Source of the DNA: Akkermansiaceae bacterium
GTDB taxonomy: Bacteria > Verrucomicrobiota > Verrucomicrobiia > Verrucomicrobiales > Akkermansiaceae
Direction of reading: 5' to 3'
DNA: 56,099 nucleotides
NCBI GenBank assembly: GCA_023261045.1
Contig: JALRJZ010000002.1
Coordinates: 1 to 56,099, forward strand
Numbering within the stretch: the first letter of the stretch is position 1; the number at the start of each line of letters is the position of its first letter. Below the pieces are notes generated by a model. It was not told where the DNA came from, did not search any database, and saw only the letters and a program-made list of their open reading frames with translations. The position numbers were made by a program, and so were the translations under genes. This document shows positions 1 to 56,099 of the stretch, in pieces.

Positions 1-1240
1 TCATTCTCGGTGTGGTTCTAGCCATTGTGTTTGTGGCTCCGTTGTTTGAACAAGGGGCTCAGTCGCAGGCATGGAATCCCAAAGGAGCTTGGTTTAAGGG
101 TAATACCCACACTCATTCTCTCTGGAGTGATGGCAATGATTTCCCTGAGATGATAGTCGATTGGTATCAAAAGAGAGGATATGATTTTCTCGCGTTGTCC
201 GATCACAATACATTGAGCCGGGGTGAAAAATGGATGAGCGTGAAAGCCATTGAAAAGAGGCGTAAGGTCGGAGAAACAGGCACCTTAGCTCAATATTTGG
301 AGCGGTTTGGCAAAGAGTGGGTGGAGCTCAAAAGCGAAAATGATGACCAGCAGGTTAGGTTAAAAACTTTGGAAGAAATCCGGCCCCACTTTGACCGAAA
401 AGGGAAGTTCCTGCTCATTGAAGCAGAAGAGATTACCGATCGTTTTAAGCAGTTTCCTGTCCATATCAACGCCATCAATGTTGGTGAGGTGATTGAGCCT
501 CAAGGCGGAAGCTCTGTCGTGGAAACCATGCGGAACAACTTGAGAGCTGTCCAAGAGCAATCTGAGCGCCTAGGGCGTTCAATTTTGACCCATCTCAATC
601 ATCCAAATTTTCATTGGGGGGTCACTCCGCAGGAGCTCGCTGAAGTCCTTGAGGAGCAATTCTTTGAAGTTTATAATGGCCATCCTAGCATCAACCATTT
701 GGGCGACGACCAACGACCAGGGGATGAGGCGATTTGGGACATTGCCAATACTTTACGCCTTCTCGTTCATAATGCTCCGCCACTTTATGGAGTCGCCACG
801 GACGATTCCCATTATTATCACGGAGGAAATGTCTCGCCAGGGCGAGGGTGGGTCATGGTTTGGGCAGAAGAGCTCGAAGCAAATCAACTTGTTGAAGCGA
901 TGCAGCGAGGAGAATTCTATGCCTCCTCAGGTGTCGAATTAGAAAGAATTGAGGGGAACAAAAAGCACAAAGTCTTCAGATTGAGATCAAAGAAGTTGAG
1001 GGGGTCACCTACGAGACGAAGTTTATTGGTACTCGCATGGAAACGCCCGATCTTCCAGGGGAAGTGCTCGCCATTCGCGAAGGGGCGAGTCCTCAGTATC
1101 AATTTAAAGGAGATGAACTTTATGTCCGTGCCGTTGTGAGCTCATCGCGCGCGCATCCCAATCCCTCCTACGAGAATCAGCGCGAGCAAGCTTGGACGCA
1201 GCCGGTGGGTTGGCATCGCCACCTGAGCGCGCATGAGTGA
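1..1240 (+). CDS. PHP-domain (histidinol-phosphatase-like) metal-dependent phosphoesterase, 5'-truncated by the window edge or starting at GTG 12; reading frame disrupted near 954-978
   Basis: The 12..1139 ORF has the PHP motif GNTHTHSLWSDGN...DFLALSDHNTL and THLNHPNFHW. The frame is still open at the left edge. The C-terminal sequence QIEIKEVEGVTYETKFIGTRMETPDLPGEVLAIREGASPQYQFKGDELYVRAVVSSSRAHPNPSYENQREQAWTQPV lies in another frame (ORF 1037..1240). Confidence 0.8.
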
Positions 1241-1313
1241 AGCTAGCTCCTTGTTTTGCGGATGCTGATCATTCCGGATCAAGGGTGACACTCAGCAGTC
1301 TAGCTGCGGTCAC

Positions 1314-2516
1314 TTACAGGGTGTCTAGAGACGGGGGGCTGATCGCAGGATCCGTATCTGCGGTGTAGTCTACACCATCTAAGCCGAAGCCAAAAAGCTT
1401 AAGAAACTCTTCTTGATACCCAGCAAAATCAGTAAGTTCCTCGATGGTTTGCGTGGAGACTTTCTCCCACGCAGTGGCGACTGCGGTTTGAATTTCTTCG
1501 GTCATTTCCCAGTCATCAACACGAATTCTTCCCTGGTCGTCGACTTCGATGGTTTCGGCATAGAGGCGCTCTGCAAACAAGCGCTGCATTTGCTCGATAC
1601 ATCCTTCGTGGGTCCCTCTGGCTTTCATTTCCTTATAAAGTACTGAAATGTAGAGTGGCACGACGGGAATTGCGGAGCTCGCCTGTGTGACCAGAGCTTT
1701 ATTGACCGAGACAAAGGCTGAACCGTTGAGGTCTTCAGACAGCTTTGATTGAATCCGAGCACACGCGGCTTCGACGTCTTTTTTGGCCTGTCCGATGGTG
1801 CCATCGGTATAAATAGGCCAAGTGAGTTCTGGCCCGATGTAGGAATAGGCAACAGTCTTAACGCCATCGGCGAGAACGTTTGCTTCAGAAAGGGCATTGA
1901 TCCAAAGCTCCCAGTCATCACCACCCATCACTTTGATCGTGTGGGCAATTTCCTCTTCGGTTGCGGCCCCGATGGTGACTTCCTCCACCTCACCTTTATC
2001 GGTGTTGAGTGTTTTGTTGGTGTAGTCACCTCCTGTTGTTTTTAAAACAGATTTATACACCTCTCCGGTATCTGGATCGGTTCGTCTCGGTGAGGCTAAG
2101 CTGTAGACAACAAGATCTACCTTTCCTCCCATCTCATTTTGAATGATTTCAATCGCTTGAGCTTTCAACTCATGTGAAAACGCGTCTCCGTTGAGACTCT
2201 TGGCAAAAAGACCTTCAGCAGTTGCCGCTTTTTCGAAGGCAGCTGTGTTGTACCACCCAGCACTTCCTGGTCTCTTTTCGCTTCCTGGTTTTTCAAAGAA
2301 GAGACCGAGTGTTTTTGCTCCTGAGCCAAAAGCCGGAACGATTCGCGACGCGAGCCCGTAGCCAGCGGAGGCCCCAATGACTAAGACACTCTTTGGGCCG
2401 TTTGCGAGCGGCCCCTGAGACTTAACGTAGTCAATCTGTTCCTGAACATGAGCTGCGCAACCATCTGGATGAGAAGTCGTGCAGATGAAACCGCGGATTT
2501 TTGGTTGAATGATCAT
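1314..2516 (-). CDS. fabV: Trans-2-enoyl-CoA/ACP reductase, FabV family
   Basis: N-terminus MIIQPKIRGFICTTSHPDGCAAHVQEQIDYVKSQGPLANGPKSVLVIGASAGYGLASRI and an ~400 aa length are characteristic of FabV. Confidence 0.95.
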   Translation of the reverse strand: MIIQPKIRGFICTTSHPDGCAAHVQEQIDYVKSQGPLANGPKSVLVIGASAGYGLASRIVPAFGSGAKTLGLFFEKPGSEKRPGSAGWYNTAAFEKAATAEGLFAKSLNGDAFSHELKAQAIEIIQNEMGGKVDLVVYSLASPRRTDPDTGEVYKSVLKTTGGDYTNKTLNTDKGEVEEVTIGAATEEEIAHTIKVMGGDDWELWINALSEANVLADGVKTVAYSYIGPELTWPIYTDGTIGQAKKDVEAACARIQSKLSEDLNGSAFVSVNKALVTQASSAIPVVPLYISVLYKEMKARGTHEGCIEQMQRLFAERLYAETIEVDDQGRIRVDDWEMTEEIQTAVATAWEKVSTQTIEELTDFAGYQEEFLKLFGFGLDGVDYTADTDPAISPPSLDTL

Positions 2517-2616
2517 AGATAATTGGTCGCTATTCTTTCGTCTCTGACACGAAATCCAAGCTCAACCTCGATGTTTCTCTCGCGATCAGGCCAGGGGTGT
2601 CAGCGGTCGTGATTTC

Positions 2617-4806
2617 TTAGAGGCCGAATTCCTTGAGCTTTGGCTCGATTGCTTCAGCCCATATCTCGTACCCTTTCTCACTCAAGTGCAGAAGATCGGG
2701 CATAATTTCCCGAGGAAGAGAGCCATCTTTTGCGAGGAACTTTTCGGAAATATCCAGATAATGAATGCGCTTACCGTTGTGAAACTTCGAGATGTGTTCA
2801 TTGATGGCGACATTGATTTTGCGAAGCGTGTCATTTGCTTGAGCGCCACGAGGGAAGACCCCTAAAAGAAGAATTTTTGTTTCTGGGCAACGAGCGCGGA
2901 TGGTTGAAATGATCCGCCCAATTCCGTCTGCTGTTTCGGAAGGATCTTGTTGGGAGTGACCGGTATTGTTCGTTCCGATCATGACGACGGCCGCTTTCGC
3001 CTTCTTCTGTTTGGCCAAGTTTCCATGGTTGAGACGCCAAATGACTTGTTCGGTGCGATCGCCTGAGATTCCTAGATTGAGCGTTTTGCGCTTACCATAA
3101 TATTTGTTCCAAACTCCTTGGCCTTTGCCCTCCCAGCCCTGAGTAATTGAGTCACCGATAAAGATGAGATCATGGCTTTGAGATTGCGCCTTTTGATTCA
3201 TTTCTTCGTGTCGCTTCATCTTCCAGTCACCTTTTTTGGGCGCGGCAGGCATGACTGCGGAGTGAGCACGATATTTTTTTCGCGTTTGCTCTAGCTGAGC
3301 TTTGAGGCGTTCTAGGGTGAGCGTATAGGCAGGGTCTTGGTGGACAGATTTTAATTCCTTCGGGTCTTTCTTGAGGTCAAAGAGTTGATATTCCTTTGTT
3401 TTGGGCACCCAAAAAAGTTTCATCTCTTCGGTTCGAATTCCATCATGTGCAGCAACGCGATGCGTCGCTTCACCGTAGTAGGTATAGTAGACTGCATCTC
3501 GCCATTGATCTGGCTTTTTCCCAGCAGACTTAAAGAGGGGGACAAGCGAAGACCCCTGCATGTCGGCGGGGATTTGAGCACCTGCGAGCTCAAGGAAGGT
3601 GGGGGCGTAATCGATGTTTTGAATGAGTGCTTTGGACACCGAACCAGGCTGGATGGTTCCTGGCCAACGGACGACAAAGGGCATCATGAATGACTCCTCG
3701 AACATCCAACGTTTATCGTACCATCCATGTTCACCTAGATAGAACCCTTGGTCAGACGAGTAGATCACGATTGTGTTTTTCGCGAGACCAGTGGAATCAA
3801 GATGATCAAGAATCTTAGCGATTCCTTCGTCCATGGAACGAATGACGCGTAAGTAGTCTTTAATATAGCGCTGGTACTTCCACTGAGTAATCGCCTTCTG
3901 GTCCATCTTGCCAGCGTTCATATCATCGATGAATTTTTGATTCTCATCGTCATAGGCTGCAAAGTGGATTTTTTGATCTTCTTTGGAGAGCCGCTGGTAT
4001 TCCCCATTTTTTAATCCACCAAGGAAGTGTTCAGGGAAAAGGTTTTTGCCCTCAAATTTCATATCCCATCCCCAGTACATGTGATCCCCGATGCCCATGG
4101 CATGTTCTTTGAGCACGGATGAGCGGTTTTGATAATCGTCGAAAAGAGTGGGGGGCTCAGGGAGAGTCATTCCATCAAAGAGATCGAGGTGCCGAAACGC
4201 AGGAGACCAATTGCGGTGAGGGGCTTTAAACTGCACCATGGCCATAAATGGGTTTTTTGACTCAGCGGCTTCTTTAAGCCAGGCGATTCCTTTTTCGGTG
4301 ACAAGGTCGTTGCAATGCCCCTGGAAACGCTTCCGGGTTTGATCCATCTGAATAAAATCAGGATTATAGTAGGAGCCTTGGCCCGGTAAAACCTCCCAAT
4401 AATCAAAGCCTACCGGATGTGAATGAAGGTGCCATTTGCCAATCATCGCAGTGGTGTAACCAACATCCCGTAGTAAGTTTGGGAAGGTTTGCTGGAGGCC
4501 GTCAAAGTAAGAAGAGTTGTTGTCGATAAAACCATTCAGATGAGAGTGTTTCCCTGTAAGAATATTTGCTCGAGACGGACCACAGATTCCATTTGCACAA
4601 AATGAGTGGTCAAAGCGCATCCCTTCGTTGGCAATTCGGTCAATGCCCGGAGTGGGCGCAATCTCATCGAAGAGTCCCCCGGGATAGCAGGAAATGGCAT
4701 TCGGAGAATGATCATCGGAAAAAAGGAACAAAATGTTGGGGCGCTCGGCCGCGTGAAGGCCAAGCAAGAGAGTGAAGCAACAGGACAAATATCTTCCAAA
4801 AAACAT
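2617..4806 (-). CDS. Sulfatase fused to a C-terminal SGNH/GDSL hydrolase (PAF-acetylhydrolase-like esterase) domain
   Basis: Signal peptide, then PNILFLFSDDHSPNA and Cys-type sulfatase motif CGPSRANILTGKH; C-terminal DLIFIGDSITQGW...NLGISGDRTEQVIWRL...GTNNTGH...PDLLHLSEKGYEIWA. Start chosen at MFFGRYL inside the 2617..4842 ORF. Confidence 0.9.
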   Translation of the reverse strand: MFFGRYLSCCFTLLLGLHAAERPNILFLFSDDHSPNAISCYPGGLFDEIAPTPGIDRIANEGMRFDHSFCANGICGPSRANILTGKHSHLNGFIDNNSSYFDGLQQTFPNLLRDVGYTTAMIGKWHLHSHPVGFDYWEVLPGQGSYYNPDFIQMDQTRKRFQGHCNDLVTEKGIAWLKEAAESKNPFMAMVQFKAPHRNWSPAFRHLDLFDGMTLPEPPTLFDDYQNRSSVLKEHAMGIGDHMYWGWDMKFEGKNLFPEHFLGGLKNGEYQRLSKEDQKIHFAAYDDENQKFIDDMNAGKMDQKAITQWKYQRYIKDYLRVIRSMDEGIAKILDHLDSTGLAKNTIVIYSSDQGFYLGEHGWYDKRWMFEESFMMPFVVRWPGTIQPGSVSKALIQNIDYAPTFLELAGAQIPADMQGSSLVPLFKSAGKKPDQWRDAVYYTYYGEATHRVAAHDGIRTEEMKLFWVPKTKEYQLFDLKKDPKELKSVHQDPAYTLTLERLKAQLEQTRKKYRAHSAVMPAAPKKGDWKMKRHEEMNQKAQSQSHDLIFIGDSITQGWEGKGQGVWNKYYGKRKTLNLGISGDRTEQVIWRLNHGNLAKQKKAKAAVVMIGTNNTGHSQQDPSETADGIGRIISTIRARCPETKILLLGVFPRGAQANDTLRKINVAINEHISKFHNGKRIHYLDISEKFLAKDGSLPREIMPDLLHLSEKGYEIWAEAIEPKLKEFGL

Positions 4807-4886
4807 GGAGGCTAGTGTGGCGAGAATTCGATCAATCGCCAAGGAGGAAGATGGACGCTCAAATCAAATCCATTGATTTAACCATT

Positions 4887-6266
4887 TTAGAGCCCCGAGC
4901 GCTCTGAGGAAAAAACGTGACTCGGAGGTTGATTGGGGAGGGTCTTCTTCCACGCCTCGAGCTGAGATAAGAGCTTTCGAACAGTTTCGGGGTGCAATGC
5001 GGCGACTTCTTTTTGTTCTAAGGGATCATCGAGAAGATGGTAGAGTTCCTGATGAGCTCCATCTGCACTGAGCAGAAGTTTCCAAGGGCCGCTCACGATG
5101 GCGTAGGAAACCCAATGATAGGGAGAGCCTTTGGGGGCTGGATAGCGGCTTTGCATCTTCCAAAACAAGGGTTTGGCCCGCTGAGTAGATGAAGTCCCCT
5201 TGAGAACATCTACCTGGCTCAGGCCATCGGGGTGATAGCCCTTGGGAAGCTCGGCACAGGCGATTTCGCAGAGGGTAGGGAGAAGATCGACAGCTGAGAT
5301 TAACGAAGAGCGGTCAGTTTTTCCTGCTGGGATCTTGCCAGGCCAACGCGCAATAAAGGGGACATTGATGCCTCCCTCAAAGAGCGCGGATTTGTAACCT
5401 TTTCGGCCGTTGGTCGTGCCCTTGGCTGCCGCAATTCCCCAGCCAGCACCAGTCGCCGTATCATAAGTGAGAGCGAGTTCAGTCTTTGCTCGTGCTCGAG
5501 CAGGGCCATTGTCAGAGCTAAAAATAACTAAGGTATTTTCGGTGATTTTGAGTTGATCAAGAGTCTCGAGGACTGCGCCAATTCGATCATCAGCATGCGA
5601 GAGAACTGAAGCATAGATTTGATCTTCGCGGCTTTCTAGATTTCGAAAGCGCCATTCGTATTTGGGAATGGTGTGGAAGGGAGTGTGTGGCTCATGGATC
5701 CAGAGATTAACAAAGAAAGGTTGCTTTTTTTCGGCACAGATTTTGATGAATTCGATGGCCTGATTGGCATCTTCGTGGACGGGCATTTGCTCACCCGAAC
5801 AATTGAAAGCCCCGTAATGATCAAAGCCATACTGATCTGGAGTTGGGGAGTCAGGAATCATGTTATTTGCAAGGTGCCACTTTCCATAGTGCGCGGTGGC
5901 ATAACCGGCTTTTTGTAGAATCCGAGCGAGACTCGGTGCTTGAGGGTCAAGCCAATCAGGCATGTTGCGCTTTGCATTGCTGGAGACCCAAGCAAAGTGC
6001 CCATTAATATTGTAGCGAGCCGGGAAGTGACCTGTCATGACAGCGGTCCGACTGGGAGAGCAGACTCCACTCGCAACCGTAAAGCGCTGGAAGTCAGTTC
6101 CTTCTTGAGCAAGGCGATCAAGATGAGGAGTTTTGAGGTAAGGATGCCCGTGGCAAGAAAGGTCACCCCACCCCCAGTCATCTGCGAAGATAAAAAGAAT
6201 ATTTGGTTTGTCCGCGAATACTGGATGGAGAAAAAAAGTGAGGAGGAGTAGAGCAATGATCATCAA
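4887..6266 (-). CDS. Sulfatase (arylsulfatase A-like)
   Basis: Signal peptide; PNILFIFADDWGWGDLSCHGHPYLKTPHLDRLAQEG; Cys-type motif CSPSRTAVMTGHFPARY; KWHLA; FSSDNGPA. Confidence 0.93.
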   Translation of the reverse strand: MMIIALLLLTFFLHPVFADKPNILFIFADDWGWGDLSCHGHPYLKTPHLDRLAQEGTDFQRFTVASGVCSPSRTAVMTGHFPARYNINGHFAWVSSNAKRNMPDWLDPQAPSLARILQKAGYATAHYGKWHLANNMIPDSPTPDQYGFDHYGAFNCSGEQMPVHEDANQAIEFIKICAEKKQPFFVNLWIHEPHTPFHTIPKYEWRFRNLESREDQIYASVLSHADDRIGAVLETLDQLKITENTLVIFSSDNGPARARAKTELALTYDTATGAGWGIAAAKGTTNGRKGYKSALFEGGINVPFIARWPGKIPAGKTDRSSLISAVDLLPTLCEIACAELPKGYHPDGLSQVDVLKGTSSTQRAKPLFWKMQSRYPAPKGSPYHWVSYAIVSGPWKLLLSADGAHQELYHLLDDPLEQKEVAALHPETVRKLLSQLEAWKKTLPNQPPSHVFSSERSGL

Positions 6267-6293
6267 TGATTGGTCCTTTCTCTGAATTCTATT

Positions 6294-8756
6294 TCAAGGG
6301 TGAGAGGTCCATAGGCGCATGCCGATTCCAGGACGAGTCGGCAAGGAGAGTTTGGCTGACCCTCGAGAGCCTTTTTGATAGATTCCATTTGTTTCTGGCG
6401 TGGGCAAAGTAAGGCGCTCAAGTTTGCCATCAACACATCTCCATTCGTTTTGATCGAATTGGAACGTCTCCGGACGAGTTTGAGGACCAATGTTGACTGG
6501 AGCGGCAAGGTTTTGTGAATGGAAGATCACGAGATTGTTTTCAAATCGGCCGTCCTGACAGAGGCTGAGGCGCTGATCAGTGTTTTCTTGGAGGATGCGA
6601 GCAATCCATCGTTTAGGCTCAAGGATTGTATTATTGCGAACAACAGCACCCTTCACTCCGACAAAGGCGATAGGAGCAAGAGAGCCTTCGAAAAAGCAGT
6701 CTTGAACCACAAGGTTAGAGGCTTCGGATGAAGCCTCTTGTGGGCGAAAGTAAGCGGCACCAGTACTACCGCCAAGGTTCAAGGAACGTCCTCCAGCATG
6801 TTTAAAACGGCAGCGCGTTATTCTGATTTCTCTGCTTCCGCCTTTGGCTTGGACTCCATTTGCCGCGATTGCATTTTCTTGATGTTCAAAATGGCATCCC
6901 GAAATGATGCCCTCATGACAGCCCACGAGGTCGATCCCTGAACCGCCTTTTCCCCATTGTTTGAGGTGGCAGTCTTGAATCTTGAAGTTTTGAACACCGG
7001 AGAGTTTGATCCCGTCATGATTTCCTGTGCTTCCGATGTCTTGAATCCTTAAGCCATCTAGGAGAATGTGATGAGCTGGTGAATCGAAACTACCTCCGTC
7101 ATCGATGTTGAGTCCATTAAAGCTCGTACCTTTGATCGTTAAGTAACGAAGGGAAAGATGCTGTGGTTGCTCAAAATGCAAACCAGAATTCCCTGCCTGG
7201 ATGATGGGTGGGTCCTTGAGTTTGGCTGCTGATAAGGTGATGGGTTGGCTCGCTGTCCCATGGAGTTTGTTGAGAGAAATGCCTCCCTTATAGTTTCCTC
7301 CATTTATCAAGATCGTGGTGCCTGGCTTCGCGTTTTGAAGGGCTGAGAGGAGCTCTTGGCTGTTAGAGACTCGTGTGGTCGAGATCTCGGGCTGGCGCCA
7401 CCCATTGATCTGGTTGTCAGCAGTCATGGCAACATTTGACCCCTCAAGGGCCCAAACCGCGAATTGAGGTGGTCCACTTTGCCGGGGGCTAGGGCAATCA
7501 AACTGGTTGTCGGCAACAAAGATGTTCCCTTGGCAACGGATCGCCGCGACTCCACTGCCGACAAAATGGTTTCCGATAAAATCTGCGTTGGCATCTTGAA
7601 AGACCATCACCAGAGGAGGCATTCCTCCTACGCGCTCCAGATGGTTTTCTTTGACCTGAACAGTCCATCCAGCCTGAATGCCAATACCAACAAGTTTCAG
7701 GGGCTTGATCGTATTCTTAAGAATGAGTGCTTCTCCATCTTCACACGCATCAAGCCCGATGGCTGCTGCTTGATTTTGGTAAATGGTATTGCCGATAATC
7801 GAGGGGCGAGCATTGCTCATGGCTCCGATCCCTGCCAAGCGGTTTTGGTAGCATTCATTTTCAAAAATGATCGGAGCGGATTGATCTCGGCAACCAATCC
7901 CTGCCATTCCATTGTTGTAACAACGATTTTTAAAGATTCGGGGTTCAGTATGAGCCATCCGGACTCCGATACCAGCGCGGCGATTTTCGTAGCAAGTGTT
8001 TTCAAAGACATCCGGAGTGGCCCCCTCGCGGATTCCGATCCCAGCGCGGACATTTTTAAAACAATGATTATGTGAAATGATGGGAGAAGAATTTCGGCAT
8101 CCGATTCCGGCCCTGAGGTTTTGCCAACAAGAATTCTCGCTCACCTTGGCCACCGCTCTGTTAGCGATTCCAATTCCACCCCCCATGTTACGAAAGATCC
8201 AATTATTAGAAATCGTGGCCTTGCTCGGGCCAATCACTCCGATACCGGCAAAGCCATTATCATGAACGAGACAGTTTCGCACAGTGGCTGTGACGCCACT
8301 GATTGAAATCGCAGATGAATTGTTCTCTGTGCCAACAGCGCCATGGTTGTCAGCGAGGTTTTCTCCCCGTTGCTCGTGGTGTTGATCAAATTCTTCCTGA
8401 TTAAAAACCCCTGCTCCCGTGATGCTCATTCCGTCTAGAGTGGCTCCTTCTAGGAGGGTCACTGCTGGCGCTTTACCCTGACTATCAATGATTGTCGCTT
8501 CAGCCCGTGCGAGTCCAATTTCCCCTTTCTCAGCATCACCCTTTGTCTGGAGGGTGACCCCTTCGGGAATCACGAGTTGTTCGTGATAGCGACCGGGTGC
8601 GACGATGACAACATCACCTGGTTTGGCGGTGTTCAGCGCGCTCTGTAGATTGGGGAATTGGCCTGGAGCCGTGATTTCCGCTCCAAATGAAGGAAGCATT
8701 AAGAGCAATGGGCAGAGTTTGCGTAGAAGGCTTTGAGAGCAAAACATGGAGAGCAA
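6294..8756 (-). CDS. Secreted right-handed parallel beta-helix repeat protein with two tandem helix regions (NosD/pectate-lyase-fold-like)
   Basis: N-terminal FPNLQSALNTAKPGDVVIVAPGRYHEQLVIPEGVTL, then successive ~22-25 aa coils of the form N-x-C-Y/F-x-N-x-x-A-G-I-G-x-R. A second region starts NSQELLSALQNAKPGTTILINGGNYKGGISL. Confidence 0.88.
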   Translation of the reverse strand: MLSMFCSQSLLRKLCPLLLMLPSFGAEITAPGQFPNLQSALNTAKPGDVVIVAPGRYHEQLVIPEGVTLQTKGDAEKGEIGLARAEATIIDSQGKAPAVTLLEGATLDGMSITGAGVFNQEEFDQHHEQRGENLADNHGAVGTENNSSAISISGVTATVRNCLVHDNGFAGIGVIGPSKATISNNWIFRNMGGGIGIANRAVAKVSENSCWQNLRAGIGCRNSSPIISHNHCFKNVRAGIGIREGATPDVFENTCYENRRAGIGVRMAHTEPRIFKNRCYNNGMAGIGCRDQSAPIIFENECYQNRLAGIGAMSNARPSIIGNTIYQNQAAAIGLDACEDGEALILKNTIKPLKLVGIGIQAGWTVQVKENHLERVGGMPPLVMVFQDANADFIGNHFVGSGVAAIRCQGNIFVADNQFDCPSPRQSGPPQFAVWALEGSNVAMTADNQINGWRQPEISTTRVSNSQELLSALQNAKPGTTILINGGNYKGGISLNKLHGTASQPITLSAAKLKDPPIIQAGNSGLHFEQPQHLSLRYLTIKGTSFNGLNIDDGGSFDSPAHHILLDGLRIQDIGSTGNHDGIKLSGVQNFKIQDCHLKQWGKGGSGIDLVGCHEGIISGCHFEHQENAIAANGVQAKGGSREIRITRCRFKHAGGRSLNLGGSTGAAYFRPQEASSEASNLVVQDCFFEGSLAPIAFVGVKGAVVRNNTILEPKRWIARILQENTDQRLSLCQDGRFENNLVIFHSQNLAAPVNIGPQTRPETFQFDQNEWRCVDGKLERLTLPTPETNGIYQKGSRGSAKLSLPTRPGIGMRLWTSHP

Positions 8757-8890
8757 TGAAAGAGTCGTAGGTCAGTTTGCAGAAACAGGGACCGGAGGGC
8801 AATGATCCAATTTCTCTACTTTGCAGTCATGCCCGATTTCGTGAGAAGGATAGGTTTAGACCTGTCCCAAGAAATCTGTTAGTGATCGGT

Positions 8891-10645
8891 ATGATTGAGA
8901 CCTTAGATTGGTTGATTATCGCCGCTTCGTTAGCGACGAGTTTGGGGATAGGGTGGTGGGCTACCACTCAGAACCAAGGAAACTCTGAGAGCTTTTTCTT
9001 AGCGGGGCGCTCCATGCCTTGGTGGTTACTTGGCGTGTCCATGGTGGCGACAACATTTGCTGCGGATACGCCGACTTTGATTACCGATTGGGTCCGCACT
9101 GATGGAGTCGCAAAAAACTGGTTGTGGTGGTCTTTTGTTTTTTCAGGGCTTCTTACGACATACGTTTTCGCCAAAAGGTGGCGGCGGTCAGGAGTCATGA
9201 CTGACGTCGAGTTTTATGAACTCCGTTATTCTGGTGTGGGTGGGCGATTTCTAAGAGGGTTCCGCGCGCTTTATTTAGGCCTGCTCTTTAATGTCTTTAT
9301 CATTGCGATCGTCTCATTGGCGGCGATTAAGATTATGGCGATCCTCATGGGATTAACCCCTTTGCAAACGATGCTCATTGGGGCTGGCGCGACTTTGCTC
9401 TTCAGTGTTGCTGGAGGCTTACGCTCCGTCTTATTCGTTGATTTTTTCCAGTTTTTGCTCGCGATGGTAGGATCAGTCGCAGCAACGATTTACGTCCTTA
9501 ATATGGAGCAAGTCGGTGGCCTGGAGGGGTTATTCGCACATCAAACAGTGCAGGAGAAGATGAGCTTTGTGCCCTCAACCCAGGAAGCATGGGTTGCTTT
9601 ATTTATTATCCCCATTGCGATCCAATGGTGGACGGCTTACTACCCAGGCGCAGAACCTGGTGGTGGGGGTTATATCGCTCAGAGAATCTTTGCGGCAAAA
9701 GACGAACAACATGCAACGAAGGCGAGTCTATTTTTTAACCTTGCCCACTATGCTCTTCGGCCGTGGCCGTGGATTTTGATCGGCTTAGCCTCATTGGTGG
9801 TCTTCCCAACTTTAGAGTCAATCGGAGAGGCGTTCCCCAATCTGGCAAAAGATAAAATTGGGCATGATGCCGCTTATCCTGCGATGGTGGCACAGCTACC
9901 AACGGGTCTAAAAGGAGTGGTCTTAGCTTCCCTAATCGCGGCTTATGTTTCGACGCTTTCGACGCAGGTCAACCTGGCATCATCCTATCTAACAAAAGAT
10001 TTTTGGAAGCGCTTTATCGCTCCAGATTTGTCAGAAAAAGGACAGGTCATAATCGGGCGCTTCATGACTGCCTTAGTCTTAGCTCTCGGGTCGTGTGTGG
10101 CGCTTTTATTTACCAATGCAGCCCAGATGTTCGACCTTGTTTTGATGATTGGTGCGGGCACGGGCCTTGTTTACCTTCTGCGATGGACGTGGTGGCGAGT
10201 GAACGCATGGAGTGAGATTTCAGCAACGATTGCGGCAGTTTTTTCTAGTTATTTATTTGTTGGGAAAGCAACTCTCCCTTTTGCAGATCCTTTTGGTTGG
10301 GCCGAATCATTAGGCCCATGGTCGTATTTAGGAACCGTCATCTTTACGACGGTGGTTTGGTTTATTGTGACCTTGGTCACCGCTCCTGAATCAACGGAAA
10401 CTCTCACGAGATTCGCAGATCAAACGTCGCCTCCTGGGCCAGGGTGGAAGCGCTTCCGCACAAAACCTGTTGACCCAGATGAAGCATCAGTGGGCCGTGA
10501 CCTTCTAAAAGTTTTTTTTGGAAGTGGGGCAATCTTGGCGGTTCTTTTGGGCACTGGACTTGCGATCTATGGAAACATGATTCCGAGTGTGATTCTTCTC
10601 TTGGTGGGAGGGGTCATTTTGGGGGCTCTCTTTAAAAGCTCATGA
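8891..10645 (+). CDS. Sodium:solute symporter (SSS) family transporter
   Basis: Polytopic hydrophobic protein beginning MIETLDWLIIAASLATSLGIGWWATTQNQGNSESFFLAGRSMPWWLLGVSMVATTFAADTP, typical of SSS proteins. ATG at 8891 preferred over the ORF start at 8777. Confidence 0.9.
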   Translation: MIETLDWLIIAASLATSLGIGWWATTQNQGNSESFFLAGRSMPWWLLGVSMVATTFAADTPTLITDWVRTDGVAKNWLWWSFVFSGLLTTYVFAKRWRRSGVMTDVEFYELRYSGVGGRFLRGFRALYLGLLFNVFIIAIVSLAAIKIMAILMGLTPLQTMLIGAGATLLFSVAGGLRSVLFVDFFQFLLAMVGSVAATIYVLNMEQVGGLEGLFAHQTVQEKMSFVPSTQEAWVALFIIPIAIQWWTAYYPGAEPGGGGYIAQRIFAAKDEQHATKASLFFNLAHYALRPWPWILIGLASLVVFPTLESIGEAFPNLAKDKIGHDAAYPAMVAQLPTGLKGVVLASLIAAYVSTLSTQVNLASSYLTKDFWKRFIAPDLSEKGQVIIGRFMTALVLALGSCVALLFTNAAQMFDLVLMIGAGTGLVYLLRWTWWRVNAWSEISATIAAVFSSYLFVGKATLPFADPFGWAESLGPWSYLGTVIFTTVVWFIVTLVTAPESTETLTRFADQTSPPGPGWKRFRTKPVDPDEASVGRDLLKVFFGSGAILAVLLGTGLAIYGNMIPSVILLLVGGVILGALFKSS

Positions 10646-10733
10646 GAGTGACTAGGGAAGCCACTTCGGTTGAGGCTTTTTTGAAAGACCTTACGTTGAG
10701 ACGAGGTAGCTGCTTGGTCACAACGATAAGATT

Positions 10734-11357
10734 ATGATGAAAAAACTCACACTACTTGCCCTTTCATTTTGTCTTTGCTCTGCAGCTTCCGCAGCCTCAG
10801 ATGATAAGAAAAAGGATGTACCTAAGAAAAAAACTGAACAGACCCAGAAGGTAGAGAAGAAGAAAAACGTGGCGGCAAAGAAGCCGGAGAAAAAGTCTGC
10901 GGATTCAAAAAAGTCTCAAGCAGACGCTGCTAAGAAAAAAGCGGAGGCGGCAAAGAAAGCGGCTTCCGATGCCGCAAAACGAAAGTCTGCAGAAGATAAA
11001 ATGGTCAAAGACTCCGTCGCTCGCCTCAAAGAGCTAGGAGAGAAAAAAAAGAAGGCAGAAGCCGAGCGTGGGAAAGTTGCAGATGCCCTGAAGGCTGCAG
11101 AGAAAAACGTGGCAGAGATTGGCGCAGAAATGGCCAAGATTTCTGCAAGCTTACGTGCTAAGTCTGAGAACGATCAGAAAAAAGCCCAAGAGGCGAGAGC
11201 AAGAAAAGCACGGGAAGTTGAGGCCAAAGAGCGGGCGCAGGTTTTGGCTTTGAAAAGAGATCTTGATCAACTGAAGCGCGCTGTTGAGAGCCTTCATGCT
11301 TCTCAAAAGCAGAAGCACGCAGAGAAAAAGCCAGCGAAAGATTCTCCCAAAAAATAA
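10734..11357 (+). CDS. Secreted Lys/Ala/Glu-rich coiled-coil protein of unknown function
   Basis: Signal peptide MMKKLTLLALSFCLCSAASA, then a highly charged K/A/E-rich heptad-like sequence; followed by a clear terminator. Confidence 0.75.
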   Translation: MMKKLTLLALSFCLCSAASAASDDKKKDVPKKKTEQTQKVEKKKNVAAKKPEKKSADSKKSQADAAKKKAEAAKKAASDAAKRKSAEDKMVKDSVARLKELGEKKKKAEAERGKVADALKAAEKNVAEIGAEMAKISASLRAKSENDQKKAQEARARKAREVEAKERAQVLALKRDLDQLKRAVESLHASQKQKHAEKKPAKDSPKK

Positions 11358-11386
11358 GTTCTTTGACCTCTCACTTGTAGAGAATG

Positions 11387-11421
11387 AAATCCACTCCTTG
11401 GCCTGAGGAGTGGATTTTTTT
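11387..11421 (+). terminator. Rho-independent terminator
   Basis: 11-bp stem aaatccactcc / ggagtggattt with loop ttggcctga, continuing into a T tract, 30 nt after the 11357 stop. Confidence 0.9.
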
Positions 11422-11460
11422 ATTCATAGCTCAACGAAAATGAGATTGCTCCTGGAGATT

Positions 11461-12954
11461 TCATGGAGAGGGGATCTCGTTAACAGTGTAATAAGCGTCG
11501 TGGTGGAGGAGGGGCTCTCCTTGGGCACTTCGAACCCCAGAAAGGTCAAAGTCGTGGATGTGGCTTTCTTGCATTCCCTCGATGACAAGATGAACACTTA
11601 AGTGATCCTTAGAAAGGGATACGGCCTTGACGGTAGGATTCGTGTGATCGACTTCCGGACTTCCATATCCAGCACCGAAATTGTGGGTGTAAGTTTCAAT
11701 GACATAGTTTCCAGCTCGGCTCGCAGTTTCCGTGTCGACAGGTTTGGTAAAAATGATCTTAAAACCATTACTTTGAATGCGAATCTCTTTGATTTCGAAT
11801 GGTGTTTTACCAGTCCAATCGAGCCGTTGGATGGCAAAGGGTTTTTCTCCGCGGACGGGCCACTGTCGGTTGGTGGTAAATCCACCCGCGATGAGTTGCC
11901 CTTTCGGAGTGAATTGCAGATTCATAATTCCTGTTGCGAGACCCTCGCGAAATGGGTAACAGGCACCTTGCCAAACCCCATTGATTTTTTCGGTCGTGGC
12001 TCGCAGGATGAGGCTCAAGGTGTAGTCTCCAAAAAAGAACTGATTTTCAAAAGGTCCAAATTTTCCATTGCTCTCATTGAGTTGGAATCCTGAAATGGAA
12101 CGTCCCATTTTGATGTAGGGGAAGCGAATCACCGGGGGAACAAGTTCTTTGACCCGCTTTTTTTCGACCAAGATGCGAGAGTTTGACTGGGGGGTTTCGG
12201 CGGGGACTTGCTGCCCTTCAACATAGGGATACCAGTTGTAGCTTGCCGGATGCCCGAGAAAGCCTCCTTGCTTGAGGTGTTTGAGCGAGCAGGAGCCATT
12301 CCAAGGCCCCTGGCTTTCAATGACAAACATTGCACCTTCAGCATTGGCCGCTACTCCAGCGGGGCTGCGAAGCCCAGAACAGACCGGAATCATGGTGCCA
12401 TCTGGAGTGACCTTCACGGCCCATCCTCGCAGGAAGTTATGAGAATGATAGGAACCACTTAATCCGAGAGCGACCCAAATGTTGCCTTGCGCATCGTGTT
12501 TAGATCCAAAAGCAAACTCGTGGCCCTCGGCATAACCCCAATGATTTGTCAGGGCCTCAAAGTCATCTGCTTGACCATCTCCGTTTGTATCTCTGATTCG
12601 AGTGACCTCTCCGAATTGAGTGACCGTAAGCGCTTGGTTTCTCCAAGACATCGCAAAGATTTCATCCTGACCGCTCGCAAAGAGTTCAAACGTTGGCTGG
12701 GGGTTTTCATCGAAAGCCCCGCTGAGGAAATAAATGTCGCCTCTTCTTGTTCCGACAGCGAGCTGATTCTCGGGCAAGTTTTCAAAGCTCCCCGGGTGCA
12801 TGGGAATTTCGGGAGGAATAGGAATATCAACCAGACGGTAGTACTCTGCTTCGGCGAGAGCGGTCCCCCACATGGCTCCAAGATCTTCTTGGGCGAAGAG
12901 GCAAGAGGTGCCAAGTAGCCCACGAAAGACTCGTGTGGAAAGTGTTTTTACCAT
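11461..12954 (-). CDS. Secreted PQQ-dehydrogenase/L-sorbosone-dehydrogenase-like beta-propeller protein (PVC type)
   Basis: Repeats such as VGTRRGDIYFLSG, GEVTRIRDTNGDGQADDFEALTNHWGYAEGHEFAFG, GNIWVALG, GLRSPAGVAANAEGAMFVIESQGPWN. Confidence 0.8.
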   Translation of the reverse strand: MVKTLSTRVFRGLLGTSCLFAQEDLGAMWGTALAEAEYYRLVDIPIPPEIPMHPGSFENLPENQLAVGTRRGDIYFLSGAFDENPQPTFELFASGQDEIFAMSWRNQALTVTQFGEVTRIRDTNGDGQADDFEALTNHWGYAEGHEFAFGSKHDAQGNIWVALGLSGSYHSHNFLRGWAVKVTPDGTMIPVCSGLRSPAGVAANAEGAMFVIESQGPWNGSCSLKHLKQGGFLGHPASYNWYPYVEGQQVPAETPQSNSRILVEKKRVKELVPPVIRFPYIKMGRSISGFQLNESNGKFGPFENQFFFGDYTLSLILRATTEKINGVWQGACYPFREGLATGIMNLQFTPKGQLIAGGFTTNRQWPVRGEKPFAIQRLDWTGKTPFEIKEIRIQSNGFKIIFTKPVDTETASRAGNYVIETYTHNFGAGYGSPEVDHTNPTVKAVSLSKDHLSVHLVIEGMQESHIHDFDLSGVRSAQGEPLLHHDAYYTVNEIPSP

Positions 12955-15626
12955 CGGTATTCAAGGTTAAGGGTTGTTTTACCTGCTTTCAGTGTGAGGG
13001 GGAGAAGTAATTCCTGAGGCTCTCCATCACGAATGATCAGGTCTGGCTGGGGAGAAATGCGAAGGTGGAGTTGGTCGATTTGCCACCCTTTTTCGACTTC
13101 GCTGATTTTCTTTCCCGAAGCGACTCGGAAGAAGAAGGGCTCTTCATTTTGAGAGGTTTCAAAGGTCATTGTGCGTTGAAAGTAAGCGGCATCCTTCTCT
13201 ACTTGATCTTCGAAAAAATCGGACACGAACACTGTTCCGTATTGATAGCGAAAGGTCGGTCGTTTTTGGGCATCGAGGTGATACCCGCGGTATTGATACC
13301 CATGATCTTGTGGGAAGGTGTAGTTCGCTTTTCCTTTATAGGGCCAGGATTCATCTAGCGAATCGAGACGGTGAAAGGGAATGCCCGGGGCGAAAGCAAA
13401 TCGGTTCTCTCCACGAATGTTGAATCTGCCATGGCCGATATTGACAAATTCTCCTTTCCACAAATGGGTGAGGTTCATCTCACGTGAGTCAAAAACAAGA
13501 GAGATCCTTTCGGGGTAACCGACGCCAATTCCGCGGTAGCTCGCCGTGCCTCGTCCGCGGACCATGATAGTTTCGTCCGCAACACGGATTTCATTGGATT
13601 GCCGCGAGAGCCCTTTCGGGGTTTTCGCGCGTTGACCATCAGAGAGATAATTCCAAAGGGCTTCGATTTGTTTTTCGGTATCTCCCTCGAGGATCTCAGG
13701 GCGAATTGGCTGACCTCCCGGCCAATAAGTGGGCATGATGACCGTGGGGTGAAAGCGGGAAGGCTGGCGCATATAAAGATGGAACCAGTTTTTCTGAATT
13801 CGTTCTGTCACATGCACGATATCAAGTGCGCCGGCTCCACCGGATTTTTGCCCGTTATAGTCGTGGCATGCGATACAACTCAGTCCATCAGCTCCAATCA
13901 TTTCATAGCCTGCCTTTTTGGATTCTTGGATGTTTTGAACTTTGGGGAGGGTTGCCTGTTCTAGCTGATCGACCTTTGCGAAGAGATCAACAAGATGGCC
14001 GACATGGGTTTCGCCGAAAAGTGGCATACGGGTGTTGAGGTATTCCCGTTGGCGGTTCCCGTGAATGAGAACTTCTCGCATCCATGACTCGGTGAGTTTT
14101 GCGCCAACATGAGTCAGGGGTGGGGGAATCCGGCCTTGGTCTCCAAGCTCTTCGGCGCTTCCTGTAAAAAAAGAGTTTCGGCCCGTGGAAATGCCTCCGA
14201 GACCCTTGCGTTCATGACAGGCAATACAATTAAAGGTGGTGAGAGTTTTGTGCACTTTTTCGAGGTCAGTTAGCTCTCTTTGATGGCCTTGATGGAGAGC
14301 TTTGGTAATCAGCGCCCGATCCTTAGGGTTCAAATGATAATGCACCTTCGGTGTTGTCTGAGAAAGGCAGCCTTGTTCCTGTTGGAGTGCTGCAAAGGCA
14401 GTATATTCAGGAGAGTCGACTTTCACATCATCGTGGCATTTCGCGCAACCAAGGTTTCCAAAGTGGGCTTTGCCTTTTTGAGCAAGATCTGGATCGACTT
14501 GAAGAGGGGACACTACCGGAATGGGAGTTTTTGAGATCGAAAGAAGAGAGGAGGGGATGGGTTGACGTTTAAAGTTGGGCCCTTCGATTTCAAATTTCAG
14601 ATCGGCATTGCGACCAGTATGAAAGTAGAGAAGCTCAATCGAGTTCCACCCTTTTTGGAGGGTGGTCTTTGCGGAAAACTTTTTCATTCCCCGACGGTCA
14701 CTCGGCCTTTCATCAATGATCTTACTTCCATTGAAACTGAGAGTGCCTCCGTTCATTTCAAGATAGGCGCGGTATTCACCAGGCTGTTCAACCTTAATGT
14801 ATCCCTCGAGTTGGATCGCAGTGTGTTGCGCTACTTTTCCATTTCGATCTCTAAATTCTGCGAGGGAGAAGTCTTTGGCTAAGCCACCTTTTTCTGGAGT
14901 GACATCCCCCTTGAGCCCTTCCCAGACTTTGCCTCGCCAGGTTTTGTATCTGAGATGACCCGGGACTTCAGTCTTCTGGAGAAGATAGTGAACGATTCGA
15001 TCTAAGTCTTGGTTGGGTAGTCGCAAATCAGGCATTCGTCCGGAAGGGCGAATCAGATGTGGTTTTTGCAAGAATTGCCGCAGACTTTGATAGGAATACT
15101 TGGTTGATAACTCTCCAAGGGCAACGGAGTCATGAGGTATCAATTCAAGTCCATTTGAGCTTCGTGGTGAGTGGCAAGCGACACAGCCTACGGTGTGGAA
15201 AAGTTGATTTCCTTCTGTGGCCGCGACGGGATCAATGGCTTCTTGGCGAAAAGGTGTTTCTTGATCAAGAGAAAGAAGAAAATGGGTGAGCTCTTTGGCC
15301 ACTTGTTGCTTTTGTTGTGGGTCGAGTGGCGCGAGAAGATCTGGCATCATCGTCCCGGGCTTCACTTCGTGAGGAGAGGCAATGAATTTTTGTAAATAAT
15401 CAGGATTGATCCGCTTTGTAAGATTTTGCAACCGCGGAGAGGTGCGAGAAGAATGGGGGAATGATTCCTCCGCCTGATGGCAAGCAACACAATTGAGTTC
15501 TTCGATCAGGATCCTTCCTTTGAGAGGATCTTCCAAGTCACTTGAAGTCACCCAGGAGAAGGAGGGCTCTGCAGAGCTCGGAATCAAGAGGGTGAGAAAA
15601 GTCAGAAATAAAAGGTGTTGAAACAC
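12948..15626 (-). CDS. Secreted multihaem c-type cytochrome with internal PA14-like domain
   Basis: Five CXXCH motifs (CVACH, CVACH, CAKCH, CIACH, CIACH). PA14-like stretch AYLEMNGGTLSFNGSKIIDERPSDRRGMKKFSAKTTLQKGWNSIELLYFHTGRNADLKFEIEGPNF. Overlaps the next gene by 7 bp. Confidence 0.88.
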   Translation of the reverse strand: MFQHLLFLTFLTLLIPSSAEPSFSWVTSSDLEDPLKGRILIEELNCVACHQAEESFPHSSRTSPRLQNLTKRINPDYLQKFIASPHEVKPGTMMPDLLAPLDPQQKQQVAKELTHFLLSLDQETPFRQEAIDPVAATEGNQLFHTVGCVACHSPRSSNGLELIPHDSVALGELSTKYSYQSLRQFLQKPHLIRPSGRMPDLRLPNQDLDRIVHYLLQKTEVPGHLRYKTWRGKVWEGLKGDVTPEKGGLAKDFSLAEFRDRNGKVAQHTAIQLEGYIKVEQPGEYRAYLEMNGGTLSFNGSKIIDERPSDRRGMKKFSAKTTLQKGWNSIELLYFHTGRNADLKFEIEGPNFKRQPIPSSLLSISKTPIPVVSPLQVDPDLAQKGKAHFGNLGCAKCHDDVKVDSPEYTAFAALQQEQGCLSQTTPKVHYHLNPKDRALITKALHQGHQRELTDLEKVHKTLTTFNCIACHERKGLGGISTGRNSFFTGSAEELGDQGRIPPPLTHVGAKLTESWMREVLIHGNRQREYLNTRMPLFGETHVGHLVDLFAKVDQLEQATLPKVQNIQESKKAGYEMIGADGLSCIACHDYNGQKSGGAGALDIVHVTERIQKNWFHLYMRQPSRFHPTVIMPTYWPGGQPIRPEILEGDTEKQIEALWNYLSDGQRAKTPKGLSRQSNEIRVADETIMVRGRGTASYRGIGVGYPERISLVFDSREMNLTHLWKGEFVNIGHGRFNIRGENRFAFAPGIPFHRLDSLDESWPYKGKANYTFPQDHGYQYRGYHLDAQKRPTFRYQYGTVFVSDFFEDQVEKDAAYFQRTMTFETSQNEEPFFFRVASGKKISEVEKGWQIDQLHLRISPQPDLIIRDGEPQELLLPLTLKAGKTTLNLEYRW

Positions 15627-15734
15627 GGTGTCGGAAGCGTGTTGTGCTCAGGAGTTGATGACAAGAAGGGAATGCCCTGATGGCATTGATCCCAAAAGGG
15701 CAGGTTGAGGACTCAAACTCGTTAGAAATTGACC

Positions 15735-15768
15735 CAAAAAATCGGTGGATCTTGAGGATCCACCGATT
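15735..15768 (-). terminator. Rho-independent terminator (minus strand)
   Basis: Perfect 12-bp stem aatcggtggatc / gatccaccgatt with a 5-nt loop; six As on the + strand give a T tract on the minus strand, downstream of the 15792 stop. Confidence 0.9.
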
Positions 15769-15791
15769 CTTAAGGCGTCAGAGAAGGGCGT

Positions 15792-17084
15792 CTAAAGTTC
15801 TTTAATTCGGAGGTTTCTCCAGGCCACCGAGAAGGGTCCTGTTCCTTTGCCAATCCCGTGAACTTGTAGGCCAATATGGCCTTTTGGATTGGTTTTGAAG
15901 ATTTCTTCGTCTGTGAGATCGGAAATGGCTTTACCATTAATCCAAGTTTTAAAGTTGGCTCCGTTTGCAATCACGCGGAAGTGGTTCCATTCTCCGTCTT
16001 TCATCACCTTATGGGCAATGAGTTGATCTTTTGGGGTTAACCAACCCCGCCCAGTTGCTTCTCCATAGATATACCCCGATTCTGCCCCATTGGGACCACT
16101 CGCTTCGATTTCGCATTGGGGGCCAAAAATCCTTCCGCCATATTGGTCTTTATCAATATTCTTAAGCAGGGAACGAAGCATCACACCAGAGTTGAGTTTG
16201 TCATGAACTTTGACTTCAAATTCGAGTTCAAAGTTATCGTATTGTCGATCTGTTGTTAGAAAGGTGTTGGGACTGCCATCTTCTGTGGTCCCTACGATAC
16301 AATTGCCTTCAACGCGGTAAGTGGCTTTGCCGCTTTTTACTGACCAGCCCGAAAGATCCTTTCCATTAAAGAGAGAGGTCCATGCTTTGGAGTCGCCGGC
16401 TTGAGCCGTTAACTCCTTGATAGCAATATTGCGATACCAAACCTCATCGCCATGATCTTGAAAGAAGATGCGCCCCATAGAATTTGCGGCAAAGTCCGCA
16501 TGCTTTTTGAATTTGGACTTCGCATGAACTTCATTCCACTGGTCGCTGCCAACCTCAATATCGACAACTAATTGTCCATTCATGTAATGCTGGAGGTGTC
16601 CCCCTCGTGCAACGACCCTCGATGTATTCCACTCGCCGACAGGCTTGACAGAGTTTTCATCCGAGCTCGGCACAAGATCATAAAGTGCGCCGGCTCGGTG
16701 AGATGGCTTGGCTCCGTCTGCATGTCGAGGATCAAGGACCTGGTATTCTGGTCCTAAGAGGCTCTCTCCGTAGCGGGTCACCCGATATTTCACTCCACTA
16801 TTTCCTTTAGCCGAGATTTTCCAATCCCATCGAAGTTCGAAGTCACTGTATTCTTTTGCTGAATAAAGGTCTCCTGAACGCCTGGCGCGATGAAGGACAC
16901 CGTCCTTAGCCACCCAGCCGCCTTCCGCGACGGGTTTGCCATTTGCGTTCGTCCAGCCGGCAAGTGTCTCTCCATCAAAAAGAGAGCTCCATCCTTCCTC
17001 TGCTTGGGAGACGGGGATGAGGCAGAATAAAGCCAAGATCTTCAATGTGGGTTTCATAACTGCATTGAAAACGGATGTGAGCAT
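15792..17084 (-). CDS. Tandem DUF1080 (3-keto-disaccharide hydrolase family) protein
   Basis: Two copies of the family pattern: [16 protein letters not shown]...[21 protein letters not shown] and [16 protein letters not shown]...[22 protein letters not shown]...[27 protein letters not shown]. Confidence 0.9.
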
Positions 17085-17137
17085 ATCGATTTGTCATTTT
17101 TCTCGACGAGAAGCTCACAAAGCAGTGGGATGATTCG

Positions 17138-18274
17138 ATGAAGCTAATGATTTTACTCTGTGGAGTCTTGGTAACACCTCTGATTGCTGAAGGGCCCAAA
17201 CTGAGAGTAGGACAAGCTCAAAGCGCTGAGGAGGCGGCAAAAGAGTTACAAACTTTGAGCCAATCATTTTCGAATCAAAAACAGTGGGAAGAGAGACGCA
17301 CGCTCTTAAAAAACGGGATCCTCAAAGGTCTACGATTAGAGACGATGCCGAAGAAAACACCCCTTAAGCCGATATTTTATAAAAAGCGCAGCTACGATGG
17401 ATATCAAGTGGAGCAGGTTGCCTTTCAAAGTGCTCCTGGGTTCTATGTGACGGGAAGTTTGTTTCGACCAACCGCTGAGTTTGAATCGCTGGCACTCATC
17501 TTGTGCCCCCATGGCCACGGAGGGCGTTTTCGAGATTCGAGGCAAATTCGTTGTGCGGTTTTAGCGCGAATGGGAGCGGCTGTTTTTCAATACGACATGG
17601 TGGGATATGGAGATTCAAAAGAAGCAGGTTGGGATCACCATGAGACGCCCGAGGTGTTGAGGCTACAAATGTGGAATAGCCTCCGAGTGGTTGATTTTTT
17701 GACCGAGTTGCCGAAGGCCGATCCAGAGCGCATAGGCATCACGGGTTGCTCTGGAGGAGGCACGCAAAGCTTTCTCCTCGCGGCTCTTGATGAGCGAATT
17801 CAGGTTTCAGTTCCTGTATGCATGGTCTCATCTCATTTTTTTGGCGGGTGTGTGTGTGAGAGCGGGATGCCCATTCATTGGAGTGAGACGCACCGGACAA
17901 ATAATGTTGAAATTGCAGCGATGGCGGCGCCCCGCCCTCAGCTAGTGATTTCAAATGGGAATGATTGGACTAAGTTTTTTCCCGAACTTGGCTTGCCCTA
18001 CATGCGCCGGGTCTATGGATTTTTCGATGCGCAGCACCAATTAGAAAACACCCATTTGCCTACAGAGAAGCATGATTATGGGCCGTCTAAACGTCAGGCT
18101 GCATATCCATTCTTAGCCAAACACCTTGGACTAAAAATCGAAGCGATTCCACAGAAAGGTGGATGCCTCGACGAATCCTTCGTTACGGTGGAAACCTATG
18201 AGCAGCTCTTGGTTTTTGATGATCAAAACCCCTGGCCTCTCGATGCGGTCAAGCCGAACACTCGTTTGCCGTGA
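17138..18274 (+). CDS. Secreted alpha/beta hydrolase (acetyl-xylan-esterase-like)
   Basis: Signal peptide; [10 protein letters not shown] oxyanion region; [22 protein letters not shown] nucleophile elbow. Confidence 0.85.
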
Positions 18275-18313
18275 CATCACAAAAAAGCTGCGTGAACCGG
18301 CAAGGCCTAAAGA

Positions 18314-19345
18314 TTAGGGAGTGGCTCGATAGAAACCTATTGGCTCAAGTTCGCGCCTGTGCTCGAAGAAAAATGCACCTGTATTTGGATCTGCGGTGGC
18401 ACTACTTATACAATTCCAGTTTTTAAGATCGGCGCTAAAGAAAATGCGATAAGGAAGAGCCGGGGTGCCGCGAAACTGGACGCTATTAAAACCCTCACCT
18501 GCAAGATCATATTGCAATTCTACCGCTTGAGCGGCGGGAAGTAGACTTGTAACTTGCACTGACGTGAATTGGTTAGGAAAATTGGCAGGATCATAAAAGA
18601 AGTTGGCGTCTACCTCGATCCGGTTTACAACGATATCCTCACCGATGTAGAGTTCGACATAGTTGTCTCCGTCTCCGAGATCATCAAACCCAAGGGGTGC
18701 ATGCCGGTTCCCATCACAGTCTATCAGCTGAATAGCATTTAATTCGGCTTCACCAAGATTTCCACCACGAGGCCCTGTGACACCGCCATTCCAAATGAGT
18801 TGGAGTGCTCTTGGCGAAGATCCCGCAGGGCCACCCACTTTGTTGAACAGGTAAGCATTGATGAGGGCTGGTCCAGCAGACGATCCTACAGTGACGGTGG
18901 GTGATACTAAACCTGTGAGAGAGTTTCCGTTGATATCTTCAACCGCCCCAATAATTTCCACTCTGTCTGGAAGATCATTAGGGTCAGCAATGGGACCAGC
19001 CAGAAGAATGGTGTGCAATTCATTATATTCTGTGGCGGGTTCTAGAGTTGCACAGTTTGGTGTCGAGTGAACGCCATTCTTGCTGATCACTCTAAATGCT
19101 TCTGGGCTTAGACTTGATGCCTTAACTTGCACAGACAACACCAATGGCATTCCGTCGTCGCCAAAGTTTTGGGGACATCCTGTGACGATGCTTAGCAAGA
19201 TTGGAGGGACATCCAGAGCTCCTAGATAGGCTGACTGAATACTGGGTTCGCACAAAGCTTTGTCAGAACTAATGGTAAAAAGAAGCAGAATGGAGAGAAA
19301 GGAAGAATGCGTTTTCTTTCGTGTAGATTTAACTCGAGGATTCAA
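18314..19345 (-). CDS. Secreted hypothetical protein, lineage-typical C-terminus
   Basis: Complete 343-aa ORF with N-terminal hydrophobic segment; ends PYRIFFSADLKNWNCISSATADPNTGAFFFEHRRELEPIGFYRATP. Confidence 0.65.
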   Translation of the reverse strand: MNPRVKSTRKKTHSSFLSILLLFTISSDKALCEPSIQSAYLGALDVPPILLSIVTGCPQNFGDDGMPLVLSVQVKASSLSPEAFRVISKNGVHSTPNCATLEPATEYNELHTILLAGPIADPNDLPDRVEIIGAVEDINGNSLTGLVSPTVTVGSSAGPALINAYLFNKVGGPAGSSPRALQLIWNGGVTGPRGGNLGEAELNAIQLIDCDGNRHAPLGFDDLGDGDNYVELYIGEDIVVNRIEVDANFFYDPANFPNQFTSVQVTSLLPAAQAVELQYDLAGEGFNSVQFRGTPALPYRIFFSADLKNWNCISSATADPNTGAFFFEHRRELEPIGFYRATP

Positions 19346-19728
19346 AGTATGTTGTAGTGTGTTTGTGAGAAGTGTAGAACTGAAGTTTTAGACGAAGGAG
19401 CGACTCAAGAAGTTACAAAAATACCTAATCAGCGGATGTTAATCGGATTAGTTCGAGATAATTCATTGCCAAATCATTAAACAAAAGATGCTCGCAAGAG
19501 TTAATACAAGTCGTCTACTCGGTGAGTAGGCTCATCGTGTCGTTGGCAGCTTCAAGACTTGCGATAAGCTCTACTGTTTCTATATCCACATGAGAGTCTT
19601 AGATAAACACGACGCAGGGTACGTGAAAATTAGCACTAAATAAACATTATGATTATTAGAGTTATTATAGATGGCCCTGAAGACCCTTTAAAACCGAGGG
19701 TTAAAACCATAAATAGCATCTTTTTGCC

Positions 19729-20172
19729 GTGAATGTGGAATTTCGTTCGCCGCAAAGCGAGAGTGATTATCAGGCCTATTTTGATTTAAGATGGAGGGTC
19801 CTCAGAGAGCCATGGGGGCATCCGCGGGGTTCAGAACGAGGGGAGGATGAGGACCAAGCGATCCATTTGATGGCGGTGGATGGCCAGCGAGTCATCGGCG
19901 TGGCCCGGCTTCATTCGCTCAACGCGACTCGGATGCAGGTTCGCTACATGGCGGTGGACCCTCAAAACCAAGGGAGCGGAATCGGCCGTGGTTTGCTTGC
20001 CGGTTTAGAAGCTCATGCGGTGGCTCTCGGCGCTGAATCGATTCAACTTGATGCGCGAGAAAACGCGGTGCCTTTTTATCGCCGTTGCGGATATGGAGTC
20101 GAGAAACGTAGCTATCTTCTTTGGGGTGAGATTCAGCACTTTTTGATGGTTAAAAATGTCTCCCCGCGATGA
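19729..20172 (+). CDS. GNAT-family N-acetyltransferase
   Basis: VIGVARLHSLNATRMQVRYMAVDPQNQGSGIGRGLLAGLEAHAVALGAESIQLDARENAVPFYRRCGYGV, the acetyl-CoA-binding motif of GNAT proteins. Confidence 0.92.
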   Translation: MNVEFRSPQSESDYQAYFDLRWRVLREPWGHPRGSERGEDEDQAIHLMAVDGQRVIGVARLHSLNATRMQVRYMAVDPQNQGSGIGRGLLAGLEAHAVALGAESIQLDARENAVPFYRRCGYGVEKRSYLLWGEIQHFLMVKNVSPR

Positions 20173-20225
20173 GTTCAAGAGTCTTTTGTTTGATGATATG
20201 ACTTTTGCTTCAATAAGAGAATGAT

Positions 20226-21317
20226 ATGAGATTGTTTATGAGGTTGGTTTTTAGAGTTTCTCTTTTTCTCTACGGGTTGAGTTGCATCGCGGGCCTTGCT
20301 CAGCTTGGCCCTCCTCTAGGAGGTCCCTTTCGCCCGGAGGGCCGCGAGCCTGGTTTGGATAGAGGCCCTCGACCAGAAAGCTTGGGTGCGAGTCTTGCCG
20401 AGTTAGGTTCGGCAGGGATTGTATGGTATCCCATCCTTCAGCAGGGACTTGCCGAGGCAAGACGGATGAATAAACCCGTTCTTTTCATGTCAGTTGCTTC
20501 GCAGTGCGGGGGCATTTCGGGGGTCTTCTGACCAGGGTATACTGCCACGCAGAACCGTGAGTTTAGCGATCCAAAAGTTATCGAGGCCACTCGGAGATTT
20601 GTGTGTGTGAGAATTGATTCTTATGAAAGTCAAGAGGCTCAGGATCTCGTGAGAAGCTATCTCAACGGGCGCTTTGAGAATACGGCATTTTGTATCTTAT
20701 CTCCAAACGGCACGCAGCGGCTTACGAGAAGTGGCCGAGGCCCGCAACATGCGATACGAGGGAATCTTGCAGAGGGGTTGGAAAGAATTGCTCGTCGTTA
20801 CTCGCCGAAGCAAAAAGCACAGGAGGCCGCTGTTCCCGACTTTCCTAATTTTCGTTTGGGTTTAAATGTGGCCTCAGCAGATCAACGCCTCATTCTTCTT
20901 GTGAGTGGAACTAATCAGGAGCTCAAAAAAACCCGGGAGGCATTGAAAGCCGTCTGTAATGATCCTGATCTGATTGGTCGATTTCACTACGACTTCGAGG
21001 AGCAAAAACAAAGTTGGCAAAAGGTTTTAACTGGTCCCAGTGATCAAAGTCGGCTGATGCTGATTTTACCCGACGAATTCGGTCAGAAAGGAAAAGTTCT
21101 TTGGTCGATGCCACTGGATACACCTTCTGCAGACATCAAGTCTGCCTTGCTCGAATCCAATCGTGCTTTTGCCAACGAGGTTGAAAAGAAAGTCTACCGA
21201 GAACATGTCAGAAAGGGGCGACGCGAAAAGATCCAGTGGACCATGCCGATGGAGTATGGAGAAGATCGTGATGGAGATGGGGAGATCGATTTTCGAGGTC
21301 CTCCGCGCAGAAGATAA
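20226..21317 (+). CDS. Secreted thioredoxin-like protein read through an in-frame TGA at 20529-20531 (candidate selenocysteine, or nonsense mutation/assembly error)
   Basis: ORFs 20226..20531 and 20601..21317 share a frame. Joined: KPVLFMSVASQCGGISGVF[TGA]PGYTATQNREFSDPKVIEATRRFVCVRIDSY, resembling the KPVLxxx..C....F.DP.V layout of thioredoxin-like proteins. Confidence 0.7.
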
Positions 21318-21407
21318 AGATCCTCTTATTATCAAGCGCCCAAAACCATCAGAGGTTTTTCAAAATGGCCTGAAAGAGTTTGCGGATCTTTTCCGATTAG
21401 ATAGGTC

Positions 21408-22454
21408 ATGGGACTTTTAAAACATCTACTCGTCGTGCTCTTCCTTGGCGCGCCGGTATGGGCCGAGAAACCAGTCCGGGTGTATGTGTTGGCGGGGCAA
21501 TCCAATATGGAAGGCAAAGTTCAAAACAAGCTTTTGGAATACCAAGCCAATGCCGCTGAGACAAAGGACTTGTTTGCGCACCTTCGTCAAGACAATCAAT
21601 GGATCAAGCGCGAGGACGTTTTCATTAAGTTTCTTGGAAGGCATGGTCAGTTGACGATTGGCTATGGTTCTCGAGATCGCACGGGCACGGAACTTGAGTT
21701 TGGAACGGTGATGGGCGCCAACTATGAAGAACCCGTTCTTCTGATCAAAACGGCATGGGGAGGGCATTCTCTGTATCGCAACTTTCGCCCTCCCTCGGTG
21801 GGTTTGCCATCGACAGAAGTCTTAGAAGCTGAGCTTGAGAAAGCGCGTCTTGCAGTGGAGCGCAATAATGAAAAGCACCAGCGCGATCAGCCCCTTCCAA
21901 CGATGGATGAAATCCGCTCAAAATATGGACTATCCTATCGTGAGATGCTCAAGGAAGTGAGAACGACAATCGACGGTTGTGATCAGCTTTTTCCTGAACT
22001 CAAGGGGCGGGAGAAACGGATTTCTGGATTTGTCTGGTTCCAAGGATGGAACGATCAATACGGAGGAGCCGAAAAAGAATATGCCCGTAACTTAGAGCAT
22101 TTGATACGCGATGTTCGTAAAGATCTAAACGCTCCCCGAATGCCAGTAGTCATTGGGGTGATGGGTCAAAACGGATCAAAGGAATCAAAAGGAGCGATGA
22201 AAGTGATCCAAGAGGCACAATTAGCCATGGAGAACGTCTCTGATTTTAACGGAAATGTGCGGGCTGTTCGCACGGATCGCCTCATCGACCAAGCTGCTGA
22301 AGCGCTCTATCCCACGTGGCGTAAGAATATCCCAGAATGGGAGAAAGTTGGCTCTGATCATGGCTACCACTATTTAGGTAGCGCTATCTGGTTCAATCGG
22401 ATGGGACGGGCCTTTGCCAAAGCAATGCTAGAGCTCTCGGGTGACGATTCCTGA
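21408..22454 (+). CDS. Sialate O-acetylesterase-type (SASA/DUF303) carbohydrate esterase
   Basis: RVYVLAGQSNMEGK nucleophile motif; GFVWFQGWNDQYGG; DHGYHYLGSAIWFNRMGRAFA. Confidence 0.92.
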   Translation: MGLLKHLLVVLFLGAPVWAEKPVRVYVLAGQSNMEGKVQNKLLEYQANAAETKDLFAHLRQDNQWIKREDVFIKFLGRHGQLTIGYGSRDRTGTELEFGTVMGANYEEPVLLIKTAWGGHSLYRNFRPPSVGLPSTEVLEAELEKARLAVERNNEKHQRDQPLPTMDEIRSKYGLSYREMLKEVRTTIDGCDQLFPELKGREKRISGFVWFQGWNDQYGGAEKEYARNLEHLIRDVRKDLNAPRMPVVIGVMGQNGSKESKGAMKVIQEAQLAMENVSDFNGNVRAVRTDRLIDQAAEALYPTWRKNIPEWEKVGSDHGYHYLGSAIWFNRMGRAFAKAMLELSGDDS

Positions 22455-22541
22455 GGCAGTCATTATTTGGATTTGAGTTTCTTTGAAAACTGAACTTCTC
22501 GTCTTTCGCATGATAGAAAGACGTGCCACACTCAAAGGAAG

Positions 22542-25500
22542 GTGAAAGGTCATTGGGTCATTTTTTTTCTGTATTTGAGCGTTGCTTTGTGTGAGGCAGG
22601 AGCGCTTTCGTTTAACCGAGATATTCGCCCCATTCTTTCTGAGAAATGTTTTTCGTGTCACGGATTTGATGAGCAAACCAGGGAGGCAAAATTGCGTCTC
22701 GATGTAGCGGAGGGAGCATTGCGTAAGAAAAAACGTGGGCGGCCTGCCCTCGTTGCCGGAGAGCCAGAACAAAGTGAGGCGTGGTTGCGAATTATTTCCA
22801 CGGATGAAGACGATGTCATGCCGCCCCCAGACTCGCATAAAACGATGTCTGAAGAGGAAAAGGCCACGATCCGTCAGTGGATCGTGGAGGGGGCCAATTA
22901 CCAGCAGCACTGGGCGTTTGAACCCGTCGCTAAGGTTGAGTTGCCTGACGGAGAAGGGAGCGCAATCGATCGGATCATTCAAACTGCGCTTCGGCAACAA
23001 GGGTGGGGTTTCTCTCCTGAAGCTGATCGGCCAACCTTGATCCGTCGTGTGAGCTTTGCGCTGACGGGGCTACCTCCCTCACCAGGAGAAGTGAAAACTT
23101 ACCTCGAAGATACGCAACCGGGAGCCTATGAGCGAATGGTTGAACGCTATTTGGCGTCACCTCATTACGGTGAAGAAATGGCAAGACATTGGTTAGATGC
23201 CGCGCGCTATGGTGATACACATGGCATGCATTTGGACAATGAACGTCAAATGTGGGCTTACCGTGATTGGGTGATTGCAGCGTTCAACAAGAACCTGCCT
23301 TATGATCAATTTACAATCGATCAACTTGCAGGTGATCTGATTGCTCAACCTACCCAAGACCAGCTAGTTGCAACTGGTTTTAATCGATGCAACGTAACAA
23401 CTGGGGAGGGCGGAAGCATCGCGCAGGAGTTTATTTTTCGTTATGCCGTTGATCGTACGAGCACGATGGCACAGGTCTGGCTTGGGTTAACTGCAGGCTG
23501 CGCGGTTTGTCACGATCACAAATATGATCCAATAACCGCTAAGGAATTCTATTCCCTCTACGCTTTTTTTAATTCCAATGCTGATCCGGCCATGGACGGC
23601 AATCAGTTGCTCACCGAGCCAGTGATCAAGGTAAAGCCCGAAGGCTATGATGAGCGAATCCAGTCCTTCACGCAGCGAGAGCAAGCGATCAATGCAAAGC
23701 TGAATCAACTGGCAAGCCAGGTGGCTTATGAGGACCCGGCAGAAATGATCCCTCCTCCGGATCAGGTCATGACCGAGCAAGTTTGGTTTGATGAGGCCTT
23801 TCCCACGGGAGCTCAGCTTGGGGCTTCGGGCCACCCTTTAACTTTCGTGGAAGAACCAGTTTTGAGCGGAAAGGTGGCTTTGAAGCGAAGCGGGGAGTTG
23901 ATGGCTCAAGATTATTACCAAAGTGGTGCGCAGGATCTCATGGTGCCAGAGCAAGCCACTTTCTTCATCCATGTTTACCTCGATCCAAATGATCTTCCCG
24001 ATGAAGTCATGATACAATTTCATACCAATGGGTGGAGCCATCGTGCCCTCTGGGGGCAGGACGTGATTGAATTTGGAAAGAAGGCAACAACCGAGCGATA
24101 CCGAGCTGGGGAGCTGCCAGAAGCTGGCAAGTGGGTGAAGCTGGAAGTCAGCGGTGAAAAAATGGGTTTAAAAGCTGGCGACCTCATTAAGGGTTTTGCC
24201 TTTACGGTCTACGGGGGAACAATGTTTATCGACCGCTTTGGTGTTCAAGGAGTGAGTGATCCAGTGAATGATCCGAGTTTGTCGCTAACCGCTTGGAGAA
24301 AGGCTCGAACTGGTCAGGATACTCCAAATGTTCCCGCGGATCTTAACGCGTGGCTCAAAGCGGGACCTGAGGCGCAAAGAAAGCCCGAGGAAAAGGCGAC
24401 AATACGACAGTACTATCTGCGTGAAGTTTGCCGGAGCACGCGGGGTCGATTCACGGAGTTGCGGGGTGAACTTGCGGCGATTCAGAAAGAACGGGCCGAT
24501 TATGACCAGAGCGTGCCCTCCACGTTTGTGTATCGCGACCTTGCGAAGCCTCGAGATAGCTTTGTGATGGTTCGAGGTGAATACGACAAGCCTGGCGAGC
24601 GGGTGGAGCCTGACACGCCTGCAATTCTTCCTCCTTTAAAAAAACGGGCAGCGAGAGCAGACCGGCTCGATCTTGCTTATTGGGTCGTGGCTCCTGAAAA
24701 TCCGCTCACCTCCCGGGTCGCTGTCAATCGAATCTGGCAGCAAGTTTTTGGTGTGGGGCTGGTGAAGACAGCACATGACTTTGGGACTCAAGGAGAATTA
24801 CCAAGTCACCCTGAGCTTCTTGACTACTTGGCAGGAAATTTCCAAGCGACGGGTTGGGATGTGAAAGCCTTAATGCGCTCGCTGATTACAAGTCGCACCT
24901 TTCGCCAGCGGAGTTCTGCAAGTGCGTTGCAGTGGCAAATGGATCCGGAGAATCGTCAGCTAGCGCGTGGTCCTCGTTTTCGTCTCGATGCTGAACAGCT
25001 CAGAGATCAGGCTCTGTTTGTAAGTGGATTGATTGAGCTCAAGATGGGAGGCAAGGGGGTGATGCCTTACCAACCACCAAATATTTGGGAGCCCGTTGCC
25101 TTTGGCGGATCTAACACCCGTTTTTATCAGCAAGGAAAGGGAGCTGACCTCTACCGAAGGTCAATCTATACCTTTTTTAAACGCACGGCTCCTCATCCCG
25201 CGATGACGAATTTTGATGCCCCAAGCCGAGAGCAATTCTGTGTCGGGCGTGAACGGAGCAATACCCCACTACAAGCTTTGCAGCTCATGAATGACGTTCA
25301 GCATTATGAAGCAGCGAGAGGACTGGCCGTTCGGATGATGAAGGAATTTTCGGGTCTAGAAGCTCAAATAGCATTTGCGTTTCGAGCGGTTCTTGCGAGA
25401 GAAGGTAGAGAGGAAGAGATCGCTATTGCCCGCAAACTCTACGAGCGTCAGTTTGCTGTCTATCAAGAGGCCCCAGAAGAGGCCGCAAAAGCCGTTGCCT

Positions 25501-25607
25501 TTGGTGAATCCGAAGTCCCGGCGGATCTTAATACTCTCCAACTCGCCGCCCTCACGCTCGTGGCCAATTTAGTGCTCAATATGGACGAAGCCATTGTGCG
25601 CAATTAA
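22542..25607 (+). CDS. PSD1 / planctomycete cytochrome c domain protein (DUF1549 + DUF1553)
   Basis: FNRDIRPILSEKCFSCHGFDEQTREAKLRLD; RHWLDAARYGDTHG; PLTSRVAVNRIWQQVFGVGLVKTAHDFGTQGELPSHPELLDYLA; RSIYTFFKRTAPHPAMTNFDAPSREQFCVGRERSNTPLQALQLMND. Confidence 0.95.
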   Translation: MKGHWVIFFLYLSVALCEAGALSFNRDIRPILSEKCFSCHGFDEQTREAKLRLDVAEGALRKKKRGRPALVAGEPEQSEAWLRIISTDEDDVMPPPDSHKTMSEEEKATIRQWIVEGANYQQHWAFEPVAKVELPDGEGSAIDRIIQTALRQQGWGFSPEADRPTLIRRVSFALTGLPPSPGEVKTYLEDTQPGAYERMVERYLASPHYGEEMARHWLDAARYGDTHGMHLDNERQMWAYRDWVIAAFNKNLPYDQFTIDQLAGDLIAQPTQDQLVATGFNRCNVTTGEGGSIAQEFIFRYAVDRTSTMAQVWLGLTAGCAVCHDHKYDPITAKEFYSLYAFFNSNADPAMDGNQLLTEPVIKVKPEGYDERIQSFTQREQAINAKLNQLASQVAYEDPAEMIPPPDQVMTEQVWFDEAFPTGAQLGASGHPLTFVEEPVLSGKVALKRSGELMAQDYYQSGAQDLMVPEQATFFIHVYLDPNDLPDEVMIQFHTNGWSHRALWGQDVIEFGKKATTERYRAGELPEAGKWVKLEVSGEKMGLKAGDLIKGFAFTVYGGTMFIDRFGVQGVSDPVNDPSLSLTAWRKARTGQDTPNVPADLNAWLKAGPEAQRKPEEKATIRQYYLREVCRSTRGRFTELRGELAAIQKERADYDQSVPSTFVYRDLAKPRDSFVMVRGEYDKPGERVEPDTPAILPPLKKRAARADRLDLAYWVVAPENPLTSRVAVNRIWQQVFGVGLVKTAHDFGTQGELPSHPELLDYLAGNFQATGWDVKALMRSLITSRTFRQRSSASALQWQMDPENRQLARGPRFRLDAEQLRDQALFVSGLIELKMGGKGVMPYQPPNIWEPVAFGGSNTRFYQQGKGADLYRRSIYTFFKRTAPHPAMTNFDAPSREQFCVGRERSNTPLQALQLMNDVQHYEAARGLAVRMMKEFSGLEAQIAFAFRAVLAREGREEEIAIARKLYERQFAVYQEAPEEAAKAVAFGESEVPADLNTLQLAALTLVANLVLNMDEAIVRN

Positions 25608-25614
25608 CAAACTG

Positions 25615-27072
25615 ATGAATCCATTCTACCAACACCAGCTTTTGCAGACACGGCGTCAATTCTTTGGCGATACCGGAATTCGCCTTGGGGGAATCGCAAT
25701 GGCGTCTTTGCTTGGTTCGGGTACAAGCAAAGCAGTCGGATCAAAAGTCCACCCAGCATTAAATGGATTTCCTCATTTTGAGGGCCGAGCGAAAGCCGTG
25801 ATCTATCTCCATATGAATGGAGGGCCCTCGCAGCTCGACACGTGGGATTACAAGCCCAACCTCATCAAAGAGTTTCGCAAAGATCTACCGAAGGATTTTC
25901 TTGGTAATCGTATTACCACAATGACGAGTGGTCAGGGTAAGTTCCCGGTTGCCCCATCGCGGTTCAAGTTTTCGCAACATGGTGAGTGTGGGCGTTGGGT
26001 GAGTGAACTTCTCCCTCATACCGCAAAAATCGTCGACGATTTAGCGGTGATCAAAACCGTCAATACGAATGCCATCAACCACGATCCAGCGTGTACCTTT
26101 GTGATGACCGGAAGCGAAGTTTCCGGAAAGCCGAGCTTAGGCTCTTGGATTTCATATGGACTTGGAGCGCAGACCGAAGATCTACCAGCCTTTGTCGCCT
26201 TAAACCCAAGTTTTCCGAATGGATCGAACGCTCAAGCTTTATTTAGCAGGATGTGGGGGCCGGGCTTTTTGCCGGGGCGCCATAGTGGCGTTGTTTTGAG
26301 AGCAGGCAACGATCCGGTGCTCTATTTAGAAAATCCTCCGGGACTGAGTAGAAAGGATCGTCGAGTAATGCTTGATTCTCTGCGAGAACTCAATGTCCAA
26401 GGCTTTGAGAGATTTGCCGATCCAGATATTCAAACTCGCATTTCTCAATATGAAATGGCGTTTCGCATGCAAGCGAGCGTGCCGGAGCTTGTCGACTTTA
26501 GCAATGAGTCTCAAAAAACCATGGAGCTCTATGGGCAGCGCGTTCAACAGCCGGGTTCGTTTGCATCTAGTGCCCTCCTCGCACGGCGTTTAGTGGAGCG
26601 AGGAGTGCGCATGGTTCAAATTAATCATCGAGGTTGGGATTCTCATGGGAATCTCCCTCAAGAATTATCAAATCAATGTGCTGACACAGACCAAGCTTGT
26701 GCCGCCTTAATCACCGATTTGAAACAACGCGGAATGTTGGATCAAACACTTGTTATCTGGGGGGGAGAATTTGGTCGCACGGTCTATTCCCAAGGCACGC
26801 TCACCGAAACTCAGTATGGACGTGATCACCACCCTCGTAATTTCTGTATGTGGATGGCGGGTGGTGGAATTCGAGGTGGCACTGAATTAGGAGAAACGGA
26901 TGATTTCTCCTATAATCCGATCAAAGACCCGGTCCATATCAATGAAATCAATGCGACGATCCTCCATTGCTTGGGAATTGATCATGAACGTTTTACCCTT
27001 CGTTATCAGGGCTTGGATCAGCGATTAACAGGAGTGAAACCGATGAAAGTTTTAAAAAAGATTCTCGCTTAA
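25615..27072 (+). CDS. DUF1501 domain protein with Tat-type signal
   Basis: N-terminal TRRQFFGDTGIRLGG; AKAVIYLHMNGGPSQLDTWDYKP; VIWGGEFGRTVYSQG...GRDHHPRNFCMWMAGGGIRGG. Follows the DUF1549/1553 gene directly, as usual for this pair. Confidence 0.95.
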   Translation: MNPFYQHQLLQTRRQFFGDTGIRLGGIAMASLLGSGTSKAVGSKVHPALNGFPHFEGRAKAVIYLHMNGGPSQLDTWDYKPNLIKEFRKDLPKDFLGNRITTMTSGQGKFPVAPSRFKFSQHGECGRWVSELLPHTAKIVDDLAVIKTVNTNAINHDPACTFVMTGSEVSGKPSLGSWISYGLGAQTEDLPAFVALNPSFPNGSNAQALFSRMWGPGFLPGRHSGVVLRAGNDPVLYLENPPGLSRKDRRVMLDSLRELNVQGFERFADPDIQTRISQYEMAFRMQASVPELVDFSNESQKTMELYGQRVQQPGSFASSALLARRLVERGVRMVQINHRGWDSHGNLPQELSNQCADTDQACAALITDLKQRGMLDQTLVIWGGEFGRTVYSQGTLTETQYGRDHHPRNFCMWMAGGGIRGGTELGETDDFSYNPIKDPVHINEINATILHCLGIDHERFTLRYQGLDQRLTGVKPMKVLKKILA

Positions 27073-27144
27073 TAGTTTTTTAAGATAAATTCCCTACGAG
27101 GAACTCGTTTCTAATAAGACATACACCTTTCTCTTTTTGACAAT

Positions 27145-28407
27145 ATGAAAACAAAGAAAACTGGATGGATTCTCTCCGCATTTTTACTTCTCTCCGGACT
27201 GCTTGCGTCGGGCGCTGAATGGACGAGCTTTCGAGGATCGGATCGGAGTGATCATTCGCCTGATCAAGGTTTGTTAAAAGAGTGGCCAAAAGAGGGCCCT
27301 AAATTGGTCTGGGAATCGCGCCTGTGTGGGAAGGGGTATAGTGGCCCGGCGATTGTTAATGGGAAGATCTATCTCACAGGGACCATCGAAGGACAGGCGA
27401 AGATTCTTTGTTTAAATGAGAGTGATGGGAAAAAGCTTTGGGAAGCAGATCTTGGTGATGATCCTGAAAAGGGCTACTCGACTGGGTGGGGTGCGGGTCC
27501 ACGTGGCACCCCAACTGTGAGCGAAGGGATGGTTTATGCGATCAGCGCGAATGGTTCATTGATGGCAGCTGACGCGAACTCCGGTAAAAAGAAGTGGAGT
27601 AAAGAAATGGTTGGCGATTTTGGAGGGAAGGTTCCCCAGTGGGGCTATTCTGAATCTCCTCTCGTCGATGGCGATTGGCTCATCGTCACTCCTGGAGGAA
27701 GTGATGGAGCAATCGTTGCCCTCGATAAAAAAACAGGCAAGACCATCTGGAGAAGTCAGGAGTTAACGGACAACGCTCAGTATTCTTCAGTCATTATTGC
27801 AATGGTGAATGGTAAAAAACAATATGTGCAGTTGTTTATGAAGACCTTGGCAGGAGTTGATGCACAGACTGGAAAGCTCTTGTGGAGTTCTAAGTGGTCG
27901 CAAGGAAGAACAGCGGTCATTCCAACTCCAATTTATCATGATGGGAAAGTTTATATGACCTCCGGATATGGTGCGGGCTGCAAGCTTGTGGATATCTCTG
28001 GAGCCGAAGCGAAGGATGTTTGGGAAAACAAAGTCATGAAAAATCACCATGGTGGTGTTCTTTTACTCGATGGATATCTTTACGGATTTTCTGACGGTCG
28101 CGGTTTAGTTTGCCAAGATTTCAAAACTGGCGAAGCAAAGTGGAATCAGAGTGGTAACGGGATGCAGAAGGGCGCTGTGCACTACGCGGATGGGATGCTC
28201 TATTGTGTCGACGAATCGGAAGGCTCTGTCTCTCTGGTGGAAGCGACTCCAGATGGCTTTTCTGAGAAGGGCCGATTTGCCATGCCTGATGTCACCAAAC
28301 TCCGGGAAGGAACCAATGGAAAAGTGTGGACTCATCCGGTGGTCGTCAATGGAAGGCTTTACCTGCGGGATCAGGACCTTTTCTTCTGCTTAGATGTAAA
28401 GAAGTAA
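27145..28407 (+). CDS. Secreted PQQ-like (BamB-type) beta-propeller repeat protein
   Basis: Signal peptide; WTSFRGSDRSD; repeats such as GAIVALDKKTGKTIWRS, GVDAQTGKLLWSSKWS, LVCQDFKTGEAKWNQSG. Confidence 0.92.
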   Translation: MKTKKTGWILSAFLLLSGLLASGAEWTSFRGSDRSDHSPDQGLLKEWPKEGPKLVWESRLCGKGYSGPAIVNGKIYLTGTIEGQAKILCLNESDGKKLWEADLGDDPEKGYSTGWGAGPRGTPTVSEGMVYAISANGSLMAADANSGKKKWSKEMVGDFGGKVPQWGYSESPLVDGDWLIVTPGGSDGAIVALDKKTGKTIWRSQELTDNAQYSSVIIAMVNGKKQYVQLFMKTLAGVDAQTGKLLWSSKWSQGRTAVIPTPIYHDGKVYMTSGYGAGCKLVDISGAEAKDVWENKVMKNHHGGVLLLDGYLYGFSDGRGLVCQDFKTGEAKWNQSGNGMQKGAVHYADGMLYCVDESEGSVSLVEATPDGFSEKGRFAMPDVTKLREGTNGKVWTHPVVVNGRLYLRDQDLFFCLDVKK

Positions 28408-28643
28408 AGAGGCTCCTCTAGAGATACTCTGTGTTTGGTTGGTGCTCTATCTCATTGCCGCTCGCGGCCATGGGGCTCCCGTTTCCTCAAAAAGAAGAAA
28501 GAGCCTGAAAGTGTGAACGCCAGCGAATGGTTAGGGTAGAGAAGACGCTTATTTGAAAGGCGATGAACTAAGAGCTACTCGGATCTTGTCGTTGTCGTGG
28601 CTTAGAATTTGACAAGGGAGATCAACTATCTCATCCCGATGAG

Positions 28644-29990
28644 GTGAAAAAAGAGATTTGGAGTTTTTTGGGGCTGTTTTTTCAAGGATCGACCCTTCTC
28701 GCGGCTCCTCTGATTGAACAGAGTTCAACCTCGAGATTCTCTCTAGAATCTCTTCCGATGCCTGCAATCGATGATCTGGCGAAAATGTCGTCGAGAAAAC
28801 TCCTAGAAGGGAAAGCGGATCGAGGAAGTGGAGCGCTTGGTGTTCTCTTTGATGGGCAACTCCCCGGAGGAAGTGATGAACCTTCTCGGAATTTCTTTTT
28901 TGCTCAGGGGAGTGGCGGCGGGCGGCTACTCGTTGATCTTGGCAAAGAGATCGAGGTGAAATCTGTAGGCACCTATTCATGGCATCCAAGTTCACGCGCT
29001 GCTCAGCGCTATGATCTATACGGTGCGGATGCCAAGAGCATCCCGAAAGCATCACCTAGACCTGCGAAACCGGGAGAAGATTGGAAGTGGATTGAATCCG
29101 TAGACACGTCATCGATGAAGCCTGGGCAGCATGCGGTGATGGTCGGCAGAGAAGATGGAACTTCTTTGGGACGTTTTCGTTATCTGATTTTTGATATTTT
29201 TCCGAATGGAAACCAGGAACCTTTCAATGAGACTTTTTATAGCGAGATTGATGTCCTCGAGGTTGGTGAACGCGAGGTCCAGCGTCTTGAGCGCCCCAAG
29301 ACGATTGTCAAAAAAATCCAATCGACTTCGGGCAAATATTCATACGTGGTTGATGCGACAGATGCGCCTGATCTTGCACAGTGGGCCAGCGATAAGCTCG
29401 TTCCAGTGATGGATGAATGGTATCCTAAGATTATCAAAATGTTACCGGTGCCGGGAGTCACGCCCGCGAGCGAGATTTCCTTTACTTTAAAGGAGCCGGC
29501 GAATTTACCAGGTCATTTACGCGGTGTTCCGGCGTTTGCTACCGGAGATTCGGTGGTCTTTAATGCTGATTTTGTCCGGCGTGAAATTGCTGGGGAGTCA
29601 ATTGGAGCAGGAATCCACGAAATCGTTCATGTGGTGCAGTTTGGGGGGCGGGATCCACAGGGCCGCATCGCCCGTGGAAAACGGTTGCCGACATGGATTA
29701 CTGAGGGATCAGCCGATTATATTCGTTGGTTTCTCTTTGAGCCTGAAAAAAGAGGAGCGCGCATCAATCATCGGAATTTTGAGGCTGCGCGCTACGATAG
29801 TAGCTACCGAGTGAGTGCTCATTTTTTGAATTGGGTCATCGAGAATTATGAAAAAGACTTGATGCGAAAAATCAATTTATCAATTCATCAAGGTTATCGC
29901 GAAGAACTTTGGAAGGAGTGGACAGGAAAGAGTGTCAGTGAATTAGGCGCTCAATGGCGTGAAGCGAATCGGAAGCGTCTGGGACTCTGA
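28644..29990 (+). CDS. Secreted basic-secretory-protein (BSP)-like zinc metallopeptidase with N-terminal discoidin-like region
   Basis: HExxH in GAGIHEIVHVVQFGG followed by LPTWITEGSADYIRWFLFEP; N-terminal GGGRLLVDLGKEIEVKSVGTYSWHPSSRAAQRYDLYGAD. Confidence 0.82.
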   Translation: MKKEIWSFLGLFFQGSTLLAAPLIEQSSTSRFSLESLPMPAIDDLAKMSSRKLLEGKADRGSGALGVLFDGQLPGGSDEPSRNFFFAQGSGGGRLLVDLGKEIEVKSVGTYSWHPSSRAAQRYDLYGADAKSIPKASPRPAKPGEDWKWIESVDTSSMKPGQHAVMVGREDGTSLGRFRYLIFDIFPNGNQEPFNETFYSEIDVLEVGEREVQRLERPKTIVKKIQSTSGKYSYVVDATDAPDLAQWASDKLVPVMDEWYPKIIKMLPVPGVTPASEISFTLKEPANLPGHLRGVPAFATGDSVVFNADFVRREIAGESIGAGIHEIVHVVQFGGRDPQGRIARGKRLPTWITEGSADYIRWFLFEPEKRGARINHRNFEAARYDSSYRVSAHFLNWVIENYEKDLMRKINLSIHQGYREELWKEWTGKSVSELGAQWREANRKRLGL

Positions 29991-30033
29991 GCTCCAATTC
30001 TAGCTAAATTCAAATCATCATTATCAAAGAATC

Positions 30034-30378
30034 ATGCCTCGGTATCTTATTGAACAGCTCGACTCGCTAGAAGGTCAACCCTGCCCCTGTGGCATAGCAC
30101 GTCGGGCTTTTTGTCTTCCGGACAATCAAGTTGCAAGCATCCATCTCGTTGATATATCGGAAGAAGCGAGGGTTCATTATCATAAAGTGATGACGGAGAT
30201 TTACCTCATTTTGGAGGGTGAGGGATATTTAGAGCTTGATGGTCAGCAAGTACCGGTCAAACCGATGACGACAGTGATGATTCAACCGGGGTGCCGGCAC
30301 CGCGCGGTGGGCAAGATGAAGATCATCAATATTCCTATTCCGGCTTTTGATCCAAAAGATGAGTGGTTTGATGACTAG
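30034..30378 (+). CDS. Cupin-domain protein
   Basis: VHYHKVMTEIYLILEGEGYLELDGQQVPVKPMTTVMIQPGCRHRAVGKMKIINIPIPAFD. Confidence 0.92.
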   Translation: MPRYLIEQLDSLEGQPCPCGIARRAFCLPDNQVASIHLVDISEEARVHYHKVMTEIYLILEGEGYLELDGQQVPVKPMTTVMIQPGCRHRAVGKMKIINIPIPAFDPKDEWFDD

Positions 30379-31558
30379 CACAATAGGCGAGGGCCGCTTC
30401 AGCGGCAAAAGTTCCAGAGGCAAAACAACCTTGTAGGAGGTAGCCGCCAGTCGGAGCTTCCCAGTCGATCATTTCGCCGGCAGCAAACACGCCAGGGAGT
30501 TTTGGTAGCATGAGATCTTCATCAAGTTCTGGCCAGGCAATCCCCCCTGCTGAAGAAATTGCTTCTTCTAGGGGGCGAGGTTTCGTGAAGGGAATATCAC
30601 AGGATTTGGTGGCTTGTGCTAGAGATTGCGCAGAATCGAAAGGGCCGTGATACGCAGCTAAAAGCGCTCGCATGGACCCACATAATTTCCACCTGTATTT
30701 TGATTCCCTGAGGAAATTCTTTTTGACGCTCCCCATTTTTTTGACCAACTGCTCTACGGTAAAAGTGGGCTTTAAATCGAGTGAGACAATGGGCTGCGTT
30801 GAGGTTCTCAGTGCGGGTCCTAACTGATAAATTGGACCGCCTTCCATTCCGTACTGAGTCAGCATGATTTCTCCGCTCACCTTCTGAGGACCAACGGATG
30901 CGCTGATGTTTTTTAACGGTTTGCCATCAACGAAAGTCCTGAGCTCTTCGGGCCAGTTGACCTCCCAACCACAGTTTGCTGGGTGGAGTGAAGTGATGTC
31001 CACTTGAGTTGCTTGGAGTGTTTGCACCCAAGCCCCGTCTGATCCTGTTGCAGGCCAAGATCCACCTCCAAGGGCAAGAATAATGGCATCGGCGTGGATC
31101 GTAACCGAACCATTCGGTGTTTCAAAATCGACAGACCCCACACGTAAAGCTTTCATGCGATGTTGCATGCGAAGAGACACTCCTTGCGTGCGCAAACGAG
31201 CCAGCCAGCGCCGTAAAAGAGGTGCTGCCTTGAGAGCTGTGGGGTAGACTCTCCCTGAGCGTTGAACAAAAGTGTCCACCTCAAGTTGCGCAGCCCACGT
31301 TCTCAAGGCGTCGTTATCAAATCGACGAAGCAATTTCGGCCAAAGATTCTGCGGTTGATCAGGACCTTGATAGCGGGTTTGAAACGAATCGATTTGTTCG
31401 GAGTGTGTGAGATTGAGGCCTCCTTTTCCAGCGACTAGGAATTTTCGACCAACTGAGCGTTTTTGATCACAAAGAATGACCTCGGCACCAGTGGCAGAGG
31501 CCACTTCCGCGGCACGTAGGCCAGCAGGACCACCTCCGATGACAAGGATCTTCGACAC
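30335..31558 (-). CDS. NAD(P)/FAD-dependent oxidoreductase, HI0933/BaiN-like flavoprotein (TIGR03862-type)
   Basis: KILVIGGGPAGLRAAEVASATGAEVILCDQKRSVGRKFLVAGKGGLNLTHSE; C-terminal GVFAAGEMIDWEAPTGGYLLQGCFASG. GTG start at 31558 preferred over 31687, avoiding overlap with the divergent gene. Confidence 0.9.
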   Translation of the reverse strand: MSKILVIGGGPAGLRAAEVASATGAEVILCDQKRSVGRKFLVAGKGGLNLTHSEQIDSFQTRYQGPDQPQNLWPKLLRRFDNDALRTWAAQLEVDTFVQRSGRVYPTALKAAPLLRRWLARLRTQGVSLRMQHRMKALRVGSVDFETPNGSVTIHADAIILALGGGSWPATGSDGAWVQTLQATQVDITSLHPANCGWEVNWPEELRTFVDGKPLKNISASVGPQKVSGEIMLTQYGMEGGPIYQLGPALRTSTQPIVSLDLKPTFTVEQLVKKMGSVKKNFLRESKYRWKLCGSMRALLAAYHGPFDSAQSLAQATKSCDIPFTKPRPLEEAISSAGGIAWPELDEDLMLPKLPGVFAAGEMIDWEAPTGGYLLQGCFASGTFAAEAALAYCASHQTTHLLDQKPE

Positions 31559-31686
31559 GAGAAGCTTTATCTGGTTGAAGTTCTTGAGAAGCGAGAACGA
31601 AGTCCCATGTTTATTGATTTCTTTGTGACTCTGGCACGTTTTCTTAGGAGTTGATGCAGCGCGATAGCTCTCTACTATCAGCAACA

Positions 31687-34600
31687 ATGCTTAAGAGTCT
31701 CTTTTTTCTTCTCTGTTTGTTCTTAAGTTTTGCACTTCAAACTGATGGGAAAACCCGCGGGCAGAGGGCAACCGAGCAAGCAAAAGCAAACCCAAATGCC
31801 AAGTGGTGGGAGCTCATGGACACGGGCCCCTTTATCAGTGATACTTTTTTGGATGGAGGCGCTGAAGGCGAGGTGGCAGCGCTTAAAGGAATTGCAATCA
31901 AGCTTGGGCCAGAGGAAGACCACACCGTTGTCTTCGATACAGAGACTTTGCGGATGGTCGCAGGCTTCCAAGGAAGGGTGAAACTCGCAGGAACAGCTTG
32001 GAGTGGAAAGCACGCAGACAACTCCTCTCTACCTGCGAATAAAATGGATTATTTCTTTGCGACACAGAGAGGACCGGGAGTCGCGGTGAATGGTAAATGG
32101 GAAGATGTGCGGCCATCTCGCCAGGGAAATCTGCCAGATCAATGCGGCAAATATCTCGGATTATACCGCCATCGAGATGGGACGACACTATGCTACCAGG
32201 TTGGGACTACCATTCTTTACGAAGTTCCCTCGCTACGGGGTGGAAGTATTGTTCGTACTTTTAGCTCAGAAGCGGGCGCAATCATTGGCGAAGAGATTGA
32301 GCTCCTTTTGCTCGACCCTCTTGAAGGGGCAAAAGAAATTGAGGTCACTCTTCGTGATGCGGGCCAAGAAAGGTCCTCTGGAGTGAGCCTCAAAACGCAA
32401 ATGAACGGTCGAGTTGTCCTTGAAATGAGCAAAGGAGCTCGGTTGGGGACGGCCCTTGAAATTGTTTATACTCCCAAAGATGCAGTGAGCAGAGACGGCG
32501 ATGTGAAGTTGGAACCGGTGGACTCTTCTAACCTGAGAAGCGGGGGGCCTTCGCTGTTTCCTGAAATCATCAGTGTGAGAGGTCGCTTAGCTGAACCAAA
32601 AAATGGCTACGCTGCCGATGAGCTCTTGCTGCCCAAAGACAATCCCTGGAGATCGAATATTCGCTTTGGTGCTTTCGATTTTTTTGCTGATGGGAAGCGA
32701 GTTGCCTGCTCGACATGGAATGGAGACGTCTGGATTGCCGAGGGAATTGATGGTGATCTTTCTGAGATCAAGTGGCGCCGTTTCGCAAGTGGCCTTTTTC
32801 AGACCTTGGGGTTAAAGATCGTCGACGATACGATCTACACCCATGGACGGGATCAGATTACTCGATTGCATGACTTAAACGGTGATGGAGAGGCAGATTT
32901 TTACGAGTGTTTTAATAACGATGTTTTAATCACGAAAGGGTTTCACGAGTTTGCTTTTGATCTACAGACTGATAGCGACGGATATTTTTATTTTAGTAAA
33001 GGAGCACCAGTCCTGTCGGGAGGGCGTGGGTTCTCCGAGCTGACAGATCATTCAGGTGTCATTTTAAGGGTGAGCCCAGACGGCCAAGAGATGCAAAGAA
33101 TGGCATGGGGACTGAGAGCTCCAGGAGGGATTGGCATTGGTCCTCACGGAGAAATGACCACTGGGGAGAACGAAGGAAGCTTTGTTCCTCGGTGTAAAAT
33201 CACCTGGAGTCAGAAAGACGGAAGTAGCTTTCATGGAGTGATTCCTAGCGAGTGGGTCAATAAAGAGTTTGTGAAGGTGAAGCCGGCGATGCCCACCGAT
33301 TATGAAAAGCCGCTTTGTTGGTTACCCTATTACGTGGACAACTCCAGCGGTAGCCAGATGTGGGCCCCCGAAAACAGCTCTTGGGAAAACCATGCTGGCC
33401 AGATGTTGCACCTCTCGTATGGCAAAAGCTCGATTTATCGAACCCTAGTTGATGAGGTGAATGGACAAGTTCAAGGAGGGGTTTATCGACTTCCAATTGA
33501 TTTGACGACCGCGGCCATGCGAGGCCGCTTCCATCCTCAGTCTGGGCATTTTTACGTCATTGGATTTCGCGGTTGGCAGACCAATGGAGGAACTGGTTTT
33601 CAACGAATTCGTTTTATCGAAGACCAAAAGCCGGTGCCTCTCCAATTAGAAGCCTTCGAGAACGGTCTGCGAATCAGCTTCAGCGACCTCCTTGACGGTG
33701 ACGTCGTCAATGACCCTCGGCGTTACCGTATTAGTAAATGGGATTATGTCTGGGGGCCACAATACGGTTCAGGACGATTCTCTATTGATGACTACGATGC
33801 GCCAGCACGTCAGCGAGCATTAAAAGAAGCCTCTAAAGAGGGTGAAAATCAGGTCGATGCCGTCGAGATTCGGGCTGCCCAATTGTTGCCTGATGGGAAG
33901 TCGGTCTTTCTTTTCATTCCAGACATGACAGCCGCGATGCAGATGGAAATCCGCATGGACCTCTCAGACGTCAACAAAAACGAATTTAAGGAAACGATCT
34001 GGAACACCATCCACCACTTGCGTCCACCTTTTTGGGAGCACGGTCTCGATTTGGCTCACCTTCCCCAGATTAAAAAAGAAGCTCTGGGTAATCAGGGATT
34101 GATTCTCAAAACATCAAAGGGAAGCTCTGAAGACGCGGTCGTCCTAGATCGTCTGGCTCTCACCCTGGATTCGCGCAGCGCAATGACCAGTTTTATTCCA
34201 AGCGCTCAAGCCACTTTTGAGGGAGATCTGATTGTCAAAGAACGAGACAAGATTGCTTTTCGTCTTGAGGGCCGAGGATGGGCAAGTTTGAAGCTCGATG
34301 GGCAAAAGCTCATCGAGGGGCAGTTGCCTCTCGAGGCGGGTGCCATTGAGTTGGAATCAGGCCCCCATGCCTTACATTGTTATTTTAAGAAAGCACCGGA
34401 AGGAACAAGTCGGATTCGACTCCTGTGGAGTGGTCAGGACTTTGTTTGGGAGCCTGTGAGTCCATCAGCCTACCGTCACCACCCAGACTCCACCCTAGCG
34501 GTCAAACAAAAGGCTCGCAACGGACGACAGTTATTTGCTTCGGCAGGTTGTGTGCGTTGCCATCAAGGAGATCAAAAAATGTTTAAACCAGGTGAAACGA

Positions 34601-35886
34601 TGCCCGAACTTCTAGAGAGGCTTCCGGACTTCGAAAACATTGGCAATCGGATGAACCAAAGTTGGTTGGCGAAGTGGGTGAGGATGCCCGAAAATCATTG
34701 CCCTACGGTTGCGCCAGATGAGGCAGAGGATATAGCCGCCTACCTCGCGACCATCAAGACGAGGGAACTCCGTGTCATCGCGGGTGACGCTCAAGCCGGA
34801 GACAAACTCATCAAAGAGCTCTATTTTGAACCGTGGGCAGAGATGTTATCTAAACGTCATCAGTTCACCAAAGCAGGTCTTCAGAACTTCCTCTTAAATC
34901 CGGCAACTCATGCTGCCGATACGACCTTTCCGCAGCTTCATTTGACTCCCAAAGAGGCTGCGGATATTGCCGCTTGGATCGAGCAGCGACAACCCAAGCC
35001 AGTTTCTCCTTTGCCTGGTGATGTGATTAAAGGTCAAAAGATGGTGACCCAACGTTGTGCTGTATGTCACCAGCCTGGCGAGGGTGTGTCCTATGAATTT
35101 AGCGCATCAAAGGTGAAAGAAATGTGGGAAACTGAATGGTTTGAGAAAGGATGCCTCTCGGAGCAAGAAGGGAATGCTCCCGAATTGAGGCTGAGCTTTG
35201 ACCAAAAACAGGCACTCTTTGCTTTTAAAAACTTTGATGGAAATCGAAATCTCGGTGCTGTTCGCCGGTTTGTTGCTCATGAGTATGCGACTCGAACCAT
35301 GGAGAGACTCCAATGCACGAAATGTCATTCGGGGGAAAACGAGCTCCCTGATCTTTCGTTAGCTGGAGAGAAGTTTAACACTCATTGGATCGAAGGGCTT
35401 CTTGCAGGAGAAGGCCTCAAGGTGCGTCCGTGGATGCAGGCAAAAATGCCTGCCTTTGTGAGCCGCTCGGCTCTCCTTGCAAAAGGGTTAGCCTATCGAG
35501 CAGGCATGGATTTAGAAAGCCAAGAGCTGGAGAGTCACCAAGAGCTGGTAAAGACAGGGGAGATGATCGCTGGCATGAATGGATATGGCTGTGTTGCGTG
35601 CCATGCCCATGGGCAGAGCCCAGCGATTCAAGCTTTTGAAGGACAGGGGCCCAACCTCCAAGTGTCGAGCGAAAGATTGCGTCCCGGATATTACCATTCT
35701 TGGATGTTTTGGCCCCAACGCTTTGTGTCCACGACCATTATGCCGAAGTACACGACCAATAAGAAGCAGGCCTTAAATGCGAGTTACTTCCAAGGGAATG
35801 CAGAAAAACAATTCCAAGCGCTTTGGCATTGGATGCATTCTCTTGAGGGAGCGCAACATGCTCCGCTTCCTTCCAAGGAGAACTAA
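31687..35886 (+). CDS. Large secreted fused beta-propeller dehydrogenase-like + PA14-like + multihaem cytochrome c protein (PVC type)
   Basis: Signal peptide MLKSLFFLLCLFLSFALQ; propeller segments DQITRLHDLNGDGEADFYECFNNDVLITKGFHEFAFDLQTDSDGYFYFSKG; PA14-like FRLEGRGWASLKLDGQKLIEG; four CXXCH (CVRCH, CAVCH, CTKCH, CVACH). Confidence 0.9.
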   Translation: MLKSLFFLLCLFLSFALQTDGKTRGQRATEQAKANPNAKWWELMDTGPFISDTFLDGGAEGEVAALKGIAIKLGPEEDHTVVFDTETLRMVAGFQGRVKLAGTAWSGKHADNSSLPANKMDYFFATQRGPGVAVNGKWEDVRPSRQGNLPDQCGKYLGLYRHRDGTTLCYQVGTTILYEVPSLRGGSIVRTFSSEAGAIIGEEIELLLLDPLEGAKEIEVTLRDAGQERSSGVSLKTQMNGRVVLEMSKGARLGTALEIVYTPKDAVSRDGDVKLEPVDSSNLRSGGPSLFPEIISVRGRLAEPKNGYAADELLLPKDNPWRSNIRFGAFDFFADGKRVACSTWNGDVWIAEGIDGDLSEIKWRRFASGLFQTLGLKIVDDTIYTHGRDQITRLHDLNGDGEADFYECFNNDVLITKGFHEFAFDLQTDSDGYFYFSKGAPVLSGGRGFSELTDHSGVILRVSPDGQEMQRMAWGLRAPGGIGIGPHGEMTTGENEGSFVPRCKITWSQKDGSSFHGVIPSEWVNKEFVKVKPAMPTDYEKPLCWLPYYVDNSSGSQMWAPENSSWENHAGQMLHLSYGKSSIYRTLVDEVNGQVQGGVYRLPIDLTTAAMRGRFHPQSGHFYVIGFRGWQTNGGTGFQRIRFIEDQKPVPLQLEAFENGLRISFSDLLDGDVVNDPRRYRISKWDYVWGPQYGSGRFSIDDYDAPARQRALKEASKEGENQVDAVEIRAAQLLPDGKSVFLFIPDMTAAMQMEIRMDLSDVNKNEFKETIWNTIHHLRPPFWEHGLDLAHLPQIKKEALGNQGLILKTSKGSSEDAVVLDRLALTLDSRSAMTSFIPSAQATFEGDLIVKERDKIAFRLEGRGWASLKLDGQKLIEGQLPLEAGAIELESGPHALHCYFKKAPEGTSRIRLLWSGQDFVWEPVSPSAYRHHPDSTLAVKQKARNGRQLFASAGCVRCHQGDQKMFKPGETMPELLERLPDFENIGNRMNQSWLAKWVRMPENHCPTVAPDEAEDIAAYLATIKTRELRVIAGDAQAGDKLIKELYFEPWAEMLSKRHQFTKAGLQNFLLNPATHAADTTFPQLHLTPKEAADIAAWIEQRQPKPVSPLPGDVIKGQKMVTQRCAVCHQPGEGVSYEFSASKVKEMWETEWFEKGCLSEQEGNAPELRLSFDQKQALFAFKNFDGNRNLGAVRRFVAHEYATRTMERLQCTKCHSGENELPDLSLAGEKFNTHWIEGLLAGEGLKVRPWMQAKMPAFVSRSALLAKGLAYRAGMDLESQELESHQELVKTGEMIAGMNGYGCVACHAHGQSPAIQAFEGQGPNLQVSSERLRPGYYHSWMFWPQRFVSTTIMPKYTTNKKQALNASYFQGNAEKQFQALWHWMHSLEGAQHAPLPSKEN

Positions 35887-35926
35887 ATCTTAAAAAAATT
35901 CGACTCGCTTAGCTCCTGGGTGGATC

Positions 35927-38900
35927 TTATCCGTGATACTCCTGAAGTGCGGTGACTGTCAGTTCGTTTTCCTGAAGTGAGCGAATCGCTTTTACGCTCG
36001 CTTCTGCAGCGGCAAGGTTCGTGCAGTGACTCACCTTGTATTGGACGGCACCGGAGCGAATCTTGACTTCGTCGATGCGGGCTTCATGCCCACTTGGAGT
36101 ATTAATGATGAAATGGAGTTCTCCATTTTTCATCATATCCATGACGGTTGGGCGTCTGCCTTCACTGAGCTTATAGAGTCGCTCGACAGGAATGGAGTTC
36201 TCTTCAAGAAACTTGTAGGTGCCCCCAGTTGAGTGGATTTTGAACCCTAGTTCGGCAAGATCACGCGCGACATCCAGTGCACGGGGCTTATCTCGATCGT
36301 TGACCGATAGGAAGACGTTGCCTGATTTAGGAAGTGGATTAAAGGCCGAAATCTGGGCCTTTGCGTAGGCCATCCCGAGATCGGCGTCAGCACCCATCAC
36401 TTCACCCGTCGATTTCATCTCTGGTCCTAGGACGATATCGATTCCCGGAAAACGCCCCCAAGGGAAGACGGCTTCCTTCACACAGAAACAAGGAGGTAGT
36501 GTTTCTTCGGTAAATCCAAGATCTACAAGTTTGTGGCCAACCATGATTTTGGCCGCGAGTTTGGCGAGAGGGACACCAATTGATTTTGAGACAAAGGGAA
36601 CAGTTCGTGAAGCTCGTGGATTCACCTCGATGACATAAAGCTCATCATCCTTGACGGCAAATTGGATGTTCATCAAACCGCGCACTTCAAGCTCTCGAGC
36701 AAGTGCTTTTGCGCCATCGGTGATTTCCTTCTTAATTTTCTCACTCAATGAGAAGGCTGGAATCACACAAGCAGAGTCTCCGGAGTGGATGCCAGCTTGC
36801 TCGATATGCTCCATAATTGCGCCGATGACCGAAGTCTCTCCATCGGAAATACAGTCGACATCAACCTCGGTGGCATTTTCTAAAAAGCGATCGACGAGAA
36901 TCGGTCGGTCGGGAGCAACATCAGCAGCATTGCGAATGTAGTGTCTGAGCTCATCATCATTGTAAACAATCATCATTCCACGTCCGCCAAGAACGAAACT
37001 TGGGCGCACAAGAACTGGGTATCCAATGCGTTCGGCGATCGCCACGGCCTCGTCCTCCGAGACAGCCGTTCCCGCTTCCGCCTGCTTGAGGCCAATGCGA
37101 TCAAGAAGGGCCGAGAAAAACTTACGATCTTCAGCCAGTTCGATTGACTTCGGCGAAGTTCCGATGACGGGCACACCGTGGCGTTCAAGATCTGCGGCAA
37201 GGTTCAGAGGTGTTTGTCCTCCGAACTGGACGATCACACCATCAGGTTTTTCTTGGTCACAGATGTTGAGGACATCCTCGAGGGTGAGGGGCTCAAAGTA
37301 GAGCTTATCGGAGGTGTCGTAGTCCGTTGAAACCGTCTCTGGGTTAGAGTTTACCATCACGGATTCGTAGCCAAGCTCCCGAAGAGCAAAGGAGGCGTGA
37401 ACACAGCAATAGTCGAATTCAATCCCTTGGCCGATTCGGTTAGGTCCCCCTCCAAGGATGACGATTTTTTTCGTTTCGGATTCGCGAGCTTCATTTTCAT
37501 CCCCATAGGTTGAGTAATAGTAGGGGGTGGCAGCCTCAAATTCGGCTGCACAGGTATCGACAAGGCGGTAGGTGGGAATAATTCCTTTCTCTTTTCGCTC
37601 AGCGCGCACCTCATCAGCGCTGATGCCGCGTGCCTGCGCTATTTGCACATCAGAGAAGCCAAGCTTTTTAGCGCGTCTTAAATCTAAGTTCGCGAGGTTT
37701 TTCCCTTCTTCGACAATGACACGCATGTTCTCGAGGAACCAAGGATCGATCTGAGTCGCATCAAAGATTTCTTCGATCGTCCATCCTGTTTCAAAGGCAA
37801 CTTTTAACCAGAAGATTCGCTCAGCGTTTGGAACGTGTAGTTTGCGTTCAACTTTTTCGCGGGTTCCCTCACTATCCTTACCATCAAAGCCAAACCCAAA
37901 CCGGCCAGTCTCAAGGGAACGGAGGGCTTTTTGGAGTGATTCTTTGAAAGTGCGGCCGATGGACATGGCTTCTCCAACGGCTTTCATTGAAGTCGTTAGC
38001 ACAGGATCCGCAGTCGCGAATTTTTCAAAAGTGAAGCGAGGGAGTTTGGTGACAACGTAGTCGATTGTTGGTTCAAAGGAGGCGGGAGTTTCCTTGGTAA
38101 TGTCATTGGGAAGCTCATCGAGGGTGTATCCGACAGCAAGCTTCGCAGCGATTTTTGCGATGGGAAAGCCAGTGGCTTTCGAGGCGAGTGCAGATGATCG
38201 ACTCACTCTGGGATTCATCTCAATGACGATGCATCGACCGGTTTTTGGATCGACGGAAAACTGAATATTTGATCCGCCCGTCTCAACGCCAATTTCACGA
38301 ATCACGGCGAAGGAAGCATCCCGCATGATCTGATACTCACGGTCAGAAAGCGTTTGAGCTGGGGCAACCGTAATGGAGTCGCCGGTGTGAACGCCCATCG
38401 GATCGAGGTTCTCGATGGAGCAGACGACCACGCAGTTGTCAGCGTGGTCTCGCATCACTTCCATTTCGTATTCTTTCCAACCAAGAAGACATTCCTCCAC
38501 CAACACTTCGGTGGTGGGTGAGAGGTCAAGGCCACGGGTGACGATGGTTTCGAACTCTTCCTTGTTATAAGCTATTCCTCCACCAGTTCCGCCAAGGGTA
38601 AAGGCTGGTCGGATGACGAGCGGGAAAGAGCCGATTTCCTCGGCAATTTTTTTGGCCTCCTCCATCGAATGAGCCACACCAGAAACTGGAAGATCGAGTC
38701 CGATTTTGATCATCGCGTCTTTAAAACGCTGGCGATTTTCCCCCTTATCGATGGCATCGGCATTCGCACCAATCATTCGCACCCCAAGACGATCGAGGGT
38801 TCCAGCGTGATAAAGATCCATCGAGACGTTCAGAGCGGTCTGTCCCCCAAGAGTGGGAAGGAGCGCGTCTGGTTTTTCCTTGATAATGATCTTTTCGATG

Positions 38901-39118
38901 ACTTCCGCCGTGATTGGCTCGATGTAGGTCCGCTCGGCAAACTGCGGATCTGTCATGATGGTGGCGGGATTCGAATTCACCAGCACCACTTCATATCCCT
39001 CTTCCCGTAGTGCCTTACAGGCTTGGGTGCCGGAATAGTCGAACTCGCATCCTTGGCCGATGACAATCGGGCCTGCTCCGACGACGAGTATTTTTTTGAT
39101 GCTGGTATCCTTGGGCAT
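35927..39118 (-). CDS. carB: Carbamoyl-phosphate synthase large subunit
   Basis: [58 protein letters not shown] plus duplicated ATP-grasp halves; 1063 aa. Confidence 0.99.
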
Positions 39119-39214
39119 GTTTTTAAAGCGATGTGGCTAAAACTTCGTGTATCTGCCAAGGGGTTGGAGTTTTGTAAAGAGTGATCGTCTTGATTTAAAA
39201 GGTTAAGTGAGGGA

Positions 39215-39242
39215 GGGCCCAACGGCCCTTTGGGTTGGGCCT
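39215..39242. other. GC-rich inverted repeat in the intergenic region upstream of carB
   Basis: ggcccaa (39216-39222) and ttgggcc (39235-39241) with a loop that also contains ggccc. No T tract. Confidence 0.4.
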
Positions 39243-39418
39243 CGAAACTTCGAGAATGAAGGGGCTTCCCTTGAGGTTAATGTTTAGGAAATCTTTAATG
39301 AATCGCGGAGTTTTTGGGGCCTGGTCGATGGCGAAGTCTCCTTTGATTCATCAGAGCAATCGATTTTTCCCATCCAAGGCTTTGAGTTGCATCAGCCTCC
39401 AACTGGGGGAATAGTCTG

Positions 39419-39913
39419 GTGATGGTTGAATATCACGGACCTTTTAAGCGGGTGGCAGAATGGATTGCCGAGAAGGTCGCCGACTTTTTACTCGGAGGTG
39501 ATGTTTTAGACCCACGTCGAGATGGCACTGAAATCGACTGGGAAGGGGTTGAGGTCACCAAGGTGCGTCGAAGTATTGTTGCGGTGATGGCGCGGATGAA
39601 TTTGGAACTTGCTCTTCTCGCCGCCAATCGTCGTGTTGAGGGAGCTTTCGAAGAAGAGCAATGTCGTGATCTCGTGGTTCGAGCCAAAGAGCTTGTTGAA
39701 GGAGATGCACACAGCGCGAGGCTCAGTGACGATTGTTCAGTTGTTGTGAAATACGCTGAGGGTGACCTTGTTGTGCAGGTCTCTGGATCGGGGCCAGAAT
39801 TTGAGGTCTTGTGTGATGAATTATGGAATCGATCCAAGGAAGTGAGAGAGCAAGATACAAAAAAGCCCGGGCTCAAAGAGCCACGGGCTGATGAAATTGT
39901 TAATCTGAGTTGA
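39419..39913 (+). CDS. Hypothetical protein
   Basis: 164-aa ORF with normal soluble-protein composition. It competes with a 147-aa antisense ORF, and its 3' end overlaps the terminator of the opposite-strand gene. Confidence 0.5.
   Translation: MMVEYHGPFKRVAEWIAEKVADFLLGGDVLDPRRDGTEIDWEGVEVTKVRRSIVAVMARMNLELALLAANRRVEGAFEEEQCRDLVVRAKELVEGDAHSARLSDDCSVVVKYAEGDLVVQVSGSGPEFEVLCDELWNRSKEVREQDTKKPGLKEPRADEIVNLS
39859..39889 (-). terminator. Rho-independent terminator (minus strand) for the small Cys-rich gene
   Basis: agcccg+ggctc / gagcc+a+cgggct hairpin preceded by aaaaaa on + (T tract on the minus strand), 29 nt after the 39918 stop. Confidence 0.88.
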
Positions 39914-39917
39914 GAGA

Positions 39918-40106
39918 TTACTTCTCAGCGTGAGTATGTGCACCACCGCACTTGCCGCAGCACTCCTTTTTCTTTTCGCCACCGCACTTACCGCAGCATT
40001 CAGACTTTGCTTTCGAGCATTTGCCACCACCACAGTTGCCAGTGGCACAACATGAAGAGAGAGCAAAAGCTAAACCGGCAGACAATAAAACGAGGAATTT
40101 TTTCAT
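39918..40106 (-). CDS. Small Cys-rich putative lipoprotein with repeated ECCGKCGG motif
   Basis: MKKFLVLLSAGLAFALSSCCATGNCGGGKCSKAKSECCGKCGGEKKKECCGKCGGAHTHAEK: lipobox-like LSSC, 10 Cys in 62 aa, dedicated terminator. Confidence 0.75.
   Translation of the reverse strand: MKKFLVLLSAGLAFALSSCCATGNCGGGKCSKAKSECCGKCGGEKKKECCGKCGGAHTHAEK
39943..40001. repeat. Two 23-bp near-identical direct repeats, 36-bp period, encoding ECCGKCGG
   Basis: ccaccgcacttgccgcagcactc (39943-39965) and ccaccgcacttaccgcagcattc (39979-40001), 21/23 identical. Confidence 0.85.
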
Positions 40107-40194
40107 AATATATTTAAGATTCGTTTTGAGAGCGACGCCCTCACGGAGAATTGTTCCATGATTCTTTGGGAATTCAACTTTTTATCTCCGGGGC

Positions 40195-43100
40195 CTAGTG
40201 AACGGTCATGACGCCTTTCATGATGACCCAATGGCCAGGAAAGGTGCAGAGGAAGGGGTAATCTCCAGGTTCTTGGGGAGCAATGAAGCGCAGGGTTTGA
40301 GCTGTATTCTGTTTGAGTAGTTTGGTCGCATGGAGAATCCGGTCGTCTTGGGGAATAAAGGATTTCTTAGCGGACTCAGGATCAGCTGCCATCTGATTGG
40401 CTGCTTCTCCGATCTCCGAAATGGGTGTTCCCTTCTTTAGGATAATGAGATTGTGCTCAGTAGCATCCGGATTGGTAAAGTGGAGACGAACGGGTTTACC
40501 AGCTTGGACACTGAACTTGTCCTTGGTGAATAAGAGGCGTTCTGGAAGGCAGGAGATTTCAATTTTTTGAAGATCTTTTTGGGCATCAAAGGCTGCTTCA
40601 TCGGCGTTGCGAGTTGTCGGCCTCATTTTAGATAATTGCGTAGAGGCTGCCATTGCTTTGGTAATCATTGGTGCTTCGGGAGTTTCTTGCCAGTGCTTCC
40701 TGAGGGCTGCTGAGTTCAACGCAGTATTCATGGCATAAGCAAGGTGAGTGCCGGCTGGCTGTGCCAAGACCGGTGTGACCGCTTGATAGGCATCTTTTGT
40801 CCCGATGTAGGAAGCACAAATGACTGCTTCTCTGCGAACGTGTTGCGATGGGTGAGTCGCTCCAGATTTCAGTAAACTGATCACTTTGAGGGGTTCAAGT
40901 TGATCATGCCAAAACCGCAAAGGTCCATAAGAAGAGGCAGCAACGAGATGGTCTTGATCTTTGATTAAACGTTCTAAGAGCTCGTTATTTGGAAGATCAA
41001 AAGACTGATGTAGCCAGAGGGCTTCAAGGAGGTGAAGGGCTTGGGTGCTTTGTTGAATAAAAGAAGCCAGAGAACTCTCAATGGTATGACGAGCTGGCTG
41101 ACCACGATCATCTGTGTGGCCGTTTCGGTAGCGGGCGCGAAGCTCTCGTTTCGCCCAACAACGGATGGCATAATGAGGCGAGTGGAGATGCTCAAAGAGT
41201 TCATCAACGCTTGCTTCGGCAATCTTGGGTGCTCGTGCAAGTTTGGCGCCTTTCGGAGTGATGCGCCAGATTCGCCCCGCTTTGCGATCGCGGCGCGGAT
41301 CACGCAGCGAGTATTGAGCATGACCTTTTACGGGATTATACCAATCGCAAACATAAGCGGCACCTCGGGGGCCAAAGCGAAAGTCGACGGGGATAAAGGA
41401 AAGGTTGGTAGAGAAAATCACATCGGATTGATATTGCTCGGCGAAGTGATCTTCCTTTTCGATCCACTGGTGAAACTCCACTCGGTTGGTTGGTTTGTAG
41501 CGAACTTTGATAAACCCGTTTTGCATTTCTTTGGGCCAGAATGAGTGACTCACGAATTCTTGCCCGCAGACTCCGGAGTAGGCCTGCATCCCTGTGGCAC
41601 GAGGGTGTTGGTTCGGATAATCTGGATTGGTCGCGTGGAAGCTTGAGGCAAAGACAGGGTGAGAGGCCACGTGATTGCCCCACGGATCAAAGGTGACTCC
41701 CCAAGGGTTGGTGTTGGGGTAGGCCCCAAAGGCAGTCAGTTTACGAGTCGAGGGATGGTAGAGAAACCAAGATGAGTTTTTTGCCCGCAGTGGTCCATAA
41801 GCAGTTTCGGTCTGAGTGTTGTGAAAAATCGATTCGCGAAAGAGAAGATCTCCTCCTGGGGTCCACGTAAAATCGTGAAGCGCGTGATGGGAATCTTCAC
41901 ACCCAAATCCTGTAAAGACGATTTCACGATGATCCATCTTCCCATCACCATCTCGGTCGGTGAGGTGGGTGAGGTGAGGTTCTTCGGAGCAGTAGACTCC
42001 GCCATTGCCATCCAAAACAAAGGAAAGCGGAATGTGAACATCATCGGCCCAAGTCGTGCAGCGATCTGCTTTGCCATCTTGATCGGTATCTTCAAGGATG
42101 ATGATTTTATCGCAGGGTTTCTGTCCGGGGTAAATGTGAGGGTAAGTCACAGAAGTGGAGACCCAGAGGCGACCATGGCGATCCCAGCGCATTTGAATGG
42201 GGCAGGCCATTTCGGGGAAATCCTCTTCTGAAGCAAAGCAATTGACCTCGAAGCGGGGATCGATTTTGAAGGCCTTGAGCTCATCGGCTGGTGAGAGAAA
42301 TTGATTGGCCCCTCGGGAGAGCAGGACCTCGTCAAGCTCGGGAATATTGGAGTCATCAGGGAGGTTTTTCTTCCCGGTCGAGGCAGTGAGATGGATGGCG
42401 TGGTCCCGATTGGCAACCATCAGGTCGAAGTTGCGCATGGCGGGCAAAAAATCGAGATAACCATAAGATTTGTTGCGCCCCCCAGTGTAGTAAAAGGTAT
42501 TGAGAGGGCGGTAGCGGTAGTGAAATTGTGAGGCCTTATCGACCACAAGTTCTCTCAGGTCTTCATTGATTGTAGTGGGGTCTTTGTGGAAGAGACCTCT
42601 CAAGACAGCTTGAGCGAAGTGAAGGTGTCCTTGCTCATTGTGTTGGTGTCCATCGATCGTGCGCACCATGCGCTGGCTAAGAACCACCTCAGGAAGAGTC
42701 GGATTAAAAACGTCGATAAAGGCCACTTGGTGTTTGGCCGCGCCTTGCGCAAGCGCTTGCGTGTAGAGAGCGATTTGAGGGTTGTTGCGTGTTGCGGCTT
42801 GAACTTCCGGCAGGTTTTCATTGGCGGCCGGAGAGAGCAGCACAATCCGTGCGGCACTTTTGCCATTGTAGGCCTGAGATTTTAAATGAGTGAGAAATTC
42901 GTCGAGGCGCTTGTGAAAAGCAGCAAGCCCTTTCTCGCCCGCAAAAGATTCATTGTATCCGAAAGCAGCGATAATGAGATCAGCTTTGAAGTAGTGGAGA
43001 TGCTGATCAAGATCGCCAAAATTATCAGGCCTTGGCATGAGATCAACTTCATCAGCGGGCCATGCCAAATTGCGCACTGTGAGTTTGTGCGTTGGGAGAT

Positions 43101-43371
43101 GTTGATGAAGTAAGGTCTCGAGGTGTCCGTAACGGCGCTCGGCATCGAGAAGGAGATTTCCAATTAGAGCAATCCGTGTCTCTGGCTCGAGCTTGAGGGG
43201 AAGTCTGGTCTCGACGGGTTGGGCTTGTGTTGGGCGAGGCGAAGTTTGGAGATTGATGTAATACTGCGCGAGCTCTGGATCCCTTTTGGGAGAAGGCTGA
43301 TCAAGTTTTGTATTTTTGGCGTCAGTCTGACGCTCTTTTTTAACAGGCGCTTTTACTTCACGGCTTTTTTT
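40195..43371 (-). CDS. SGNH-like + membrane-bound-dehydrogenase-type beta-propeller + HEAT-like + C-terminal azurin-like cupredoxin protein; probably expressed by -1 frameshift from the ThuA gene
   Basis: The computed ORF starts at GTG 43077, but the frame stays open to a stop at 43372-43374. The added 98 codons include TRIALIGNLLLDAERRYGHLETLLHQHLPTHKLTV, the expected SGNH N-terminus. Propeller: MRWDRHGRLWVSTSVTYPHIYPGQKPCDKIIILEDTDQDGKADRCTTWADDVHIPLSFVLDGNGGVYCSEEPHL. Cupredoxin: TEHNLIIL...YPFLCTFPGHWVIMKGVMTV. Confidence 0.82.
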   Translation of the reverse strand, partial: KKSREVKAPVKKERQTDAKNTKLDQPSPKRDPELAQYYINLQTSPRPTQAQPVETRLPLKLEPETRIALIGNLLLDAERRYGHLETLLHQHLPTHKLTVRNLAWPADEVDLMPRPDNFGDLDQHLHYFKADLIIAAFGYNESFAGEKGLAAFHKRLDEFLTHLKSQAYNGKSAARIVLLSPAANENLPEVQAATRNNPQIALYTQALAQGAAKHQVAFIDVFNPTLPEVVLSQRMVRTIDGHQHNEQGHLHFAQAVLRGLFHKDPTTINEDLRELVVDKASQFHYRYRPLNTFYYTGGRNKSYGYLDFLPAMRNFDLMVANRDHAIHLTASTGKKNLPDDSNIPELDEVLLSRGANQFLSPADELKAFKIDPRFEVNCFASEEDFPEMACPIQMRWDRHGRLWVSTSVTYPHIYPGQKPCDKIIILEDTDQDGKADRCTTWADDVHIPLSFVLDGNGGVYCSEEPHLTHLTDRDGDGKMDHREIVFTGFGCEDSHHALHDFTWTPGGDLLFRESIFHNTQTETAYGPLRAKNSSWFLYHPSTRKLTAFGAYPNTNPWGVTFDPWGNHVASHPVFASSFHATNPDYPNQHPRATGMQAYSGVCGQEFVSHSFWPKEMQNGFIKVRYKPTNRVEFHQWIEKEDHFAEQYQSDVIFSTNLSFIPVDFRFGPRGAAYVCDWYNPVKGHAQYSLRDPRRDRKAGRIWRITPKGAKLARAPKIAEASVDELFEHLHSPHYAIRCWAKRELRARYRNGHTDDRGQPARHTIESSLASFIQQSTQALHLLEALWLHQSFDLPNNELLERLIKDQDHLVAASSYGPLRFWHDQLEPLKVISLLKSGATHPSQHVRREAVICASYIGTKDAYQAVTPVLAQPAGTHLAYAMNTALNSAALRKHWQETPEAPMITKAMAASTQLSKMRPTTRNADEAAFDAQKDLQKIEISCLPERLLFTKDKFSVQAGKPVRLHFTNPDATEHNLIILKKGTPISEIGEAANQMAADPESAKKSFIPQDDRILHATKLLKQNTAQTLRFIAPQEPGDYPFLCTFPGHWVIMKGVMTVH

Positions 43372-44399
43372 TTAGGCATGATTGGCGTGTTGAGATCAGC
43401 GAGGTCGGCCGGCTTGATTCCTTTGACCTCGCCCCCAAAGCTAAAGTTGCTGGGTTGATAATCTCCGACAAAAGCGATGTTTGAATCAGCTTTAATCTCT
43501 TTTTCCATCCCTGCTGCCCAGTAGATCCCGTTGAGAATGAGTCTACGGTAGTTTGGATCGAGGATGTCTTGCGAAGCCCCTTGGGTGGAGTGAAAGACGC
43601 GCGCCTTTTTGCCAGCTTTGGTGGTGTAGTGGCGTGTCCACGTCGAGGGGCTCGGTTTTTTCTTTTCGTCCGCCGGGGAATTCGCCGTCATTCCATTGAG
43701 AGGTTGGCTTTCGGTGAGCACGGTAAAGGTCTCGTCAGCAATCCCCACGTAGGCTCCTGCCATACAAAGCGCGTTGTCGGCGACGCCTGTTAGAATCACA
43801 TTCTCTTTTTGGTCAGCAATGATTTGAATGCGTGTTGCTTGTTTGTGATTGCGCCCATAGTGACCCACCCAGGTGTTTCCAAGGATCTGATGGCCAAAGC
43901 CTTTTTCAAATTCTTTGCCTTTATACTGGAAGTCGTAGTGAGAGTATTTTTTGCCCGGCTTGATCTTAAAAGCGTGGGACGCGGTGCGTAGCCCCACCAC
44001 AGGGCCACCTCGCTGAAGATAGTCATCAATGTGCTTCATCTGCTCATCTGGAAGGTCGAGGAAGCGGGTAAAGATGACCATGAGGTCGGCAGATTGTAGG
44101 GCCTCAAGGCCTCTCACATCGGAAGCCCCCGCCTTGATGAACCCCTGCTCATCGACCCCAAAGCAGACGGTCGTTTTAAACCCATGATGCTGGGCTAGAA
44201 TCCGGGCAAGTGCCGGGCAGGTTTCCTCAGTCCGGTATTCATGATCAGAAGCAACAAAGACGATATGCTTCCCTTTGCCGGGGCCTTCTTGACCTTCGTA
44301 AGTGATCTGGGCAGCAAGTGGAAGCATGGCGAGGAGAAAGAAAACGAGTCTCATAGAATATGGGATAAAAATACGGGTGTTGAGGGGTTGAGTTTTCAT
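43353..44399 (-). CDS. ThuA-domain protein (glutamine-amidotransferase-like fold), secreted
   Basis: KHIVFVASDHEYRTEETCPALARILAQHHGFKTTVCFG; LPDEQMKHIDDYLQRGGPVVGLRTASHAFK; RLILNGIYWAAGME. Likely true start at MRLVFFLLAMLPLAAQ. Confidence 0.9.
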   Translation of the reverse strand: MKTQPLNTRIFIPYSMRLVFFLLAMLPLAAQITYEGQEGPGKGKHIVFVASDHEYRTEETCPALARILAQHHGFKTTVCFGVDEQGFIKAGASDVRGLEALQSADLMVIFTRFLDLPDEQMKHIDDYLQRGGPVVGLRTASHAFKIKPGKKYSHYDFQYKGKEFEKGFGHQILGNTWVGHYGRNHKQATRIQIIADQKENVILTGVADNALCMAGAYVGIADETFTVLTESQPLNGMTANSPADEKKKPSPSTWTRHYTTKAGKKARVFHSTQGASQDILDPNYRRLILNGIYWAAGMEKEIKADSNIAFVGDYQPSNFSFGGEVKGIKPADLADLNTPIMPKKKAVK

Positions 44400-44455
44400 G
44401 ATCGAGAGAAAATCATATTTGATATGAGATTCGGTAGCTTACCGTAAGCTATGTC

Positions 44456-46408
44456 ATGCCGTATAGAAGACTCCTATCTCTTAGTTTTCTGATCCTTCTT
44501 TTTCCCTGCCAGGGGAAGTGGGCGATCGAGGAAATGATTTCTACCAAGGGGGGCAAAGTGACGTATCATGGTCTTCCCATTCCTGATGACTTGCGCAATC
44601 CATGGCCTGCGGACTTAGAAGCAGAGTTTCAAGAACGGGCGCACCGTGTGCTTATGCTTCAAGTCAAAGATTCCACTCCAAAGGGCAATACCTATTTCGA
44701 GAATGAGAAGCGGACCTATGGCCAAGCCATGGCGCATGTGCTTGCCGGTCAGCGTGAGAAAGGCTTGGAGGTTCTCGAGCAGCAGGATCATCAGCACGAA
44801 ATTTGGCATCGTGAGACCGATGGGATTGATTACTACGCCTGCTTCACGCTCAAGCACCAGATGCGAAAATACTTTTACTTTGGAGACCTTTTGGCTCCTT
44901 CCTACAAGCGCCAGATGTTTACGGGAGCGCAGAAGTGGACAAAGACTGATCCCTTAAACAAACCGCATTATGCCTTTGCGCAAAAGCCGGGCTGGGGTCC
45001 AGATGCTAAGAACTCGTGGGTCGATGTTCGCTCGACAGAGAACCTCTATCTGATGCGAGTGAGCTCAGTTTATCTGATGGCCGAAGAGACCAACAATAAA
45101 GACACAACAAATCTCTATAAAAAGCATCTTTTGAACTATGCCAAAACACTTTACCGGGTGGGCATTGGGGAATGGGACTCCGAGAACTATCACGGGCATT
45201 CAGTTGCTCCACTCCTCAACCTCTATGACTTCGCCAAAGATCGAGAGGTGAAGGCAGCGGCAAAAGCTTGTTTAGATTTCTTCGCGGCAGCTGGCGCGGT
45301 AAAATATTATCGCGGCGGGTTTAATGGCCCAACAAAGAGAGATTACAACCATGCTCAACCCTTTGGGGGAAGTGCAGCGAACTTATTATGGATGTGGTTT
45401 GGTGATCACCCGAGTGGAAAGCAGAATCAATGGGAGGCGGATGAGGTGCATCAAATCACGAGTTCTTATCGGCCACCAATGGCCGTGGTCCAACTTGCTC
45501 GTAAGAAGTTTCAACGCCCAGTAGAGATTTTTGCCGCTAAGCCGAGCTATTCGGCAACGACTTCTTTCCAGTTTGAAAGCGTTCCCGAATATGCCGAGAC
45601 TCAGTATCTGGCCCACCACTATCAAATGGGTTCCTTGACCGGTGGAACCTCCACCGATGGGGGCGACGTCAATGGTTTTAAAATCCTCGCCTATGACCAA
45701 GAGCAAGGTGCAGTTGCCCTCCATGCGGCTCCAAGCTTGCATGCGGGTTACGTGGGCTCGCCGATGTATCAAAAAGGAGCCATTGCGTTTCCCAACCGAG
45801 TGGCTCAGCAGGAAAATCTCGTGCTGTGGCTCGCAAAATCTGGAAAGGCTCCGTGGCGTTGGGTCGTTCCCGAGAAGGTAAAGGTCAGTGAAAAAAGAGG
45901 AGTGACCTTCCTTCGATGCGACCGGACTTGGGTTGCCATTCAGGGATTAGGAATCGAAGTCTTTCGAAGAGAGGGGCCTGTGAATCAGGAGGTCCAAGAT
46001 CTCCGTGAAAAGCGCTTTCCGGAGCATCAGGTTTTAGTTTCCCAAGGGACTGGCACAAACTTCTGCGGAATGGCGATTCAAACTGGGGAGAAAGAATCTC
46101 ATGGATCTTTTGAAGAGTTTCAGAAGGCGGTTCTTGCCAGTCAGTTTGATCTGAGTGAACTGGAAAAAGGGATTGTGCGGTGTCAAAGCCCTGATGGGAA
46201 ATATCTTGGTTTTCACTGGAATGATGACCCTCTCAATCTAGGTGTTTGGCGGAATGGAACCCGCCGTGATTTAAAAGACCTGGCGCTCTACGAAAGTCCG
46301 ATCATCAGTGCGGATTGGGCCAAAGGGATCTTGACGGTAGAGGCCGGAGGATCCCGCTTCCAATCTCAAGTCCATCCCGATGGCCGAGCGACTTTTCGTG
46401 CAGAATAA
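44456..46408 (+). CDS. Secreted protein of unknown function; possible (alpha/alpha)-barrel polysaccharide-lyase-like enzyme
   Basis: Signal peptide; helical N-terminal half with WVDVRSTENLYLMRVSSVYLMAEE, GEWDSENYHGHSVAPLLNLYDFAKD, RDYNHAQPFGGSAANLLWMWFGDHP; beta-rich C-terminal half. Confidence 0.6.
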   Translation: MPYRRLLSLSFLILLFPCQGKWAIEEMISTKGGKVTYHGLPIPDDLRNPWPADLEAEFQERAHRVLMLQVKDSTPKGNTYFENEKRTYGQAMAHVLAGQREKGLEVLEQQDHQHEIWHRETDGIDYYACFTLKHQMRKYFYFGDLLAPSYKRQMFTGAQKWTKTDPLNKPHYAFAQKPGWGPDAKNSWVDVRSTENLYLMRVSSVYLMAEETNNKDTTNLYKKHLLNYAKTLYRVGIGEWDSENYHGHSVAPLLNLYDFAKDREVKAAAKACLDFFAAAGAVKYYRGGFNGPTKRDYNHAQPFGGSAANLLWMWFGDHPSGKQNQWEADEVHQITSSYRPPMAVVQLARKKFQRPVEIFAAKPSYSATTSFQFESVPEYAETQYLAHHYQMGSLTGGTSTDGGDVNGFKILAYDQEQGAVALHAAPSLHAGYVGSPMYQKGAIAFPNRVAQQENLVLWLAKSGKAPWRWVVPEKVKVSEKRGVTFLRCDRTWVAIQGLGIEVFRREGPVNQEVQDLREKRFPEHQVLVSQGTGTNFCGMAIQTGEKESHGSFEEFQKAVLASQFDLSELEKGIVRCQSPDGKYLGFHWNDDPLNLGVWRNGTRRDLKDLALYESPIISADWAKGILTVEAGGSRFQSQVHPDGRATFRAE

Positions 46409-46459
46409 CAAGTCTTCTCTCGGGCGACTGCTGGGGGTTCTTTAAAGCAGATCTGGCGT

Positions 46460-47158
46460 TCAAAAGCTAAAGAGAAAGAACGTACTCTCACGCAGCGCCA
46501 TGATTTCTGGAAGCGAACCATCGATGCCCACCCCATCACCGGGAGTGATCTTTTCTCCCCCAATTTCTAAGGATCCCGTGATTAGCTGAAGCCAACTGCT
46601 CTGAATCTCCGCGCGAGCTTCCAGTGAGGAGCCCGTGTCGAGATGACCGTAGTGCACTGTCGCGTTAGCGCGGATTTCAATAGAGCCTTCCCGGCCATCT
46701 GGCGAGGCTACGGGAGTGAGCGCGCGACCTGCCGTGTGGCTGGGCAAATCAAAATCTTGATAGCGGGGATTCCCCCCCCTCAGGTTTGGGAGGATCCATA
46801 TTTGAAGGAGTTCAGTGGGTGTTTCAGGCGAGGGGTTAAACTCCGAGTGCTCGACCCCGCTGCCGGCAGACATATATTGAAATTCACCAGCACGGATGGT
46901 GCGGCCATTGCCCATCGAATCTTGGTGGTGGAGTTCGCCAGAAATAATGTAGGTAAAGATTTCCATCGAATGGTGGGGATGGGTTCCAAACCCTTGTCCA
47001 GGTGCAATGGTATCTTGGTTGATGACTCGCAGGGATTGGTAGCCTCGATGATCTGGGTGATCGTGGCCTGCAAAGGAAAAGGAATGGTAAGCATTGAGCC
47101 AGCCATAATTGGAATGGAAACGGTCGTCTGCTCGGCGAATTTTTAGTGGCGTCTTCAT
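46460..47158 (-). CDS. Pirin family bicupin protein
   Basis: IRRADDRFHSNYGWLNAYHSFSFAGHDHPDHRGYQSLRVINQDTIAPGQGFGTHPHHSMEIFTYIISGELHHQDSMGNG. Confidence 0.95.
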   Translation of the reverse strand: MKTPLKIRRADDRFHSNYGWLNAYHSFSFAGHDHPDHRGYQSLRVINQDTIAPGQGFGTHPHHSMEIFTYIISGELHHQDSMGNGRTIRAGEFQYMSAGSGVEHSEFNPSPETPTELLQIWILPNLRGGNPRYQDFDLPSHTAGRALTPVASPDGREGSIEIRANATVHYGHLDTGSSLEARAEIQSSWLQLITGSLEIGGEKITPGDGVGIDGSLPEIMALRESTFFLFSF

Positions 47159-47198
47159 AGGCTTAGGATGCACCAGATTGCCCGATTGACGAATGACT

Positions 47199-47564
47199 TT
47201 ATGTTGATGGTTCAATCTGCTTGCGGACCTTTACGGGAAGCCCTTGAACAACAAGGCGGTAGGAATGATTGATGAGTTCTGTAATCAGCGCAGGCGGAAG
47301 CGAATGATCGAGGCTCAGGGTATTCCAATGCTTTTTATTCATATGGTAACCAGGGATCACAGCTTCATATTGCTCTCGTAATTCCAGCGCCCAGTCAGGA
47401 TTACATTTGAGGTTCATCCGCCCTTGTTGCTCTCTGAAGCCAAGAGTAGCGAACATTTTCCCGGCGACTTTGTAGACAAGAGTCTCTGGCCCAAAGGGAG
47501 AGCTTTCAGTCACTTGCGGAAGGCTCAGGAGATGAGAACGGCAATCATCGAGGGAAAATTCCAT
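47199..47564 (-). CDS. MmcQ/YjbR family DNA-binding protein
   Basis: LPQVTESSPFGPETLVYKVAGKMFATLGF...LNLKCNPDWALELREQYEAVIPGYHMNKKHWNTLSLD pattern (observed as MNLKCNPD). Confidence 0.9.
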   Translation of the reverse strand: MEFSLDDCRSHLLSLPQVTESSPFGPETLVYKVAGKMFATLGFREQQGRMNLKCNPDWALELREQYEAVIPGYHMNKKHWNTLSLDHSLPPALITELINHSYRLVVQGLPVKVRKQIEPST

Positions 47565-47613
47565 TGGTAGTTTCTGACATAATCAGGCTGGCCACGCAAG
47601 ATCGGCTCTTGCC

Positions 47614-48285
47614 ATGAAGCGAGGAAAGGTCAGGCTCTTCTCAATGAGCCCGGGGGCGATTCTTTTTGACTTTGATGGTGTGATTCTTGATACCGAATGG
47701 CCGATCTATGAAAGTATGCTCGAGGTTTTTCGCGAGAATGGCCACGAATTACCCCTTGAAGAATACGTCAAATGCATCGGTTCTGACTTTAATACGTGGT
47801 CTCCTGAAAAGATGTTAGAAGAGCTCACAGGAAAGAGCTTTGACTGGGATGAAATCTGGGTGCGTCGAAATCAATGGATTCGTTCCGAGATTGAGAAGCT
47901 CGATGCGATGCCGGGAGTGCGGGAGACTCTAAAGCGTTGCCAGGAGCGCTCGATTCCTTGCGGGGTGGTCTCGAGTTCCACCCAAGACTGGGTTGTCGGG
48001 TGGTTACAGAAGTTGGGGCTCGATTGCTGTTTTGATGAGATCGTGACTCGTGGGGATGCAGCCCGTATCAAACCGGCACCTGACCTCTATCTTGAAGGGG
48101 TAAAGCGGATGAAATTACCGGCCGCAGACTGTCTCGTTATCGAAGACTCGATGAATGGAATGCTCTCGGCCCATGCGGCTGGGTGCCCAGTGGTAGCCAT
48201 TCCCAACCGGATCACGTCTTGTCTTGATTTTTCGCAAGCAGAGTTTCACTTCTCTTCGATGTCACAATTCTTTGAGCAGTTATGA
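47614..48285 (+). CDS. HAD-superfamily hydrolase (beta-phosphoglucomutase-like)
   Basis: ILFDFDGVILDTEWPIYES; PCGVVSSSTQDWV; KPAPDLYLEGVKRM; CLVIEDSMNGMLSAHAAG. Confidence 0.94.
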   Translation: MKRGKVRLFSMSPGAILFDFDGVILDTEWPIYESMLEVFRENGHELPLEEYVKCIGSDFNTWSPEKMLEELTGKSFDWDEIWVRRNQWIRSEIEKLDAMPGVRETLKRCQERSIPCGVVSSSTQDWVVGWLQKLGLDCCFDEIVTRGDAARIKPAPDLYLEGVKRMKLPAADCLVIEDSMNGMLSAHAAGCPVVAIPNRITSCLDFSQAEFHFSSMSQFFEQL

Positions 48286-49289
48286 AGCAGTTGCTTTGGA
48301 TTGTCCTTCTAGGATTCACTTCTTTGCTCATTTCTTGTCAGGAAAAAAATGAGAAGGAGGAGCAAATCCCGTTGGTGCGGATTGAGACTCAGCGTCCTCT
48401 CATGGGCACTTTATTTCGCATCGTGACCTACGCTCGAGATCCTCAACAGGGAAGAAAAGTCATGGAAGAAGCGCTCGATTTGGCCCAAGATTTTGGAGAT
48501 CGAGCCACGGATTATAACCCTGATTCTGAGTTAAACCAACTCTGCGCGGCTCCTGTCGGTCAACCGATCAAAGTCAATCAAGAGCTCTTCGATGTCTTAG
48601 AGCTGAGTGTCGAGCTCGCGCAGCAAACTGGAGGGGTTTTTGATCCGACATTAGGCCCTCTCACTCACTTGTGGAGAACGATGAGAAGGACGGGAGAAAA
48701 ACCAACTCCGGAAGACTTGGCATCGGCTCGCTCTCGTTGTGGAGTTCACTTGTTGAAGTTGGATCGCGAAGCACGAACCGTGGCGGTGCTTCAGGAGAAA
48801 ATGCAGCTCGATCTTGGAGGAATTGCCAAAGGGTTTGCTGCAGATTTGATTTTCGATTACCTCGACAAGGAAGGATATTCACGAACGTTAGTCGCTGCTG
48901 CGGGTGATATCCGCGTGGGAGATTCTCCTCCAGAAAAAGAGGGTTGGACCATCGGATTGAGAACTTTTCATCTCACACCAACGCCCACCATCAATTTGAC
49001 CCATTGCGCGGTTTCTACTTCAGGAGATCTCTTCCAAAAAGTGATGATTGGTGAACAAACTTTTTCACACATTATTGACCCTCGAACAGGGCTCGGTCTG
49101 ACCACGAGGCGAGCGGCCTCGATCATCATGCCGCAAGCGAAATACACGGACCCTCTTGCAACCGCAGCTTGCTTAGCGGAGGATCCTCAAAGTCTCTTTG
49201 CTAAGTTTGAAGGACTTTCGATGAGGGTGCTCTATGAAAGTGACCAGAGAGCGCCAGTGGTGACAGGCCAGTTTCGTGAGCTGAAGTAG
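48282..49289 (+). CDS. apbE: FAD:protein FMN transferase (ApbE family), lipoprotein signal
   Basis: PLMGTLFRIVTYA; GVFDPTLGPLTHLWR; LDLGGIAKGFAADLIFDYL; FSHIIDPRTGLGLTTRRAASIIMPQAKYTDPLATAACL. ATGA overlap with the preceding gene. Confidence 0.94.
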   Translation: MKQLLWIVLLGFTSLLISCQEKNEKEEQIPLVRIETQRPLMGTLFRIVTYARDPQQGRKVMEEALDLAQDFGDRATDYNPDSELNQLCAAPVGQPIKVNQELFDVLELSVELAQQTGGVFDPTLGPLTHLWRTMRRTGEKPTPEDLASARSRCGVHLLKLDREARTVAVLQEKMQLDLGGIAKGFAADLIFDYLDKEGYSRTLVAAAGDIRVGDSPPEKEGWTIGLRTFHLTPTPTINLTHCAVSTSGDLFQKVMIGEQTFSHIIDPRTGLGLTTRRAASIIMPQAKYTDPLATAACLAEDPQSLFAKFEGLSMRVLYESDQRAPVVTGQFRELK

Positions 49290-49324
49290 GTGGATTTACT
49301 CAGCGTGTCCTTGGGATTGTTCGA

Positions 49325-50770
49325 TCACTTTCGCCCCCTTTGCTTGGAGCGTTTGACATCATCGAGATCGTTGGAACGAACCTCGCGAAGTTTTTTGGCA
49401 AGGCGCGCTTTAAGTGTCCTCAGGTTTTCTTGATATGCAGGATGGCGAGCCAGATTGGTAAATTGGTGAGGGTCTGCATTCATGTCAAAGAGCTGGAGTC
49501 CCTTCTCCCCTTGAGCGCCATGTTGAATGAAGGCCCAATCTTTGGTCCGAATCAGGTAACTATTGGAATTCACGCAAAAGGCTGCGTCGCGAACGCGGTG
49601 AGAAGGATCGGCGAGCGTTTGCACAAGGCTTTCACCTTGTAAGCGATCTTGTTTGGGTAATCCACAGACTTCAGAAAGTGTCGGGTAGAGGTCGACAAGT
49701 TCGGCAAAGCTGTGGCTGACCGCGGGTTTTTGGCCAGGCACTTTGATGATAAGGGGAACTCTTGAGGATTCTTCCATGAGCCCCACTTTCATCCAGAAAT
49801 CATGCTCACACAGATGGAAGCCATGATCGGAGGTGAAGATGACGATGGTATTCTCATCGAGTCCTTCATCTTGGAGCGTCTTGAGCACTTTGCCCACTTG
49901 AGCGTCGAGGTAAGAAACTGACGCGTAGTAAGCGGCGATGCCCTTTTGCTCCTGGACCCTACTAAGGTTGAGGTTTTTACTCGTCTTATAATTGATACCC
50001 GCTTGAGGAATGTCGTCCCAATCGCCTTTGAGTTTTTTGGGCAAGACGATGTCCTTAGGGTCATAGGGTTCGTAATAACTACGGGGGGCCACGAAGGGCA
50101 CATGTGGTCGGACAAAACCTACAGCGAGGAAAAAGGGCTGGTTTTGATCTTTGTAGCGGCGGAGAAGTTCACAGGCTTTTTGAGCGGTCTTGCCATCAGA
50201 ATGGACGAGGTCATCACCATCAGCTTTGACCAGTTCGAGAGTATTGCCTCCTTTTACTGGTTTGGTTCCATCTGGGTTTTTTTCTAGTAATTCTCCGTCG
50301 CCAGGAGCCTTCCATTCTGGTCCTTGGCTATTAAAGCGTTCACTCCAAGAAGCGTCATCGTCCGTTCCGTTCGAACCTTTCTCGATGTCTCCTGGCACAC
50401 CCATGTGGAAGATTTTTGAAACCCGGGCAGCATGGTAACCATGGTTGATAAAGTGTTGAGTCCAAGTAGCACGATCGCCGATATTCTGACGCCCACTCTG
50501 ATAGCCCATCGATCCTGTCGCATGGGGGTAATAGCCCGACATGAAGGAAGCCCTCGAAGGACCGCAAACAGGGAATTGGCAATACGCGCGAGAAAAGCGA
50601 ACACCTTGAGAGGCTAATTGATCAATGTGGGGAGTTTGGCAGACTTGATTTTCGTAACAGGAAAGAGCCGTGGTGGTGAGATCATCGGAGATGATAAAGA
50701 GCACGTTTGGTTTGTTCTCTGCCTTGGCCAGAAGGCAGCAAAGCAAGAGAAGGGTCAAAAAGTGGGCCAT
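49325..50770 (-). CDS. Sulfatase (iduronate-2-sulfatase-like)
   Basis: PNVLFIISDDLTTTALSCYENQVCQTPHIDQLASQGVRFSRAYCQFPVCGPSRASFMSGYYPH; FFLAVGFVRPHVPFVAPRSYY; FTSDHGFHLCEHDFWMK. Confidence 0.95.
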   Translation of the reverse strand: MAHFLTLLLLCCLLAKAENKPNVLFIISDDLTTTALSCYENQVCQTPHIDQLASQGVRFSRAYCQFPVCGPSRASFMSGYYPHATGSMGYQSGRQNIGDRATWTQHFINHGYHAARVSKIFHMGVPGDIEKGSNGTDDDASWSERFNSQGPEWKAPGDGELLEKNPDGTKPVKGGNTLELVKADGDDLVHSDGKTAQKACELLRRYKDQNQPFFLAVGFVRPHVPFVAPRSYYEPYDPKDIVLPKKLKGDWDDIPQAGINYKTSKNLNLSRVQEQKGIAAYYASVSYLDAQVGKVLKTLQDEGLDENTIVIFTSDHGFHLCEHDFWMKVGLMEESSRVPLIIKVPGQKPAVSHSFAELVDLYPTLSEVCGLPKQDRLQGESLVQTLADPSHRVRDAAFCVNSNSYLIRTKDWAFIQHGAQGEKGLQLFDMNADPHQFTNLARHPAYQENLRTLKARLAKKLREVRSNDLDDVKRSKQRGRK

Positions 50771-50797
50771 GGTGGAGTAAGGGGTGGTGGTCGGAGG

Positions 50798-53700
50798 CTA
50801 ACGAAGAGCACGAGTGCCGATATAGTTGGCAATTAGAGCCATCAGGATGACAAGAGCAACCATCCAGACAAGGTCGAGAGCTCCAATCGTCCCGCCAAGT
50901 ACTGGGATGATTGCAATGAGTGATGCAGCGAAGCCTAAGCCAAGACCCCAGATGATCATGGAACGAACTTCATGTTTGACGATGTTTTCACGAAGGCTTT
51001 TTGAAATCCCAAGTTTTTCTAAGATTTCGAATTCTGGTTTTCTTTCAATGAGATTGCGTGCAGTGACAACCCCCACTCCCACACTTCCGAGAATCATCCC
51101 AAGTCCTCCGAGCACATTAAAGATCGTGATATAGGTGTTTTCGACTTCGTGGAACGCCGCAAGACGATCTCTCGTCGAGGTGACCTTTCCGCCGAGATCT
51201 GCCGTGGCCTTTTGCAAATCAGCTTGTGCGTCGGGGTCTGAGCAAAGGAAGAGCTGATAACCACCGATAGAAGGGTATTTTTGGAGTAGCTTTTGCTCAT
51301 CAACAAGGAGGCTTCCCTGAAAAATGGAGTCTTTGACCACCCCTGCAATCGTCACTAAAAAGTCCTGTCCCCATTCATCTTGGTAGGTCAGACGATCTCC
51401 AACTTGCTTTTTAAGCACCCACATCAAGGTTGTTTCATCGACCAATGCTGGGAGATCTTCGCCGCTGAGCTCGGACCAATCGATGCTTGTATGAAAGCGG
51501 CCTTGCAAAAGTTCTGGATCGGTTGCGAGGAGCCGAGGTTGATTAGACGCGGTGAGATTAAAGCAGTCGACATTTTCCCCTTTGCCAATTCGAAAGGGCA
51601 CGAGATCTTTGATGCCAAGCCATTGGATCTCATTGGTCGAATCAGCAGGGCGTTGAACCGGAGAAGTCGTTTCAACCCACCAAGCAAAGCCGCCAGCACC
51701 ACTCTGTGGGTTTTGCCAATCCTGGCCTCCATTTTTTCGAAAGGAAGCGACAGAAAGCACGAGGAACACCCCCGAGGCTAAGATGCCTACAACGGTCAGG
51801 CTGCGAGAGGCTCGGCGACTCAGATTGACGCGAGCAAGAGATTGGCTCGTCAGTGAATCAAGAGCGACAATCTTGCCAAGTCGGCGCCGAAAGAATCCTA
51901 GCCCACCTAAGAGAACTCCAAAACCAATGAGAAAGAAGGATCCTTGAGGGCCTGCGTTCAACGACAGAGCAATTCCTCCTGCGATCATCAGAATTCCCAG
52001 AATGAGAAAGATCAAAGCCCATCGGCTTTGAATTCCTACTTTCTCCTCCGAGCCCGTGTTGAGTCGAATACTGGCGCTTTTCTTGGCTTCGTTACGGGTT
52101 GTGAGCCAAACGGCGATGAGACATCCTTCGACCATCCAGAGAATCCCCCAACCTAAGGTGCTTCCCTTGAGATAGAATTCAAAAGCACTTCCTTCTTCTC
52201 CCCAGATCGAACTAATGACCTTGAGAACAAGGGAGGAGAATCCCATGGCAAGAAGAGCTCCGAGAATGGCTCCTCCAAGCACAACGAAAAATGCTTCCCC
52301 GGTGCGCCAATACATGACTTTTTTTGCCGCAACACCCACGGCACTCAGAAGAGCTCCTTCTTGAGTTCTTTGTTCGACATTGAATTTAAAAAGCATGGCC
52401 ACCAGGGCAATGGCTGAAAGGATCAGGAAAAAACTCATGCTCAAAAAGAGCATGGAAAAGTCGACAGGGGACTTTGCTGCTTGTTGCGCTTTCTCTGAAA
52501 AGTCCTGCAGATGCATCCCGGCAAGGCCAGGGTTAAGAACCGCTCGGACTTCTTGATAGACGGTGTCTTGGTGCCCTCTAGGAATACGAATTCCTGTGGC
52601 TTGCCCCCAGCGATTGCTCCAGAGATTTGCGCCAGTCTCGTAAGAGACAAATGCTTTGGGAGTCCCTTTATAGCTTTCCCAGTAGGCATCGTCTTGATCG
52701 CGAATTCGGGTCAGATCAAGCGGAAGGCCCGGCTCCCAATCTCGAGCGCTTTCAACATCAGCCACCCCTGGGAAGTCCGGCATCCAGCGTTGATCAGCGG
52801 CAGGTCCCTCCATGGGGATGATTGCTTTGACCGTGAAGTCACTTCTCTTTTCGACCAGTTTTGATCCTGCCTCGACGACAAAATAATCCATGGTCAGTTC
52901 GTCTCCAACCTGCGCTCGAAGGTCTTGCGCAAGCCATTCATTGATGACCACCTCATCGCTTTTGAGGGAGATAGGAATAAACCGAGAAGACTCTCCACTC
53001 ACAGCCGTGACCATGGAGTAGGGGGTCTGGGAATACTCCGTTGCAAGGGTGTTAACGAGATAGGTGAGGACGGGCTCGCCTGAGATTTTTTCGGCGATTT
53101 GTGGTGCGATAAAAATTCGTGAGGAACGGACTTCGACACCTTCAGGGACCTCCACAATCGAGATCCCGTAATCTTCCAGAGTGAGTTTGCTGGCATCAAA
53201 TGGGGTCGTCTTATCGAGGAGGAGAAGATTGGCTTGGTGTTCTAAGTCGAGCACCTTTTGGAGCCGTTCGAGCGAGACAAATACCGAAGAGGGAGCGACT
53301 TGAGTTTGGGTGAGACTGAAGCGGCCAAATTCCTGATCGGTGACAATGTGTGAAATCGTGCCTCGTAGTGATGAGATGGTTTCGCTTTCGCCTGAAAGGG
53401 GAGCATCTGGAGAAAGTAGACCAGGCTTTTGTAAGCGGATGATAGCAGTGTCACCTTCTTTAAGATCGAGGGCCCGAGAGAGGTGTTCACTGATTGCGAT
53501 CTCATCGTCTTGCAGCGAAATAGCGGTTTCTTCTGGCGCGAATTTCCAAAAATCGTCTCCGACACCCATAATCTGAACCTGACCTTCAGCTCGATCTCCG
53601 ACGTTGACCTGACCTTCCAAATACAGCATGGCTGCACCGCCATTGCGGATCGCGAGGTCATCCCTAAAGAATCGTTCACCTGCCGAAAAGATTTGAGCAA

Positions 53701-53869
53701 CTTGACCGGTGCGCAGAGCCGCCGAGCTTGAAAGACTCTGCTGCACGGAATCACCGGCCATCATGGCTCCAAGCAGGACCATGGCCCCAATGGCTGCTCC
53801 TGCAAACACGCCCACGTAGGAGGAGCGGTAGTGATGAATGCCTTTCCAAATAAATGAGACGCTCTTCAT
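50798..53869 (-). CDS. Large FtsX/MacB-like ABC transporter permease
   Basis: 1023 aa with duplicated extracellular domains and TM helices; N-terminal HHYRSSYVGVFAGAAIGAMVLLGAMMAGDSVQQSL; C-terminal MILGSVGVGVVTARNLIERKPEFEILEKLGISK. Confidence 0.85.
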   Translation of the reverse strand: MKSVSFIWKGIHHYRSSYVGVFAGAAIGAMVLLGAMMAGDSVQQSLSSSAALRTGQVAQIFSAGERFFRDDLAIRNGGAAMLYLEGQVNVGDRAEGQVQIMGVGDDFWKFAPEETAISLQDDEIAISEHLSRALDLKEGDTAIIRLQKPGLLSPDAPLSGESETISSLRGTISHIVTDQEFGRFSLTQTQVAPSSVFVSLERLQKVLDLEHQANLLLLDKTTPFDASKLTLEDYGISIVEVPEGVEVRSSRIFIAPQIAEKISGEPVLTYLVNTLATEYSQTPYSMVTAVSGESSRFIPISLKSDEVVINEWLAQDLRAQVGDELTMDYFVVEAGSKLVEKRSDFTVKAIIPMEGPAADQRWMPDFPGVADVESARDWEPGLPLDLTRIRDQDDAYWESYKGTPKAFVSYETGANLWSNRWGQATGIRIPRGHQDTVYQEVRAVLNPGLAGMHLQDFSEKAQQAAKSPVDFSMLFLSMSFFLILSAIALVAMLFKFNVEQRTQEGALLSAVGVAAKKVMYWRTGEAFFVVLGGAILGALLAMGFSSLVLKVISSIWGEEGSAFEFYLKGSTLGWGILWMVEGCLIAVWLTTRNEAKKSASIRLNTGSEEKVGIQSRWALIFLILGILMIAGGIALSLNAGPQGSFFLIGFGVLLGGLGFFRRRLGKIVALDSLTSQSLARVNLSRRASRSLTVVGILASGVFLVLSVASFRKNGGQDWQNPQSGAGGFAWWVETTSPVQRPADSTNEIQWLGIKDLVPFRIGKGENVDCFNLTASNQPRLLATDPELLQGRFHTSIDWSELSGEDLPALVDETTLMWVLKKQVGDRLTYQDEWGQDFLVTIAGVVKDSIFQGSLLVDEQKLLQKYPSIGGYQLFLCSDPDAQADLQKATADLGGKVTSTRDRLAAFHEVENTYITIFNVLGGLGMILGSVGVGVVTARNLIERKPEFEILEKLGISKSLRENIVKHEVRSMIIWGLGLGFAASLIAIIPVLGGTIGALDLVWMVALVILMALIANYIGTRALR

Positions 53870-53951
53870 GTGAGCCGAACTGTAGGGGCAAATGACTCAG
53901 GCGGCAATCTGTCAACTCAGGAAAGGCCGAGAAATGAAATGACGTCGCCCC

Positions 53952-53979
53952 AAAAAAGGGGAACCACTTGGTTCCCCTT
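53952..53979 (-). terminator. Rho-independent terminator (minus strand)
   Basis: Stem aaggggaacc / ggttcccctt with a 4-nt loop and A6 on + (T tract on the minus strand), downstream of the 54016 stop. Confidence 0.88.
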
Positions 53980-54015
53980 GATGATTTTCCAGTGAGTCGC
54001 GCTCGGTATCGGCTT

Positions 54016-56099
54016 TTAAGGAGTCGAGAGACTGACTTTGACCCTGAGGAATTGATTTGAGCTCTCCGAGAGGGAAGTCAACGAGCGCAGAGTAATCAAA
54101 TAGGTACCATTACCTTGGTCTTGTGCAGCGTGTTCGACAAGATGCTCTGGTCCTTCATTCCATGAGTCGAGGCTTTCACTTTGCTGACCCAGATAGGTAA
54201 GCTCCGGTGCGGGGATGCGTTGCAAGAAGGTGATGGAGGGATAGCTTTCTCCATCGATTTCAACAGTCCCATGCATGACCAAAGAGTCATGTGTAGTGGG
54301 CTGGCCCAAGAGAGCGTATTCGAGAATGTTGGAATACCCATCATGGTCTGGATCGGCGAGTGGGCCTGAGACACTGGCATCGTTCAACTCAGCAGCCGAG
54401 AAGGCTCCGGCAAGATAGCTGTCAAATGCGCTCAATTCCGGCTCGGGAGAGCCAGGGCTTCCTCCGATGACATTTCCAGCAACCCAGCTCGTGGCAAGTG
54501 AATGGTCAGGAGATGATGCTGGATCTGCGAGGACAAGAGCGTAACCGAGTCCGTCTGGGCTAGTAGGCCATGGCGCCGCATCATCGTAAACAAAGTCGAT
54601 GATTGGCGTATTAAGAGCATAGGAGAGGACAAGCCGCTCGCCTCCATCGGAGAGCGAATTTGGGTAAGACCCGATGACGGGAAGCCCCTTTCCGTAGCGA
54701 GCTTCAAAGGCCGCGATGTTTTTAACTAAAAGCACAGCGGCGCCTGGGGCCAGAGTCGTGACACTCGCGGTCGCAAAGTCAAAAGTAATTCCGTTGGTAA
54801 AGTCGAGATCAGCGAGATCAAGAGTGAGACTCTCCGAGGTATTGGTGATTTCAATGAATTCGTAGTCACCATTGTTTTCTGAGACAGCGAGCTCACTACC
54901 CGTGGGTTGCGGTGGGTTATACATGATCTCACTAATGACGAGATTGTCCTGCCAGAGCTCCACACTTGGCGCAGTGGGGACAAATTCGATCGCCTCCGAC
55001 CAATTGCTTGTTCTCCCTGTCGAATCTTCGTGCTGCACGCGGACTCGGTAAGTGACCCCTGGCTCAGCAATCTCAGCGGGGAAGAGGTACTCCGCATTAA
55101 AAGTGTCAAAATCAGGCGAGGTTGCCACTGTCTCAATTTCGTAAGTCCGTGGGGTGTTCTCCACATAGCCTGGCAAGCCGGGAGCGAGAATTTTGGCAAT
55201 GCGCCAACGCATCTTGCCAAAGGTTCCATTGCCATTTGGATCGCTAAAACTACTGCTATTAAAGAAGAGTTGATTGACCGGGAAACTTGGAGTGCCCTGG
55301 TAAGAAATGGTGGGCTTATTGGGGATATTGGTATCGCGAGCCTCGTATTTCAGGTATTCATACCCATAGCCCTCGACCACACCATTTCCAGGAGACCAAG
55401 AGGCTCCAGTAAAGTTGTCGGTGGTGTAGGAGAGGATATGTTTTACGAGACCTTCGTGGTCTTGTGACTCGAGATAGCGATTGTATCCTCCACCCATCCG
55501 AGAATCTCGGAATGGAGAAGCGTAGAAGTTGCCCTTGTGATTTGTTTGGCCAGAGGCATTACCCGCTGCACCATTGGTTCGTGGGTGGTAGTTCCACATA
55601 AAGGCATCCACATCCGCCCAAGTCAGCGCCTGTCCCTCCGGATTGATCATGTCGGTGTATTCATCGACAAGCTGGCCAATTTGGCCCCCGGTGGGTGTGC
55701 CGTCTGCGCCCACAAGATCTAAAAGTTCGCGGGCTCGGTTCCGGAATTCGAGCATGAGCTGGGAGTGATTGTTGATGGAGTTTTGCTGGCGAATGACTCC
55801 GGCTTGGTGCGTTTCCGCGATCCACATCATATCAAGGTCCCAGGGCATGACGTGCCACTGGTCTTGAGTGGGTTCGTGGTAAAAATAGTGGTTGTAGCCG
55901 ATGCGAATATCCACGTTTCCGAGGAAGCGATTCAGAGCCCGCATCGAGTAGTAGCCGGGCATATACATGTTATCGCGCCACCATTGTTCGGTTTGGGCGC
56001 TATTTGATGAGGAATAAAAGGATGACCAATCTGAGGAACTGGTGACTTGCGAATCCCCTTGTTCTTTTTTGTCTCCTCCACCGCCTTCGATCTTGTAGA
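54016..56099 (-). CDS. CotH-kinase-like / lamin-tail-domain large secreted protein, N-terminal part beyond the right edge
   Basis: CotH-like YYFYHEPTQDQWHVMPWDLDMMW-type segment (IGYNHYFYHEPTQDQWHVMPWDLDMMW); lamin-tail-like LVISEIMYNPPQPTGSELAVSENNGDYEFIEITNTSESLTLDLADLDFTNGITFDF. The frame is still open to 56099. Confidence 0.88.
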   Translation of the reverse strand, partial: YKIEGGGGDKKEQGDSQVTSSSDWSSFYSSSNSAQTEQWWRDNMYMPGYYSMRALNRFLGNVDIRIGYNHYFYHEPTQDQWHVMPWDLDMMWIAETHQAGVIRQQNSINNHSQLMLEFRNRARELLDLVGADGTPTGGQIGQLVDEYTDMINPEGQALTWADVDAFMWNYHPRTNGAAGNASGQTNHKGNFYASPFRDSRMGGGYNRYLESQDHEGLVKHILSYTTDNFTGASWSPGNGVVEGYGYEYLKYEARDTNIPNKPTISYQGTPSFPVNQLFFNSSSFSDPNGNGTFGKMRWRIAKILAPGLPGYVENTPRTYEIETVATSPDFDTFNAEYLFPAEIAEPGVTYRVRVQHEDSTGRTSNWSEAIEFVPTAPSVELWQDNLVISEIMYNPPQPTGSELAVSENNGDYEFIEITNTSESLTLDLADLDFTNGITFDFATASVTTLAPGAAVLLVKNIAAFEARYGKGLPVIGSYPNSLSDGGERLVLSYALNTPIIDFVYDDAAPWPTSPDGLGYALVLADPASSPDHSLATSWVAGNVIGGSPGSPEPELSAFDSYLAGAFSAAELNDASVSGPLADPDHDGYSNILEYALLGQPTTHDSLVMHGTVEIDGESYPSITFLQRIPAPELTYLGQQSESLDSWNEGPEHLVEHAAQDQGNGTYLITLRSLTSLSESSNQFLRVKVSLSTP

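Follow-up and report, generated by a model that had tools for sequence, protein, structure and literature searches.

The question raised by this locus is whether the TGA at positions 20529-20531 ends a gene or encodes selenocysteine (Sec) within it. The window, by which we mean the whole stretch of 56,099 nucleotides that was analysed, carries on its forward strand a single frame of 363 residues (20226-21317), closed by TAA, whose sole internal stop is this TGA at residue 102. The initial annotation had described two ORFs, 20226..20531 and 20601..21317, lying in the same frame with the TGA as their only break, and re-translation gave the same result; homologues cover most of the length of the joined 363-codon frame. 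We argue here that gene 20226-21317 almost certainly encodes a predicted selenoprotein in which the TGA is read as Sec102, a reading to which the Sec machinery of the genome, the conservation of the TGA, and a covarying SECIS at legal spacing all lend support.

The TGA was conserved wherever the family could be found. In the GTDB family to which the window belongs, 262 genomes were searched and 49 carried a homologue at an E-value of 1e-5 or better; full-length homologues were 33-65% identical, and every match spanning the site, across the 49 carrier genomes, had the TGA, with one homologue (in G238) containing an extra TAG in the flanking open frame. Sampling 390 genomes evenly across the window’s phylum yielded three carriers, all of its own family. 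A search of the whole collection with the single window protein as query returned no match, but a search with the alignment as query succeeded: a profile scan of one genome per species (85,462 species) produced 107 relatives, 80 of which were kept, and all 80 had TGA at the Sec codon even though one of the search patterns specified a Cys codon there. Among 395 genomes of Planctomycetota, 54 near-full-length matches were found in 50 genomes, each with exactly one TGA. Across two phyla, TGA thus occupied the Sec codon in 163/163 family loci and none had Cys, a residue whose presence in homologues customarily backs a Sec assignment, though it is not strictly needed, and which was seen at this column only in distant Thioredoxin_7 relatives; because some loci are the same contig reached by two routes, the 120 sequences that are distinct over the first 45 nt are the safer count. 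The named relatives comprise MAGs of Akkermansiaceae and other Verrucomicrobiales, Roseibacillus, and Planctomycetota, and the TGA-bearing loci include one from an isolate, Roseibacillus persicicus KCTC 12988 (L102), and one from a complete genome, that of Planctomycetes bacterium K23_9 (L125). The alignment of homologues that the initial annotation had proposed as a check accordingly shows TGA at the column throughout, and never Trp, Arg or Cys. Three matches were considered as TGA-less members and rejected, as they begin 3′ of the Sec column; those in G963 and G884 run up to the end of a contig, and that in G681 is split in two, with the TGA in the other piece.

The host genome (2.93 Mb in 433 contigs, completeness 87.5%) is equipped to decode UGA as Sec. 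A search for selA, selB, selD and tRNA-Sec, likewise suggested at the outset, recovered all four: a tRNA-Sec on contig C332 (64.8 bits), identified independently by ARAGORN as tRNA-SeC with anticodon tca, together with SelA (503 bits against a cut-off of 268), SelB (319 against 242), and SelD (384 against 125). The SelD gene (L067, contig C288) has one in-frame TGA of its own, in the motif SSCAGU, and 3′ of it a hairpin, ACGCA-AGTTT-TGCGT, with an AGTTT loop as in the SECIS of the family described here; judging from its sequence, SelD would itself be a selenoprotein.

Presence of the gene also followed presence of SelB. In the window’s own family, SelB was found in 47/49 carriers versus 24/213 non-carriers (Fisher p 2.3e-31), and in Planctomycetota in 49/50 carriers versus 193/345 non-carriers (p 1.3e-10); as both tests ignore shared ancestry, these values denote a strong association and not exact probabilities. 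All 16 genomes reached by way of their loci had a SelB match, which exceeded the cut-off in 15. SelB was not detected in three carriers (G224, G230 and G969), of which the two own-family exceptions are 80% (G224) and 65% (G230) complete.

The RNA downstream of the TGA contains a stem-loop that differs from the one first proposed. The initial annotation had pointed to a hairpin, CACG...CGTG, with a loop lacking the expected G; this candidate was rejected, and the stem that is conserved and covarying among homologues is formed by GCAGAAC (20549-20555) and GTTTAGC (20561-20567) around the loop CGTGA (20556-20560), placing the SECIS at 20549..20567 of the forward strand. Counted from the T of the TGA, stem positions 21-27 pair with 33-39 and the loop occupies 28-32, beginning 24 nt after the TGA. 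In the window the stem has four inner pairs, with a closing G.U, then an A.A mismatch followed by a further two pairs, and the structure reads GC(A)GAAC-CGUGA-GUUU(A)GC here and GGACAGG-AGUUU-CCUGUCC elsewhere; other loops in the family are AGTTT, GGTCT, AGTCT, AGTTA, and AGTGT.

Among near relatives, 77% of stem cells were paired, whereas no slid version of the structure exceeded 50%, and in the wide set 87.8% were paired versus 27-51%. The wide set also held 109 double-changed cells versus 45 in shuffles, with a covariation of 0.618 versus 0.204, and from it RNAalifold recovered the inner four pairs unaided; on the near-family set alone, it predicted no structure. Because the stem sits within coding sequence, pairing was compared with a synonymous-codon null, which it exceeded in the window’s genus (z 8.2), in the other near relatives (z 5.6), and in divergent members (z 11.2). 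The bSECIS model calls for a loop of 3-9 nt, an upper stem of 4-16 bp, a loop located 16-37 nt from the UGA, a G within the first two loop positions, and an MFE of -7.5 kcal/mol or lower (PMC13188914). In the family the loop has 5 nt, the stem 4+2 bp, and the spacing is 24 nt; of the 120 distinct sequences, 117, CGTGA of the window among them, have a G as the second loop base and the remaining 3 as the first, so that the objection of a missing G is removed. The 24-nt core folds at -4.4 kcal/mol in the window, weaker than the threshold, at -6.8 in L017, and mostly at -8 to -15 kcal/mol in divergent members, and the free 51-nt MFE fold of the window differs from the conserved stem.

The predicted protein opens with a probable signal peptide of about 25 residues, MRLFMRLVFRVSLFLYGLSCIAGLA (20226..20300), recognized by inspection, and the AlphaFold2 model (pLDDT 84) is disordered at the N-terminus (pLDDT below 50 over residues 1-45). 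It then shows a strand at residues 85-90 and a helix at 103-113, at whose N-terminus Sec102 (20529..20531) opens the motif U-P-G-Y, and further on a second half of alpha/beta type; Foldseek matched the model to DUF255 (3ira), DsbD-gamma, and tandem thioredoxin proteins (PDI, QSOX). The first thioredoxin-fold domain spans approximately residues 62-188 (20409..20789) and has weak Thioredoxin_7/DUF255 similarity; the second, approximately residues 205-320 (20838..21185), is without CxxC and, from its secondary structure and the tandem-thioredoxin matches, is likely thioredoxin-like with a packing of its own, given the low TM-scores of those matches. A search by sequence for a solved structure found none.

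Both the model and the Foldseek matches place the chalcogen residue at the helix-1 N-terminus of a thioredoxin fold, and in the profile alignment its column coincides with the position that opens the UPGC, UPPC, and UPAC motifs of distant Thioredoxin_7 proteins of the UxxC type. The CxxC/UxxC pair itself is absent, nearly all members having UPGY or UPGK, and from the profile alignment it follows that the attacking residue was kept as Sec and the second Cys lost to Tyr or Lys. Two further cysteines are conserved: Cys94 (20505..20507), a candidate resolving thiol eight residues before the Sec, does not vary in the alignment and is found in 34/35 divergent homologues, and Cys127 (20604..20606; FVC[VI]R) varies hardly at all in the alignment and occurs in 35/35. 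Near the C-terminus, an acidic motif, GEDRDGDGEID (21258..21290), resembles a Ca-binding loop and may function as one; it is kept in the near family and lies outside the matched region in divergent members.

Several other explanations of the TGA were weighed against decoding as Sec. When a draft MAG shows a lone TGA, the usual suspicion, which the initial annotation had also considered, is that a TGG or CGA became TGA by nonsense mutation or base-call error; the locus would then be a pseudogene or an artefact. But because the same TGA recurs in independent assemblies of two phyla, in 163/163 loci with an isolate and a complete genome among them, mutation and error are excluded as explanations and we leave them next to no probability. 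The frame downstream is moreover under purifying selection: dN/dS 3′ of the TGA was 0.05-0.16 in pairs of relatives with unsaturated dS, and in pairs against the window gene, where dS is saturated, pN was 0.26-0.36 and pS 0.79-0.87 in the downstream frame. Somewhat less improbable, though still very much so, is that the TGA is a true stop, yielding a 101-residue peptide followed by a separate gene from the GTG at 20601. Such a GTG is present, and TGA does end 11/31 ORFs of at least 200 codons in the window; a stop here, however, would sever the first strand of the thioredoxin fold from helix 1, the codons lying between TGA and GTG are conserved both as protein (UPGYTxTQNxxFS) and as RNA, and the association with SelB and the covarying SECIS would be left unexplained. 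A conserved in-frame TGA could also be read as another amino acid, such as Trp, through a code change or a suppressor. Against a code change stands the use of TGA as the ordinary stop of those same 11/31 long ORFs; the genome moreover encodes tRNA-Sec, SelA, SelB, and SelD, and thioredoxin-like proteins have Sec or Cys at the aligned column. We give this explanation scarcely any credence.

Decoding of the TGA as Sec can be put in mechanistic terms. Computation shows that the UGA is conserved, that the SECIS covaries, that the machinery is present, that the codons past the UGA are under purifying selection, and that the first half has a thioredoxin fold; in the mechanism that we propose, SelB and Sec-tRNA(UCA) would read the UGA at 20529-20531 as selenocysteine, directed by the stem-loop whose loop begins 24 nt past it. 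The product, with its two thioredoxin-like halves, would be exported, and Sec102 would take the attacking position of a thioredoxin CxxC, the second Cys being replaced by Tyr or Lys. Its selenolate may attack a disulfide, a peroxide or a sulfenic acid outside the cytoplasm, with Cys94, Cys127 or an outside thiol resolving the intermediate. A redox role of the predicted protein is in our judgement probable. A structural or metal-binding Sec would accord with the lack of a CxxC/UxxC pair and with the C-terminal acidic loop that may bind Ca, but the thioredoxin fold, the Sec at the attacking position, and the two conserved Cys fit redox chemistry better, and we consider the structural alternative unlikely. 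For the more specific proposal, namely that the Sec is obligatory (there being no Cys form, and the gene being lost where the Sec trait is lost), that it pairs with a distant Cys (C-x7-U), and that the substrate is extracytoplasmic, we see the chances as evenly balanced.

The genomic context gave no conserved neighbour hinting at a substrate. In the window the gene lies beside genes for a GNAT acetyltransferase and a SASA-type esterase; clustering of ORFs over 80 loci and the window found no partner gene at a constant position, and sulfatases recur near family loci at scattered positions, so that no operon argument can be made. Elsewhere in the window (22542-27072), a gene for a PSCyt1/PSCyt2/PSD1 protein adjoins one for a DUF1501 protein, a gene pair familiar in Planctomycetota and Verrucomicrobiota.

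Where the TGA is annotated automatically as a stop, this gene will be truncated or dropped across Sec-using Verrucomicrobiota and Planctomycetota, many marine MAGs included. To be accepted by the deep-Sep method, a candidate needs homologues with Cys or known ones with Sec, and the authors of the method state that selenoproteins without Cys homologues may be misidentified or missed (PMC12013277). If the family is indeed Sec-only, it is of a kind to which searches relying on Sec/Cys pairs are blind, of which it would be a clear example, and its strong RNA signature could be used to train detectors. The seeming failure of Cys to replace Sec here bears on why Sec is kept at all, and the cultured carrier Roseibacillus persicicus makes Sec retention testable.

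Comparison with known families places the protein among thioredoxin-like selenoproteins. NCBIfam 20.0 has no model for the family and none of its models reaches its cut-off; the best matches, all weak, are other thioredoxin-like selenoprotein families (NF041199, NF041382/3, and NF045694; best E 0.0014-0.007 over 26 members), and five divergent members have no NCBIfam match at E 0.001. The most frequent, NF041199 (17/26, best E 0.007), shares a Thioredoxin_7-type domain with Sec, but the family falls far under its 300-bit cut-off and has the motif UPGY/UPGK with no second Cys; the motif of this Trx7/PDZ (seleno)protein is given as CxxU (PMC13188914), and Pfam found no PDZ domain in the family. 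The VPGUxxT proteins (NF041382/NF041383) are also thioredoxin-like with Sec, but their motif stands against GVFUPGYT here and the matches are at E 0.002 or weaker, while TsoB (NF045694) reaches 15.5 bits against a cut-off of 805. The 2026 catalogue, which covers 119 families and subfamilies of prokaryotic selenoproteins, those of Haft and Tolstoy 2025 among them, holds no entry that could be matched to the motif and fold (PMC13188914). The family is apparently absent from selenoprotein catalogues, though it may have been listed before as a candidate without a name. A study of two Porphyra-associated Planctomycetes, one of them a Rhodopirellula, reportedly listed selenoprotein candidates.

By fold, Thioredox_DsbH/DUF255 (PF03190) and Thioredoxin_7 (PF13899) share the position of the attacking residue, and 3ira (DUF255) matches at 3.4 A over 140 columns; Thioredoxin_7 matches weakly in 26/26 aligned members (best E 1.1e-6), and the window protein scores 16.6 bits to PF03190 and 14.7 to PF13899, both under the gathering cut-off of 27. 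The second Cys of their CxxC is Tyr or Lys here, however, and the family adds a second thioredoxin-like half. Eukaryotic PDI and QSOX, the best PDB matches by E-value, likewise have two thioredoxin-fold halves, but they are without Sec, and with a TM-score of only about 0.2 over both domains the arrangement is not shared.

Further in-frame TGAs were encountered in Planctomycetota, in UPAC, UKYC, UPGC, and UPPC of L185, L191, L199, and L200, respectively; these distant Thioredoxin_7 proteins, below NCBIfam cut-offs, are candidates for further selenoproteins. L186 (G830:C37) is thioredoxin-like, carries C-PRNVF-U-PGY, scores only 33 bits to the family profile, has no NCBIfam match, and is possibly a member of a sister Sec family, and L187 and L190 (G673 and G640) have in-frame TGAs in VUGVRC and CVPUKDC with weak thioredoxin-like matches. 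The Sec column of L185, L199, and L200 aligns with that of the family, from whose UPGY the motif UPGC differs in its last residue only, but these UxxC proteins retain the second Cys, and their matches extend over only 65-82 profile positions, with scores of 27-36 bits. Set beside these systems, the family is most likely a new one of Sec-only, exported oxidoreductases with a thioredoxin fold.
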